Origin: Bartonella birtlesii IBS 325 | GTDB lineage: Bacteria; Pseudomonadota; Alphaproteobacteria; Rhizobiales; Rhizobiaceae | Length of the DNA: 64,000 nucleotides | NCBI RefSeq assembly: GCF_000273375.1 | Contig: NZ_CM001557.1 | Coordinates: 446,466 to 510,465 of the forward strand | Direction of reading: 5' to 3' | Shown here: piece after piece, positions 1-64,000 of the stretch | Numbering within the stretch: position 1 is the first letter of the stretch | Layout of the letters: every line of letters begins with the position of its first letter | Translations under genes and position numbers: made by a program | Notes under the pieces: generated by a model | What the model saw: only the letters and a program-made list of their open reading frames with translations | Databases searched by the model: none | What the model was told of the DNA's origin: nothing

Positions 1-414
1 TTGTCCACGCTTTCCAGAACCAGAAACATCACTTTTTATAATACTATTTTCTGCCATCATTTTCGCTGCTGAAGGTGCAGGAGGCATTATACCGCTGGAA
101 GAAGACTGTCCCACCGCAGATTCAGCCGCAAGAATAGGTGTAGCAGCAGGCGAAAATGACTGAGAAACACCTGCAGTTCCTGCTTCAATCGCCCCTAAAA
201 GCGCATTCACTTCAACTGTATCGCCTTCCTTTGCAATGATTTCAGATAATTTCCCCGCAACAGGTGAAGGAACCTCAACCGTTACCTTATCAGTTTCTAA
301 CTCAATCAAAGGTTCATCCATAGCAACAGTCTCGCCAAGCTTTTTAAACCACTTACCAACAGTCGCTTCGGTAACCGATTCGCCCAAAGTAGGAACACGA
401 ATTTCAGTAGTCAT
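1..414 (-). CDS. sucB: Dihydrolipoyllysine succinyltransferase (E2 of 2-oxoglutarate dehydrogenase), N-terminal part
   Basis: This is the first 138 codons of the E2 core of the 2-oxoglutarate dehydrogenase complex, which transfers the succinyl group to CoA in the TCA cycle. The ATG at 414 opens a protein starting [20 protein letters not shown], the standard lipoyl-domain beginning. The lipoyl lysine is in the ETDK motif near residue 43. After the lipoyl domain comes an Ala/Pro/Ser-rich linker (about residues 80-115), then the start of the E1/E3-binding domain (PSAAKMMAE). The rest lies beyond base 1. It follows sucA after a 32-base gap on the same strand and is probably cotranscribed with it. 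The reading frame is intact up to the edge. Confidence 0.95.
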
Positions 415-446
415 AATATTTTTCCATACATCAGAGTAGTCATAAA

Positions 447-3446
447 TTAAGAGCCTAATGCGTCTTCAAGAAACGCAGAAAGCTGTTCAAGATGTTTCAC
501 CATCAACCCAGAGGCCGGTGATGCGCTAGCAGAACGTCCTGCATAACGTGCCCGTGAATATTGCGCACTAATATGCGTCAAAACCCATTCTAAATAAGGC
601 TCAATAAATGACCAAGCCCCCATATTCTTTGGTTCCTCTTGGCACCAAACAACTTCTGCCTGCAAAAAGCGAGACAACACATCCACTAAAGCTTTTGCAG
701 GAAAAGGATACAGCTGTTCAATACGAAGCAAATAAACATCATTAACACCCCTTTTTTCACGTTCTTCATAAAGATCGTAATAAACTTTTCCCGTACAAAG
801 AACAATACGACGAATTTTATCGTCTTTTTGCAATTTAATGACAGAATCTTTGAATCGTTCTGCATCATCAAGCAACAAACGATGAAAATTTGTTCCTGGT
901 TCCATCTCACTGAGGAAAGAAACAGCTCTCTTATGACGCAAAAGTGATTTCGGTGTCATTAAAATTAATGGTTTACGGAAATCACGTTTGATCTGCCGAC
1001 GCAAAATATGAAAATAATTTGCAGGCGTTGTACAATTAGCAACCTGCATATTATCCTCTGCACAGAGTTGAAGAAAACGTTCCAAACGTGCTGAAGAATG
1101 TTCTGGTCCTTGCCCCTCAAAACCATGAGGCAACAAGCAGACAAGACCAGACATACGAAGCCATTTACGCTCTGCAGAAGAAATAAATTGATCAAAAATG
1201 ACCTGTGCACCATTAGAAAAATCACCAAATTGCGCTTCCCAAAGTGTTAATCCCCGTGGTTCAGCAAGAGAATATCCATATTCAAAACCAAGAACCGCTT
1301 CTTCAGAAAGCATAGAATTGACAACCTCATAAAAGGCCTGTCCCTTTTGTAAATTATTTAACGGGATATAACGGGCTTCATTTTCCTGGTCATAAAGAAC
1401 TGAATGGCGTTGTGAAAAAGTTCCCCGTTCAACATCCTCACCGGAAAGACGAACAGGTGCCCCTTCTAAGCAAAGCGAACCAAAAGCTAGAGCTTCAGCA
1501 GTTGCCCAATCAACATCTGCACCGGTTTCAAAAATTTTAGCACGGTTGCTTAAAAAACGCTGTATCGTTTTATGAACATGAAAATCTGCTGGAATCTCGA
1601 CAAGTTTTTTACCAATTTCCTTTAAAGTTTTTAATTCAACACCTGTCACACCACACTGTTGCTCATCAGTACTCGTAGAAGCTTTAAGACCAGTCCAGCT
1701 TCCATCAAGCCAATCAGCCTTATTAGGCTTATAAGAAGTGCTTACTTCAAGTTCAGCTTCAAGTTTATCACGCCAAAGCTTTTTTTGTTGTTCAATTTCT
1801 TTAGCAGTAACTACCCCCTCCGCTACCAACTGGTTGCCATAAATCTGAAGGGTTGTTTTGTGATTACGGATCGCTTTATACATAAGTGGTTGTGTGAATG
1901 AAGGTTCATCACCTTCATTATGCCCATAACGACGATAACAAAACATATCAATCACCACCGGCTTATGAAAAATTTGACGAAATTCTGTCGCCACTTTTGC
2001 AACAAAAACCACAGCCTCAGGATCATCACCATTCACATGAAAAATAGGCGCATCGATCATTTTTGCTACATCTGATGGATAAGGTGAAGAGCGTGAAAAA
2101 CGCGGATCCGTTGTAAAACCAATCTGATTATTGATAATCACATGAACAGAGCCAGCAACATTGTAACCCTTAAGACCTGAAAGGCCAAAAGTTTCCTGAA
2201 TAACACCTTGCCCTGCAAAAGCAGCATCACCATGAATAAGCAATGGCAAGACCTTTGAACGCTCATTCAATGGGAGTGCATCAATGTGCACACGATCTAC
2301 AAGCTGGTCTTGTTTAGCACGTGCCTTACCAATTACCACTGGATCAACAATTTCAAGATGAGATGGATTGGCCACAAGCGATAAATGAACTTTTTTACCA
2401 TCAAATTCAAGATCAGCTGAAGTTCCCAAGTGATATTTGACATCACCCGATCCCTCTACATCATCAGGCTTATAAGACCCTCCTTTGAATTCGTGAAAAA
2501 TAGCCCGATGTGGTTTTGCAAGAACTTGTGAAAGAACATTTAAACGACCACGATGCGCCATTCCTAAAATAACTTCCTGCACTCCCAAAGCACTACCGCA
2601 TTTAATAATCTGTTCAAGGGCAGGAATCAACGCTTCACCACCATCAAGTCCAAAACGCTTTGTCCCTTTATATTTTATATCTAAAAACTGTTCGAATCCT
2701 TCGGCCTCAATAAGCTTTTTAAGAATAGCTTTCTTACCATCCTGTGTGAAAGCAATCTGCTTATCTGGTCCTTCAATACGTTCTTGAAGCCAAGCTTTCT
2801 GAACAGGATCAGAAATATGCATATATTCCACACCTATCGTTGAACAATAGGTACGATTGAGGATCTCAAGCATTTGCGGAATAGTTGCGTACTCCAACCC
2901 TAAAACATGATCAATAAAAATGGGTCTCTCATAATCAGCAGAAGTAAAACCGTAAGCTTCTGGAGAAAGCTCTTTGTAATCCTCAAGTTTTTCTGCTAAT
3001 TGTAAAGGATCTAGTCGTGCATGAAGATGACCACGTGCACGAAAAGCACGAATCATCATAAGAGCATGGACAGAATCGCGGGTTGCACGAATAATATCTT
3101 GCTCGCTACAGATTGTCCCCTTTTGCGCAGCATCTTTTACTGCCTTTTCCTTTAATCGATCACCAACATGCTTTTCAAGAACAGACCAATCACCATCGAG
3201 AGCAGAAACCAGCTCACTATTTTCCTTTAAAGGCCAATGATCGCGCTGCCATGTTGCTCCCTCGGCATTTCTAAGAACATCTTCTTTTTTATCATGAAGG
3301 TTTTCAAAAAAAGTACGCCACTGTGAATCTACACTGGTAGGGTCTTTTTCATATTCGGCATAAAGTTGATCTATATAATCCGCATTTCCACCATATAGAA
3401 ACGACGTTTGTGCAAAAAGACTATTTATCTCGTCCTGCCTTGCCAT
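447..3446 (-). CDS. sucA: 2-oxoglutarate dehydrogenase E1 component
   Basis: Thiamine-diphosphate-dependent decarboxylase of the TCA cycle; it converts 2-oxoglutarate and passes the succinyl group to the lipoyl arm of SucB. The 999-residue length fits alphaproteobacterial SucA. Visible landmarks are the N-terminal E2-binding segment ([14 protein letters not shown]), the HRGRLNVL motif near residue 295, a [10 protein letters not shown] cofactor-site segment near residue 407, and the C-terminal transketolase-type pyrimidine domain (EYGYSLAEP, then [15 protein letters not shown]). The ATG at 3446 gives [20 protein letters not shown], typical of the family. It sits between sucD (160-base gap) and sucB on the same strand. 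No lesion is seen. Confidence 0.97.
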
Positions 3447-3606
3447 ATACCTCTCCGGAACATCTATTCCGTCTCCTTATATCTCTTTTCGACCTTTAAA
3501 TATTTGCAAAACAAACGAAAGCCAGAAAATTCAAAAAACCTTCGCCTTTTCATATATAATCCCCCACCTGGATAAGAATACATTCTCATTCAAATGAAAT
3601 TTTCTT

Positions 3607-4509
3607 TCATCCCTTCAAAACCGACATCAAGGTCTTCCCTATCTGTGATGGTGAAGGAGAAACTCGAATCCCAGCGTTTTCCATTGCAGCAATTTTATCT
3701 TCTGCTCCACCTTTTCCACCAGAGATAACAGCACCGGCATGCCCCATTGTACGTCCTGGAGGAGCTGTGCGACCAGCAATAAAACCAACCACCGGTTTTT
3801 TACGACCTTTTCTCGCCTCATCTTGAAGAAATTGCGCCGCTTCTTCTTCAGCACAACCACCAATTTCACCAATCATAACGATAGACTCGGTCTCATCATC
3901 AGCCAAAAACATTTCCAACACATCAATAAATTCAGTACCCTTAACAGGATCACCGCCTATACCAATAGCTGTTGTCTGCCCAAGACCTTCATGACTTGTC
4001 TGAAAGACTGCTTCATACGTTAAAGTTCCCGACCGTGAGACAACCCCGACAGAGCCCTTTCTAAAAATAGAACCAGGCATAATACCGATTTTACATTCAT
4101 TTGGTGTCAGAATACCAGGACAATTAGGACCAATGAGACGCGATTGTGAATTTTCTAATCTCGCCTTTACTTTCACCATATCCATAACAGGAATGCCTTC
4201 AGTAATACAGATAATTAAACGAATCTCTGCATCAATAGCTTCTATAATAGCTGCCGCAGCCCCCGCAGGTGGAACATAAATAACCGAAGCATCCGCACCT
4301 GTCTTTTCTTTCGCCTCAGCAACACTAGCAAAAATAGGAAGAGTTTCACCTTTTGAACCCTCCCATGTTTCACCACCTTTTTTAGGATTAACGCCCCCAA
4401 CCATTTGCGTACCATGATAAGCAAGCGCTTGCTCTGTATGAAATGTTCCTGTTTTTCCTGTAAGCCCTTGAACCAGAACTTTTGTATCCTTATTCACAAG
4501 AATTGACAT
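3607..4509 (-). CDS. sucD: Succinate-CoA ligase, ADP-forming, alpha subunit
   Basis: The alpha subunit of succinyl-CoA synthetase binds CoA and carries the phosphohistidine intermediate; with SucC it makes ATP (or GTP) from succinyl-CoA. The 300 residues match the usual length. The protein opens [21 protein letters not shown], a CoA-binding Rossmann fold. It contains the family segment [21 protein letters not shown], and the active-site histidine is in [14 protein letters not shown] near residue 257. The start lies 3 bases after the sucC stop, so the two subunits are surely translated from one message. Confidence 0.97.
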
Positions 4510-4512
4510 CGT

Positions 4513-5709
4513 TTAAGCTCCTTTTACGGCTGCTACAATTTTTTGAGCAGCATCATCTAAATCATCAGCGGAAATAACATTCAAACCACTATCACTGATA
4601 ATTACTTTACCCTGCTCAACATTCGTACCTTCAAGACGAACAACCAAAGGAACCTTCAAACCAACTTCACGAACAGCAGCAACTACTCCCTCAGCAATGA
4701 CATCGCAACGCATGATACCACCAAAAATATTGACCAAAATGCCTTTAACATTCGGATCAGCAGTGATAATTTTAAAAGCAGCAGTTACCTTCTCTTTTGA
4801 AGCTCCACCACCCACATCAAGGAAATTTGCTGGCTCAGCTCCATAAAGCTTGATAATATCCATTGTTGCCATAGCAAGACCTGCACCATTAACCATGCAA
4901 CCAATTGTGCCATCAAGGGCAACATAAGCGAGGTCATACTTTGATGCTTCAATTTCTTTTGGATCTTCTTCTGAAATATCACGTAGTTCTAAAATGTCTG
5001 GATGACGGAACAGAGCATTATTATCAAAAGAAACTTTCGCATCGAGAACACGTAAACGACCATCCTTCATTACAATAAGCGGATTAATTTCAAGAAGGCT
5101 CATATCTTTTTCACAAAACACTTTATAGAAAATTGGAAAAAGCTTTTCACCATCTTCCCGTGCACTATCGTGCAATTCCAATGCATCACAAAGCTTTGTA
5201 CAATCAGCAGAGGTAACACCTTGTGTAGCATCAATGGGTAGAGTTAATATTTTTTCTGGCGTCTCTTCAGCAACGGTCTCAATATCCATTCCTCCTTCCG
5301 TTGAAACAACGAAAGCAACCCGACCAACTTTACGATCAACCAACAATGAAAGATAAAGTTCACGCTCGATATCAGCACCATCTTCAATATAAAGACGATT
5401 GACTTGTTTACCTGCTGGACCAGTTTGTTTGGTTACTAAAGTTTTACCAAGCATTTCTTGGACATTTGCAACAACTTCTTCAACAGATTTTGCAAGTCGA
5501 ACACCACCTTTTGCATCAGGAGTAAGTTCTTTAAACTTCCCTTTACCACGACCACCAGCGTGTATCTGACTTTTAACTACATAGAGTGGTCCGGGCAATT
5601 TTTTTGCCCACTTTTCAGCTTGCTCTACAGAATAAATAGCAACACCGTTTGCAACTGGTGCTCCATATTCATGAAGCAGACGTTTGGCCTGATATTCATG
5701 GATATTCAT
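4513..5709 (-). CDS. sucC: Succinate-CoA ligase, ADP-forming, beta subunit
   Basis: The beta subunit of succinyl-CoA synthetase supplies the nucleotide-binding ATP-grasp fold and the succinate site. It is 398 residues long, the normal size, beginning [20 protein letters not shown]. The ATP-grasp segments [14 protein letters not shown] and LLEINPLIV are present, and the C-terminal ligase domain carries [17 protein letters not shown]. The ATG lies 95 bases downstream of the mdh stop, and the gene is followed immediately by sucD. The mdh-sucC-sucD-sucA-sucB order is the usual rhizobial TCA operon. Confidence 0.97.
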
Positions 5710-5804
5710 GCATTTGTCCTTTTCTTTTACAGATAATTTTATTATTAATCCTCAAATCCTAATGTTCCAAATACTCTATTTTAATGAACAGAACCTTGCT
5801 CAAT

Positions 5805-6821
<1,017 letters not shown>

Positions 6822-7059
6822 TTAAATATTTTCTTTTACTTTAGCCATATTTTTAACAATACCTTCAAAAGAAGAAAAAGGTGAAACTCATCAAACTTTT
6901 TACTTCATAGAAGACACAATCCTCCATAGAAACATACTGTTAGAAACCACTATAATGTACCGATAAAGTGAATTTTTAAAAAATACAATAGAATTATTAC
7001 ACTTCTTTTAAATTCAAAGAGTTATTATCCTTACAGTTTACGTAAAAGTAAAATTATAA

Positions 7060-8244
7060 TCATCTCTTTTCTTTCAAAAGAAAATGTTCTGCCCACGCTT
7101 TTAAATAATCCTGACTCTGCATCTCGAAAAGACGCGATTGTGTTCTCTGAAATTCAAATGTTTCTGTAGTCTGCGCATGTCCTTTATACAAATCTTTAAG
7201 TTTCACCGCTGCCGACATAAATAGTCTTATATGGCGTTCATAGAGAACATCAATAAGTAGAATAAACCGTTTCGTTTCATTTCGGCATGTATCATCCATC
7301 ACTGGCACATTATCGATAAAAATCGTATGATAATGCTCCCCTAATGCTAAATATTCAGCCGCTGCCAAAGGTTTTGCACATAAATCCTTATAATCAAAAC
7401 GTGCACAACCTGCTCCGGTGCGTGGAACATGAACAAAGCGCTTTCTTATAGGAAGTTCATCAGATGTTTCCTTCTGTCCTTGTAACACTAGTGTCCACGC
7501 TTTATCCATGCATTCATTTGCTTGCTCCCCTAATGGCGTTATATACACATGTTGTAGATTTGATTTTTCAAGACGATAATCTGTTCTTGCATCAAGATTT
7601 ATAACACGAACATGTGCTTTCAAAACTTGAATAAAAGGCAAAAAGAGCTCTCGGTTTAAACCGTTATAATAAAGGTTATCAGGAACAACATTTGAAGTTG
7701 CAACAAAGAAAACCCCTTTATAAAATAAAGCAGAAACAAGGCGACCAAGCACCATAGCATCAGCAATATCTGTTACAGTAAATTCATCAAAACAAATCAC
7801 TTGGGCTTCTCGTGCAAGATCTTCAGCAACAGCTAAAATAGGATTATCTTGTTGTCCAGCTTTTGCGTGTATTGATTCTTGTCGATAAATATTAATGCGC
7901 TCATGCACATCAGCCATGAAATCATTAAAATGGGCACGCTTTTTACGCTGTTGCGGCAAACAAGAAAAGAACAAATCCATAAGCATAGTTTTGCCTCTTC
8001 CTACTTCACCATAGATATACAGCCCTTGGAAGAGAACATCTCCACCACCTTGTCTTGAAAAATGAGAAAAAGTTCGTTTTTTTCTCTTAAAAAAATGCCA
8101 AAATGCCAAGGGACGAGAACTACTTTGCTGCACAATTTCTTGTAATAAATGATCAAAATGCTCCGCTAAAGCCAATTGATCCAAATCAAAACTAATTTCC
8201 CCTTTATACACTAGCTCCTTATAGCGCGCTGAAACCAAAAACAT
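7060..8244 (-). CDS. zapE: AFG1/ZapE family P-loop ATPase
   Basis: A member of the AFG1-like ATPase family, called ZapE in enterobacteria, where it associates with the division ring. The Walker A motif is GEVGRGKTML and the Walker B is VICFDEF; the family segments SNVVPDNLYYNGLNRELFLPFI and FIDNVPVM are also present. I prefer the ATG at 8244 (MFLVSARYKELV, 394 residues), because homologues begin at this point and AAAGG lies upstream. A longer reading would need a GTG at 8295 and adds an unconserved stretch. It stands alone between mdh and the lipoprotein gene. Its role in this organism is inferred from the family only. Confidence 0.88.
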   Translation of the reverse strand: MFLVSARYKELVYKGEISFDLDQLALAEHFDHLLQEIVQQSSSRPLAFWHFFKRKKRTFSHFSRQGGGDVLFQGLYIYGEVGRGKTMLMDLFFSCLPQQRKKRAHFNDFMADVHERINIYRQESIHAKAGQQDNPILAVAEDLAREAQVICFDEFTVTDIADAMVLGRLVSALFYKGVFFVATSNVVPDNLYYNGLNRELFLPFIQVLKAHVRVINLDARTDYRLEKSNLQHVYITPLGEQANECMDKAWTLVLQGQKETSDELPIRKRFVHVPRTGAGCARFDYKDLCAKPLAAAEYLALGEHYHTIFIDNVPVMDDTCRNETKRFILLIDVLYERHIRLFMSAAVKLKDLYKGHAQTTETFEFQRTQSRLFEMQSQDYLKAWAEHFLLKEKR

Positions 8245-8343
8245 CCAAACAACCTTTTTCAATCCGTTTTCAATGAAAATATAAGCTCCCTTCACAGACT
8301 CGTGCGTATATCTTTCATTTTTTCATAAATGGTCAAAAACGAT

Positions 8344-8889
8344 CTAACGGCTTAAAACAACTGGATGATCATCAAGTGTGCGTCCTTCAAAACGATCAAC
8401 ATTGGAAGAATAAAGGGTAGCGATAACACGTCCTGAATTATTATAAAAATATAATCTTTTTCCTTTAACAAACCATGAACTTACCTGAGAAACAATTCCT
8501 GGACAGTGTAAAGGGCCAGCACGGTATCCTTGACCAAATTTCGTTTGTGGCGTTGCAATTCGGCAAACTTTACCACCCATAGAAAGATTCCACACCCCAG
8601 CAATACTAGCCGGAAACAAATCAGTGGCATTGCTTGGTAATTCGAGACTAGCCATCCGTCCATCACTCTGGGAATCTCCTTTCTCATACATTGAAGAATC
8701 CTCTGCTTCAGATGCTAACGAATGAGAGAAAGATGGATCAGACATCACTTGTGTTGGCATCTGTTGAAGTGGATAAAAAACTTCTAATGTGTTACCATTA
8801 TCGTTACTATCAAACCGCGATGTTGAACATCCCCCTAAAAGCGTTACCGTTGATATTGCAACGAAAAATGAAATTCTTGAAAACGACAT
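8344..8889 (-). CDS. Outer-membrane lipoprotein with AprI/Inh-type inhibitor domain (Omp19-like)
   Basis: Predicted lipoprotein. From the ATG at 8889 the first 20 residues are a signal peptide with a hydrophobic core ending in the lipobox LLGGC, so Cys21 would be the lipidated residue. A low-complexity Ser/Asp-rich spacer follows. The last 85 residues form a small beta-barrel-like domain (IAGVWNLSMGG, then two cysteines at KVCRI and LHCPG) that I recognise as the AprI/Inh metalloprotease-inhibitor fold found in Brucella Omp19 and relatives. An in-frame GTG at 8925 would add 12 residues ahead of the signal peptide and is less likely. It is transcribed divergently from dapF. The inhibitor role is inferred from the family. 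Confidence 0.8.
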   Translation of the reverse strand: MSFSRISFFVAISTVTLLGGCSTSRFDSNDNGNTLEVFYPLQQMPTQVMSDPSFSHSLASEAEDSSMYEKGDSQSDGRMASLELPSNATDLFPASIAGVWNLSMGGKVCRIATPQTKFGQGYRAGPLHCPGIVSQVSSWFVKGKRLYFYNNSGRVIATLYSSNVDRFEGRTLDDHPVVLSR

Positions 8890-9110
8890 ATCTACACTCT
8901 TTCCCACGACAATAAATAAACTCACTCAATGAATGAATATTTGTTATATGTTACAAAGATAAATTAACAAATTAAAAAAACAGGGTAAAAAATTTTTATT
9001 TTAAACGATAAATATTCCGCTACCAGTTTTATATTTATTAAACACTAGAAATTTATAATATTTTCAGCCATATATCTTTTGTGAGTAATCACTAAAAATA
9101 GAGAAATTTC

Positions 9111-9961
9111 ATGAAAACGCCATTCAGCAAAATGAACGGTCTTGGAAATCAAATTATTGTTGCTGATCTGCGCGACAGCAAAGATGCTTTCACACCACAA
9201 GCAATCCTCACCTTAGCAGCAGATCATGAAGCCTATTTTGATCAAATTATGGCCATTCATCCTCCAACCCAAAAAAAATCTGATTTTCGCCTTGAAATAT
9301 GGAATGCTGACGGTTCAATGGCTAAAGCTTGCGGCAACGGTACCCGTTGTGTCATAGCATGGCTCACAGATCATAATTTGGGTGAGATTTTTCGGCTAGA
9401 AACGCCTGCTGGAATCATTGAAGGCAAACGCCAAACCAACAACCTCATTTCTGTTGATATCGGATGTCCAAATTTCAATGCAAAAGAGATGCCTGTTTCA
9501 CGTGAAATAATTGACACCAATCACGTAGAAATTACTGCTGGTCCCTTAAAAGATGCATGCCTTGTATCTGTCGGCAATCTCCACGCTATTTTTTTATTGA
9601 AAGTGATATTCAACATATTCCATTAGAAAAATATGGACCAAAACTTGAATATGATCCCCTTTTTCCAGAACGGTGCAATATTTCTATTGCACATGTCACG
9701 TCAAAGAAAAGTCTAAATTTACGCACATGGGAACGAGGAGCTGGATTAACACAAGCATGTGGCAGTGCTGCTTGTGCAAGTACAGTAGCTGCATATCGAC
9801 GTGGACTTACAAAACGTCATATCGATGTGAATTTACCAGGGGGAAAACTTAATATCTTTTATAGAGAAGACAATCATATTATCATGACGGGTCCAATCAA
9901 ATATGAATTCAGTGGTTTTTTAAATCCTTTAACAGGGAGCTATAAAAAGGATAACTGTTGA
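9111..9961 (+). pseudogene. dapF: Diaminopimelate epimerase, single-base frameshift in a T run
   Basis: DapF converts LL- to meso-diaminopimelate for peptidoglycan and lysine. The start codon frame (from 9111) gives a normal N-terminal half with Cys74 in the ACGNGTRC motif, but then stops at 9624-9626. The second half, including the partner cysteine motif QACGSAAC, lies in the next frame and ends with TGA at 9959-9961. The break is at a run of seven T (9589-9595): with eight T the text reads AIFFIESDIQHIP and one 283-residue protein of family length results. Beside the break the usual GNPH motif reads GNLH, which may be a real substitution. The stop overlaps the mtaB start (TGATG). Confidence 0.9.
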
Positions 9962-11244
9962 TGGCAATAGAAATTGTAACTTTTGGTTGTCGATTAAACC
10001 GCTATGAATCGGAAATTATACGCAAAGAGAGTGCCTCTTCGGAGTTAGATAAACTCAAAGACGGTGCTATTATTTTTAATACCTGTGCCGTCACAGCCGA
10101 AGCTGTGCGGCAAGCAAAACAAGCTATTCGCAAAGCGAGACGTGAAAATCCTCATGCCCGTATTATTGTCACAGGCTGTGCTGCTCAAACAGAAGCACAA
10201 AATTTTGCCTCAATGACAGAGGTCGATCTTATTTTAGGTAACGAAGATAAACTCCACGCGCATTCTTATCACCAACTTCCTGATTTTGGTATCAACCATT
10301 CCGAAAAGTTGCGTATCAATAACATCATGGAAGTGCAAAAAATTGCTCCCCATATGGTGAGTGCAATGGAAGAACGCACACGTGCCTTTATACAGGTGCA
10401 AAATGGATGTGATCACCGCTGTACCTTTTGTATTATCCCTTATGGACGTGGACCATCACGTTCAGTTCCTATGGGTGCTGTCATTGAACAAATTAAACAG
10501 CTTATAGATAATGGTATTCAAGAGGTAGTTCTCACAGGTGTTGATCTTACAAGTTATGGCCACGATCTCCCTGGAAAAGCCACCCTAGGAAAATTAACTT
10601 CAACAATTTTGCATCATGTTCCTGACTTGCCTCGTTTACGTCTGTCATCAATTGATTCTATTGAAGCAGACGAAGAACTGATAAATCTTTTAGCTTATGA
10701 AACAAGGGTCATGCCGCATTTACATTTATCCTTACAAGCCGGTGATAATATGATTTTAAAAAGAATGAAACGCCGTCATTTACGTGAACATGCAATTCAA
10801 TTTTGCCAAGATTTGCGTGCCAAACGTCCTACAATGGTTTATGGTGCAGATTTAATTGCTGGTTTTCCTACTGAAACAGAAGAAATGTTTCAAAACAGTC
10901 TTGCTTTAATCAGTGAGTGTAATTTAACACACCTTCATGTCTTTCCTTTTAGCCCAAGAGAAGGAACACCTGCTGCGCGTATGCCACAAATCAACCGCAA
11001 AATAATTAAGATGCGTGCAGAACAGTTGCGCAAAGCAGGTGAGGAGGCTTACCAAAAACATCTTGTTCGCTTACAAAACAGCAAGCAAACAATTCTCGTT
11101 GAAAAAGATGAAATTGGACGAACAGAAGATTATACTCTTGCACAAATAAAAGGTGCAAAAGCTGGAACAATTGTTCAAGCCCTTATTGTTGACCATGATG
11201 GTGATAAATTGATTGCTGTCCTTCCAAAATTAAACGCCGCTTGA
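9961..11244 (+). CDS. mtaB: tRNA (N6-threonylcarbamoyladenosine(37)-C2)-methylthiotransferase
   Basis: Radical-SAM methylthiotransferase that converts t6A37 to ms2t6A in ANN-decoding tRNAs. The N-terminal MTTase domain carries three cysteines (IVTFGCRLN, FNTCAVT, VTGCAAQ). The radical SAM cluster motif CDHRCTFC is near residue 150, and a C-terminal TRAM-like segment follows (QTILVEKDEIGRTEDY). I use the ATG at 9961 (427 residues), whose first base is the last base of the dapF TGA, so translation is probably coupled. MtaB rather than MiaB is chosen from the short N-terminus and the overall pattern; MiaB is the alternative. Confidence 0.88.
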   Translation: MAIEIVTFGCRLNRYESEIIRKESASSELDKLKDGAIIFNTCAVTAEAVRQAKQAIRKARRENPHARIIVTGCAAQTEAQNFASMTEVDLILGNEDKLHAHSYHQLPDFGINHSEKLRINNIMEVQKIAPHMVSAMEERTRAFIQVQNGCDHRCTFCIIPYGRGPSRSVPMGAVIEQIKQLIDNGIQEVVLTGVDLTSYGHDLPGKATLGKLTSTILHHVPDLPRLRLSSIDSIEADEELINLLAYETRVMPHLHLSLQAGDNMILKRMKRRHLREHAIQFCQDLRAKRPTMVYGADLIAGFPTETEEMFQNSLALISECNLTHLHVFPFSPREGTPAARMPQINRKIIKMRAEQLRKAGEEAYQKHLVRLQNSKQTILVEKDEIGRTEDYTLAQIKGAKAGTIVQALIVDHDGDKLIAVLPKLNAA

Positions 11245-11258
11245 ACAGGAAAGCCCTC

Positions 11259-12488
11259 ATGACAAAATCTTTTATCAAAAAAATATTTTCTTTTAAAAAA
11301 TCTGAAGACCAAGAAATAGAACAATTTTCCACTTCTAAAGCCGATATCATAAAAGACAGTGAAAGTAGCCAACCACCCTCTATCGACAGAGAAAAGGTTG
11401 AACAAACAGAAAGTCAAAATACAACATCTGCCACATGTGACGAGAAAAATCCCTCTTTTGAAGACGATACTGCAAAAATCCCCCTTTCTGGAAAAATTAT
11501 TGTCGCGGATATAATTTGTGAAAAGAAAAACGAAGATCTTTCACCTATATCCTCTGTTGAACAGAAAAAAACAGCATGGTTTGGGCGTCTAAGAAAAGGT
11601 TTAGCTCTTTCTTCACAACGCTTAAGTGAATCGATAAGTGATCTATTCGTTAAAGGAAAGCTTGATGAAAATACACTGCAAGAACTAGAAGATATCCTTA
11701 TTCAAGCTGATCTTGGTGTAGAAACAGCGACACGTATTACTAATAATCTCGCTTCTAGCCGTTATGAAAAGAATCTTTCTCCAGATAACATTCACGCCAT
11801 TATGGCAGATGAAATAAAAAAAGTACTAGAACCTGTGGCAATTCCACTAGAACTTGATCTTAATCATAAACCTCATGTTATTTTATTGGTTGGTGTAAAT
11901 GGTACTGGAAAAACGACAACGATTGGAAAACTCGCAGCAAAACTCACCGCAGGAGGATTAAAAGTTATGCTAGCTGCTGGTGATACATTTCGCGCTGCAG
12001 CTATTGAACAATTACATATTTGGGGTGAGCGCACAAACTCTCCTGTTGTTTCAACAAAACTAGGAGCAGATGCTGCTAGTTTAGCATTTGATGCTTACAA
12101 AAAAGCTAAAAAAGCCAATAGTGACATTTTAATTATAGATACCGCTGGACGTCTACAAAATAAAACGGAATTGATGGATGAATTGGCAAAAATTATCCGT
12201 GTTTTAGGAAAACACACTCCCCATGCACCCCATACAATTCTTCAAACGCTGGATGCCACTACCGGACAAAATGCACTTAATCAAGTGGATATTTTCCGTA
12301 ATATTGCCGGTGTTAATGGTTTAATCATGACAAAGCTCGATGGTAGTGCACGAGGAGGAGTGCTTGTTGCCATCGCAGCAAAATATAAATTACCCGTCTA
12401 TTTTATCGGTATAGGAGAGAATATTGAGGATCTTCAACCTTTTTCTGCTTCTGATTTTGCCGAAACAATCGCAGGAAGATACGCATGA
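11259..12488 (+). CDS. ftsY: Signal recognition particle receptor
   Basis: FtsY is the membrane-associated GTPase that receives ribosome-SRP complexes for cotranslational insertion. The ATG at 11259 is preceded by AGGAAAG and gives 409 residues. About the first 105 residues are charged and variable (Lys/Glu/Ser-rich A domain), followed by the N domain and the NG GTPase. The G motifs are GVNGTGKTTT (G1), DTFRAAA, DTAGR (G3) and TKLDG (G4). It starts 15 bases after the mtaB stop. Its TGA overlaps the likely yciB start codon (ATGA at 12485-12488). Confidence 0.96.
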   Translation: MTKSFIKKIFSFKKSEDQEIEQFSTSKADIIKDSESSQPPSIDREKVEQTESQNTTSATCDEKNPSFEDDTAKIPLSGKIIVADIICEKKNEDLSPISSVEQKKTAWFGRLRKGLALSSQRLSESISDLFVKGKLDENTLQELEDILIQADLGVETATRITNNLASSRYEKNLSPDNIHAIMADEIKKVLEPVAIPLELDLNHKPHVILLVGVNGTGKTTTIGKLAAKLTAGGLKVMLAAGDTFRAAAIEQLHIWGERTNSPVVSTKLGADAASLAFDAYKKAKKANSDILIIDTAGRLQNKTELMDELAKIIRVLGKHTPHAPHTILQTLDATTGQNALNQVDIFRNIAGVNGLIMTKLDGSARGGVLVAIAAKYKLPVYFIGIGENIEDLQPFSASDFAETIAGRYA

Positions 12489-13167
12489 AAAAAACTTCAT
12501 TAAAAAACAATTTACACAATAATTCTAATACAAAAAAAATAATAAAACAACAGCTCTTTCACCAACACTTAAATTTCTCTTAGAAATGGGGCCATTAGTC
12601 GTCTTTTTCCTTGCCAATTATAAAGGTGAATGGCTGATAAAAAATATTGAATTTTTTAAAAATTTTCATAAACCTATTTTTCCTGCAACAGCTATTTTCA
12701 TGGTAGCAATCATCATTGCATTAAGTTTATCATGGATTCTTGCACGAAAAATTCCTATAATGCCTCTCATTTCGGGAATATTTGTTCTCATCTTTGGTTT
12801 TTTAACGCTTTGGCTTCACAATGATACTTTCATTAAAATGAAACCAACAATTATTAATAGTTTATTTGCTCTCATCCTCTTTGGTGGAATGTTTTTTAAA
12901 AAACCACTTTTGCGTTATGCTTTGGACTCTACTTTAAAACTCGATGATTTAGGATGGCAAAAACTGACCTATCGTTGGGCATTCTTTTTTGTTTTTCTTG
13001 CTCTTTTAAATGAAATCATTTGGCGCAATTTTAGCGATAATTTTTGGACAAGTTTTAAAGTATTTGGTGTTATGCCCCTAACAGTTCTCTTTATGCTTAC
13101 CCAAATGCCTCTTATACTAAAGCATTCACACGGGCTTTTAAAAGAAAAGGATAACTCTAATTCTTAA
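12485..13167 (+). pseudogene. yciB: YciB/IspZ-family inner-membrane septation protein, frameshift in an A run near its start
   Basis: Multi-pass inner-membrane protein of the YciB/IspZ (septation protein A) family, with about five hydrophobic segments between 12586 and 13130. In its main frame the first ATG is at 12586, but conserved family sequence (SPTLKFLLE) continues upstream of it without a start codon until a stop at 12526. An ATG at 12485 overlaps the ftsY stop as ATGA, and its frame runs into a run of eight A (12532-12539). With nine A the two frames join into a 227-residue protein beginning MKKTSLKNN. So either one base is missing, or a shortened protein is made from 12586 (193 residues). 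Confidence 0.82.
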
Positions 13168-13236
13168 ATCCAACACAATTTATAATACATGCTATTGTAT
13201 AAATTTCATTACTGTACACTGTACAGGAGAAAAGGT

Positions 13237-13998
13237 ATGTTGATTGAACAGTTCATTTGTCGAAAAGATAATTTTGGTGTGCTCATTCATGATCAAAAAA
13301 CTGGCACAACAGCAGCAATTGATGCACCTGAAAGCAAAGCTATTCAGCATGCCTTAAAACGTCGTAACTGGACACTTCAAACTATTTTTATCACGCATCA
13401 TCATCACGACCATGTAGAAGCGCTGGAAGAATTAAAGAAACTATACAAAGCTATAGTTATTGGACCAGAAGCAGAAAAAGAAAAAATTTATCACCTTGAT
13501 AAAACACTTAAACCTGATGAAAAAATTTTTTTTGGCTCCCATACACTTTTAGCTCTTTCAACTCCTGGTCACACCTTGGGGGCATTATCCTATTATTTTC
13601 CTGAAAAAAAATTACTCTTTGCTGGAGATACACTTTTTTCACTTGGCTGTGGACGTCTGTTTGAAGGAACAGCAGCACAAATGCTGAATTCTTTAAAAAA
13701 ACTTCGTCAACTTCCTGATGAAACACTTCTTTATTGTGGACATGAATACACAAAAAATAATGCTCTTTTCGCATTGACACTTGATCCACATAATCAAAAA
13801 CTTAAACAAAGAGTAGAAGAAGTTTTTTCATTACGCTCGCAAAATGCCATGACTCTTCCTGTAACTTTAGAGCAAGAAAAAGCAACAAACCCCTTTCTCC
13901 GTTGGGATGATCACACAATCAGAAAAAATCTTGCAATGGAAAAAGCCACAAATGAAGAAGTTTTTGCTGAAATTCGGAAAAGAAAGGATATTTTTTAA
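13237..13998 (+). CDS. gloB: Hydroxyacylglutathione hydrolase (glyoxalase II)
   Basis: Metallo-beta-lactamase-fold hydrolase that releases D-lactate and glutathione from S-lactoylglutathione. The ATG at 13237 follows AGGAGAAAAGG closely and gives 253 residues, the family norm. The metal-binding motif THHHHDH is at residues 53-59; further ligands are in STPGHTLGALSY, FAGDTLFSLGCGRLFEG and YCGHEYT. The C-terminal glyoxalase II domain ends with NPFLRWDD, typical of the group. It is probably expressed alone or with the upstream cluster. Confidence 0.93.
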   Translation: MLIEQFICRKDNFGVLIHDQKTGTTAAIDAPESKAIQHALKRRNWTLQTIFITHHHHDHVEALEELKKLYKAIVIGPEAEKEKIYHLDKTLKPDEKIFFGSHTLLALSTPGHTLGALSYYFPEKKLLFAGDTLFSLGCGRLFEGTAAQMLNSLKKLRQLPDETLLYCGHEYTKNNALFALTLDPHNQKLKQRVEEVFSLRSQNAMTLPVTLEQEKATNPFLRWDDHTIRKNLAMEKATNEEVFAEIRKRKDIF

Positions 13999-14017
13999 TC
14001 ACGTTTAGATTTATATT

Positions 14018-14386
14018 ATGTTTTCTCTTCCTTTTTTTCTTTGCTTTATATACTCAAGAAACAGAGAAAAAATAGGTAATTATTCTTCTCTATCACCCTT
14101 CATTGCAAATTATCCCTTAACAGAAGATTTTCTTTTTAAATTTGAAGAAATTTCAAAAGAATGTAAAAATTTATTTCCAAAGTTAAAAGAAACCAATAAT
14201 AAAAACGATTCCATTACTCATGATGATAACGTTGAAGAATATATCGTTTATATTTCTCGTAAACCGAAACTTGTAAATATTTTAAAAGAAAATAATATCA
14301 TACCCAGAGACTTTGTTATTGGTCTTTTAATATTTCAAACAACATTAAATGTACTTACAAACGAAGAAATTTCTCCACATGAGTAA
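14018..14386 (+). CDS. Small protein of unknown function, possibly exported
   Basis: I do not recognise a characterised family. The open frame encodes 122 residues. The N-terminus is hydrophobic (MFSLPFFLCFIY), followed by a soluble, acidic, helix-rich part with the segments FEEISKECKNLF and KPKLVNILKENNIIPRDFVIG. That layout resembles short lineage-specific exported proteins in Bartonella, but this is impression, not a search result. Bases 14030-14075 read in the neighbouring frame also look like a signal-peptide end (ALYTQETEKK), so two compensating small indels at the T run (14031-14037) and the A run (14067-14072) cannot be excluded. The start codon is uncertain; no strong ribosome-binding site is seen. 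Confidence 0.5.
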   Translation: MFSLPFFLCFIYSRNREKIGNYSSLSPFIANYPLTEDFLFKFEEISKECKNLFPKLKETNNKNDSITHDDNVEEYIVYISRKPKLVNILKENNIIPRDFVIGLLIFQTTLNVLTNEEISPHE

Positions 14387-14494
14387 AGCATTGTACCTTC
14401 AAGCAATATTGAATTTGCTAAAGAATATATGTACAGAATAATTAAAATTTTAAGAGAAGGTTGCTAAAAAACTCTTTTTATTTTGAACGATTGA

Positions 14495-15400
14495 TTAATT
14501 TTGCAAACGCCGACAAATATCATCTAATTGTTCTAATGAAGAGTAATGTATTTTTAAATCGCCACCTTTTTTACCATGCCGAATGATAACTTTCATTCCT
14601 ATAACATCTGCAAGCAATTTTTCTAAAGATTTCGTTTCTGCATCTTTTTCTAAAGAAGTTCGTTTTTTGACTTTCGGATTAGCCTGTTCATATGCAAGCA
14701 TTTCTGTTTGGCGTACCGAGAGACCATCACGAATAATTTTTTCGGCTAAATCCAGTGGATTATCAACGGTTATAAGGCAACGTGCATGACCAGCAGAGAG
14801 TTGTCCATCGGTTAAAAATTGTTGTACTTTTGACGGTAACTTTAATAAACGAAGAGTATTTGCAACATGACTTCGACTTTTTCCAATGATTTGAGCTAAA
14901 TCTACTTGCGTATAACCATGTTCATTCAGTAAAAGTTCATACCCCATTGCTTCTTCAATAGGATTAAGATCAGCACGCTGAACATTTTCAATAATTGCCA
15001 ATTCTAAAGCCGTTTTGTCATCTACATCACGAACAATTACCGGCAATTTACTTAAATTAGCACGCTGTGCAGCACGCCATCTCCGTTCACCAGCAATTAA
15101 TTCAAATCGCTGAGGATGATCACGTAAAGGTCTTACAATAACAGGTTGAACAACACCGTGCTGACGAATTGATTGTGCTAAATTATCAAGTTCCGATTCA
15201 GTAAAATGGCGCCGTGGATTATGTGGATTACAAGAAATAGATTCAAGTGAAACAAACCGCTCAGAAAATGTAGAAACTGAACCAAACTCTGCTAACTTTT
15301 CAGTACTTGATGAACGTGTAAGACCATTGTTTAAACTGATATCGCCAATCAATGCTGCTAATCCACGTCCCAGTCTTTTTTTTGATTGATCATCATTCAT
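14495..15400 (-). CDS. parB: Chromosome-partitioning protein ParB
   Basis: Centromere-binding CTPase/DNA-binding protein that loads at parS and spreads to organise the origin region. It is 301 residues long. The N-terminus KKRLGRGLAALIGD is the usual ParA-stimulating peptide; the ParB/Srx domain contains NPRRHF, GERRWRAAQ and ENVQRADLNPIEEA. The helix-turn-helix for parS is near YTQVDLAQIIGKSRSHVANT, and a C-terminal dimerisation segment follows. It lies 44 bases downstream of parA, and three parS-like palindromes occur within 3.5 kb upstream. Confidence 0.96.
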   Translation of the reverse strand: MNDDQSKKRLGRGLAALIGDISLNNGLTRSSSTEKLAEFGSVSTFSERFVSLESISCNPHNPRRHFTESELDNLAQSIRQHGVVQPVIVRPLRDHPQRFELIAGERRWRAAQRANLSKLPVIVRDVDDKTALELAIIENVQRADLNPIEEAMGYELLLNEHGYTQVDLAQIIGKSRSHVANTLRLLKLPSKVQQFLTDGQLSAGHARCLITVDNPLDLAEKIIRDGLSVRQTEMLAYEQANPKVKKRTSLEKDAETKSLEKLLADVIGMKVIIRHGKKGGDLKIHYSSLEQLDDICRRLQN

Positions 15401-15444
15401 AATTTCACTCTTTGAGTTTTATTTACAAAAATCATTTTTAATAT

Positions 15445-16242
15445 CTAAGCAGCTGCATGTGCTTGTTTTTCACGTTGTATTACCTCTGATGCTAGACGTA
15501 AATAAGCCTGACTCCCTGCACATTTGAGATCATAAAGCAATACTGGTTTACCAAAAGAAGGTGCTTCTGATACTCGCACATTTCGTGGAATAACGGTACG
15601 ATAAACTTTATCTCCCATAAAAGAACGTACATCTTCAACAACTTGATTTGAAAGATTATTCCGTCCATCATACATGGTGAGAACAATACCTTGAATTTCT
15701 AGAGATGGATTAAGTACGGATCGTACTTGCTTTACTGTTTCAAGCAATTGGCTTAACCCTTCAAGTGCTAAAAATTCACATTGCATAGGCACCAAAACAG
15801 AATCTGCAGCTCCCATAGAATTTAGTGTAAGAAGATTAAGAGATGGAGGACAATCAATAAGAATATAACTGAATTTTTTTTCCATTTTAGGATCATCATA
15901 AAGCGCCTTACGTAACCGTTGAATACGATCTTTTGATGAAGAAATTTCCATTTCTACACCCAACAAATCAAGTGTAGAAGGGACAATATAGAGATTTGGT
16001 ACCGCTGTTTTTAAAGCAGCTTTTGTTACTGAAACCCCCGAAACCAAAACATCATAAGAAGACAAAGGACGGCTATTACGATCTATTCCCAATCCTGTAC
16101 TTGCATTTCCTTGTGGATCAACATCCATAATAAGAACATTTTCTCCAATAGCTGCTAAAGCTGTAGCAAGATTAATTGCTGTGGTTGTTTTTCCTACCCC
16201 ACCTTTTTGGTTTGCAATAGCGATAATTCGTGTTTCGCTCAT
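15445..16242 (-). CDS. parA: Chromosome-partitioning ATPase ParA
   Basis: Deviant-Walker ATPase that moves ParB-bound origins. It has 265 residues, with KGGVGKTTTAINLA near the N-terminus carrying the signature lysine, the DVDPQGNAS switch segment and YILIDCPPSL. The ATG at 16242 overlaps the stop of the rsmG frame (ATGA), so translation is probably coupled. A run of eight A inside the gene (in MEKKFSYI) is in frame, which contrasts with the broken run in the adjacent rsmG. Confidence 0.97.
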   Translation of the reverse strand: MSETRIIAIANQKGGVGKTTTAINLATALAAIGENVLIMDVDPQGNASTGLGIDRNSRPLSSYDVLVSGVSVTKAALKTAVPNLYIVPSTLDLLGVEMEISSSKDRIQRLRKALYDDPKMEKKFSYILIDCPPSLNLLTLNSMGAADSVLVPMQCEFLALEGLSQLLETVKQVRSVLNPSLEIQGIVLTMYDGRNNLSNQVVEDVRSFMGDKVYRTVIPRNVRVSEAPSFGKPVLLYDLKCAGSQAYLRLASEVIQREKQAHAAA

Positions 16243-16900
16243 TTTGCTTTACCCTCTACATGACCGGATCGAAGATGAGAAATTTCTAAAATAACAGAAT
16301 TTTCATCAATTCTGCTTTTATGTTTTAGCAGATCAAACTGCCAATTGGCAGAGGCATTTTTTATTTCTGTAGAGTAATCCCGGCCTTTTTGCAAAAGAGC
16401 GATTGTTTTTTGTGTAAATAAAGGAAAAATAAGCCTTAAAAGATTATCAAGTGAAGCTAATCCTCGTGCTGTTATAATTTCTGGTTTTGCTATTTTTTTG
16501 TATACATCCTCAATTCTGTGGTGATAAACTGTCGCTGGAAGATCAAGTTCAGCAATGACTGTTCGTAAAAAAGCGACTTTTTTTCCGTTGCTTTCAACAA
16601 GATCAATATGTCCTCTTTTTTTTCTTTCATAAAGATAGCAATAACAATTGCAGGAAATCCACCACCTGAACCAAGATCACACCAATGCGAAAAATCACTA
16701 TATAAAGGATAAATTTGTACTGAATCTAAAATATGGCGTGTCCATAAAAGAGGTATTGTTGCAACAGATATTAAATTAATATATTTATTCCATTGTATTA
16801 TTAAAGCTTCAAATTGTATTAAATACTCCATCGTTTCACGTGAAACAGAAGGAACAATATTTAAGAGTTCTTGATATTTTTGCTCTGTAGAAAGATTCAT
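16239..16900 (-). pseudogene. rsmG: 16S rRNA (guanine527-N7)-methyltransferase, single-base frameshift in a homopolymer
   Basis: RsmG (GidB) methylates G527 of 16S rRNA. The frame from the ATG at 16900 shows the SAM-binding motif WCDLGSGGGFPAIV, then leaves the family after KEKK and stops at 16490. The missing half is in another frame and is fully open from about 16615 down to a TGA at 16239-16241; it reads RGHIDLVESNGKKVAFLR and later TARGLASL, both RsmG hallmarks. The junction is a run of eight (T on plus, 16616-16623). One more base would give a 220-residue protein. The start overlaps the mnmG stop by one base (TAATG) and the restored stop overlaps parA. A parS site lies inside the codons for VSRET. 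Confidence 0.92.
16832..16847. promoter_or_regulatory. parS site inside rsmG
   Basis: The 16 bases CGTTTCACGTGAAACA differ from the consensus parS palindrome TGTTTCACGTGAAACA only at the first base; the 14-base core is perfect. It is embedded in rsmG, where the minus strand reads it as codons for V-S-R-E-T. ParA and ParB genes lie within 2.4 kb. Function as a ParB-loading site is inferred from the sequence match. Confidence 0.9.
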
Positions 16901-18768
16901 TAAGCTATTTTAGCCTTTTCACGTCGTTGACGTTGAATATATGTAATAATAAGCGATAATGCTGCAGGTGTCATACCATCAATTTTTTGTGCATCAGCAA
17001 TAGAACGTGGTGAATTTTCCTGAATTTTTATTTTCAGTTCATTTGAAAGACCAGAAATTGACCGAATATCAATAGAAGAGGGAATCTCTAAACGCTCATC
17101 TCGCTGAAGAGAAGCAATATCTTGTGCTTGTTTTTCTAAATAAACTGCATATTGTGCTTCAATTTCTAAAGATTCAACAGTTTTAGAATCAATTAATTGC
17201 AATTGTGGCCAAAAGTCTGAAAGGCGCTTTATAGTCATATGAGGATAAGCAAGAAGATCATAAGCTGAACGCCTAATTCCATCACGGTTTATTTGCAAAC
17301 CATAAGCAGAAGCTTCATTAGGTGTTAAAAAAAGCCCTTTACATATTGATCGTGCACGATCAATATGTTGTTGTTTTTTCTGATAACAATCCCAACGATT
17401 TTGACTTACAATACCCCATTGTTGCGCCAAAGGTGTTAAACGAGAATCAGCATTATCAGACCGCAAAGAGAGACGAAATTCAGCACGTGATGTAAACATT
17501 CGATAAGGTTCACAAACTCCACGTGAAATTAAATCATCTATCATAACACCAATATAGGCTGTAGAACGACTTATAATAATTTCATCTAATCCAGAAACTT
17601 TCCGTGCAGCATTTAATCCAGCTAAAAATCCTTGTGCTGCAGCTTCCTCATATCCTGTTGTACCATTAATTTGCCCTGCTAAAAATAATCCTGGTAAAGA
17701 ACGCAATTCCAAAGTTTTTGTCAATTGTTTTGGATTAACAAAGTCATATTCAATAGCATAACCAGGCTGTAAAACCTTAACATTTTCTAGTCCTTCAATT
17801 GTTTTCAATAAAGAAATTTGAACATTTTCAGGAAGAGAAGTAGAAAGACCATTTGGGTAAATCGTATCATCATTTAAACCTTCTGGTTCTAGAAAAATTT
17901 GATGTCCATCACGTTCTCCGAATTTAATAATTTTATCTTCAACTGAAGGACAATAACGTGGTCCTAATCCTTCAATATTTCCAGAATATAAAGCAGACAG
18001 ATGTATATTTTCACGAATAATTTTATGTGTCTGCACATTCGTACGTGTGATTGCACATTCAATTTGTGGCTGTTCAATTTTTTCTGTTAAGAGAGAAAAA
18101 GGAACTGGATCTTCATCAGCTTTTTGTTTTGGAAGATACTCCCAACGAATCGTTTTTTTACTGAGACGAGCTGGAGTTCCTGTTTTTAACCTTCCAAAAT
18201 TTATATTATAATTTTTTAAACGTTCTGCAAGCTTAACACTCGACTGTTCTCCCATCCGTCCAGCAGACCATCTCTTATCGCCAATATGAATAATCCCATT
18301 TAAAAATGTCCCTGTAGTTAAAACAACAGCACCAGAAAAAAGCTTTCCCTGTTTTTTTAAAATAACACCTGAAACGTAATTATCTTTAATAATCAGATCA
18401 ATAACTTCATCTTCAAGTAGAACGAGATTATCTTGTTCTTGTAAAAAACTCTGTATTGCTTCTTTATAGAGTTGCCTATCAGCTTGTGTACGTGGCCCTC
18501 TTACTGCCGGTCCTTTGCGTCGATTAAGTAGTCTAAACTGAATTCCAGCAGCATCTGCTGCTCTCCCCATAAGACCATCCAAAGCATCTATTTCACGAAC
18601 TAAATGTCCTTTTCCAAGCCCACCAATAGCAGGATTACAAGACATTGTTCCTATTGCTGATATTTTATGCGTAATAAGTGCGGTCTGTGCTCCAACTCGT
18701 GCTGAAGCTGAGGCAGCTTCACAGCCTGCATGTCCACCACCAACAATAATAACATCATATAATTGCAT
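16900..18768 (-). CDS. mnmG: tRNA uridine-5-carboxymethylaminomethyl modification enzyme, FAD subunit
   Basis: MnmG (GidA) works with MnmE to place the cmnm5 group on wobble U34. It is 622 residues, the family length. The FAD-binding [11 protein letters not shown] motif is at the N-terminus, followed by [23 protein letters not shown], and [10 protein letters not shown] and [16 protein letters not shown] further on. The C-terminal helical domain that contacts MnmE is present to the end. The ATG at 18768 has no close alternative. It follows mnmE after a 112-base gap containing two parS-like palindromes. Confidence 0.97.
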
Positions 18769-18799
18769 CAGAATTTATTCCATATAAAATCTACTCTCA

Positions 18800-18815
18800 A
18801 GTTTCACGTGAAACA
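18800..18815. promoter_or_regulatory. parS site between mnmE and mnmG
   Basis: The 16 bases AGTTTCACGTGAAACA match the parS consensus at 15 of 16 positions with a perfect palindromic core. It lies in the 112-base spacer upstream of mnmG, about 2 kb from the site inside rsmG and about 3 kb from the candidate origin. Confidence 0.92.
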
Positions 18816-18864
18816 GAATGTATAAAATTACATAATCTTTTAAAACTGTCTATAAAATAATCAA

Positions 18865-18880
18865 TGTTTCACGTGAATCA
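18865..18880. promoter_or_regulatory. Degenerate parS half-conserved site next to the mnmE stop
   Basis: The sequence TGTTTCACGTGAATCA keeps the left half and centre of parS perfectly but has AATC in place of AAAC on the right. It directly abuts the mnmE stop codon (18881-18883). It may be a weaker ParB site; the mismatch makes binding uncertain. Confidence 0.6.
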
Positions 18881-20188
18881 TCATTTACCAATACAAAATT
18901 CTGAAAAAATAACATCAAGCAAATCTTCAACATCTATATCTCCAGTAATTTTTCCAAGAAAATCACTGGCACGGCGAAGATGTTCTGCACGTAAACTTAA
19001 ATCAAGAGTATGATAGTTTATGGAAAATTCTATTTCTTTAACAGCTTCTTTTAATAACTGAAGTTGCCTTTTACGCGCTGGAACAAGATTTCCAATTTCA
19101 GCGGCACGACGTAAACAAAATGATTCAATTTCTTTAATAAAATAATCAAAATTCAAACCAGTTATTGTAGAAAATTGTATAGACCAGTTATTTTCATTTT
19201 TTTCATAAAGGTCAAGTTTATTACCAACACGCCATATTTCAGCCGATGTCTTTGGTAATTCAATCTCCTTTGGATTTATCATATCATAAACTAAAATAAC
19301 TAAATCAGCATCTCTAATATGCTTCCTTGCAACTTCTATTCCTAATTGCTCGATTTTGTTTTCTGTTTCCCTAAAACCAGCAGTATCTGTCAAAAAAATT
19401 GGTATACCACCAAGAACAAGCCTTATTTCTAAAGCATCACGCGTTGTTCCTGCCTCATCTGTCACAATAGCAACAGGTTTTCCAGCCAAACGATTCATGA
19501 TGCTTGATTTTCCAGAATTTGGAGCACCAGCAATAACAATTTGTAATCCATCACGTAAAATACTCGCACGTTCTCCTTCATCAATATGTTTTTGAAGAGA
19601 AGTACGAAGATTTTCTACATCTTTCCAAATTTTATCAGATACCGAATTTGGAACATCAGTTTCATCAGCAAAATCAAGTTCTACTTCAATAAAAGCACGT
19701 GCTTTCATAAGTTTGCTGCGCCAATCACGATAAAGTGCTGTTAAACGCCCACTTGTCCCCATAATAGCCAAACGCCGCTGACTTTCCGTTTCTGCTTCTA
19801 TTAAATCAGCAAGACCTTCTGCTTGAACAAGATCTAACTTCCCTTCCATAAAAGCACGACGCGAAAATTCACCCGCTTCTGCCATACGACATCCAGCAAA
19901 TGTAGATAATTCATCAAGAAAACGATTTACAACCGCTTTTCCCCCATGCAAATGGAATTCTGCACAATCTTCCCCTGTAAAACTATGAGGAGCCGGGAAA
20001 AAAACAGTTAAAGCAGAATCTAGAAAGCTACCATCACGAGCTGTAAGATTTCCATAATGCATAAATCGTGCCTTGGGCAAAAAACCACAAAGTGTTTTAA
20101 CTATATTTATAACATGGGGACCAGAAAGCCGAATGACTGCGACCCCTGAAGGCAACAATCCACTCGAAACAGCAAAGATTGTATCCAC
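18881..20188 (-). CDS. mnmE: tRNA modification GTPase
   Basis: MnmE (TrmE) is the GTPase partner of MnmG. I chose the GTG at 20188, giving MDTIFAVSSGLLPSGVAVIRLSGP and 435 residues, because the family starts here; GGGAT lies upstream. A TTG at 20206 would add six residues. The N-terminal formyl-THF-binding domain is followed by a helical domain and an inserted G domain (GAPNSGKSSIMNRL, DTAGFRET, GNKLD). The C-terminus ends CIGK, with the conserved catalytic cysteine. It begins 33 bases after the rho stop. Confidence 0.94.
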   Translation of the reverse strand: MDTIFAVSSGLLPSGVAVIRLSGPHVINIVKTLCGFLPKARFMHYGNLTARDGSFLDSALTVFFPAPHSFTGEDCAEFHLHGGKAVVNRFLDELSTFAGCRMAEAGEFSRRAFMEGKLDLVQAEGLADLIEAETESQRRLAIMGTSGRLTALYRDWRSKLMKARAFIEVELDFADETDVPNSVSDKIWKDVENLRTSLQKHIDEGERASILRDGLQIVIAGAPNSGKSSIMNRLAGKPVAIVTDEAGTTRDALEIRLVLGGIPIFLTDTAGFRETENKIEQLGIEVARKHIRDADLVILVYDMINPKEIELPKTSAEIWRVGNKLDLYEKNENNWSIQFSTITGLNFDYFIKEIESFCLRRAAEIGNLVPARKRQLQLLKEAVKEIEFSINYHTLDLSLRAEHLRRASDFLGKITGDIDVEDLLDVIFSEFCIGK

Positions 20189-20221
20189 AGGATGTATCCC
20201 AATCAAAAAAAACCAATATTT

Positions 20222-21487
20222 CTACGTATTCATTGAATCAAAAAATTCACTATTGTTTTTTGTTTGTTTTAATTTATCAATCAAAAACTCAATTGCATCT
20301 GTTACGTTCATAGGCGCCAAAATACGACGAAGTACAAAAATTTTATGTAAATCTTGCCGTGCTACTAAAAGTTCTTCTTTACGTGTTCCTGACTTCAATA
20401 TATCCATAGCTGGGAAAATTCGCTTATCAGCAACTTTACGATCAAGAACAATTTCCGAATTACCAGTACCTTTAAATTCTTCAAAAATAACCTCATCCAT
20501 ACGACTACCAGTATCAATCAAAGCCGTTGCAATAATGGTTAAAGATCCACCTTCTTCAATGTTACGTGCTGCGCCAAAAAAACGTTTTGGACGCTGCAAC
20601 GCATTTGCATCTACCCCACCTGTTAAAACCTTACCTGATGAAGGAACAACTGTATTATAGGCACGCCCTAGACGTGTAATAGAATCAAGAAGAATAACAA
20701 CATCACGTCCATGTTCAACAAGACGTTTTGCTTTTTCAATAACCATTTCAGCTACTTGTACATGACGCATTGCTGGTTCATCAAAAGTAGAAGAAACAAC
20801 TTCTCCTTTTACAGAACGTTGCATATCAGTAACTTCTTCTGGACGTTCATCAATTAAAAGAACAATAAGATAACATTCAGGATGATTAGTGGTAATAGAA
20901 TGAGCAATATTTTGAAGTAAAACTGTTTTTCCCGTCCGAGGAGGTGCTACAATAAGCCCTCGTTGACCTTTTCCCAATGGAGATATCAAATCAATCACCC
21001 GCGATGACATATCTTTCTCTGTAGGATCTTGTATTTCCATTTGAAAACGTTCATTAGAATAAAGAGGAGTGAGATTATCAAAATGAATTTTATAGCGGAT
21101 TTTTTCAGGATCTTCAAAATTAATAGTATTAATTTTAAGAAGAGCAAAATAGCGCTCTCCTTCTTTCGGGCTCCGTATAGGACCTTCAACAGTATCACCT
21201 GTTTTTAAAGAAAAAGATTGAATTTGTGCAGGTGAAAGGTAAATATCATCAGGTCCTGGAAGATAATTAGCATCAGCAGATCGTAAAAAACCAAATCCAT
21301 CTTGCAAAACTTCAACAACTCCTTCTCCGATAATTTCTACATCTTGCGAAGCAAGCTTTTTTAAAATAGCAAACATCAATTCTTGTTTGCGCATCAAAGA
21401 AGCATTTTCAACTTCTAATGTTTCAGCAAAAGAAACAAGTTCAACGGGATTTTTACTTTTAAGTTCTTGTAGTTTCATTTCTTGCAT
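20222..21487 (-). CDS. rho: Transcription termination factor Rho
   Basis: RNA-dependent hexameric helicase that ends transcription. The 421 residues start [22 protein letters not shown]. The RNA-binding cold-shock-like domain has YGFGFLR-type sequence ([20 protein letters not shown]). The ATPase core carries [13 protein letters not shown] (Walker A), [14 protein letters not shown] and [13 protein letters not shown]. It is the first gene of the minus-strand rho-mnmE-mnmG-rsmG-parA-parB run, and its promoter must lie in the AT-rich candidate origin region just upstream. Confidence 0.98.
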
Positions 21488-21892
21488 GAAATATGCTCTT
21501 TAAATAAGTGGAGATTGTCCCTGATAATCTACGGAAAATTTAGAGAATATAATACTCTTATAAGAAAAAAGAGCATTGTACACTCAATTTTTAAAATCTG
21601 CAAGCTATTTGTATAAAAATAATTTATTAAATAAAAGAAATATATAAGAAAATCGATTATAGAAATTTTAATTAAGTTACATAAAATACCATTATAAATT
21701 AAGATAATATAAACATATTTAAAAGAGACTATACTGGATATGGATACATTCTATATCACTAATAAATTAATATTCAAAATACTTTTATTTTTCCAGATAA
21801 CCTTATATTAAAAATTTTTGAAAAAGGGGATTATTCTTATTAAAGCCTGTGTTTAACGTAAATTATTAGTTATACTCTATTTATCCTCAATT

Positions 21893-21901
21893 TTATCCAC
21901 A
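21893..21901 (+). promoter_or_regulatory. DnaA box
   Basis: TTATCCACA is identical to the high-affinity DnaA consensus. A one-mismatch copy (TTATCCTCA) starts 12 bases upstream at 21881 in the same orientation, so the two sit about one helical turn apart. Confidence 0.7.
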
Positions 21902-21998
21902 AATGAAAAATAAAAAAAGAAAAGTATAACATTATCTTAAAGCTGCTATTACCACACTTTTTTTATAAGAGGAGATCAGCTATCACAACTGTTCAGTT

Positions 21999-22007
21999 TG
22001 TGCATAA
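21999..22007 (-). promoter_or_regulatory. DnaA box
   Basis: TGTGCATAA on the plus strand is TTATGCACA on the minus strand, a perfect TTATNCACA box. It faces the box at 21893. A further near match, ATATGCACA (first base off), lies at 22057-22065. Confidence 0.65.
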
Positions 22008-22069
22008 TAATGGAAAATTTTCCTCAAATTTTCTTTTTGTAATAAGCGATGCTTATATATGCACATTTG

Positions 22070-22084
22070 TTAACAAGGAGTTAA
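22070..22084 (+). promoter_or_regulatory. CtrA box (TTAA-N7-TTAA) overlapping the ppsR ribosome-binding site
   Basis: The bases read TTAACAAGGAGTTAA, an exact TTAA-N7-TTAA full CtrA site. The spacer includes AAGGAG, which is also the ribosome-binding site of the GTG start at 22092. In Caulobacter, CtrA binding within the origin silences replication. A one-mismatch copy is at 21699-21713 (TTAA, seven bases, TAAA). Confidence 0.65.
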
Positions 22085-22091
22085 AATTTTT

Positions 22092-22916
22092 GTGACAAGA
22101 GATAAAAAAAACTTTCATTTGCACATGCTTTCTGATGCTACAGGAGAAACATTAATCTCTGTTGGAAGAGCTGTTGCATCACAATACACGATGAATCAAG
22201 TAACAGAACATATCTATCCAATGATTCGTAATGAGACACAATTACAAAGAGCTCTTGATGAAATACAACAAGAACCTGGTATTGTTCTTTACACAATCAT
22301 TGATCAAAAAATTAAACTTCTTCTTAAGAAGAAATGTGAAAAAATGAAAGTTCCCTGTATTGACATATTACATCCTGTTTTGGATGCTTTTCAGTCTTAT
22401 CTTGGAATACCAACAAATTTACGTGCCAGTGCACAACATGATCTCAATGCAGACTATTTTCGTCGTATTGAAGCGCTGGATTTTACAATAGAACATGATG
22501 ATGGACAATCTCCCAGTGATCTATCTAATGCAGATGTAATTCTTGTAGGAATCTCAAGAACATCTAAAACACCTACCAGTATTTATTTAGCAAATCGTGG
22601 AGTTAAGACAGCTAATGTTCCTCTTGTTCCGGGAATTGATTTACCAGAAGCTCTTTTAGAAGTAAAAAATTCTTTAATCATAGGTTTAATTGCTTCTGCC
22701 GAAAGAATCTCACATATTCGCCAAAATCGCGATTTGGGAGATAATTTTGCCATTGAGAGTTATACAAATCGTATCAATATTGCTGAAGAATTAACTTATG
22801 CAAAGCGCATTTGTGAACGTTTTGGTTGGCCTATTATTGACGTGACAAGGCGCTCTATTGAAGAGACCGCTGCTGCTATATTTGAGCTTTTAACGCGATT
22901 TCGTGAAGGAAAATGA
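22092..22916 (+). CDS. ppsR: Pyruvate,phosphate dikinase regulatory protein family (DUF299)
   Basis: Member of the bifunctional kinase/pyrophosphorylase family that regulates pyruvate,phosphate dikinase or PEP synthase by phosphorylating a threonine. It is 274 residues with a GTG start preceded by AAGGAG. The N-terminal HMLSDATGETLISVGRAV and the P-loop-like GISRTSKTPTSIYLANRG are diagnostic, and VPLVPG follows. No dikinase gene is present in the window. It is the first plus-strand gene beyond the candidate origin and is followed 9 bases later by maf. Confidence 0.9.
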   Translation: MTRDKKNFHLHMLSDATGETLISVGRAVASQYTMNQVTEHIYPMIRNETQLQRALDEIQQEPGIVLYTIIDQKIKLLLKKKCEKMKVPCIDILHPVLDAFQSYLGIPTNLRASAQHDLNADYFRRIEALDFTIEHDDGQSPSDLSNADVILVGISRTSKTPTSIYLANRGVKTANVPLVPGIDLPEALLEVKNSLIIGLIASAERISHIRQNRDLGDNFAIESYTNRINIAEELTYAKRICERFGWPIIDVTRRSIEETAAAIFELLTRFREGK

Positions 22917-22925
22917 AAGAATCCC

Positions 22926-23522
22926 ATGGTCACAGATAGGCTAATATTAGCATCCCTTAGTTTTTATCGTGCACAATTATTGAAAAAAGCTGGTTTAAGT
23001 TTTTTTACTGAAGCAGCTTCTTTTGATGAAAGAGAAATAGAAAAAACAGGAAAAACAAAGACTCCTAAAGAGCTCAGCTGTTTTCTTGCAAGTGCAAAAG
23101 CAAAAAATGTTTCCGACCGTTTTCCTGGTAACTTAGTTATTGGTTGTGATCAAGTACTTGATTTAAGAGGAAAAGTTTTACATAAAGTCACAAATAGTAA
23201 GGAAGCATATCAACGTTTACGTGATTTGTCAGGAAAATCCCATTCTCTTCATAGTGCAATAGCTTTATTTCAAAATGGCCAAGAAATTTGGACAGAAGTT
23301 TTTAGTGCGCATATGTTGGTGCGCCCTCTTTCATCAGAGTTTATTGAACGTTATTTATCGCGCGTGGGAACAAATGTTTTTAACAGTGTAGGAGTCTATC
23401 AAATTGAAGGAGAAGGAATTCATCTTTTTGATAAAATTGAAGGAGATTTTTTTACAATTATTGGTTTACCTTTATTGCCCTTACTTATAAAACTGCGTCA
23501 TTTAGGGGTTATTGATGGTTAA
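22926..23522 (+). CDS. maf: Maf-family nucleoside triphosphate pyrophosphatase
   Basis: House-cleaning pyrophosphatase that hydrolyses dTTP/UTP or modified nucleotides. It has 198 residues opening [23 protein letters not shown]; the usual SxSxxR signature appears here as SLSFYR. The catalytic GCDQVLD segment is near residue 75, and [12 protein letters not shown] closes the protein. Its TAA lies inside the aroE start region (aroE ATG at 23515, an 8-base overlap), so the two are translationally coupled. Confidence 0.9.
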
Positions 23523-24396
23523 TCTAACAATAAAGCATGAAAAAATAGATTTTCCACGTGCCTTTGTTGTTGGTATTCCTATTCATCATTCAAAATCGCC
23601 AAAAATACATAATTTTTGGCTTAAACAATATGATCTACAAGGCGAATATATCGCACAAGAAGTAAGATCTGAAGAATTTAGGGATTTTTTCAGATCTCTA
23701 AAAAAGAGAGGGTTTTGTGGGGGTAATGTTACACTACCCCATAAACAGGAAGCTTTTCATTTGGCAAATTATAAAGATGATGTAGCAACAATGATTGGTG
23801 CTGTTAATACGCTTTGGTATGAAGGAGATAAACTTTGTGCCACAAATAGTGATGCTTACGGTTTTAGTGCTAATCTTGATGATTTTGCTCCTGATTGGAT
23901 AGGAGAAACGGCAGTTATTTTTGGTGCAGGTGGTGCTGCACGCGCTGTCCTATATTCCTTAAAAAAACGTGGATTTGAACGTATTTGCTTATTCAATCGT
24001 ACAAAGAGGCGTGCAGAAGATTTAGCGCAGCATTTTGGAAAAACTATTGAAGTTTGTGACTGGCAAAATATACATGAAATACTTTATCAGGCTGATTTGA
24101 TTGTTAATACAACTTCTTTAGGTATGATAAATCCTCATGAGAAAAAAAATGATTCTTTTTTTTGTGATTTTTATAACGCGAAGACAACAGCATTGGTGAC
24201 AGATATTGTTTACACACCATTGGTAACACCTTTTCTACAACAAGCAAAAACGCATGGTTTAAAAACTGTTGATGGACTGGGTATGCTTTTGCATCAAGCT
24301 GTTGTAGGTTTTGAACGATGGTTTGGAATAAGACCACAAGTTACAAAGGCACTACGAACAGCAATTTTAGAGGATATGGGTGAAGAAAAAAGATGA
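23515..24396 (+). CDS. aroE: Shikimate dehydrogenase
   Basis: NADPH-dependent reduction of 3-dehydroshikimate in aromatic amino-acid synthesis. From the ATG at 23515 it has 293 residues. The substrate site shows [17 protein letters not shown] and [13 protein letters not shown]; the cofactor site is [14 protein letters not shown] with [20 protein letters not shown] is near the end. It contains intact runs of eight A and eight T (near 24141-24163), both in frame. The end overlaps coaE as ATGA. Confidence 0.95.
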
Positions 24397-24980
24397 AAAT
24401 CGTAGGATTGACTGGATCAATTGCTATGGGAAAATCAACAGTCGCTGATTTTTTCAAACAAGCAGGTATTTCTGTTTTTAGTGCTGATGATGCAGTACAT
24501 CAGCTTTATAAAGATGAACCAGTAGTATCACTTATAGCACGTGCATTTCCTAGTGTCATTGAAGATAATAAAATTAATCGCTTAAAGCTTTCTAAAATTT
24601 TATTAAACAATCATGATAAATTACAAAAATTAGAAAAAATAATTCATCCTCTAGTACAAGAAAAAGAAAAAGAATTTATTGAGAGAGCACACAGAGAGGA
24701 AAAAAAATTAGTTATTCTTGAGATTCCACTTCTTTTTGAAACAAAGAGTGAAAAACGTGTAGACAGTGTTATCGTTGTCTCTGCTCCACGAACAATACAA
24801 AAAGAGCGTGCGATGATTCGCCAAAATATGAATGAAGAAAAATTTGCCTTTATCAATGCGAGACAAATGCCTGATAAAGAAAAACGAGAACGTGCTGATT
24901 TTATTATTGATACAGGGAAAAATTTAGAGAATACACGTGAGCAAGTTTATTACGTGATAAAAAAGTTACTAAAGAATTAA
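24393..24980 (+). CDS. coaE: Dephospho-CoA kinase
   Basis: Last step of CoA synthesis: phosphorylation of dephospho-CoA. It has 195 residues; the P-loop [14 protein letters not shown] is at the N-terminus, where the family usually has GSIGMGKST, and DDAVHQLY and LEIPLLFET follow. The ATG overlaps the aroE stop (ATGA). It is followed by dnaQ after 4 bases. Confidence 0.94.
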
Positions 24981-24984
24981 AGTC

Positions 24985-25692
24985 ATGCGTGAAGTTATTT
25001 TTGATACAGAAACAACAGGTTTAGATAAAGAGAAAGATCGCATAATAGAAATCGGTTGTGTAGAGATGGTTGATCGTTATCTTACAGGGCGCCGATTCCA
25101 TGTTTATTTGAATCCACAAGGCATTATTATTCCTGATGAAGTTGTAGCGATTCATGGATTGACCAATGAACGCTTAAAGAATGAAAAAAACTTTAGTGAT
25201 ATTGCTGATGAGTTTTTAGAATTTATTAATGGCGCAACAATGATTGCTCATAATGCAAGCTTTGATATTGGTTTTCTTAATGCAGAATTAGGACGGGCGA
25301 ATAGACCACTTATCAGTGTTGATAACATTCTTGATACATTGGCTATGGCACGGCGTAAGTTTCCTATGGGACCGAATTCACTTGATGTTTTGTGCAAACG
25401 TTTTGGAATTGATAATAGTCATCGTGTTCTTCATGGCGCTTTACTTGATGCAGAGATTCTTGCCGATGTTTACATCGAACTCATTGGTGGCAAGCAGGGG
25501 GTATTAGGTTTTAATAAAAAGCAGGGAGATGATGAAGATTCCAAAAATGACAAAGATGCTCTCTATGCGGTTAAATCCCGTCCACAAGCCTTAGCTCCAA
25601 GATTAAGTGCACAAGAAAAAAGTCTGCATGCTGATTTTATTAACAAAATGGGAGAAAAGGCTTTGTGGAATGATTTCGAAATTCCTGAGTAA
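24985..25692 (+). CDS. dnaQ: DNA polymerase III epsilon subunit, 3'-5' proofreading exonuclease
   Basis: Proofreading subunit of the replicative polymerase. The 235 residues carry the exonuclease motifs FDTETTGLD (Exo I), IAHNASFDIGFL (Exo II) and HGALLDAEILADVY (Exo III with its histidine). The C-terminal tail, which normally contacts the alpha subunit, has an acidic linker (GDDEDSKNDKD) and a charged end. It is the last gene of the maf-aroE-coaE-dnaQ cluster. Confidence 0.95.
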   Translation: MREVIFDTETTGLDKEKDRIIEIGCVEMVDRYLTGRRFHVYLNPQGIIIPDEVVAIHGLTNERLKNEKNFSDIADEFLEFINGATMIAHNASFDIGFLNAELGRANRPLISVDNILDTLAMARRKFPMGPNSLDVLCKRFGIDNSHRVLHGALLDAEILADVYIELIGGKQGVLGFNKKQGDDEDSKNDKDALYAVKSRPQALAPRLSAQEKSLHADFINKMGEKALWNDFEIPE

Positions 25693-25751
25693 AGAATGCA
25701 ACCTTTTTCTTTAAATCTGGGAAGAATAAAATCTCTAAAAACACTGCCCTT

Positions 25752-25793
25752 AAAAAATACGGTCGTTGTGGGGAGGGGAACACCACAACGACC
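25752..25793 (-). terminator. Intrinsic terminator, minus strand
   Basis: GGTCGTTGTGG at 25761-25771 pairs perfectly with CCACAACGACC at 25783-25793, leaving an 11-base loop. On the minus strand the hairpin is followed by GTATTTTTT, a classical U tract; on the plus strand no T run follows. Since no minus-strand protein gene lies upstream, it should end a non-coding transcript. Confidence 0.8.
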
Positions 25794-25837
25794 ATGTCGC
25801 CACATAGTACCTCAGCTATCATAGGAGGAGCAAAATG
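25752..25837 (-). ncRNA. Candidate small RNA with two anti-Shine-Dalgarno motifs
   Basis: On the minus strand a TATAAT box (plus 25844-25849) is followed about 7 bases later by a stretch of about 85 bases that ends in a strong terminator. The would-be RNA carries GCUCCUCCU near its 5' end (plus 25822-25831) and UUCCCCUCC in the loop of the terminator hairpin. Exposed CCUCC motifs able to pair with ribosome-binding sites are a feature of several alphaproteobacterial small-RNA families (suhB/ar14 type, CcsR cuckoo RNAs). I cannot assign it to one. The -35 element is weak, and the start point is an estimate. Confidence 0.5.
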
Positions 25838-26021
25838 AAAGCTATTATATCCTGTAACAGCAAAGAAAAGCTCTAGGTACCAAATATAAATTGCAACGAC
25901 TTCATACCTTATGAAAAGAAAAAATGGCTTTTTAGAGGCAGCTTGATAAATTTTATTATAAGAGCAAAAAAATATTTGAGAGAGAATTATTTTTAGGCAG
26001 AAATGGAGAAGTGAAATTGTC

Positions 26022-28928
26022 ATGAAAGCAACAGATCATCTTTTTTTGGTTGATGGGTCGGGCTATATTTTTCGTGCTTACTATGCTTTACCGCCTTTAA
26101 AGCGCAAAAAGGATGGTCTTCCTGTAGGAGCTGTCGCTGGTTTTTGTAATATGCTATGGAAATTACTCTGTGATGCGCGCAATACAGCTACTGGTGTTGT
26201 TCCAACGCATTTTGCTGTTATTTTTGATTATTCATCCGATACATTTCGGAAACAAATTTATCCACAATATAAGGCAAATCGTGAGATACCTCCTGAAGAT
26301 CTTATTCCACAATTCGCATTAATACGCCAAGCAACAAAAGCTTTTAATTTGCCTTGTATTGAAGAGGAAGGATTTGAAGCGGATGATTTAATTGCTACCT
26401 ATGCAAAATTGGCAACAAAGGTTGGAGCAAAAACAACAATTATTTCTTCTGATAAAGATCTTATGCAACTCGTAAATACGCATGTATCTTTGTATGATAG
26501 TATGAAAGATAAACATATTGGTATTTCCGAAGTTATAGAAAAATGGGGTGTCGCACCTGAAAAAATGGTTGATTTGCAGGCTTTGATTGGAGATACAACA
26601 GATAATGTGCCAGGTATTCCAGGTATTGGTCCAAAAATCGCTGCCCAACTGCTGGATCAATTTGGTTCTCTTGATCTTTTATTACAGCGCGTGGCAGAAA
26701 TTAAGCAAACAAAACGGCGTGAAAATATTCAAAATTATAGTGAACAGGCAAAAATTTCTCGTGAACTGGTGCGTCTTAAAACAGATGTGCCTATAGACAA
26801 TAATTTAGACGATTTTATTTTGGAACCCCAAGATGGTCCACGCTTAATCGCTTTTCTTAAAACGATGGAATTTACGACATTAACACGTCGTGTAGCAGAG
26901 GCAACGATGTGCGATGCAGCAGTAATTGATGCACTTGATATAGATGTTGAATGGGAAAAGCCTAAATATAAGAACGATTTTGATATAAAAGATGTTAATA
27001 GTACACTCTCACATAATTTTTCTGAAAATTCTCCACAAAGCTTAGCGGAAAAGTGCAAAGGTCAAGCACTAACACAAAAAATTACAAGAGATACTTATAC
27101 AACTATTCTTGATGAAGAAGTTTTGAAAGATTGGTTATGGAAAGCAGAAGAACAAGGCTTTTTTGCTTTTGATACTGAAACAACTTCACTTGATCCACTA
27201 CAAGCAAAGCTTGTTGGTTTTTCATTAGCATTAAAGCCGGGAAAAGCAGCTTATGTGCCTCTTGAACATGTTGAAGGGGAAGATGATCTGTTAGGAGGAG
27301 CGCGCATTGTAGGGCAGATTGAACCCCAGAAAGCTTTAGCACTTTTAAAGCCGATATTAGAAAATCAAGCAGTTTTAAAAATTGGCCAGAATATAAAATA
27401 TGATTGGTTAGTGATGAAGCAAAAGGGCATTGTGATACGTTCTTTTGATGATACCATGCTTTTGTCCTATGTTTTGGATGCTGGATCTTTAACCCATAAT
27501 ATGGATGATTTGTCTAAACGTTGGCTTGGACATACACCGATTGCCTACAAGGATTTAACGCATAACGGAAAAAAGATCACTTCTTTTGCAAAGGTGGATT
27601 TGAAACAGGCAACTCTTTATGCGGCTGAAGATGCTGATGTAACGCTGCGTTTGTGGCAAGTTTTAAAACCACAACTTGTATCTCAAAGGATGACAAAAAT
27701 TTATGAACGTTTTGATAGGCCGCTAATAGAAGTACTCGCGAGAATGGAAGAACGTGGGATTCTTGTTGATAGGCAGATTTTATTGCGTCTTTCAGGAGAA
27801 TTAGCGCAGGCTGCTTTGATTCTAGAAGAGGAAATTTATCAGCTAGCTGGTGAGAAATTTAATATTGCTTCACCAAAGCAATTAGGTGATATCCTTTTTG
27901 GCAAAATGAGATTACCCGGAGGTGCTAAAACCAAGGGTGGACAGTGGTCAACTTCTGCACAGACTTTAGAAGAATTAGCTGCTGAAGGCCATGTTTTACC
28001 GCGTAAAGTCATTGATTGGCGCCAGCTTGCAAAGCTAAAATCTACTTATACAGATGCTTTGCCCTCTTATATTTTGCCAAAAACAGGGCGAGTCCATACA
28101 AACTACTCTTTGGCAACAACATCAACAGGGCGGTTATCATCATCAGAACCAAATTTACAAAATATTCCTGTACGGACCGCTGAAGGGCGTAAAATTCGCA
28201 CAGCTTTTATTGCTCCAAAAGGACATGTGTTACTTTCGGCCGATTATAGTCAGATTGAATTGCGTATTCTTGCGCATATTGCCGATATCACGGCATTAAA
28301 AGAAGCTTTTGCTAAAGGGCAGGATATTCATGCTATGACGGCATCACAAATGTTTGGCGTTGCGATAGAGGGGATGGATTCAGATATACGGCGTCGTGCA
28401 AAAGCAATTAATTTTGGTATTATTTATGGCATTTCAGCATTTGGATTAGCCAATCAATTGGGATTTTCACGGCAAGAAGCAGGGCGTTATATTCAACTCT
28501 ATTTTGAAAGATTTCCAGGAATTAAAGACTATATGGAGAAAACAAAAATCTTTGCACGTCAGAATGGGTATGTAGAGACAATTTTTGGACGTCGTATTCA
28601 TTATCCAGAAATAAAAGCAACGAATCTACAAGTTCGTTCTTTTAATGAGCGTGCTGCTATTAATGCACCGATTCAAGGGTCAGCAGCAGATATTATTCGC
28701 CGTGCCATGATTCACATGGAAGATGCTTTGCAAAAAGAGAAATTATCAGCAAAAATGTTGCTACAAGTGCATGATGAACTGATTTTTGAGGTACCAGAAG
28801 ATGAAAGTGAAAAAACCATGGTTGTTGTTAAAAAGGTCATGGAAAATGCTGCAATGCCTGTTCTCTCTTTATCAGTACCCCTTGAAGTAAAAGTCATGAT
28901 TGCAAAAAATTGGGATGAAGCACATTAA
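26022..28928 (+). CDS. polA: DNA polymerase I
   Basis: Repair and Okazaki-fragment polymerase of 968 residues with all three activities. The 5' nuclease domain (about 1-300) shows LVDGSGYIFRAYYA and GIPGIGPKIAAQLL. The 3'-5' exonuclease domain (about 350-560) has the catalytic FDTETTSLD, QNIKYDWLVM and YAAEDADVTLRLW, so proofreading is intact, which is not true of every bacterial PolA. The polymerase domain has SADYSQIELRILAHI (motif A), RRAKAINFGIIYGIS (motif B) and QVHDELIFEVP (motif C). It ends 10 bases from the convergent nuclease-family gene. Confidence 0.98.
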   Translation: MKATDHLFLVDGSGYIFRAYYALPPLKRKKDGLPVGAVAGFCNMLWKLLCDARNTATGVVPTHFAVIFDYSSDTFRKQIYPQYKANREIPPEDLIPQFALIRQATKAFNLPCIEEEGFEADDLIATYAKLATKVGAKTTIISSDKDLMQLVNTHVSLYDSMKDKHIGISEVIEKWGVAPEKMVDLQALIGDTTDNVPGIPGIGPKIAAQLLDQFGSLDLLLQRVAEIKQTKRRENIQNYSEQAKISRELVRLKTDVPIDNNLDDFILEPQDGPRLIAFLKTMEFTTLTRRVAEATMCDAAVIDALDIDVEWEKPKYKNDFDIKDVNSTLSHNFSENSPQSLAEKCKGQALTQKITRDTYTTILDEEVLKDWLWKAEEQGFFAFDTETTSLDPLQAKLVGFSLALKPGKAAYVPLEHVEGEDDLLGGARIVGQIEPQKALALLKPILENQAVLKIGQNIKYDWLVMKQKGIVIRSFDDTMLLSYVLDAGSLTHNMDDLSKRWLGHTPIAYKDLTHNGKKITSFAKVDLKQATLYAAEDADVTLRLWQVLKPQLVSQRMTKIYERFDRPLIEVLARMEERGILVDRQILLRLSGELAQAALILEEEIYQLAGEKFNIASPKQLGDILFGKMRLPGGAKTKGGQWSTSAQTLEELAAEGHVLPRKVIDWRQLAKLKSTYTDALPSYILPKTGRVHTNYSLATTSTGRLSSSEPNLQNIPVRTAEGRKIRTAFIAPKGHVLLSADYSQIELRILAHIADITALKEAFAKGQDIHAMTASQMFGVAIEGMDSDIRRRAKAINFGIIYGISAFGLANQLGFSRQEAGRYIQLYFERFPGIKDYMEKTKIFARQNGYVETIFGRRIHYPEIKATNLQVRSFNERAAINAPIQGSAADIIRRAMIHMEDALQKEKLSAKMLLQVHDELIFEVPEDESEKTMVVVKKVMENAAMPVLSLSVPLEVKVMIAKNWDEAH

Positions 28929-28938
28929 TCTTTTTCAG

Positions 28939-29802
28939 TTATTTGTTTTGAATAATAGCTATTGCATTGGCAAGATCAAGATAGGCTTTAATAGGCAAAT
29001 GATCGGAGGCAACGCGTGCAAGCGATGAGTTGTGATTTTCAATATTTTTCACTAACTGATGGGGAAAAGCAAAAATTCTATCAAGAGCCAAAAAAGGAAA
29101 GCGAGAAGGAAAGCTTGGTACAGTTCCAAGTGTACTATCAAAATAGGGAGAAAAATGCTTTAAAGAAGAGCCTTTTCCCCTCCGCCATTCATTAAAATCC
29201 CCAACGAGGAGTGTAGGCATAAGGGGGCGTTTTTGCAGAAGTGCAAGGAGTGTTTTTGTTTGTTGATTACGAGAATGACGTAATAAGCCAAAATGAGCGG
29301 CAATGATACGTATAAGGCCGATTTCCATTTCAAACTCTACAATCACAGCGCCACGCGGCTCAATGCCAGGAAGAGTGACTTGTAAGATATCGCGTACATG
29401 TCCTTTTCGCAAAAAAAGAGCGTTACCATGCCAGCCATGCCCTTGAGGCGACATGGTATTCAAAGGCACTGGAATCAGGCCTGTTTTGCTTTTTAAAAGT
29501 TGAAGATCAATCAAGCCAACGCGTTCACCAAAACGTTTATCTGCTTCTTGAAGTGCAAGAATATCAACTTGTAGTTCAGTAATAACATGGACAATACGCG
29601 TAGGATTAAAAATTTTGTCAACACCTACGCATTTATGAACATTATAAGAAGCAACGGTAAGATCGTAATGAAGGTTTTGATTGGTTTTATTTGACTGATG
29701 ACAAAAATTATTATCACCTGTCTTTGCAAGAGAGCTATGGAGTTTTTGTTGTATAAGTGCAGAAAATCGAGAAAATCTCTGCTTATAAGGCATTTTTGTC
29801 AT
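28939..29802 (-). CDS. Endonuclease/exonuclease/phosphatase family protein
   Basis: Metal-dependent hydrolase of the DNase I-like superfamily. Conserved pieces are VASYNVHKCVGVD, ILALQEAD (metal-binding Glu), GDFNEWRR and the C-terminal SDHLPI with the catalytic histidine. Rhizobial relatives are annotated only by family, so the substrate (DNA, phospholipid or sugar phosphate) is unknown. The start is uncertain: an ATG at 29802 (288 residues) or 29793, neither with a clear ribosome-binding site. A longer reading to a TTG at 29895 would run through the terminator of the upstream gene and is rejected. Confidence 0.8.
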   Translation of the reverse strand: MTKMPYKQRFSRFSALIQQKLHSSLAKTGDNNFCHQSNKTNQNLHYDLTVASYNVHKCVGVDKIFNPTRIVHVITELQVDILALQEADKRFGERVGLIDLQLLKSKTGLIPVPLNTMSPQGHGWHGNALFLRKGHVRDILQVTLPGIEPRGAVIVEFEMEIGLIRIIAAHFGLLRHSRNQQTKTLLALLQKRPLMPTLLVGDFNEWRRGKGSSLKHFSPYFDSTLGTVPSFPSRFPFLALDRIFAFPHQLVKNIENHNSSLARVASDHLPIKAYLDLANAIAIIQNK

Positions 29803-29859
29803 TTTATTAAGCAAGTACACTAACAAGAAAAAAGAACAAGCCTTGTGTTTAAAAAACGC

Positions 29860-29899
29860 TAAAAACAAAAAGACCTTGCTCCTTTTAAGAAACAAGGTC
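29860..29899 (-). terminator. Intrinsic terminator of the Bax-inhibitor-1 gene
   Basis: GACCTTG at 29872-29878 pairs with CAAGGTC at 29893-29899 around a 14-base loop. On the minus strand the stem is followed by TTTTTGTTTTT. It lies about 27 bases after the stop of the minus-strand gene at 29926 and shows that the downstream nuclease-family gene needs its own promoter. Confidence 0.75.
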
Positions 29900-29925
29900 C
29901 CTCAATTAAGTGATAATTTTCGCAA

Positions 29926-30699
29926 TTAATCACGATTCGAGCCGAGAAATTGCAATAAGAAAACAAACATATTAATAAAATCAAGATAGAGATTCAAAGC
30001 CCCCATAATAATTTTACGTCCTTTTGCATCGCTTTGATCTCCTTCATAATACATTAACTTAATATTCTGTGTATCGTAAGCTGTTAAACCAGCAAAAATA
30101 AATATACCAATCACAGAGATAGCAAACTGCAAGGCAGTTGATCCAAGAAAGATATTCACAAGCATAGAAAGCATCAAGCCAATCAAACCGATGCAAAAGA
30201 ATGAACCCATCGCCGTGAGATCACGCTTTGTTGTGTAACCATAAAGTGAAAGAGCACCAAAAGACGCTGCGGTAATAACAAAGGTCTGCACAACACTTTC
30301 CGTGGTATAACGCAAAATAATAGAGGAGAGTGAGAATCCAACAAGAGCAGCGTATCCAAAAAAGAGGCTACGGGCTGCACTTGTACTCAATGTGTTTATT
30401 TTGAAACTAAGGAATAAAACCGCTACAAGTGGTGCAAACATAACAATATAAGAAAGTGGCGATGTATAGAATGTTACTCCAAATGAAGTCAAATAAACAC
30501 TACTATTGATTTGAGCGGCTGCCTGGCTCATATCTGTTGTCGTTGCTAATGATGCAACTGCATAAGCAGCAGCGGCTGTAATAAGCAAACCAATGGCCAT
30601 TGTATTATAAACGCCCAGCATATAGCTGCGCAATCCTAGATCAATTGATGCATCGGCACGAGAAACAGATGCCGAACGTAAATTTTTGAAATCAGCCAT
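29926..30699 (-). CDS. Bax inhibitor-1/YccA family membrane protein
   Basis: Seven-helix integral membrane protein of the Bax inhibitor-1 (BI-1, TMBIM) family, 257 residues. A soluble N-terminus (about 25 residues, DLGLRSYMLGVYNTM) is followed by about seven hydrophobic spans; the signature near the C-terminus is FAGLTAYDTQNIKLMYYEGDQ, with the family aspartate pair. Eukaryotic members affect calcium leak and cell death, and bacterial relatives include the pH-sensitive YetJ; the role here is not known. The ATG at 30699 is preceded by AAAGGAC. It has its own terminator at 29872. Confidence 0.92.
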   Translation of the reverse strand: MADFKNLRSASVSRADASIDLGLRSYMLGVYNTMAIGLLITAAAAYAVASLATTTDMSQAAAQINSSVYLTSFGVTFYTSPLSYIVMFAPLVAVLFLSFKINTLSTSAARSLFFGYAALVGFSLSSIILRYTTESVVQTFVITAASFGALSLYGYTTKRDLTAMGSFFCIGLIGLMLSMLVNIFLGSTALQFAISVIGIFIFAGLTAYDTQNIKLMYYEGDQSDAKGRKIIMGALNLYLDFINMFVFLLQFLGSNRD

Positions 30700-31268
30700 A
30701 ATATAAAGTCCTTTAGTATATGTTCCGCCAGATTTTGGAGTTTAAAAGAATATCTGTATATTGTAACAGCACTTTATGTATAAACCTTTACTTGGTACAT
30801 ACAAACAACTCCAGGCGCCGCTAGCGGAATTCCAGCATACCTCCCTCTATTATGGGGATTTATTTTAAAATTACAAGAGACTTATCTTGGCAAGAAACCT
30901 TACAAATTGGTAAGGAATAAGCTTATTTTGAGTAAAATCATGAAGTTTACTTATGCGAAGGGAAAAGTTTAAATGATAAGTTTTTGTTTCTTTATAAAGA
31001 ATATGAAAAACGTAATGCAAAATCTATAAATACGAATCATCATTTTTCTTAATGAGATTACGCTTCTCACATCGAACAGCATTATATTGCACATTTACGC
31101 GTTTGTTTTAAAGAGACATTTCTTTGCTTTAGACTCTTCAACCTATCTCACCCCAGTGCCCATATAATGAAGTGCCCAATTTATAATATAAAAAATAATA
31201 TAATGGTAAAGCCATTGCGCATCGCCTATTTACGCTTATCTTGTATCACATAAGCAAATAATTTCATT
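30700..31268. other. Gene-free region between the Bax-inhibitor-1 gene and lspA
   Basis: No open frame of substance and no RNA gene is recognised in these 569 bases. Near 30813-30827 there is an isolated GC-rich patch (GGCGCC followed by the 10-base palindrome CCGCTAGCGG at 30818-30827) in otherwise AT-rich DNA. The left end must carry the promoter of the Bax-inhibitor-1 gene. Confidence 0.5.
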
Positions 31269-31781
31269 TTATTTCTCTCTTTGTGAAAATGGACGATCAG
31301 AATGGCGCTTTGCTTTTATCCAGATGCGCAATTCGTCGATGAGGATAGCAATGACACCAAATGTGATAAAACTATCAGCAAGATTAAAAATAGCAAAGGA
31401 GAAAACATCGCCGATATGAAAGAGAATATAATCAGTGACATGGTGAAAACGAATACGGTCAATAAGATTGCCGATTGCTCCACCAATGATGATGGTAAGA
31501 CCAAAACGCGTTAAAAATCTATTCTGCGCCGTGCTTTTCCATAACCATAAAAGGAAAACAATAATAGCAAGCGTTATGGCAATAAGTCCCCAGTGAGAAA
31601 AAGAAGAAAAAAACGAAAACGCAATACCAGAATTACGCACATGGTAAAGGGAAAGAAAAGGAAGAAGCGAATTTGCTGTTCCAAGGAGCATATTGTGTAT
31701 AATCCAGTATTTGACTGCTTGGTCAAGTCCTACTGTAACGATCAAGCCAAGAAGAAAAAAAAGCAGTGATTTACGTGTCAT
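31269..31781 (-). CDS. lspA: Lipoprotein signal peptidase (signal peptidase II)
   Basis: Aspartyl protease of the inner membrane that cleaves prolipoproteins after lipidation; its products would include the lipoprotein at 8344. It has 170 residues with four transmembrane spans. The conserved boxes LDQAVKYWI, RNSGIAFSF, GGAIGNLIDR (first catalytic aspartate region) and FNLADSFI (second) are present. Its ATG overlaps the stop of the upstream rRNA/tRNA methyltransferase (4 bases, 31778-31781). Confidence 0.95.
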   Translation of the reverse strand: MTRKSLLFFLLGLIVTVGLDQAVKYWIIHNMLLGTANSLLPFLSLYHVRNSGIAFSFFSSFSHWGLIAITLAIIVFLLWLWKSTAQNRFLTRFGLTIIIGGAIGNLIDRIRFHHVTDYILFHIGDVFSFAIFNLADSFITFGVIAILIDELRIWIKAKRHSDRPFSQREK

Positions 31782-32626
31782 ATTTTAGTCTCACATGGTT
31801 CTAGTGTTAAATAAGGACGACGAATTTCATAAAGCATGATAGCTGTTGCTATTGCTAGATTAAGTGAGTCGGCGCATCCGCTTTGAGGAATACGCGCAAG
31901 TTTATCACAATGATTTGCTAGAATATCTGATAGCCCCTGTTCTTCATTTCCCATAAGAAGTATAACAGGACCATTTTTGAAATCAATGCTACGGTAATCG
32001 GTAGGTCCTTTAAGATGTGTGCCAACAATCATGGCTTTAAAGTGATCAGACCAATTTAAAAAATCACTTTCATCACAACGATAAAGTGGTATAGAAAAAA
32101 TCGATCCCATCGTTGCTCGGACTGTTTCGGGTGAAAAAGGATCTGTTGTCTCACCAATCAAAATAACGCCTTTAGCACCTACGGCATCAGCAGTACGAAT
32201 AATGGTGCCAAGATTTCCAGGATCACGCACCCGATCAAGTGCAACATAAACGTCTTTGACTTGCTCTTTGATCATTTCAAGGGGATGCCACTGTTGTTTG
32301 AAGATACCAATAACTGTTTGCGGATTATCCCGCCTAGTAAGTGATTCCATCACCTTTTGTGAAGCTTTAATGACAAAACCGCCATTGGCTACAGTATATG
32401 CAGCGGTGTTTTCAATAGCGGTATTACCAATTTTGCTTTTAGAAAAAATCAGTGTTTGTATTGTCCAGCCAAGATTGAGAGCATTAATCACCAATTTCAG
32501 TCCTTCTGCCATGAAAAGACCTTCCCGATTTCGGTTTTTCTTCTGGCTGAGTGCACGAAGGTCTTTGATGATAGAATTGCTAAGAGAGGTGATTTCTTTG
32601 ACCTTTCCGATTTTTGATATACACAT
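31778..32626 (-). CDS. TrmH (SpoU) family RNA 2'-O-methyltransferase
   Basis: SPOUT-class methyltransferase acting on tRNA or rRNA ribose. From the ATG at 32626 it has 282 residues. A substrate-binding N-terminal domain (SLSNSIIKDLRALSQKKNRNREGLFMAEG) precedes the knotted SAM domain with DRVRDPGNLGTIIRTADAVGA, LLMGNEEQGLS and IPQSGCADSLNLAIATAIMLYEI. The exact nucleotide target cannot be told from sequence alone. The gene is packed between the class I methyltransferase (3 bases) and lspA (overlap), implying one message. Confidence 0.9.
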   Translation of the reverse strand: MCISKIGKVKEITSLSNSIIKDLRALSQKKNRNREGLFMAEGLKLVINALNLGWTIQTLIFSKSKIGNTAIENTAAYTVANGGFVIKASQKVMESLTRRDNPQTVIGIFKQQWHPLEMIKEQVKDVYVALDRVRDPGNLGTIIRTADAVGAKGVILIGETTDPFSPETVRATMGSIFSIPLYRCDESDFLNWSDHFKAMIVGTHLKGPTDYRSIDFKNGPVILLMGNEEQGLSDILANHCDKLARIPQSGCADSLNLAIATAIMLYEIRRPYLTLEPCETKI

Positions 32627-32628
32627 AT

Positions 32629-33561
32629 TCAAGCAATCCAACGACTAAAAAGAGAAGTAGAAAGGGCACGTTGCGTGGTTTCTTCACGTAAGATTAATTC
32701 TCCTGATTCGACAATACCACCAAAATTTATCAATTCATCACGCATGAGAGTGTGAAGTGTATAGAAAGAAGCACGAATAGAATAAGCAGTAAGTACAATC
32801 GCAAGAGGTTTATCAGAAAGCAGCTTACGACAATTTGTAATCATGGTGGATAAATGATCAAATAATTGCCAAATTTCTCCATGAGGGCCACGTCCATAGG
32901 CAGGAGGATCAAGAAGAATCATATCATAGTTTTTTTTACGACGCAGTTCTCGTTCGACAAATTTTACAGCATCATCGCAAATCCAACGAATAGGGTAATC
33001 TGATAATCCTGCTCTTTCTTGATTTGTTTTAGCCCAAGCGATAGCTTTTTTAGAAGCATCAACATGTGTAACATTTGCACCCGCACGTGCACCAATCAAA
33101 GAAGCGATACCCGTGTAGCCAAAAAGGTTAAGCATTTTAATCGGACGTATAGCTTGCGTAATTTGTTCTTCCATAAAGCGCCAATGGGCATCTTGTTCAG
33201 GAAAAACACCCACGTGACGAAAAGAAGTAAAACGGCCTAGAAAAGACAATCCATTCCAAGAAAGAGGCCAAGTTTCACCAAGCGGTTTTTTAGGAAAATG
33301 CCAACGACCAACACCTTCTTCATCTCTGTTACCAGTGAAAATGGCATCAACATCTTCCCATTTCTTTTGTGATAAAGCAGGTTTCCATAAGGCTTGTCCC
33401 TCTGGTCGAATAATGCGGTAAGCTCCATAACGCTCTAATTTTTGTCCATTACCAGAGTCAATAAGAGCATAATCTGCACTTGCCCCTGTTTCTAAAATAA
33501 CAGGTAATTTTTCCTGCGGATATCTATTGTTGTGGTAAGATTGAAAACATTTTGCAGGCAT
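32629..33561 (-). CDS. Class I SAM-dependent rRNA methyltransferase (RlmI/COG1092 type)
   Basis: A 310-residue methyltransferase. The SAM-binding motif is MLNLFGYTGIASLIGARAGANVTHVD; the catalytic-loop segment is ILLDPPAYGRGPHGEIWQ. The layout (short beta-rich N-terminus, then Rossmann fold) is that of the RlmI-like group that methylates cytosine C5 in 23S rRNA, but the PUA domain of RlmI is reduced or absent, so the target is open. It is first in a three-gene minus-strand cluster with the TrmH-family enzyme and lspA. Confidence 0.88.
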   Translation of the reverse strand: MPAKCFQSYHNNRYPQEKLPVILETGASADYALIDSGNGQKLERYGAYRIIRPEGQALWKPALSQKKWEDVDAIFTGNRDEEGVGRWHFPKKPLGETWPLSWNGLSFLGRFTSFRHVGVFPEQDAHWRFMEEQITQAIRPIKMLNLFGYTGIASLIGARAGANVTHVDASKKAIAWAKTNQERAGLSDYPIRWICDDAVKFVERELRRKKNYDMILLDPPAYGRGPHGEIWQLFDHLSTMITNCRKLLSDKPLAIVLTAYSIRASFYTLHTLMRDELINFGGIVESGELILREETTQRALSTSLFSRWIA

Positions 33562-33711
33562 ATAGAATATCGCGATACGGGTGTTGTTATAAAGCTCTCG
33601 AATTTTTTGTAAGAGTGTAAAGCCCCAGAGTCAATTAGGGTATGTACAGGAAAAAAGAAAAAGAGCAGTTTTTATTCTATATTGAATACACAAAAAAACT
33701 TTCACACACAT

Positions 33712-34020
33712 TTATACCATATCTGTGATTGATTTTTTTAATTTTTCGAGTTCCGCATTACTCTTTTTAAGGGCTTTTTTGCATTTATGATATGCAAACC
33801 AATTGCTTAAGCTTCCCAATAAAACGCCAAGACCAAAAAAAATAAAGAGCCATATAAAAAAAGGAGCGTGATAAGTAAAATTTTCTGAGTTTGTCTGAAA
33901 AAGATCAAGCGTCAAAGTAACCATTTGACGATTAGCTACAATAAAAGCAACCAAAAGCGCTGTAGGAATCACCAAAATAATTATGAAAAGGATACGTTTA
34001 AATGTCATAAATTTACTCAT
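33712..34020 (-). CDS. lapA: LapA-domain (DUF1049) inner-membrane protein
   Basis: Small membrane protein of 102 residues: an N-terminal transmembrane helix ([21 protein letters not shown]), a short loop ([11 protein letters not shown]), a second helix ([25 protein letters not shown]) and a coiled-coil tail rich in Lys and Glu. This is the LapA layout; in E. coli LapA works with LapB in controlling lipopolysaccharide synthesis. Its ATG overlaps the ihfB stop by four bases, the usual rhizobial arrangement; trpF, which commonly follows in relatives, is absent here. Confidence 0.82.
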
Positions 34021-34295
34021 TGGTTAAGTCGATCACGCAAATCCTTGCCAGTTTTAAAAAAAGGAATCCATTTTTCTTCAACCGCAACTGCATCACCTGT
34101 TCGTGGATTACGGCCGTTGCGAGCTGAGCGGCTTTTGACAGAGAAAGCACCAAAACCTCGAAGTTCTACACGATTGCCATTTGCAAGTGCTGTTGAAATT
34201 TCCTCAAAAATAGCGTTCACGATATTCTCTACATCACGTTGAAAAAGATGTGGATTTTGACGTGCAATAATCTGTATAAGCTCTGATTTAACCAA
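34017..34295 (-). CDS. ihfB: Integration host factor, beta subunit
   Basis: DNA-bending histone-like protein; IHF-beta pairs with IhfA (not in the window). It has 92 residues: [17 protein letters not shown], then [22 protein letters not shown], the DNA-binding arm with its tip proline in RNPRTG. An HU-beta paralogue is the alternative, but the sequence details and the linkage to lapA favour IhfB. Divergent from lptC across 198 bases. Confidence 0.9.
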
Positions 34296-34493
34296 AATAG
34301 CCTCACTTTCACACCAAAAAAGGTTTTCTATAGTTTTCTATAATTGTGCATTTCATCCATACACATTACAATATACAAATGAATAAGAATAAAACCAAGA
34401 AAAAACAAATTTACAAGAAACAAAATTTGAAAATACCTTTTATAGAGGTTATACAGATTGAAAGACACGGAACATTTAAGAGATTAGGGAAGT

Positions 34494-35137
34494 ATGTCCG
34501 TACATAATCATTATAAAGTCTTTTCAACGCAATCCCCTTTGGCTGATGTTTTTAAAAAAGCATCTCGTCATTCGCGTTGGATTAGCATATTAAAATTTTT
34601 TTTACCTCTTGCTGCATTGTCTGTAGCATTCGTTTTTTGCTGGTTTACATTTTTTTTGCTCCCACTGCTTCTGAACCTATAGTTTTGGATAATGAAGAGG
34701 AAGGAATAGCCAAATTGACAATGCTCAATCCCAAGTTAGAAGGTTACACACGCGCTCATGAACCTTATTGGCTTAAAGCAGAAAGGGCATTTCAAGATCG
34801 TACACATTCTGGAACAATTGGTCTTAAAAACATTACAGCTGGAGCATTTGTTGGCAAACAGAAACGGGTTTTTCTTGATGCACAAGGGGGATTTTATGAT
34901 AATACGAATGGTTATTTACAGTTGGATAAGCCCTTCACCATTACGACCAATGATGGAATGGTTGCACAATTTATGACAGCAAATATTAATTTATCCGAGG
35001 GGCATTTAAATACAAATAGACCTGTCAATATTCAGCGTGCAGGTTTACAGCTTGCAGCAAATGCTTTGCAAATTCGAGAAAAAGGACAAAACATATACTT
35101 TCATGGTGGCGTGCATTTAGTGATTGGTCAGCCATGA
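34494..35137 (+). pseudogene. lptC: LPS export protein LptC, single-base frameshift in a T run
   Basis: LptC is the bitopic inner-membrane protein that passes lipopolysaccharide from LptB2FG to LptA. The frame from the ATG at 34494 gives a cytoplasmic start and a transmembrane helix (ISILKFFLPLAALSVAFVFCWF), then stops at 34680-34682 inside a nonsense tail. The periplasmic domain (FAPTASEPIVLDNEEEG, later NGYLQLDKPFTITTNDG) lies in the next frame and runs to 35137. The junction is a run of eight T at 34650-34657; nine T would give one 214-residue LptC of family length. It is followed by lptA and lptB, so an LPS transport cluster is intended. Confidence 0.9.
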
Positions 35138-35182
35138 GATTATATCAATTACAAATCTTAAATGATTTTTATAGCAGTGTAG

Positions 35183-35827
35183 ATGTCTGTGAATAGAAGA
35201 ATTGTGAGAAATGATGAGATGAAGCTGAGGGGATTATATAAAAAATGGATGAAGGCTTCTTTGGCTTTGAGTATTGGAATACTAGGATTTGAGACAGTTT
35301 TTGGATATGCTGAAAGTGCTCATTTTGGTATTAGTTTATCAAATGACAAAGAACCGGTAGAACTTTATGCAGATTCTTTAGAAATACGTGATAAAGAGGG
35401 AATAGCGCTCTTTCGGGGTGATGTTTCTGTGGTTCAAGGTAAAAGTCTTTTGCGAACAGCAAAATTGATCGTTTACTACGATAAGATGCGTAAAGGAGCA
35501 GAGAGAGTTCAAGCAGAGACAAAGGCATCATCACCTGCTTGGTTTGGTTCGACAGGTGTTCAGAAAATGGAAGCTTTAGGAAAAGTTTATATAAAAATTG
35601 CTACACAAATCGCTACGGGGGATAAAGGTGTTTTTGATGGTAAGTCAAAAATAATGCGCTTAACAGGGAAGAATGTTGTGTTAACAGACGGTGATAATGT
35701 GGCGACAGGGTGCGCACTCACAGCAGATATGAAAAACGGCAAAGCTTTTTTAGAAGGTTGTGAAACATCTGAGAAAAAGGGTCGTGTTTCCATCATTTTT
35801 AAACAAAGTCAAAAGAATGGCCATTAA
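35183..35827 (+). CDS. lptA: LPS transport periplasmic protein LptA
   Basis: Periplasmic bridge protein of the LPS export machine (OstA-like domain). It has 214 residues from the ATG at 35183, or 202 from the in-frame ATG at 35219; neither has a strong ribosome-binding site. A signal peptide (KASLALSIGILGFETVFGYA) is followed by the OstA-type beta-jellyroll: PVELYADSLEIRDKEGIALFRGDVSVVQGKSLLRTAKLIVYY. It stands between lptC (45-base gap) and lptB (6-base gap), the standard rhizobial order. Confidence 0.88.
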   Translation: MSVNRRIVRNDEMKLRGLYKKWMKASLALSIGILGFETVFGYAESAHFGISLSNDKEPVELYADSLEIRDKEGIALFRGDVSVVQGKSLLRTAKLIVYYDKMRKGAERVQAETKASSPAWFGSTGVQKMEALGKVYIKIATQIATGDKGVFDGKSKIMRLTGKNVVLTDGDNVATGCALTADMKNGKAFLEGCETSEKKGRVSIIFKQSQKNGH

Positions 35828-35833
35828 GATTTC

Positions 35834-36628
35834 ATGTTTGGAATCAAAAGAAAAAAACAGACGGATAGAGATGATTCAGCAAGTGAAGCTTTAAGAAAAC
35901 GCTTAAAAGGGACTTTAATTGCCAGTCATTTGATGAAAATTTACCGTGGAAGGCAAACGATTAAGGATGTTTCTTTTGGCATTCGTACTGGAGAGGCTGT
36001 TGGCATTTTGGGTCCCAATGGTGCAGGAAAAACGACTTGTTTTTATATGGTTACAGGTCTCATGAAATCTGATGGAGGATCCATTAGAATTGATGGATTT
36101 GATATAACACATCTTCCTATGTACAGACGTGCTCGTTTAGGTATAGGCTATCTTCCCCAAGAAGCTTCTATTTTTCGTGGTCTTTCGGTAGAAAATAACA
36201 TTAAAGCTGTTTTAGAGATTGTAGAGAAAGACCGCTTCAAACGGCGCGAAGAGTTAGATGCACTTTTACATGAATTTAAAATTGACCATTTACGAAAAAT
36301 GTCTGCCCTTTCTTTGTCAGGAGGGGAGCGTCGGCGACTCGAAATCGCACGTGCTTTAGCTTCTCGCCCCAATTTTATGTTGCTTGATGAACCATTTGCA
36401 GGAATTGATCCTATCGCTATTTTTGATATCCAGCAGCTCATTCGTCATTTAACGAGGCGTGGGATTGGTGTTTTGATAACTGATCATAATGTGCGCGAAA
36501 CATTGGGGCTTGTCGATCGTGCTTATATTATTCACGCTGGGCAAGTATTAGTTCATGGTTCTCCTGACGATATTATCAACAATGTTGATGTGCGCAGAAT
36601 TTATTTAGGAAATCAATTTTCTCTCTGA
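35834..36628 (+). CDS. lptB: LPS export ABC transporter ATP-binding protein
   Basis: ATPase that powers LPS extraction with LptF and LptG. It has 264 residues; an N-terminal extension of about 25 charged residues precedes the ABC domain. Motifs are GPNGAGKTTCFYMVTGL (Walker A), LPQEASIFRGLSVENNI (Q loop), LSGGERRRLEIARALA (signature), FMLLDEPFAGIDP (Walker B) and DHNVRE (H loop). The QEASIFR text is the LptB hallmark. Starts 6 bases after lptA. Confidence 0.95.
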   Translation: MFGIKRKKQTDRDDSASEALRKRLKGTLIASHLMKIYRGRQTIKDVSFGIRTGEAVGILGPNGAGKTTCFYMVTGLMKSDGGSIRIDGFDITHLPMYRRARLGIGYLPQEASIFRGLSVENNIKAVLEIVEKDRFKRREELDALLHEFKIDHLRKMSALSLSGGERRRLEIARALASRPNFMLLDEPFAGIDPIAIFDIQQLIRHLTRRGIGVLITDHNVRETLGLVDRAYIIHAGQVLVHGSPDDIINNVDVRRIYLGNQFSL

Positions 36629-37795
36629 TTATGTTTTCATTTACGCTTAAAGAGATCAACATGATGAGCATAAATAGTGACCTATGTCCTTACGTTGATG
36701 TAACCAAACATATTTCACAGAAAAAATATGAAATTTAATTTGATTCTTCATAAGTTATTATTTGTATACATTTTATCATAGAATTAAAGATAAGAGCCAT
36801 TCTTTATACAGAGACTGTGACAGTTTTGTTAAAAGCATTCAATGAATAAGGAGATGTTGGAGATATTATTGGTAGGAAAAAGGAAATTTAGTTGGGATAG
36901 ACAATAAGATTTTTTCAGGAGAGTATGTTTATAATACTATTTTTAAAAGGCACCTTATTTTGTGCTAAAATTTTTTATAATAAACAGTGGAAAAAGAATT
37001 TCATCAAGATGAAATTGTCTCATTATTGGATGTGTTTAGTTTGCTTTTAAGGGTAACATAAAAAAAGATATCACTAGATTAACCTAACAATGAATGATAG
37101 ACGAGGCTATAAATAAATGCACGTTTTGTTGGAAGGTATAGGGATATTCATAATATTTTTCTTTGTTAAATTAAACAAACATATCAATGATGCTGCTTCG
37201 GATATTTTTATGGTAGTACCCATGGATTATGTTGCGGTTATTAAATAGAATTTATGATATTTTGTTGGTTTGCATTGCGCATTTAAAAGCGGGTGCATGA
37301 CCTTGGATGTTGAACCCAATACGTAAGCCCTTTTAAAGTAACCATCGAATGATTTAATGCCTTTAGATTGTTGTAATCAGGTAGCACTCAAGCTACACAG
37401 AAATTGTCAAAGTAATGTACCATTTTGTTTCGATACTCTTCTCATTTTATGGAAGCCAGTTTTTAAAAGTAAAGAGGAAAGTCTGATGAAAAAGTTGCAC
37501 ACCAACTTTTATACTGGAAAGCTCCAGAAATTTATAAGTGATTGGCGTTGTCACGTATCATAGGAAAATTAAATTTATGGACAACGTCAATTCTGTGTTT
37601 TCTTATGCTGTTAATTAGGAGTTGAATGACTATTTATTGTTGCGCTGAGAGCAATATGAGATGAATAGAATCATCACCCATTATAAATTGGAAATAAAGT
37701 CACATGTGATGATGCGAGAAAGTGAAAGAACTTTAGAGAACACCGTTTACAAGTTTGTAGGTGAGCATTTGAGCATGTAAAAGGAAAATTAAAGT
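36629..37795. other. Decayed gene-poor gap between lptB and ptsN
   Basis: These 1167 bases hold no intact gene. In related Rhizobiales this interval carries rpoN (sigma-54) and hpf (ribosome hibernation factor); neither is intact here. An open stretch of 39 codons at 37661-37780 (MNRIITHYKLEIKSHVMM) loosely recalls the basic helix of hpf, but the likeness is weak. Bases 36629-37640 show nothing I can recognise. Confidence 0.5.
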
Positions 37796-38260
37796 ATGAA
37801 TTTGAGTGAGTTAATTGCACCGGAAGCAATTATTCCGGCTCTTAAAGCGAATTCGAAGAAACAAGTTTTGCAGATTTTGGCCGAAAAAGCTGCTGAGCTT
37901 ACAAATCTTAGTGAACGTGTAATTTTTGATATTGTTTTACAACGTGAAAAACTGGGTTCAACGGGCCTTTGTGGTGGCATTGCAATTCCTCATGGAAAAT
38001 TGCCAGAGATTGACCGAATCATTGGTATATTTGCGCACCTTGAAAACCCAGTTGATTTTGAAGCTCTCGATGACGAGCCGATAGATCTTGTTTTTCTTTT
38101 ATTAGCACCTGAAAATGCTGGTGCAGACCATTTGAAAGCTTTATCACAAATTGCGCGTGTTTTACGCCATAGTGATGTCGTTCAAAAATTGCGCAACACC
38201 CATGATGCCGATGAACTTCATACTTTATTGATTCAAAATTCAGAATCGAATGCAGCTTAA
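37796..38260 (+). CDS. ptsN: Nitrogen-type phosphotransferase EIIA protein (PTS-Ntr)
   Basis: EIIA-Ntr, the terminal phosphate acceptor of the regulatory PTS-Ntr system. It has 154 residues. The phosphorylated histidine is in GLCGGIAIPHGKLPEIDRI near residue 66. The family segments LGSTGL and DLVFLLLAPENAGADHLKAL are present. The ATG at 37796 follows AAGGAAAA. It survives although the rpoN gene that usually lies just upstream in relatives is missing. Confidence 0.94.
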   Translation: MNLSELIAPEAIIPALKANSKKQVLQILAEKAAELTNLSERVIFDIVLQREKLGSTGLCGGIAIPHGKLPEIDRIIGIFAHLENPVDFEALDDEPIDLVFLLLAPENAGADHLKALSQIARVLRHSDVVQKLRNTHDADELHTLLIQNSESNAA

Positions 38261-38267
38261 AAGATGA

Positions 38268-38298
38268 TGTTGTGTATGATTGCGGATCATGCACAACA
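38268..38298 (+). terminator. Strong hairpin directly after ptsN
   Basis: TGTTGTGTATGAT (38268-38280) and ATCATGCACAACA (38286-38298) form a 13-base-pair stem with one G-U pair and a 5-base loop, starting 7 bases after the ptsN stop. No U tract follows, so it is either a processed 3' end, a Rho-dependent stop with a protective hairpin, or another RNA structure. Confidence 0.45.
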
Positions 38299-39385
38299 GA
38301 TATGAAATAACAATGCAGTACACATTTAAACAGCTAAAAATATTCCCCCTAAAATGGTTTTTTGTAAGAACTAAAAATAAAAGAATTTCTGGCTTTTGTT
38401 ATTTTTCTCTACAAAGCATTTATTATTTTATGCTGTGAAGCACTCTATGATTTGGGGATAGCTTATGTGATTTTTTGTAAATTGAGCTATTTAAGGGTGG
38501 ATTTTGCTTAAAACAGTAACTCTTTTAAAGAGCCAATATTAAACGACAATTTTATACGATAAAATCATAGACTTTAGATTGGGCACAAGGCTTGTATGCA
38601 TCTATAAGCGTTCCATAGGGTTTAATGAAAAAGTCCTTTAAAAACGATTAGAGACAGGGGTTAGGAATGACTGTGGAAAAAAGTTAAATTTTTTGTATAT
38701 TCATGACAGAGAAACAATACGGTTAAACTCGTGTAGATTGCTGAAATTACTTTAAAAATTTACAATAAAATAGGAAAGCGTATGATGGGAACAAGTGGTT
38801 TCAAAGGAGGCAAAGTTATCTGCGGTTACTGATGCTGTTTTTTTTGTATTTAAAGCTTTTAAAAGCGTAAGAGAGATGGCATCTCTACAAAGTTGAGTCC
38901 GCATAGAAGCATTATCATTCGCAAAAGAAGAGAGAATTTTATGATTTTTGTTAAAGCAGATGGTCGGATATGTTAGCATATGAATGGTTTTCAAAGAACT
39001 GTGAAATTTAGAGTATTTTTTTTATGGTGTGCTTTCCGATTTGCTGCAAATTTATTACGGTAAAAGAGCATAGTTTATTTCTTAAGAAGGTGATGGTATA
39101 TTTAGGCTTTATTTTAAATTCTAATTGCTTAAAGAGATGTTGTTTGTATGAAAAACAAATTTGGTTGTATAATATCAAAATATTGTTTTTTAGCCTGGTT
39201 ATTGAATAAAAAATTCATACTTTGTAATAATGAGAGGGTTAAAATTAAAAGGAAGAAACTATTTTGGTTAATATGAAATATTTCACTTGTTGAAAGGATG
39301 GGGACAACGACATTAAGGCATCAACGAGTTTTTGTTGAGCTTTTCAATGAAGAGAATCTTGTTAGAGACTAAAGAAGTGAGCTAA
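38299..39385. other. Gene-free region between ptsN and the IalB-family gene
   Basis: About 1.1 kb of AT-rich sequence without a credible gene. Two open frames exist (38752-38994 minus, 39024-39209 plus), but they begin at weak starts, have no ribosome-binding site and show no recognisable family. The last 100 bases should carry the promoter of the IalB-family gene. Together with the lptB-ptsN gap this makes about 2.3 kb of almost empty sequence within 2.8 kb. Confidence 0.5.
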
Positions 39386-39895
39386 ATGAAGATGTTTGAA
39401 AAGACTGTTATTGCTGTATCTGTAATGGTTTTGGTTATTACCGGAGAAGCATGTGCACAAACGCCAAGCCGTTTAAATCAATTTGAAGCTTGGGGAACCT
39501 ATTCTTATAAATCGTCCAAAGACACAATTTGCTATGTGTTGTCAGTACCTTTACAATCTCTTCCCACAACGGTTAATCATGGTGATAATTTCTTTTTGGT
39601 GACCAAGCGTTCTCATTCGCCTGTCTCCTTTGAACCGCAATTCATGGCAGGTTATACACTGAAAGAAGGATCAAAAGTTACTGTGATTATCGGAGATAAG
39701 GATTTTGATTTTTTCACAAAAGATTCATCAGCTTGGTTGTCTTCATCAGAGTTAGAAAAGCAGCTTGTTTCTGCTATGCGTGCTGGAATGAATATGACAG
39801 TGAAAGCTCTCTCAAAACGGGGAACTTCTACTACCTATACTTATTCTTTAAAAGGGGTTACTGCTGCATTGAATGCAGCAGAGAAATGTCATTAA
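39386..39895 (+). CDS. Invasion-associated locus B (IalB) family protein
   Basis: Secreted protein of the IalB family, named after the Bartonella bacilliformis factor for erythrocyte invasion. It has 169 residues with a signal peptide ([20 protein letters not shown], cleavage after ACA). The mature part shows [21 protein letters not shown], the usual W-x-C core, and ends with ALNAAEKCH; the two cysteines (in TICYV and EKCH) probably form a disulfide. Alphaproteobacteria carry several paralogues, so a specific virulence role cannot be claimed. The rlmN start lies 40 bases downstream. Confidence 0.85.
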
Positions 39896-39935
39896 GGTCT
39901 CTATAACCCTGAATTATGATGTAAATTGGAAAACA

Positions 39936-41165
39936 ATGGCCATTTCCTACGACCTTAGACCAGTTGGACTATGTTCATCACGGGAAACAAATAATGTTAC
40001 CGTTAAAGAGGATTCTAAACTCTCTTTAATTGGTTTATCACAAGATGAAATGGTGCAAGCTTTAAAGGCAATTGGTATACCAGAACATCAAACGCGTATG
40101 CGTGTCCGTCAGCTTTGGCATTGGCTTTATGTGCGTGGTATTTCAAATTTTGATGAAATGCGAAATATTTCTAAATCCATGCAAGAAATGCTTAAAAGCC
40201 ATTTTTCTATTGCGCGTCCAGAAATTATTGGCGAACAAATATCAAAAGATGGCACACGTAAATGGCTTTTGCGTTTTCCAGCGCGTGGAGCAGGAAGACC
40301 TGTGGAAATTGAAACGGTTTATATCCCTGAAGAAGGGCGTGGGACTTTATGTCTTTCATCTCAGGTAGGGTGTACGTTAACCTGTTCTTTTTGTCATACG
40401 GGAACGCAACTACTTGTTCGTAATCTAACAGCCGAAGAAATTTTGGCACAATTACTGGTCGCACGTGATTGTTTGGGTGATTTTCCTAATAAGGATACAC
40501 CTGACGGGGCAATTGTTCCCGTTGAAGGGCGCAAAATCACCAATATCGTGATGATGGGGATGGGGGAACCACTTTATAATTTTGAAGCAGTTAAAAAAGC
40601 TTTATTGATTGCTTCCGATGGAGAAGGGCTTTCTTTATCAAAACGCCGGATTACACTTTCAACCAGTGGGGTAGTGCCTGGAATTATCCGAACAGGAGAA
40701 GAAATTGGCGTTATGTTAGCCATTTCACTCCATGCGGTGCATGATACACTTCGGGATATGCTGGTTCCTATCAATAAAAAATATCCACTTACTCTGCTTA
40801 TGGATGCGTGCCGTCAATATCCTGGTCTCTCCAATGCAAAACGAATTACATTTGAATATGTTATGCTGAAAGACATCAATGATAGTTTGGATGATGCTAA
40901 ACGATTGATACAATTGCTAAAAGATATTCCAGCCAAGATCAATTTAATTCCCTTTAATCCATGGCCGGGGAGTAATTATCAATGTTCTGATTGGGAACAA
41001 ATTGAACGTTTTGCTGATGTTATCAACAAAGCAGGCTATGCTTCGCCTATTCGGGTACCGCGTGGACGTGATATTTTAGCTGCATGTGGTCAACTTAAAT
41101 CGGTTTCAGAGCGTTTACGTAAATCTGAACGTTTGCGGTTAGAAAATGCTGTAGACAGCCAGTAA
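39936..41165 (+). CDS. rlmN: Dual-specificity 23S rRNA/tRNA (adenine2503/A37-C2)-methyltransferase
   Basis: Radical-SAM enzyme that methylates A2503 of 23S rRNA and A37 of some tRNAs. From the ATG at 39936 it has 409 residues. The radical SAM motif [13 protein letters not shown] carries the three cluster cysteines; GEPLYNF and the catalytic region near the C-terminus ([18 protein letters not shown]) with its conserved cysteine follow. An upstream start at 39873, overlapping the preceding gene, is possible but adds unconserved residues. It converges on the LysE-family gene with only 2 bases between stops. Confidence 0.94.
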
Positions 41166-41167
41166 AC

Positions 41168-41806
41168 CTAATTTTCAGTTATAAGAAGATGGAGAGCAAA
41201 ACTGGTAAAAGCACCAGCGATAAACCAATTAAAAAAGCGCATATAAAGGGGATTTTGATTAAGACTTTTGAAAAGTTTATGCGCCATGAAGACCGTCGAA
41301 ATTGTAATGGGAAGAGAAATAGGAATATAAGAAAACCCTAAGATGAGCAACTTTTGCGTTGCCATAGGATCATTCGCATTAATAAACTGCGGCAAAAAGG
41401 TTACATTAAAGAGAATAACTTTGGGATTTAAAAGATTAATTCCAATACCAGCAAGATAGTTACGCTTAGAGCTCTTATATTTAGATGGCTCTTGTTCAAT
41501 AGAAAGTGTTGAGTGTTTACGCAATGCTTGAATGGCAAACCATAAAAGGTAAAAAGCGCCAGCAATTTTAAGAAAAACAAAAGCACGCGGTGAAGCGAAA
41601 ATAAGAGCAGATAAGCCCAGTGCCACACCAGTTACTTGAATGGCAAATCCTGTTGCGCTTCCCAGAGCACACATAATACCAGCTTTTTTGCTTTGTGTAA
41701 TAGTTCGTCCTATAGAGAGCATCATATCAGGTCCTGGAATAAGTGCTAAAATCAACGATGCCACAGAAAATTGTATTAAAATAGGCCATTCAGGAAAAAA
41801 TGACAT
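41168..41806 (-). CDS. LysE/RhtB family amino-acid exporter
   Basis: Inner-membrane exporter of about six spans. From the ATG at 41806 (AGAGG upstream) it has 212 residues. The family sequence LALIPGPDMMLSIGRTITQSKKAG is near the N-terminus, and INLLNPKVILFNVTFLPQF is diagnostic of LysE/RhtB proteins. The substrate (homoserine, threonine, lysine or other) cannot be told. Transcribed towards rlmN and divergent from argG. Confidence 0.9.
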   Translation of the reverse strand: MSFFPEWPILIQFSVASLILALIPGPDMMLSIGRTITQSKKAGIMCALGSATGFAIQVTGVALGLSALIFASPRAFVFLKIAGAFYLLWFAIQALRKHSTLSIEQEPSKYKSSKRNYLAGIGINLLNPKVILFNVTFLPQFINANDPMATQKLLILGFSYIPISLPITISTVFMAHKLFKSLNQNPLYMRFFNWFIAGAFTSFALHLLITEN

Positions 41807-41989
41807 ATAAACCTCTTTATTATTGTGTAAAAACACTCAAATAATCCACATTTCTCACGAAAATGCTTCTTTACACTTTCTTGTATTTTTTTGCATCTTT
41901 TAAATCTTATTCAAAGAGAATTTATTTTTATTGTTTGCGTAATTTTTAATCTTTAAATTCAAGAAAAACACATACAATGGAATTTTAAA

Positions 41990-43216
41990 ATGAAAAAGTG
42001 GCAAAATATTAGAAAAGTTGTTTTAGCTTATTCTGGGGGCTTAGATACGTCTATTATCCTTAAATGGTTGCAAAGTGAATGGGGCGCTGAAGTTGTAACC
42101 TTTACAGCTGATTTAGGGCAGGGGGAAGAATTAGCTCTCGCGCGTCGTAAAGCAGAAATACTGGGTGCGAAAGAAATCTATATTGAAGATTTGCGTGAAG
42201 AGTTTGTGCGTGATTTTGTCTTTCCAATGTTTCGCGCTAATGCCGTTTATGAAGGGACCTATCTTTTGGGAACGTCAATAGCGCGTCCACTCATTTCAAA
42301 ACGCTTAATTGAAATTGCTAAGGAAACGGGTGCAGATGCAATTGCCCATGGGGCAACAGGAAAAGGCAATGACCAAGTACGCTTTGAACTTTCTGCCTAT
42401 GCTCTTAATCCTGAAATCAAAATCATTGCTCCATGGCGTGATTGGGATTTTAAGAGTCGAACAGATTTGATTAATTTTGCACATGCCCATCAAATTCCTG
42501 TAGAGAAGGATAAACAAGGAGAAGCGCCTTTTTCGGTTGATGCAAATTTATTGCATTCGTCATCAGAGGGAAAAATTTTAGAAGATCCGGCAATCCCTGC
42601 TCCTGAATATGTGCATATGCGGACTCTTTCGCCGGAAGCGGCTCCAGATCAAGCAACTATAATCACTCTTGGTTTTAAAAAAGGTGATGCTGTTTCGATT
42701 AATGGAAAAAGTTTATCTCCTGCAAATTTACTTGCTGAATTAAATAATTATGGACGCGACAACGGTATTGGTCGGTTAGATTTGGTAGAAAATCGTTTTG
42801 TTGGTATGAAATCACGAGGCATTTATGAGACACCGGGAGGAACCATTCTTTTAACGGCGCACAGGGCAATAGAATCTTTGACATTGGATCGGGGGGCGGC
42901 ACATTTGAAAGATGAATTAATGCCGCGTTATGCAGAACTCATTTATTATGGTTTTTGGTTTTCACCTGAACGCGAAATGTTGCAGGCGGCTATTAATTTA
43001 TCTCAAGAAAATGTTGAAGGTGAAGTAACATTAAAGCTTTATAAGGGTAATGTAATTGTTGAAGGACGCCAAAGCAAAAAGTCACTCTATTCCAGTAAAT
43101 TAGTGACTTTTGAGGATGATGAAGGTGCCTATAACCAAAAAGATGCGGCAGGTTTTATAAAATTAAACGCCTTGCGTTTGCGCACACTAGCAGCACGTTC
43201 ATTAGAATGTAAATAA
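41990..43216 (+). CDS. argG: Argininosuccinate synthase
   Basis: Joins citrulline and aspartate with ATP in arginine synthesis. It has 408 residues starting [27 protein letters not shown]; the PP-loop AYSGGLDTS is intact. [38 protein letters not shown] and the substrate-binding [13 protein letters not shown] follow. Its ATG lies 183 bases from the divergent exporter gene. No argH is in the window. Confidence 0.97.
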
Positions 43217-43627
43217 ATGAATTACATATCCCATTTATAGTATAACAAGTAGAGGATTTTTTTTGTATAAAATGCCTTATTTTGTCATTTTTCTAATTTA
43301 TTGATGTTTGCGAAGTGTTTTGTTGTCCGTTTTTTTGTTTAATGCTAGAAGACTTTTTTCTTGCTGATAAGTATAATAAACAAAACCTAGAATAACAGCA
43401 ATTAAAACACCAATAACCAAAACGAGCAAATTACATATCCATAATATTTATACTTCGTTGATATAAAAAATAAAAGAAAATACAAGAAAAAGAATAGGGC
43501 AAAATCTAGTCATAATAAGAGAATGATAAAAAGATTTTTGGCAGCTTTTCGTTTGCTATTATTGACGAATGAATCCAAGAACCATACACCATACCATTAA
43601 AGAGTTTAATTTTTTAGGATAAAGATA
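43217..43627. other. Intergenic region between argG and lysS
   Basis: The 411 bases contain no large gene. The 7-base inverted repeat ATAAATG/CATTTAT (43213-43219 and 43232-43238) straddles the argG stop. On the minus strand a 43-codon open frame encodes a likely small membrane protein (43298-43429). The remaining right part is AT-rich and should hold the lysS promoter. Confidence 0.6.
43298..43429 (-). CDS. Possible small membrane protein, 43 residues
   Basis: On the minus strand an open frame reads from a TTG at 43429: a hydrophobic helix (LVLVIGVLIAVILGFVYYTY) followed by a polar, positively charged tail (QQEKSLLALNKKTDNKTLRKHQ). One transmembrane span with a basic soluble tail is the usual build of small bitopic proteins, and the coding text is cleaner than random intergenic sequence. 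The start is weak: TTG, no convincing ribosome-binding site, and the nearby ATGs are in other frames. I know no family for it. Confidence 0.4.
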   Translation of the reverse strand: MLVLVIGVLIAVILGFVYYTYQQEKSLLALNKKTDNKTLRKHQ

Positions 43628-45286
43628 ATGATGCGTTATCAGTGTGAAGTTCCTCTTACGCCTGAATTGAGAGACGTGGCTGCTCAATCGAAAACTTGGC
43701 CTTTTGAAGAAGCACGTAAAATTATCAAACGGTATGAGAAAACGGGTTATCCAGAGAGCGTTTTATTTGAAACAGGCTATGGGCCTTCTGGTCTGCCGCA
43801 TATTGGCACTTTTGGGGAGGTAGCACGTACAACTATGGTACGTCATGCTTTCCATATTCTCACAGAAAATAAAGTGAAAACAAAATTACTTTGTTTTTCT
43901 GATGATATGGATGGTTTGCGTAAAGTTCCTGATAATGTGCCTGATCGCAAGAAGATGGAAAGCTATCTTGGTCAACCGCTCAGTCGCATACCTGATCCTT
44001 TTGGTGATATTTATCCCTCTTTTGGAGCAGCGAATAATGCACGTTTGCAGGCTTTTCTTGATCGTTTTGGTTTTGATTACGAATTTGCCAGTGCTACTGA
44101 TTATTATAGCTCTGGTCGTTTTGATGAAATACTTTTAAAAATACTTGCCTGTTATGACAAGGTAATGGCAATTGTTTTGCCAACATTGGGTGAAGAAAGG
44201 CGAGCGACTTATTCACTCTTTTTACCTATTTCTCCATTTTCTGGTAAGGTTTTACAGGTACCGATGATTGCTCGCAATGTTGAAAAAGGCACTGTCACCT
44301 ACATTGAACCTGAAACAGGAGAAACTATTGAAACAGAGGTTACGGGTGGCAAAGTAAAATGTCAGTGGAAAGTGGATTGGGCCATGCGCTGGACAGCACT
44401 TAATGTTGATTATGAAATGGCGGGTAAGGATCTTATCGATTCCACAAATCTTTCTTCTAAAATTTGCAAAGCGCTTGGTGGAAAACCACCAGAAGGATTT
44501 AATTATGAGCTTTTTTTGGATGAGAAGGGACAGAAAATTTCTAAATCCAAAGGAAATGGCTTAACTATTGATGAGTGGTTAACCTATGCGCCAACGGAGA
44601 GTTTAGGGTTTTATATGTTTTCAAAGCCCAAAACAGCAAAACGGCTTTATTTTGATGTTATTCCAAAAGCTGTTGATGAATATTATGCGCATCTTGCAGC
44701 TTATGGTCGTCAAAACTGGGGAGAGCGACTTAATAATCCGGTATGGCATATCCATAATGGTTGCCCTCCACAAGTTAATTTGCCTGTACCCTTTGCTTTG
44801 CTATTGAATTTGGTAAGTGCTTCAAATGCGGAGAATAAAGAGGTTCTCTGGGGGTTTATTTCTCGCTATGCTAAAGGAGCAAATGCACAAACTTATCCAG
44901 AACTTGATCAATTGGTGCAATTTGCTCTTAAATATTTTGATGTTTTTGTTAAGCCTAACAAAAAATTTCGAACAGCAGATGATAATGAACGGGCAACGTT
45001 AGTACAAATTGATGAAAAATTAGCCAATTTACCTGAAACTGCTGATGCCAACACAATTCAAAATGCACTTCTTGATGTTGCGCGTTTAATAAAACGCTAT
45101 CAAGATCATAGCAAAAGAAGTCCAGAAGGAGGGCCAGGTGTTTCAAATGTGTTTTTTCAAATGATTTATGAGGTCCTTTTAGGGCAAGAACGAGGACCAC
45201 GATTGGGGTCATTTATTGCTTTATATGGGATTAATGAAATGCGTGCACTGATTGCTGAAGCGCTTGCACGACCTGTGGGGGAATGA
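43628..45286 (+). CDS. lysS: Lysyl-tRNA synthetase, class I
   Basis: Class I (LysK-type) enzyme, the archaeal-like form found in alphaproteobacteria instead of the common class II enzyme. It has 552 residues. The HIGH-type motif is [10 protein letters not shown] near residue 57, and the KMSKS-type motif is KISKSKGN near residue 304. The C-terminal anticodon-binding helical domain runs to the end. The ATG at 43628 is followed by a second ATG; either could be used. Its TGA overlaps the prfC start (ATGA). Confidence 0.94.
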
Positions 45287-46863
45287 TGAAAAAGCGCGTG
45301 CAAGAAGTAAAACGGCGTCGCACATTTGCAATTATTGCTCATCCAGATGCTGGGAAGACAACGCTAACAGAAAAACTGTTATTATTTGGTGGAGCTATTC
45401 AGCTTGCCGGAGAGGTAAAAGCGAAAAAAGATCGCATTCAAACCCGTTCCGATTGGATGCATATTGAACGTGATCGCGGTATTTCGGTTGTAACATCAGT
45501 GATGACCTTTGAATATGAAGATCACATTTTTAATTTGTTAGACACTCCAGGCCACGAGGATTTTGCTGACGATACCTATCGCACTCTCACGGCTGTTGAT
45601 AGTGCTATCATGGTGCTAGATGGTGCACGCGGAATTGAACCGAGAACACTGAAATTATTTGAAGTATGTCGGATGCGAGATATTCCTATTGTTACTTTTA
45701 TTAACAAAATGGATCGTGAAACACGTGATTCTATAGAACTTTTAGATGAAATTGAAGAAAAACTCGCCCTTGATACGGCACCAATAACTTGGCCCATTGG
45801 TACGGGGAAGGATTTTGCAGGAACATTTGATCTTCATCATAATCGGTTTCGTAAAAAAGATGATGAGATAACACAACAGAAAGTTTCTGGACCCCACGAA
45901 GTTGCAAATCTTCTTCCTGAATATCAACGTTCAACTTTTATTGAAGGCGTAGAACTTGCACGAAATGCTTGCAAAAATTTTGATCTTCAAGCTTTTCGTG
46001 GAGGACATATGACACCGGTTTATTTTGGTTCTGCTTTACGAAATTTTGGTGTTCGTGATTTGATCAATGCGCTCATTGACTTTGGTCAAAGTCCTCGTAA
46101 TCAGGATGCTGATCAACGCAGTATTGTTGCAACGGAAGCTAAAATGACAGGGTTTGTTTTTAAAATTCAAGCGAATATGGACCCTAATCACCGTGATCGT
46201 ATTGCATTTTTTCGGGTCTGTTCTGGAACACTTGAACGTGGCATGAAGACAAAGTTGGTACGAACAGGAAAACCAATGACACTTTCGGCACCACAATTTT
46301 TCTTTGCGCGTTCACGTCAAATTGCTGATCAAGCCTATGCCGGTGATATTGTAGGGATTCCTAATCATGGCACATTGCGTATAGGTGATACCTTAACGGA
46401 AGGAGAAGATATTCTCTTTAAAGGAGTACCCAATTTTGCACCAGAAATTTTGCGTCGTGTCTGTCTAGGTGATCCGATGAAAGCAAAAAAACTCAAAGAA
46501 GCTCTGCAACAAATGGCGGAAGAAGGTGTCGTGCAATTATTTATCCCCGATGATGGTTCACCATCTCTCATTGGTGTCATTGGTGCTTTGCAGATTGATG
46601 TTCTAAAGGAAAGATTGAAAATAGAATATGGCTTGCCGGTGAGTTTTGAGCCAGCACGCTTTAATATATGTCGTTGGATTTCAGCACAAAGCAAAGATGA
46701 GTTGCAAAAATTTCTCAGCAATCACCGTTCTGCCATTGCCCATGATCTAGAGGGTGATCCAGTTTTTTTAGCAGAAAATCATTTTTCATTGAATTATGAA
46801 GCAGAACGAGCACCGAAAATAAAATTTGCGGCTTTTAAAGATTATCAAACACGCTCTGAATAA
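45283..46863 (+). CDS. prfC: Peptide chain release factor 3
   Basis: GTPase that recycles release factors RF1/RF2. The 526 residues fit RF3. G motifs: [26 protein letters not shown] (G1), [15 protein letters not shown] (G2 with switch threonine), [22 protein letters not shown] (G3) and TFINKMDRE (G4). The segment from G1 to G3 distinguishes it from EF-G. It overlaps lysS by 4 bases, so the two are probably cotranscribed. Confidence 0.96.
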
Positions 46864-46911
46864 AAAAGTATTTTTCTATAAAAAAATTGTTTTTAAAAAT
46901 CAAATAAGGAG

Positions 46912-46937
46912 GAGAGATAAGATTTCCTCTCTTTTTT
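46912..46937. terminator. Possible terminator between prfC and trxA
   Basis: A short stem (GAGAG at 46912-46916 with CTCTC at 46927-46931) is followed on the plus strand by six T. Genes converge here, and A-rich sequence on the left could serve the other strand. The stem is only five base pairs, so this is tentative. Confidence 0.35.
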
Positions 46938-46958
46938 AGAAAAAATCACATGAGCAGT

Positions 46959-47282
46959 TTAACGAAGCGCTTCTTTAATCCATTCAGAAACACGCGCTTT
47001 AGCGGCAGCGCCAACCATATTTGATGAAACCTTTCTATCTTTAAACATTAACAGGGTAGGAATCGAGCGTACTCCATATTGGGTAGCCAGTTCGGGATTT
47101 TCATCGATATTTACTTTGGCAATTTTAACTTGATTTTCCATTTCCAATGAGATTTCATCCAAAATTGGAGCAATCATTTTGCAAGGTCCACACCACTCTG
47201 CCCAAAAATCAACTACAACAGGGGTGGAAGAGTTCAGAACTTCATTTTCGAAATTGCTGTTATCAACTTTTATACATGTCAT
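46959..47282 (-). CDS. trxA: Thioredoxin
   Basis: Small redox protein of 107 residues from the ATG at 47282 (AAGGAT upstream). The active site WCGPCK is near residue 30 within [20 protein letters not shown]; the cis-proline segment [12 protein letters not shown] is present. An in-frame ATG at 47303 would add seven residues. It follows addA on the minus strand after 111 bases, an order shared with other Rhizobiales. Confidence 0.95.
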
Positions 47283-47393
47283 TGATTTATCCTTTATATT
47301 CATCTCTATAGATTGGTATGATAACGATTCATATCAAGTTATTGCCAAGATAAATTATAAGAGGTTGTAAGGGAAAAGGTTTTTCATAATTTA

Positions 47394-50300
47394 TTAAACA
47401 ATTTCATTAAGCAGCGTATCGAGTTTTTCTGGGAGAAGTTTAAAAACTTTTACTTCTTTGCTGTAGACAAGAAGTGCTTGGATCTCTTTATTGGGATGAA
47501 TAGTTTGCAGTAATTTTCGATAAAGAGCCATTTGCAACAAATGATGTGGAGGGATGGTAGCTTCATTTTCAGGTGAGAATCCCGTTTTAAAATCAGCAAA
47601 GATTACGTTTTCTTCTGTGATATATATACGATCAATTTGACCGGAAACAGTTTGTTCTTTTCCACGAATTTTTACCATACCCATTAAGGGGACCTCAGCA
47701 CGAGAATGATCAGAAAAGAGAGGGGTGAGGTAAGAATGATCTAAGATTTGCCAAACATGACAAAGTGCTGTTTCTTTTTGATTTTCAAACCAATGAGAAA
47801 CTTTGATATTAAGATAGTGCTGAGCGTAATCGCGTCGCTTTTGGGGAGGGCAATTGGGTAAATATTGCAGCAATCGGTGAACAATATTACCATATTCAAT
47901 AAAAAAAGCTCTGTTGGTGTTTGGTTCTCCTAAGACAGGTGAAGTACTCAGATATTTAGAATTTGAGGAAATTTCAGGATCAGCTTCAATAGAAAGACTA
48001 GCAACAGAAGGCCTCAACGGTTTGGGTAAAGCTGGTTCTTCTGGAACTTTATGAGAAAAAAAGGCGGGTAGAGATGGTGGTGTTTGGCGCGCAATATGAG
48101 GAAGCTCTTGGTTTATAGGGGCAAGTGAAGAAGGTGTAATGCAATAGCGCCAAGCTGCAATATCTTCTGCTGGGCCTTTTATAGCCACAGCATGTGGTTT
48201 GAGAGCATTCTTTACCAATTGTAGCCATGTATTCGGGAAAATTTTCTCACCACTATATCCGCAGACAAATAAGCAATCTTTAGCACGTGTCATTCCCACA
48301 TAAAGAAGACGCCTATATTCTTCTTCAGCGCGTTTTTTTAAGTATGACAATGCTTGTTTAGAGGGCGGTGTCTCGAATTTTGCATGAGGGCGCCAAATAA
48401 AAGCTTGTTGATCACTCCATTGTGCATGATTTGAAGAAACTTTAAGCAAATGTGGTGCATGTTGAGGGTGCCAAATAGCACTCCCTGGGTCAACCAGAAA
48501 CACAACAGCAGCTTCTAGTCCTTTTGCGGCATGAACAGTCATAATACGAATTTCTTCATGATTTTGATCAAATTCACGTTTAATTTCTGGGTCGTTTGCA
48601 CTTAATGTTTCCAAAAAAGCTTGTAATCCTGGTAAACCAGTTTTTTGAATAGTGAGTGTGTAATCCATAAAAGCATCAAGCACATCATTTGCTTCAGATC
48701 CTAAACGAGCCAAAATCTTTTGACGTCCCTTATCATTATTTAGAATATGGCTATAGAATTCAAAAACCGGTATTTTATCCACGAGAGTGCGATATTGATT
48801 CAATTTTTCAAAAGCATTTTTAAAAGATGCATAAGATGAGGCATGCATACAAAGACTTTGCCAAAGAGAGCCTGTACGATGCGCAGAAAGCTGATAAAGT
48901 TCCTCTTCGCTAAGAACAAAAAGAGGACTTTTTAAAACACAAGCAAGAGAAAGATCATCTTGTGGTTGCAAGACAAAACGTGCCAGTGCCATTAAATCAC
49001 GCACACTAATATGCTTTATAAGCTGTAAACGATCAGCGCCGGCGATAGGAATATTGCGTAATTTAAGAGCACGAGAAAGAGCAGAAACAAAGTGATCACG
49101 TTTACGAACCAAGATCATAATATCACTTGCGCGCATGAGGTGCTCTTTTGCTGGAAGCATTTCCCTTTTTTGTAACCAGCCAGCAATAGTTTCAGCAATT
49201 TTTTCTGCCAGACGCGTTTCAGGGGTGTCTAAATGATCAACGCTTAAATGCCAATCATCAGGAAGTTTGCTTTTTTCTTTAGGAATGGCATCCCATACAA
49301 TAACCTCCCCAGGGCTATGAATACGAATAGCTTCATGGACTGTTTTGATATTTTCTGCTGAAAGTCCTTTGTAGTTTTCTGGTTTTTCAAAAACAAGATC
49401 AACACTTTTAAGAACATCTGCTGTAGAACGAAAAGAATAATTCAGTTGTATTTTTTCAAATTTTTGTTTTGCTTGCAGCGCCTTTTTTTGAATTATTCGT
49501 CCATTTTCGGCAAAATTTTCTGGTACAGCGCCTTGGAAAGAATAGATGGACTGCTTTTCATCTCCAACAGCAAAAAGAGTACGTGTATTTGTACGCTGGC
49601 CATAACCTGTAAAAAATTCTTGTGCCAGCAGTTGAATAATTTGCCATTGCTCAGGGTTGGTATCTTGTGCTTCATCAAGTAAAATATGATCAAGACCACG
49701 ATCAAGTTTATAGTGCACCCATTGGCTTGCCCCTTTACGCCGTAATAGATTGAGTGTACGCTCAATAAGGTCATCAAAATCTAATAAACCGTTGGCTTTT
49801 TTTAGATTCGCGATGATTTTAAGATATAGAGCACAAAGCTGAAAAGCAGCCTTATTGAGTGTAGCGATTGTTGCGCATTGATATTTCTCTAAAAGAATAG
49901 AAAGCTTGTTTTGTTTATCTTCAAGTATTTGTTGAATAAAGGGCCAAATTTCATCTAATTTGTTACACGACAAAGATGAAAAATTGCGTGGTTCACCTGT
50001 TGTTTTAAAATAAATATCGGAAATAATACCAATAATGTTTTTTTCATCACAAGCGTTTTTTAATTGGGAAAATTTCGCGATCATTTTCTTAAGGCTCTTA
50101 TTGCCGTTTGTTTGGCAATGTGTAAGGGCATAAAGAGGCAGACGAGCAGTTTGTTGAATTTTTTCTAATAACTGTTCATTTGTTTCATCAGATGCTAAAT
50201 GAAAAAGTGCATGCAACTTCTCTTCTCCGTTTTCAGAAAGAACAGCGGACAAAAAACCGGCCAGTTTATGTTGCTTTTCAGTTGCTTCATAAAGCAATTG

Positions 50301-50867
50301 ATTAAGTATGTGCTCGCTAATAACTTTAAGCAGCTGTTTCAAAGCGGGTTGAGCATCTTTATGTTCCAGAAGTTGGCGACGAGCTTCTTGGAGGAGTTTT
50401 TTTCGACTGATATCATCAACTAGTTCGAAATGCCCAGCAATATTGGCTTCCAGCATAAATTGATGCAACAGAGATTCACAAAATGCATGGATAGTTTGAA
50501 TTTTTAACCCCCCCGGTGTCTCTAAGGCACGAGCGAAGAGTTGACGTGCATAGGTCAATTTTTGTGCACTAATGGGCTTATTTTCAAGTTGTGATAAGAT
50601 TTCTTTAAGCTGTGCATCATCAAGTTCACTCCAGCTAGAAAGTGTGCGAAAAATCCGCGATTGCATAACAGCAGCAGCAGCTCTTGTATAAGTAAGGCAT
50701 AAAATACGTGCAGGAGGGGTACCATTTAAAAGCAAACGAATAACGCGTTCGCTTAAAACGTGGGTTTTTCCAGATCCTGCATTGGCAGAAACCCATACAT
50801 TTGTTTTTGGATGTGTTGCTGTTGCTTGTGCTTTAAGAGCTGCTTCAGGAATAGAAAAAAAAGTCAT
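47394..50867 (-). CDS. addA: Double-strand break repair helicase/nuclease AddA
   Basis: AddA of the AddAB complex, which processes DNA ends for RecA in place of RecBCD. From the ATG at 50867, which overlaps the addB stop (ATGA), it has 1157 residues. UvrD-type helicase motifs are WVSANAGSGKTHVLSERVIRLLL (motif I), LLDEAQDTNPEQWQ (II), AVGDEKQSIYSFQGA (III), IMTVHAAKGLEAAVVFLVD (V) and LLYVGMTRAKD (VI). The C-terminal RecB-like nuclease has GQIDRIYITEENVIFADFKTG. An upstream start at 50906 is less likely. Confidence 0.95.
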   Translation of the reverse strand: MTFFSIPEAALKAQATATHPKTNVWVSANAGSGKTHVLSERVIRLLLNGTPPARILCLTYTRAAAAVMQSRIFRTLSSWSELDDAQLKEILSQLENKPISAQKLTYARQLFARALETPGGLKIQTIHAFCESLLHQFMLEANIAGHFELVDDISRKKLLQEARRQLLEHKDAQPALKQLLKVISEHILNQLLYEATEKQHKLAGFLSAVLSENGEEKLHALFHLASDETNEQLLEKIQQTARLPLYALTHCQTNGNKSLKKMIAKFSQLKNACDEKNIIGIISDIYFKTTGEPRNFSSLSCNKLDEIWPFIQQILEDKQNKLSILLEKYQCATIATLNKAAFQLCALYLKIIANLKKANGLLDFDDLIERTLNLLRRKGASQWVHYKLDRGLDHILLDEAQDTNPEQWQIIQLLAQEFFTGYGQRTNTRTLFAVGDEKQSIYSFQGAVPENFAENGRIIQKKALQAKQKFEKIQLNYSFRSTADVLKSVDLVFEKPENYKGLSAENIKTVHEAIRIHSPGEVIVWDAIPKEKSKLPDDWHLSVDHLDTPETRLAEKIAETIAGWLQKREMLPAKEHLMRASDIMILVRKRDHFVSALSRALKLRNIPIAGADRLQLIKHISVRDLMALARFVLQPQDDLSLACVLKSPLFVLSEEELYQLSAHRTGSLWQSLCMHASSYASFKNAFEKLNQYRTLVDKIPVFEFYSHILNNDKGRQKILARLGSEANDVLDAFMDYTLTIQKTGLPGLQAFLETLSANDPEIKREFDQNHEEIRIMTVHAAKGLEAAVVFLVDPGSAIWHPQHAPHLLKVSSNHAQWSDQQAFIWRPHAKFETPPSKQALSYLKKRAEEEYRRLLYVGMTRAKDCLFVCGYSGEKIFPNTWLQLVKNALKPHAVAIKGPAEDIAAWRYCITPSSLAPINQELPHIARQTPPSLPAFFSHKVPEEPALPKPLRPSVASLSIEADPEISSNSKYLSTSPVLGEPNTNRAFFIEYGNIVHRLLQYLPNCPPQKRRDYAQHYLNIKVSHWFENQKETALCHVWQILDHSYLTPLFSDHSRAEVPLMGMVKIRGKEQTVSGQIDRIYITEENVIFADFKTGFSPENEATIPPHHLLQMALYRKLLQTIHPNKEIQALLVYSKEVKVFKLLPEKLDTLLNEIV

Positions 50868-53800
50868 TCTTGATCTGCTTTCTGAAGTCCGCTTGACCAT
50901 TCCCATAAGCGTGCTAAATGATCATAGTCACCTTCATATTCTCGTTTAAAAGGAACTGCGTTTGAAAGATAACCTTGTTGTGGATTTTGATAATAATTCA
51001 TTAATGTGATAAGACGTTCCCACGCACTCTCACCAAGATCAAGAGCGCTTTGGTGGTCATTTTCTTCTTTCTTTGAAAAAATTGACTGGGAAGTAATTTT
51101 ACCTTTTTTATTAAGAGCAACATAAAATAAATTTGTGGGAGTAAGATTCTGAAGATCTGGAAAAGCGCCTTGCATAAACAAAGCTGTTTCTAATGCCAAT
51201 TGCGGAAACAATAAATCGCGCACTTCTTTTGATGAGGGGGGAGTACTGGTTTTAAAATCAAGTATTTCAACTGTTTTATTTGGCAATACATCAATACGGT
51301 CAATACGTCCAGAAAGAGTGACACCTGTAGTAGAAATGGGTATTTTTTGTGATACCACTTCGGCATATCGTTCTCGAGGTCCTAAGCTTTGTTCCCATTG
51401 GAGTAAAAATGGAGCAAGATTTTCAAAATTTGTCCACCAGATTGTTTCAATATCGGCAGGCAAATTAAATTTATCAAATTCTTGACGTCCTATGTTGAGG
51501 AGTATATCGAGTGCATTTGCAGCATTTGGGTTTTTTACTTGTCTACAAAAAGTAGCAAGAATAGCATGATAAAGTATTCCACGTTCAGCGGCACTAGGAG
51601 CATGGATGAGGGCTTTAAGCGGTTTAAGACGTAGGATTTTTTTTGCATAAATGGCATAAGGATCATACCGCAACGTTGCTATTTCAGTAACGGAAAAATG
51701 GCGAGGGCGTGCTTCAAGGGGTGGTACAGGACAAGGACGTGTCACACCAGCAATGATATTTGTATGATCAAGCATTTTCGCCCAATGAAGAAATATTTCA
51801 CCTCGTGCACGGATTTGTTGCCAAACTTGTTTTCCTACGACAGTTTCTAAGCGCTGTAACCAGCGTGAAGGAATGGAAGGCGTATGATTCACTCGTAATG
51901 CTCGGCTTATCACCACTTTATCCATTCCCATAGCCCATTGAAAGTCATGTGCAGAAAGGCCTATACGCTGTTCAGGTGGTTCGAGACTTAACATCATTTT
52001 CATCGGTCGTGATAAAAAAGCATCATTGCGGGTTGTAATTGGCCATGATCCTTCATTAAGTCCTCCGATGACGATAGTATCAACCGTTTGTAAACGTGAT
52101 TCCAAAGTACCCCAGATAAATAAACGAGGGTGTCCTCCAGGGGAAGGCGTGACAGAACGGGCAGCTATCAGCGCTGAAAACATAGCAGGCCATTCGCAAA
52201 GAGGGAATGTTAACCCTGATTGATCGCTCACCAATTCACGCAAAAAAATCAACAGAGCTTGACCTGCTTCATGTTGATAAAGATGGGCAAGTGAATTGTT
52301 TTCATTACGCCCAAAATTTTCAAAAACTTCAACTGTTGCAACTGCGACCTCATTTATTGTGCATTCTTGTTTTTGTTTCATAAGAGATGCTAAAGGCTCC
52401 ACAGCTTTGACCAAAAGATCACCAAGCAAGCGTACTTCTTCAAATTTTTGTTGGTCAAATACATCGGTTTCAGAAATATTGCTTAAATATGTTGCTATCC
52501 ATTTTTCAAGAAATTTGTTGCATTCGCAAAGATTGATACAACCAGCATTTTCTCTAAGAACAAAGAGTTCAAAATTTTCTGCCATTTCGCGTAAGCGATG
52601 ACGCTCTTGACCTAATGTGGTGAGTGGATGTTTGAGAAGGGAAAGAAAAGCAATAGGATCATAGGGCTGAAAAACATTTTCTAAAAGAAGCCGGAACAAG
52701 GTTGCAGGCAGTGTTTGCGCAAGTGGTATTCCGCCTGAATCATTTGCTTCAATACCAAAACGCTGTAGTTCAGCTACGACACGGCGCGCTAAATTGCGGT
52801 CATTAGTAATAAGAGCTGCGTTTTTTTGAGGTTCTTCGATCGCATTGCGTAAGGCAACAGCAATGGCAAGCGCTTCTTCACGCTCATTTATCGCTTCAAT
52901 AAATGACCAATCGGCACAAAGATTTTCATAATCATCGCGGACAATTTGTATCCAGCGCTCTGTTGTAGAGGCTGGTCGCAGCGCTTCTGATAAAAGAGCC
53001 ATACGCTTTTTCTTTATTAAATTTTGTTGACCAATTTCGCACACATCGATGCGGTGGCATTCCATAAGAGAAAGAAGTTTTTTTAAATGATATTGAGGAT
53101 GACTAAAAGCATTCGTTGTATGATAAGAAATATCATAAGCTGTTTTTTCCTTATGGGTTATACCTAATGCTTCCCATTGCTCTTCATCCATATCAAGATC
53201 AAGACCAGGAAGAACAACAGCACCTTTGGGCAGAGAGGCAATAACTTTTAGAAGATGAGAAACTGCAGGTATAGAACCTGACACACCCGCTGCAAGAATG
53301 GGTTTATTAGGCCGAGTTCGCCATAAAATCTCAGCATGTATTTTAAGTGCTTGATTGCGCCATGCAGTGGGATTACTTTGCCTTCTTTCTTGTAAAATTT
53401 TCGGCCAACTTTGTGTAACAATGGTGAGAAAATCGAGCGTTATTTGCCACCATTCTGCAACTATATCGGGGGAAATGTCTTTAAGTTTTGACCAATCTGC
53501 TGATTCTGTTTCCATCTCATCCATTAGCCTTGCTAAATCTTGCGCAAGCCAAATTGCATCAGCAGTATGAGCGGGAATAAGCACATCTTCTGTACCAAAC
53601 ATGGCACGTAAATGAGCCGGCAAATTTTCACGCCATGGACGAATGAGACGCGCAAGAAGCAGAAGGCGTTCACTTTCTCCAATCGGAGGATTCAGAGCGT
53701 TGATATGGTTTTCTCTAAAAAGAAAACTATCTTCATCCACATCTCCCAAAGCGTAAATGGTTGGTAAAAAGGTTGATCTTGTATCGCTTCTTTCCACAAA

Positions 53801-53986
53801 GGCTAAACGCAAAGCACGCGCAGCACGGCGTGTTGGAACATAGATAAGGGTATCTGCAAGAGCAGTTTGAATATCTCCATGAGTTGCGAAATTATCAATA
53901 AGTACACCAGCAAATAGTGAATCGACAAAATGCGGTAAAAAAGGTGTTCCCGGAGAAATAGAAAAGACACGTGGTTTATAGGTCAT
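50864..53986 (-). CDS. addB: Double-strand break repair protein AddB
   Basis: Partner of AddA, 1040 residues. The N-terminal half is a degenerate helicase-like region (PTRRAARALRLAF, VSGSIPAVSHLLKVIASLP); VIGGLNEGSWP is a typical AddB segment. The C-terminal RecB-like nuclease shows GRIDRIDVLPNKTVEILDFKT followed by PQLALETALF. No four-cysteine iron-sulfur cluster is visible, as expected for alphaproteobacterial AddB. It follows the TsaE-fusion gene after a 276-base gap. Confidence 0.94.
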   Translation of the reverse strand: MTYKPRVFSISPGTPFLPHFVDSLFAGVLIDNFATHGDIQTALADTLIYVPTRRAARALRLAFVERSDTRSTFLPTIYALGDVDEDSFLFRENHINALNPPIGESERLLLLARLIRPWRENLPAHLRAMFGTEDVLIPAHTADAIWLAQDLARLMDEMETESADWSKLKDISPDIVAEWWQITLDFLTIVTQSWPKILQERRQSNPTAWRNQALKIHAEILWRTRPNKPILAAGVSGSIPAVSHLLKVIASLPKGAVVLPGLDLDMDEEQWEALGITHKEKTAYDISYHTTNAFSHPQYHLKKLLSLMECHRIDVCEIGQQNLIKKKRMALLSEALRPASTTERWIQIVRDDYENLCADWSFIEAINEREEALAIAVALRNAIEEPQKNAALITNDRNLARRVVAELQRFGIEANDSGGIPLAQTLPATLFRLLLENVFQPYDPIAFLSLLKHPLTTLGQERHRLREMAENFELFVLRENAGCINLCECNKFLEKWIATYLSNISETDVFDQQKFEEVRLLGDLLVKAVEPLASLMKQKQECTINEVAVATVEVFENFGRNENNSLAHLYQHEAGQALLIFLRELVSDQSGLTFPLCEWPAMFSALIAARSVTPSPGGHPRLFIWGTLESRLQTVDTIVIGGLNEGSWPITTRNDAFLSRPMKMMLSLEPPEQRIGLSAHDFQWAMGMDKVVISRALRVNHTPSIPSRWLQRLETVVGKQVWQQIRARGEIFLHWAKMLDHTNIIAGVTRPCPVPPLEARPRHFSVTEIATLRYDPYAIYAKKILRLKPLKALIHAPSAAERGILYHAILATFCRQVKNPNAANALDILLNIGRQEFDKFNLPADIETIWWTNFENLAPFLLQWEQSLGPRERYAEVVSQKIPISTTGVTLSGRIDRIDVLPNKTVEILDFKTSTPPSSKEVRDLLFPQLALETALFMQGAFPDLQNLTPTNLFYVALNKKGKITSQSIFSKKEENDHQSALDLGESAWERLITLMNYYQNPQQGYLSNAVPFKREYEGDYDHLARLWEWSSGLQKADQE

Positions 53987-54262
53987 GTGATCTCATTTGG
54001 GATGTAGGAAAATATTCCGCTTTATTGATTATTTATATTGTTTCCACTCTATACAATTTTTATAAAGGGTAAAACTGAAAAACTGCATCTATACAGGAGA
54101 TTGTTAACTTTGGTTAAGCAACTTTAATAAAAATACCCATGCATTCTTATAAAAAGTCTGGGAATAAAAAAAGAAAGTAAAGACATTTCTTTTTTAGCGT
54201 CCCACAATGAAAGTCGATTATTTTTGTAAAAAGAGTTTTTTGAGAATTAAAAATAGAAACAC

Positions 54263-55756
54263 CTATCCTGTTTTTGAAAAGAGCCCCATTTCTTGATAAA
54301 GATTTTGTAAAGGTGCAAGTATTGGATGTGAAAGATTGCGGACAAGATAATCTTGTACATGGGGGAGATATTTAAGATAAGATGATTTTCCGTCCCGCTG
54401 ATGAAGGCGTAGAAAAATTCCTAACACTTTCGAAGCGCGTTGGGCACCTGCAAACGCATAAAGCTTGCGAAATTCACCTTCATTAAAGGGGCGTGGTGCT
54501 TTATGACGCGCATGACAATAGGCATCAAGAATTTTTATTTCGAGTATTGGGGAAATAAACACACGTGCATCTTGCGCTAAAGAAACAAGATCATAAGCTG
54601 TTGAACCTATTAAGCCATCTTGAAAATCAATCAAACCAATACGATCAAATCCTGCCTTATGTGTGCGCCAAAGAATATTGGGTGAATGATAATCACGCAT
54701 CACAAATGTGTTCTCTCCTTGAGTAAGATGATCAAGATAGGGCTGCCAACAAGCAAAAAAAGCTTTACGTTGTTGTTGGTCTAAGTTCTTTTGTATTTGA
54801 AAAGGTATATACCAGTCGAGTAACAAGGAGAGTTCTGTTTGCAGTACTTGGCAATCATAGGAAGGAATTTGCAGTAAAAATGTTGCAAATTGCTTTTGGG
54901 AAGGCCATGATTTTTGATGAAAGGTAGCCAGTAATTCGCTACAGGCGATATAACGCTCTTCTAAAGGATGACCGCTTTTATCTAAAATTCCTTCATTTCC
55001 GAAATCCTCCAGAATCAAAAGACCTTTTTCAAAATCTTCGACAAAAATATGAGGAGCAGAAAAACCATTCTCTAATATGAGTTGATTAATTCCAATAAAT
55101 TGACGAATATCTTTTGCAAGTTGTGCCATTGTTACGTAAGAGAGATCCATATTTTGTTTCATCTGCATGGTTGGTGCATCCATGAGAACTTTTTTATGCT
55201 GCCCATCATAAAGAAGTTCATAAGTACGCCCTGAGGCATCACCAGCTAAAAAATGACGATGTACATGACCACATCCATGGGTTTTTAAAAATGTACGAAT
55301 TGCGAAAGAGCGTTGTAGACGTTCAAGAGAATTTTGTGATGCTGTAAGCGTCACATGACGCCCATAATCTCCATGTTGTAAAGTGAGTGAAAAAGTAATC
55401 GGTTCTAAGAGCTCTGCTCCTTTTTCTGGCCATTCAATGAGTAAAATACTTCGCTCACGTGCTTCATGAAGACCTAATTCATCAATTTCTTCTGCCATAG
55501 AAAGACGATAAAAATCTGCATGAATAATTTCAAATTTTGGAAGCTGATAGCTTTGAACAAGAGTAAAGGTAGGGCTTGGAACATCCAGACTATTGTCGTT
55601 TGCAAGTGTGTGGATGATTGCCCGTGCGATGGTTGATTTTCCTGCTCCAAGATCACCTTGCAGTGTTACTAGATCACCAGGCTTTAAAGCGAGCGCTAAA
55701 TCTTGTGCGAAAAGTTTGGTTGCTTTTTCATTTTCAAGAAAAAAACTAAAATTCAT
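54263..55756 (-). CDS. tsaE: Fusion of TsaE (t6A synthesis ATPase) with an aminoglycoside-phosphotransferase-type kinase
   Basis: A 497-residue two-domain protein. Residues 1-150 are TsaE, the ATPase that supports t6A37 formation in tRNA: LQGDLGAGKSTIARAIIHTLA (Walker A), SPTFTLVQSY, HADFYRL and LLIEWPEKG. Residues about 155-490 are a choline/aminoglycoside-kinase-like domain with LAGDASGRTYELL, FVMRDYHSPNILWR (catalytic loop) and GLIDFQDGLIGS (metal-binding loop). This resembles AmgK-type cell-wall sugar kinases, often beside a MurU-type nucleotidyltransferase, which is absent here. Such fusions are annotated in relatives. It lies 50 bases after divL. Confidence 0.9.
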   Translation of the reverse strand: MNFSFFLENEKATKLFAQDLALALKPGDLVTLQGDLGAGKSTIARAIIHTLANDNSLDVPSPTFTLVQSYQLPKFEIIHADFYRLSMAEEIDELGLHEARERSILLIEWPEKGAELLEPITFSLTLQHGDYGRHVTLTASQNSLERLQRSFAIRTFLKTHGCGHVHRHFLAGDASGRTYELLYDGQHKKVLMDAPTMQMKQNMDLSYVTMAQLAKDIRQFIGINQLILENGFSAPHIFVEDFEKGLLILEDFGNEGILDKSGHPLEERYIACSELLATFHQKSWPSQKQFATFLLQIPSYDCQVLQTELSLLLDWYIPFQIQKNLDQQQRKAFFACWQPYLDHLTQGENTFVMRDYHSPNILWRTHKAGFDRIGLIDFQDGLIGSTAYDLVSLAQDARVFISPILEIKILDAYCHARHKAPRPFNEGEFRKLYAFAGAQRASKVLGIFLRLHQRDGKSSYLKYLPHVQDYLVRNLSHPILAPLQNLYQEMGLFSKTG

Positions 55757-55806
55757 AAACAGTTTCCTGCAGGGACAAAAAAATTGTCTAACAATAAAAG
55801 ACGAGA

Positions 55807-58272
55807 TTAAAAAATTTTATCTCCTTTGGGGATTGGGAAAAAACATTTGACCGTTGTTCCTTGTCCCGTGCCGGTAAGAATTTCAACGTGACCACCATGC
55901 AGTTCAACAAAGCTTTTTACAAGAGAAAGCCCAAGACCTGCTCCTGCGCGTCCACCATGATGTGAATGAGAAGAAAAACGTTTGAAAATGCGATCAAGAA
56001 TATCTTCTGGAATATCAGATCCCTCATTGTGGACACTAAAGACGATGTTGTCATTTTGTTCATCAACACAAAATTCAATCGTGCTTGCTTCTGGTGCAAA
56101 GTTAATAGCATTACTGAGAACATTAACAAAAATTTGATGCAAACGTGTTGCATCCGCAGAGATACAATTTAAGGAGGGAGAAATTTGCTGTAAAAGCGTA
56201 ATATGGCGTCCATTAAGACGTTCTTCTACACGTGTTACTGCTTGCACCATAGCATCAGCAATATTAACCGACTGTATATTTAGCTCCATAATACCTGCAT
56301 CAAGGGTAGCAAGATCAAGGATATCATTCACAATATTTAAAAGGGTGCCTGATTCTGAGTGAATATGCCCAAGATATTCCTTTTGGCGTTCATTAATAGA
56401 ACCAAAAATTTGATCACGTAAAATATCAGAAAATCCAATAATATTGGTAAGAGGCGTACGAAGTTCATAGGAAACATGTTGAACAAATTTATTACGCAAA
56501 TGATCAGCACTTTCTAAGGCTTCATTTTTTTCCTGAAGAGCACGTGCAACATGAACTGTATCCGTCACATTAACAAAAGTAAGCATTGTCTGCCCATCGG
56601 GAAGAGGTACAAGTTTATAGTCAATGATCATGCCATTTGTAAGGTCCATACGACCTGAATAGGTGTCACGTTTTTCAGCAAAACCTGTAATAAATTTGGT
56701 AAACTGTTCCCATTCTTGTCTCAAGGTTAAGGCCGAACAATGGTTTTGTAATTGTGTAATATGGGTACCTTCTACCAATAAATTATAGGGAAGAGACCAT
56801 AATTTTGATAAGGCAGGATTTGATAAACGAAGGCGCCCATCCGTGCCAAAAACCACAACGCCTTCTGCAAGTTTATCAAGAGTTTCACCTTGTATTTTAA
56901 TAAGGGTATTATAGCGTCGTTCAAGGTCAATTTTTTCTGTAAGATTTTCATAAAGCCAAGTGACGCCTCCTTGGGGATGAGGGTTTGAGACAACACGTAC
57001 AGTACGCCCGTCTGGCAGATTCCAAATTTGTTGATTTGATTCTGTTTGCCTATAGGCTTTGAAAAGCTCTTCTTTCCATGCACGCCAATCGGGGTGTTCT
57101 GCAATAAGTCCTTTTTCACGCAAGTGTTCAAGAAGCAATGTATGGCTGGGTTCACTTTCTAAAAAAGAACTCTCCAATGTCCATAAAATTTTAAAAGCCT
57201 GATTGCAGAATTTTAATTTTTGGTTGTTATCAAAAACAGCGACAGCTGTTGAAATTTGGTCAAGTGTTTCACAGTGGCTTTGAAGAACACGTTTTAGTTC
57301 ATTAGCAAGATTTTCATATGCACTGTCATCATGCGCAAAAGCTGCCATTCCTTCGGTTGTTGTAATCCGTGTGAGATGAAAATGACGCCGTTCTCCATCA
57401 ATAACTGTGTGAACATGCTCTTGAAAAATTGTTTCTTCCTCTTCTGTTTTGTTTTGTGTTGCTGCACTAAAAAGATCATTTACTTCATTACCACCTTCCT
57501 GAAATTTTGTCATTTCTTTAAAGGCACGATTGGCAAAACAAATTTTTCCTTCACAATCTCGTATCCATACCGGTTCTTGAATACGGTCAAGAAGGTTACG
57601 CTGCATTCTAAGTTCGATAAGAATTTTGGCGATATCTTTTTGTAAACGTGCATTTTCGCTCTGCTGTTTTGATATATCTTGAAAGCGTGCAATAACTACA
57701 GTTCCTGCAATGACTCCTGTAACTTGTAACGGTATATTATTTGTCGTGGTAATAGAAAGTTCAAAAGGATGCGCTTCATAACGCAACTGCATTAATGCAT
57801 AATCAAGTTCTCGACTTGAATGTTCTTCAAGCCAGAGCTCAAAATACTGAAAATCTTTTTGACCAATTCCTGCTTTTTGTAATGCGCCAATATTACCAAC
57901 CACACGAGGTGAAGCGTTCGGGTTTTCCCAAATAAGAAGGAATTGCCCTGTTTCTTCTAGAAGCCATTCATAATATTTAAGTTTCTCATAAGAGTTTGTT
58001 TGAATTGTTTGCTGAGGTTTCCATGAAGCTTTTTTTGCATGCCTCATAAGAGCTATACAAGTAAGAAATAAGGCACAAGATATTCCTCCAAAGAGAGCAA
58101 CAAGAAGCCATGGACCATCCGGTAAAGTAAAGGTAAATGGCAAATATGTTTCCACTGACTGTGCAACAACGCATGTCGGAAAAAAAAGGTAAAGAAGACA
58201 AAAGATATGCGTGCAGATTCGGATCACTTTTTGAACTTTTTCTTTGGAGTCATAATCACCAAAGCTGAACAC
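55807..58272 (-). CDS. divL: DivL-like PAS sensor kinase with tyrosine in place of the phospho-acceptor histidine
   Basis: An 821-residue membrane protein with two N-terminal hydrophobic segments (about 17-38 and 53-75), several PAS-like domains (about 220-560), a HisKA-like domain and an ATPase domain (ISADATRLHQIFVNVLSNAINFAP, GAGLGLSLVKSFVELHGG). The phospho-acceptor box reads HVSYELRTPLT, with Tyr602 (codon 56467-56469) where kinases have His. That is the hallmark of DivL, which in Caulobacter allosterically controls CckA and so CtrA activity. It lies 36 bases after ahcY and before tsaE. Assignment rests on the tyrosine, PAS array and position. Confidence 0.88.
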   Translation of the reverse strand: MFSFGDYDSKEKVQKVIRICTHIFCLLYLFFPTCVVAQSVETYLPFTFTLPDGPWLLVALFGGISCALFLTCIALMRHAKKASWKPQQTIQTNSYEKLKYYEWLLEETGQFLLIWENPNASPRVVGNIGALQKAGIGQKDFQYFELWLEEHSSRELDYALMQLRYEAHPFELSITTTNNIPLQVTGVIAGTVVIARFQDISKQQSENARLQKDIAKILIELRMQRNLLDRIQEPVWIRDCEGKICFANRAFKEMTKFQEGGNEVNDLFSAATQNKTEEEETIFQEHVHTVIDGERRHFHLTRITTTEGMAAFAHDDSAYENLANELKRVLQSHCETLDQISTAVAVFDNNQKLKFCNQAFKILWTLESSFLESEPSHTLLLEHLREKGLIAEHPDWRAWKEELFKAYRQTESNQQIWNLPDGRTVRVVSNPHPQGGVTWLYENLTEKIDLERRYNTLIKIQGETLDKLAEGVVVFGTDGRLRLSNPALSKLWSLPYNLLVEGTHITQLQNHCSALTLRQEWEQFTKFITGFAEKRDTYSGRMDLTNGMIIDYKLVPLPDGQTMLTFVNVTDTVHVARALQEKNEALESADHLRNKFVQHVSYELRTPLTNIIGFSDILRDQIFGSINERQKEYLGHIHSESGTLLNIVNDILDLATLDAGIMELNIQSVNIADAMVQAVTRVEERLNGRHITLLQQISPSLNCISADATRLHQIFVNVLSNAINFAPEASTIEFCVDEQNDNIVFSVHNEGSDIPEDILDRIFKRFSSHSHHGGRAGAGLGLSLVKSFVELHGGHVEILTGTGQGTTVKCFFPIPKGDKIF

Positions 58273-58308
58273 GACACTTTTTCCTTTTTTTTAACCCAAG
58301 GAAACATT

Positions 58309-59706
58309 TTAGTAACGATAATGATTTGGTTTATAAGGCCCTTGAGGTGTAACTCCAATATAAGCAGCTTGTTCTTCTGATAAAATAGTTAATTTTATTC
58401 CTAAACGATCAAGGTGAAGGCGCGCAACTTTTTCATCAAGATGTTTGGGCAAAACAGCCACTTCATTTTTGTAGTGTTCTGAACGAGTAAAGAGTTCAAT
58501 TTGCGCTAAAACTTGATTGGTAAATGAGGCTGACATGACAAAAGAAGGGTGTCCCGTAGCATTACCAAGGTTAAGTAAACGCCCTTCAGAGAGCAAAATG
58601 ATACGTTTCCCATCAGGAAAGGTGATCATATCAACTTGTGGCTTAATATTTGTCCACGGCAAATTTCTAAGGGCTGCTACTTGGATTTCGTTATCAAAAT
58701 GGCCAATATTTCCAAGGATGCACATATCTTTAACTTGTCGCATATGGTCTAATCGGACAATATCTTTATTGCCCGTTGTTGTGATGATAATATCGGCACT
58801 GGAAGCGGCATCATCTAAATGAACCACTTCATAACCATCCATTGCTGCTTGAAGAGCACAGATTGGGTCAATTTCTGTTACTTTAACACGAGCCCCAGCA
58901 CCTGAAAGAGAAGCTGCTGAACCTTTGCCTACATCACCATAACCACAGACAATGGCTGTTTTACCAGCTATCATCACATCTGTTGCGCGCCGAATACCAT
59001 CTACAAGTGATTCTTTACAGCCATATTTATTATCAAATTTTGATTTTGTAACACTATCATTGACGTTAATAGCAGGAAAAGGCAAAAGTCCTTCCTTTTG
59101 TAATTGATGAAGGCGATTTACACCCGTTGTGGTTTCTTCACTCACACCTTTGATTGCTGCACGCTGTTGCGTGAAAAAACCCGGTGTTGTATCCATGCGC
59201 TTTTGGATTTGTTTGAAAAAAAACGCTTCTTCTTCTGTTTTTGGATGAGAGAGAATATCATTATTTTCTTCTGCACGACATCCCATTAAAATATAGTTTG
59301 TAGCATCAGCTCCATCATCTAAAATAAGATTAGAGAGATTTCCGTCAGGCCATTGGAAAATGGCATCTATATAAGTCCAATATTCTTGCAATGTTTCACC
59401 CTTAACCGCAAAAACAGGGGTACCAGTTGCAGCAATAGCTGCTGCTGCGTGGTCTTGTGTAGAAAAAATATTGCTAGAACTCCAACGTACATCAGCTCCC
59501 AATGCTTGTAGTGTTTCAATCAAAACAGCTGTTTGTATGGTCATATGCAATGAACCAGAAATACGTGCTCCGCGCAAAGGTTGGCTAGAAGAAAACTCTT
59601 TACGACAAGCCATTAAACCAGGCATTTCAGTTTCAGCAATGTCAAGTTCTTTACGCCCATAGGCAGCAAGTGTGATATCTTTGACAACATAATTCAGAGT
59701 TGCCAT
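58309..59706 (-). CDS. ahcY: Adenosylhomocysteinase
   Basis: NAD-dependent hydrolase that splits S-adenosylhomocysteine into adenosine and homocysteine, relieving inhibition of methyltransferases. It has 465 residues. [32 protein letters not shown] and the NAD-binding [26 protein letters not shown] are plain; the C-terminus PYKPNHYRY, which reaches into the neighbouring subunit, is intact. The ATG at 59706 follows AAAGGAAT. It leads the minus-strand ahcY-divL-tsaE run. Confidence 0.97.
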
Positions 59707-60475
59707 TCTTTATTCCTTTAAAATCAATTTTTGCAAGACGGTAGGAGAAATTAAAAAAAATGCAAGCCAATAGAAAGATTTCTTTATGGGAAAAAATCCT
59801 TAAAAATCTCCATAAATTTTTGCACCAAATAGGCATCTATCTGTATTAAATGATAGTAATTTACAAAATAGAGAGGATTATAAAATTTTCTTAAGTAAGC
59901 AAAGTTTACCAATATCTTTCATTTTTAAGTTATATCGGTTTTTGTATATACGCTAGATTAAAGTGAAAGTTCCATGTATTTTCTTTGGTTTATTTGTGAA
60001 ATAAAAAACAGCTTTATTTAATATAGCACTATCAAGATAAAAACAAATTTTTAGATTTTCCTTTACCGAAGCTTTATAGTTTTCAAAACCATTCAAATAA
60101 TCTTGTTTTTTAATAATGAAAATTACAAAATGCCTTACACTGTTTTGTATAGATTTTTTAATGGAATCATTTCCTTTTAGGAAGAAAAGCGTACCATTGT
60201 GCAGCTTATCATAGTTAAAAAGACATTTTCATTTTGCTTTGAGTTTCAGTTCTTAGTGCTTGCTCATAAATAATATAATGTAAGATTATTGGACGTATCT
60301 TTATGCTTATGAAAATACAACTTAACCCCATTTAATATTATAGCTATTTTTGCATTAAGAGTATTTATAAAGAATATTTTACTTTTTTCAAACATCAAAC
60401 AATTAAGCATAAGGCTTTAACACTAAAAGTATAATTGTAAATCAATAAGTTAACTAACATTTTAGAGAATTTACG
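59707..60475. other. Gene-free region upstream of ahcY
   Basis: 769 AT-rich bases without a credible gene. I looked for a SAM or SAH riboswitch in front of ahcY and saw none of their conserved sequence. The right-hand end is the 3' flank of the NDUFA9-like gene; no clear intrinsic terminator was found. Confidence 0.5.
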
Positions 60476-61474
60476 CTAGGCTGGCAAATTTTTAGAAAAT
60501 TGACCGTGTGGACGAAAACGCCAGAGATAGCTTGGTAAGAGAGCAGTCATTGCTCTTGGGGTAATGCCTGCACCTTCTAAAGTATATCCTTTTTCAAGAG
60601 CTTCTTGAGATACAATATTATCCATTTGTAAGAAACGTATCTGATGTTTTGTTACGAGTGTTGGCACTAAAGGCAATTTACCGATAGCTCCAAAAAAACC
60701 TCCTATCAATAGCCCTACAGAAAGAGGCATGGGTAGAGTTACCTTTTTGCGGTGAATAATTTTGAGTATATTTTTAAGAATATTTTGGAAAGTAATAATC
60801 TGAGGACCACCAAGGTCATAACTTTTTCCAGCGGCAACTTTTCCTTCTAAGGCACGCACAACAAATTCCGCGACATCATTTACATACACAGGTTGTAATT
60901 TACTTTGACCACCACCAAAAAGGGGCATAATTGGTAAAAAACGTGATAAGTCTGCTAAGGTATTAAAGAAACAATCCTCTGCTCCAAAGATAACGGATGG
61001 GCGCATAATAATCGTTTGAGGATGCTTATTTTGAACGATTTGTTCACCCGCAAATTTGACGCGTGCATAAAGACATGAAGCATGTTGATTGGCGACAAGT
61101 GTTGACATATAAATAAGCGGAATACCGGCTTCTTCTGCTAATTCAGAAACATTTTGCGTACCATTAATTTGTGTTTTTTGAAAGTTTGACTGATTTGCTT
61201 GCGCTAAGCTACCGGGAAGAAACACTGCGCCATCTGCTCCAAGCAATGCACGCGCAACAGAAGCGCGATGCTTGATATCGGTTTTAAGCATTTGGGTTTG
61301 CCCTACTTCTCCTATTTGGAGCATGTAATAAGCTTTGTGTGGACAGCGAACAGCAATGCGAACACGATAACCCCGCTTGGTTAAAGTTTCAACGACGTGC
61401 CGCCCCACAAAGCCAGAACCGCCGAAAACAGTAATAAGTTTAGGATGTTGATAAAGTGCAAAATCAAGTTGCAT
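60476..61474 (-). CDS. NDUFA9-like NAD(P)-binding epimerase-fold protein
   Basis: A 332-residue member of the extended short-chain dehydrogenase superfamily, in the group related to mitochondrial complex I subunit NDUFA9. The nucleotide-binding motif is TVFGGSGFVGRHVVETL; YARVKFAGEQIV contains the Y-x-x-x-K pattern of the fold; MRPSVIFGAEDCFFN and QPVYVNDVAEFVVRAL are typical. A role in membrane or respiratory-chain assembly is only inferred from relatives. It lies 43 bases downstream of folC on the same strand. Confidence 0.86.
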   Translation of the reverse strand: MQLDFALYQHPKLITVFGGSGFVGRHVVETLTKRGYRVRIAVRCPHKAYYMLQIGEVGQTQMLKTDIKHRASVARALLGADGAVFLPGSLAQANQSNFQKTQINGTQNVSELAEEAGIPLIYMSTLVANQHASCLYARVKFAGEQIVQNKHPQTIIMRPSVIFGAEDCFFNTLADLSRFLPIMPLFGGGQSKLQPVYVNDVAEFVVRALEGKVAAGKSYDLGGPQIITFQNILKNILKIIHRKKVTLPMPLSVGLLIGGFFGAIGKLPLVPTLVTKHQIRFLQMDNIVSQEALEKGYTLEGAGITPRAMTALLPSYLWRFRPHGQFSKNLPA

Positions 61475-61517
61475 GATAAAAAAGTCAATCTCTCAAAACT
61501 CTATGAATAATCAATTC

Positions 61518-62837
61518 CTAACATGGTGGTGTTTTGTTGTCACGTAAAATATCACCTGCAAGGTAAAGGGAACCACTAATAAGGACAATTGCATCTTTAT
61601 GCTCTGAGTTAATTTTATGTAAGGCATCTTTCAGATGATCTTGTGGGGTAGCAAAAAGTCCTACTTTCCGTGCGGACTCAGCTAAAATCATTGGACAAAT
61701 ACTAGCGTTATTGTCAGTTAACGGGATCGTATAGACTTTATCTACGAGTTTTGCTAGAGGATGAAAATAACCTACAGCATCTTTAGTATTGAGCATACCA
61801 GCAATCATAATGAGAGGACGGTTTGATTTTTGTTTCCACTTGGTAAGTTCTTCTGCAATAACTTTCCCCGCAGCAGGATTATGGCCACCATCTAACCATA
61901 AATCAATACTAGGAGACAACTGATCAACCAAGTTTCCATGGGTAAGGTGTTGCATCCGTGCTGGCCAGTAAATATTTTGCAAAGCATGATTTATTGTCTG
62001 TTCTGAAAGTTGAAAACCTGCTTGATAAACTGCTTCAAGAGAGGCTCCGGCATTAGCGATTTGGTGAGCTCCAATAAGGTTAGGAAGTGGAAGATCCATA
62101 AGACCTTGACTATTTTGGAAAACCATATGCCCATATTCTGTATAGCTTTGATAATCTTGATCAAACAGGGAATAAGGCGCTTTATTTTTATCCGCAAGGG
62201 TTGTTAAAAGTGAAAAGGTTTCATCATGATCTTGCTTACCGATAACCACTGGAACAGCTGGTTTGATAATTCCCCCTTTTTGAAAAGCAATTTGTGCAAT
62301 TGTGTTTCCAAGAAAAGTCTCATGATCGTAGTCAATGGGCATAATAAGGGATACAGCTGGCTTGTGAATCACATTTGTAGCATCAAAACGTCCTCCTAAT
62401 CCAACTTCTAGAATTACTACATCAGCTGGATGTGTGCTAAATAACATAAAGGCAGCCGCTGTAAAAATTTCAAAAACAGTGATCGGGTTGTCACGATTCA
62501 CTTTTATGATTTCATGAATTGTTTCAGCCAATTTGTTTTCTGTGACAAGTTGTCCGCCTCCTATTTGACCTAGCCGACAACGTTCATTCCAGTTCACCAA
62601 ATGAGGTGAACTATAGACATGAACGCGGTAGCCTGCGCTTTCCAAAAGAGCACGACAAATCGCTGAAGCAGATCCTTTGCCATTTGTGCCAGCAATGTGA
62701 ATAACAGGCGCAAGCTGTAAATGCGGATTGCCAAGACGTTCTAAAAGGTGAAGAATACGTTCTAAAGAAAGGTCAAACTTTTTTGGGTAGTTTTTCAGTA
62801 AATCATCTACCATCCTTTGCACTTGGCTTTTTTCCAT
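61518..62837 (-). CDS. folC: Bifunctional folylpolyglutamate synthase/dihydrofolate synthase
   Basis: Adds glutamate to dihydropteroate and to folates. It has 439 residues. The P-loop is HIAGTNGKGSASAICRALL, and YSSPHLVNWNERCRLG follows; the central VILEVGLGGRFDATNV and the C-terminal LDGGHNPAAGKVIAEEL are Mur-ligase-like family marks. The ATG at 62837 is 4 bases after the accD stop, so accD-folC is an operon as in other Rhizobiales. Confidence 0.95.
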   Translation of the reverse strand: MEKSQVQRMVDDLLKNYPKKFDLSLERILHLLERLGNPHLQLAPVIHIAGTNGKGSASAICRALLESAGYRVHVYSSPHLVNWNERCRLGQIGGGQLVTENKLAETIHEIIKVNRDNPITVFEIFTAAAFMLFSTHPADVVILEVGLGGRFDATNVIHKPAVSLIMPIDYDHETFLGNTIAQIAFQKGGIIKPAVPVVIGKQDHDETFSLLTTLADKNKAPYSLFDQDYQSYTEYGHMVFQNSQGLMDLPLPNLIGAHQIANAGASLEAVYQAGFQLSEQTINHALQNIYWPARMQHLTHGNLVDQLSPSIDLWLDGGHNPAAGKVIAEELTKWKQKSNRPLIMIAGMLNTKDAVGYFHPLAKLVDKVYTIPLTDNNASICPMILAESARKVGLFATPQDHLKDALHKINSEHKDAIVLISGSLYLAGDILRDNKTPPC

Positions 62838-62841
62838 GCAC

Positions 62842-63762
62842 TTAAGCTGCTTTTGTTGTAGAAACCGATGCTTGAGAATTTGTTGGCGATGGATTGGAAG
62901 GGTTAACAGTGGCAGGATATTTCATCATCAAGCGTAGAAGGCGTGCAATGGTTTTTTTCATTTCTAAACGCGATATAACCATATCAACCATGCCATGTTC
63001 GAGCAGATATTCGCTACTTTGAAAACCTTCTGGTAAGGTTTCACGTATGGTCTGTTGAATAACACGTGGTCCCGCAAAACCAATCATAGCACCAGGTTCG
63101 GCAATGTGAATATCACCAAGCATGGCATAAGAAGCAGTAACACCACCGGTGGTTGGATTGGTAAGAACCACAATATAGGGGAGTTTTGCTTCTTTCATCA
63201 TTTCGATAGCTACGGTTGTACGAGGCATTTGCATCAATGAAAGTGTTCCTTCTTGCATGCGTGCACCGCCAGAAGCAGCAAAAAGAACTAAAGGGCGTTT
63301 TTCAGCAATGGCTGTATCAAAAGCTTTTATGATAGCTTCTCCTGAAGCCATACCAAGAGAACCACCCATAAAGGCGAAGTCTTGAACGGTAGCTATAATT
63401 GGTAAACCCTCTATGGTTCCTCGTGCACTTAAAATATTGTCATCAACACCAAGTTTAGAACGATAATCTTTTAACCGGTCAATATAGCGTTTTTCATCGC
63501 GAAACTTTAAAGGGTCTGTTACAACTTTTGGATTTTCAAGAGGCGTATAAACCCCATCATCAAAAAAATGCATGAGACGATTTTTAGCGCTGATGCGCAT
63601 ATGATAGCCAGAAGTAGGAATCACATATTGGTTCACTTCCAAATCTTTATGGAAGACCATTTCACCACTGGTGGGATCTTTAATCCATAGATTATCTGGA
63701 ATTTCACGGCGCCCCAATATAGAGTTAATTTTAGGACGAACATAATTTGTGATCCAGTTCAT
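62842..63762 (-). CDS. accD: Acetyl-CoA carboxylase carboxyltransferase subunit beta
   Basis: Beta half of the carboxyltransferase that makes malonyl-CoA for fatty-acid synthesis. It has 306 residues starting [26 protein letters not shown]. The crotonase-like fold shows [28 protein letters not shown] and the [17 protein letters not shown] segment. The N-terminal zinc ribbon normally has four cysteines; none is visible here ([16 protein letters not shown]), so this is a zinc-less variant as seen in some alphaproteobacteria. The trp genes that precede accD in many rhizobia are not in the window. Confidence 0.95.
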
Positions 63763-64000
63763 CTTTACAACCTCTCTTTATATTATACATTTTTTACATG
63801 ATTTCAAAAAATAGAGAATTTAAATAATCAGATTCACCTTACCAGTTGAATAAATAAGTCTATTTAAATTTTTTGCACTATACGTATAACTCCAACCCTA
63901 TTATCTTTAATTTTTTATCAATATCATAGCAATTTCTCCCATTAAAAATATTCCTTTTTCACATTTACTTTTGATGAAAACGAACATTTAATGCGCTATT
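63763..64000. other. Upstream flank of accD
   Basis: 238 AT-rich bases with no gene recognised up to the window edge; presumably contains the accD-folC promoter. Confidence 0.5.

Follow-up and report, generated by a model that had tools for sequence, protein, structure and literature searches.

A small RNA gene beside polA in Bartonella birtlesii is probably a diverged variant at the ar7 locus

We analysed a 64,000-nucleotide stretch of the Bartonella birtlesii IBS 325 genome (contig NZ_CM001557.1, positions 446,466 to 510,465; hereafter the window). The minus strand of the gap between dnaQ and polA carries a small RNA (sRNA) gene that is very probably real, known in kind and new in form. We predict that the gene spans ~151 nt, is read divergently from polA and has a promoter and a terminator of its own; it would descend from the ancestral alphaproteobacterial sRNA ar7 (sra03, SmrC7 or SmelC023 in S. 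meliloti). The promoter, length, neighbours and C-rich terminator hairpin would have been kept from ar7, and the 5' two thirds would have been rebuilt in this Bartonella lineage from a chain of small hairpins into one arm closed by a long-range helix. The anatomy of the gene, its minus-strand fold, its conservation and the orthology of its locus all have computed support. We hold with high confidence that the gene is real, and its orthology to ar7 is very likely. An independent sRNA gene that descends from ar7 is, taken as a whole, a likely reading, in which the mechanism is the favoured but unproven part.

Results

Elements of the sRNA gene

An earlier note on this DNA had described a perfect 11-bp terminator and two C-rich motifs on the minus strand of the gap. 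We found all three in the sequence, and the elements of the locus are as follows.

24985..25692, plus strand: dnaQ, the neighbour on the terminator side of the sRNA gene
25752..25757, minus strand: T-run of the terminator, present in the sequence
25761..25793, minus strand: terminator hairpin, a perfect 11-bp stem (25793-25783 with 25771-25761) closing the loop TGTTCCCCTCC
25772..25782, minus strand: terminator loop with the invariant CCCCUCC, the proposed main seed
25830-25823, minus strand: CUCCUCCU, complementary to ribosome-binding sites and mostly paired in the predicted fold
25849-25844, minus strand: TATAAT, in the predicted apical loop of helix P3
25752..25902, minus strand: putative sRNA transcript of ~151 nt, placed from the match of the R2 model described below (25905-25754), the conservation profile and an ar7-like promoter offset, with a predicted start site good to +/- ~3 nt
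25909..25914, minus strand: putative -10-like element TCATAA, proposed from its sequence and not conserved letter for letter
25937-25932, minus strand: -35-like element CTCTAA, within the conserved promoter block
25919..25939, minus strand: conserved promoter block, alignable to the block CCCTTGAAAAGCC found in ar7-type Bartonella
26022..28928, plus strand: polA, divergent from the sRNA gene

The terminator was the sole perfect 11-bp stem of its kind in the 64 kb, both strands included (perfect 11 bp, at least 5 G/C, loop of 3-12, at least 6 T in the next 10 bases), and 20 Markov-1 control sequences gave one match in total. A simple terminator scan missed it because its loop limit is 3-8. The terminator region is overlapped by two minus-strand ORFs (127 and 80 aa). 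Pfam gave no match to either at E <= 1, and in 29 relatives the uninterrupted frame through the terminator was between 32 and 143 aa long. We therefore rejected a minus-strand protein gene as the explanation of the terminator, as the earlier note had also concluded.

Conservation across Bartonella

Of 37 genomes of the genus, the own one included, 29 matched a 111-base query strongly (E <= 2.8e-13). Mean identity over the 29 loci was 0.97 at 25941-25922 (the promoter block), 0.79 over the next 40 bases and 0.92-0.98 over 25881-25762, and then 0.61 and 0.38 just past the terminator. The upstream flank on the polA side was also fairly conserved (mean identity 0.74-0.89). The earlier note had proposed conservation of the two C-rich motifs as a check: the terminator-loop CCCCUCC was present in 29/29 relatives and CUCCUCC in 23/29.

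Loci of the same type as in B. birtlesii were found in B. tribocorum L103, B. callosciuri and B. bacilliformis Ver097. Bartonella sp. M0177, presumably a honey-bee isolate, has an ar7-type locus. We take the Bartonella that carry the diverged, B. birtlesii-type locus to be mammal-associated. A search of 72,556 plasmid records for copies of the sRNA gave no match at E 1e-5.

A covarying fold on the minus strand

RNAalifold, run on the 29 sequences, predicted 38 pairs, which form the long-range helix P1 followed by P2, P3 and the terminator. The predicted arms and loop are as follows.

25892..25900, minus strand: 5' arm of P1, the long-range helix; 3 of 9 pairs changed on both sides
25796..25804, minus strand: 3' arm of P1, from the RNAalifold fold and pair changes
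25876..25880 and 25811-25807, minus strand: P2, 5' arm GUACC and 3' arm GGUAC
25850..25861, minus strand: 5' arm of P3, GCUGUUA.AGGA; 2 of 11 pairs changed on both sides
25815..25826, minus strand: 3' arm of P3, UCCU.UGAUAGC, from the RNAalifold fold and pair changes
25827..25849, minus strand: apical loop of P3, holding TATAAT and the first half of CUCCUCCU

P2 was mostly invariant, with zero pairs changed on both sides. Half of CUCCUCCU pairs with the AGGA inside P3, and part of the P3 apical loop also pairs in the single-sequence fold. Over the whole fold, 7 of the 38 pairs were changed on both sides, where shuffles gave 2.7. Paired cells made up 98.6%, compared to 97.4% in shuffles and at most 60.7% in slid controls; the 29 sequences that score the fold also served to derive it, and shuffles do not remove relatedness. 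One slid control (+3) had 8 pairs changed on both sides, but only 60.6% of its cells pair. The compensatory changes that the earlier note had suggested looking for are thus found, in a covarying fold kept across 29 Bartonella.

G-U pairs made up 136 of 1101 cells, and 953 cells were paired when read as the plus strand compared to 1086 as the minus strand. The minus-strand fold was also more stable than the plus-strand fold in 29/29 sequences. The fold therefore fits an RNA made from the minus strand. Conservation, covariation and synteny together make a minus-strand sRNA with C-rich motifs a well-supported conclusion.

Possible masking of ribosome-binding sites

The sRNA would most likely act in trans through the open CCCCUCC of its terminator loop. 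This C-rich seed would pair with purine-rich ribosome-binding sites and lower translation, and CUCCUCCU might assist once P3 opens; both the pairing with mRNAs and the repression are predictions. The predicted fold leaves the terminator loop open but pairs most of CUCCUCCU, and it closes 7 of the 9 bases of GCUCCUCCU. We took 44 approximate start regions from the window and compared pairing with them to pairing with coding sequence, using 200 shuffles of each loop. The terminator loop preferred starts over coding sequence more than most of its shuffles did (9/200 as good), and the P3 loop did no better over the 44 approximate starts than its own shuffles (94/200 as good). The earlier proposal, that the motifs could block many mRNAs with AGGAGG-like sites, is only weakly supported.

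The complement of the P3 seed occurred at 16 sites in the own genome, one of them the sRNA locus, compared to 13 for the reversed pattern, and was not enriched. Two of the 15 other sites are at a reading frame of more than 80 codons. One of the two overlaps the start of a 504-codon frame; the other, ATAGAAGGAGTAGAATG (own genome C1:1049192-1049208, minus strand; L078), precedes a frame that is presumably rpsR (ribosomal protein S18), has 3 mismatches to the complement and could be chance.

An sRNA at the ar7 locus might also work without masking, through a protein partner or other stretches such as the open UUUUCUUUG or UUUCAUUUU, with the terminator loop kept for termination or stability. We rate this as possible, if rather unlikely. 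It accords with the pairing and start-region results for CUCCUCCU, with the lack of seed enrichment, and with the ar7 literature, the consulted parts of which describe no function or target that we found. It sits poorly with a CCCCUCC that is invariant and predicted open, since termination alone would not need this motif, and with the recurrence of C-rich loops in ar7. The related C-rich loops of NfeR1 (ar14), complementary to ribosome-binding sites, silence mRNAs according to the part of PMC10746234 consulted. We favour, with middling confidence, the reading in which the terminator loop masks ribosome-binding sites.

A more tentative possibility is that in this Bartonella lineage ar7 was refolded at its ancestral place, so that several open C-rich loops became one open terminator-loop seed and a second, stem-locked motif, together a lockable switch. 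CATTTTGCTCCTCC, complementary to a start codon and ribosome-binding site together, was found in 21/29 relatives. As the second anti-ribosome-site motif of such a switch it would be closed in the stem against the built-in AGGA. The switch would perhaps have originated when the bacteria took up life in mammalian blood.

Relation to ar7

The earlier note had called the feature unannotated. This holds at Rfam gathering cut-offs, where a scan of the window gave 0 matches; the locus itself is that of a known sRNA (ar7/sra03/SmrC7/SmelC023). A permissive Rfam scan of the locus scored ar7 (RF02342) at 13.9 bits (E 1.4; gathering 60), and a search of the own genome for ar7 found none at E <= 0.001. All 8 same-genus genomes that had no strong blast match carried ar7 above the cut-off, adjoining polA and divergent from it. 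The same arrangement with polA was seen at 29/29 loci of the B. birtlesii type, 13/13 ar7-type Bartonella loci and 15/17 rhizobial loci above the cut-off. dnaQ was a neighbour at 29/29 diverged-type loci and, within 3-kb loci, at 8/13 ar7-type Bartonella loci. Before counting we left out L030 (a chance match), L063-L066 (below the cut-off, no polA found) and L044. The last (L044:1501-1640) is a second weak ar7 match of the ar7-type genome G012, at 32.7 bits with no polA found nearby, and is either chance or a second copy.

We built a model, R2, from 10/13 ar7-type Bartonella and 7/17 rhizobial loci above the cut-off, with no diverged-type rows. R2 matched 29/29 diverged-type loci, and the sRNA locus was its sole match at E <= 10 in the own 1.83-Mb genome (43.0 bits, E 3.7e-8; E-values of R1, R2 and R3 are rough). 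It was found in 248/297 genomes of the family (training genomes included). At 72 of 80 named polA loci, 11 of them of diverged type, the match lay upstream of polA on the opposite strand, a count that includes training genomes (L125 was also in the training set). The reverse model R1, built from the 29 diverged-type sequences, matched 12/12 ar7-type Bartonella loci given to it (L032 was not given) and 9/17 rhizobial loci at E < 0.001, many ar7 loci being matched via little beyond the terminator. By blastn of 5/29 diverged-type against 4/13 ar7-type loci, the promoter and terminator blocks aligned separately (best E 2.4e-7; best reversed control 0.043).

The B. birtlesii gene resembles ar7 in adjoining polA divergently, in ending with a 3' terminator hairpin that has a C-rich loop and, judged from sequence only, in its promoter block and length of ~150 nt. 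This length matches SmrC7, for which the part of PMC2780559 consulted gives 148-150 nt. It differs from ar7 in its Rfam score (13.9 vs 60 bits), in 5' 105 positions that are unrecognisable, and in having the long-range P1 where ar7 has a local first hairpin. Of the two middle hairpins with conserved loops described for ar7 (PMC3927594, consulted in part), the HP2 loop GUCCCC is absent and the loop of hairpin 3 is altered.

R3, an ar7 model without the terminator, matched 0/29 diverged-type loci; the body can therefore no longer be recognised as ar7, and it could have been swapped for another while the promoter and terminator on either side were retained. A new RNA body placed between the old ar7 promoter and old ar7 terminator, with a 5' part not derived from ar7, would account for this, for the missing GUCCCC and for the different fold. 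We judge it unlikely, given that the overall length is unchanged, that in the R2 alignment a C-rich loop stands where ar7 has its hairpin 3, and that a 64-66 nt blastn alignment between L024 or L027 and L039 reaches upstream of the terminator. Because the Rfam cut-off was not reached and R3 found 0/29, we regard the gene as a diverged variant at the ar7 locus and not a standard ar7 member. A fitting annotation is ar7-locus sRNA variant, which is not an ar7 member by the Rfam definition.

The following background comes from the consulted parts of the cited papers. The ar7 RNA of S. meliloti has a 106-nt processed form and is upregulated ~13-fold in nodules (PMC2780559), and it gave no signal in Hfq co-precipitates (PMC2848018). 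sra03 is divergent from polA in PMC2573895 and the RNA is on the plus strand in PMC2873474; Table 4 of PMC2245857, contrary to both, draws it in the direction of polA. ar7 has conserved middle loops and adjoins the DNA polymerase I gene with one exception (PMC3927594). The same paper lists Bartonellaceae among the families of a seven-model group that includes SmelC023, but the 29 relatives it reports for SmelC023 alone are from Rhizobiaceae, Brucellaceae and Phyllobacteriaceae. Among the papers listed by our literature searches, none was seen to describe an ar7 homologue in mammal-associated Bartonella; the B. bacilliformis RNA may be in S3 Table of PMC7717549.

Promoter and length

The promoter-block pattern GCC..T.AAAAG.CA was present in 29/29 relatives, and GCCTCTAAAAAGCCA itself in 21/29 (counted by eye). 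TCATAA follows CTCTAA at a distance of 17 nt. Because conservation continues upstream to the block at 25939-25919, which can be aligned with the ar7 promoter, the predicted feature is ~151 nt long and not ~85 as first described; the earlier note had covered its 3' two thirds only. Transcription from this promoter is likewise predicted.

An sRNA of ~85 nt that starts just after the TATAAT at 25849 and acts mainly via CUCCUCCU is very improbable. The TATAAT, CUCCUCCU and terminator are all present, and a processed short form is conceivable, as for the 106-nt SmrC7 in the consulted part of PMC2780559. The shorter stretch (25751-25850) does beat shuffles in folding (z = -3.9), but the longer RNA (25753-25905) folds better (z = -5.1). 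The conserved block and the covarying arm of P1 both lie upstream of this start, and a promoter scan gave no site ending at the TATAAT of 25849. ATATAAT was kept in only 14/29 relatives, with a base deleted in 8 and substitutions in the other 7. We thus rejected the TATAAT box as the promoter; a conserved promoter-like block lies ~90 bases upstream.

A plus-strand role for the conserved element, as polA leader or as a mini-ORF (AGGAGGAGCAAAATG, 13 codons), is hardly credible: a good ribosome-binding site and ATG are present there, but the ATG is lost in 5/29 relatives and the frame shifted in 8/29, G-U pairs make the fold specific to the minus strand, and no plus-strand T-run follows the hairpin.

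Comparison with other sRNA families

The earlier note had pointed to suhB and ar14 for a covariance search; the locus matches neither and corresponds to ar7 instead. The search with suhB (RF00519) gave 6 weak matches elsewhere and none at the sRNA locus, ar15 (RF02345) gave no match, and ar14 gave none at the locus. We accordingly rejected membership in suhB, ar15 or ar14. suhB/ar15 (AbcR) RNAs are similar in being alphaproteobacterial with CU-rich motifs (PMC7143759, in part). ar14/NfeR1, the cuckoo RNAs, are similar in having loops complementary to ribosome-binding sites and differ in having three hairpins each with CCUCCUCCC (PMC10746234, in part). CCUCCUCCC was found in 0/29 Bartonella rows, as was CCTCCTCCC, which serves as the ar14/cuckoo criterion.

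BbsR14 of B. bacilliformis, another Bartonella sRNA, likewise carries motifs that are complementary to ribosome-binding sites; it differs in having two loops with nearly identical TTCCTCCTAA (PMC7717549, in part), and this motif fits an ar14-like place elsewhere in the genome, L194. The B. bacilliformis row (L029) has no CCTCCT, so that, judged by motif, it differs from all four RNAs listed in PMC7717549.

L194 (1501-1618; own genome C1:571249-571366, plus strand), which lies outside the window, is a weak ar14 match of 31 bits compared to a cut-off of 58.8. Weak ar14 matches also occurred in 9/14 control genomes. Its TTTTCCTCCTAA loop equals the motif reported for BbsR14 (PMC7717549, in part), and the place is perhaps a Bartonella relative of ar14.

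Discussion

The GC skew changes sign at ~20-24 kb of the window, and the earlier description of the sRNA as lying near the origin is therefore fair. The change falls within window positions 20000-24000, between a minus-strand gene that we take to be rho and a plus-strand gene at 22092, and this interval is probably the replication origin; dnaA is ~138 kb away. A tie of the sRNA to replication is speculation.

If our reading is true, the old ar7 family would extend to Bartonella species that the Rfam model misses, and the locus would show clearly how an sRNA can keep its promoter, place and terminator through a rebuilding of its body. Because the consulted ar7 literature gave us no described function or target, the compact Bartonella genome offers a place to look for one. 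A further suggestion of this reading is that the best-conserved functional part of an sRNA can be its terminator loop.
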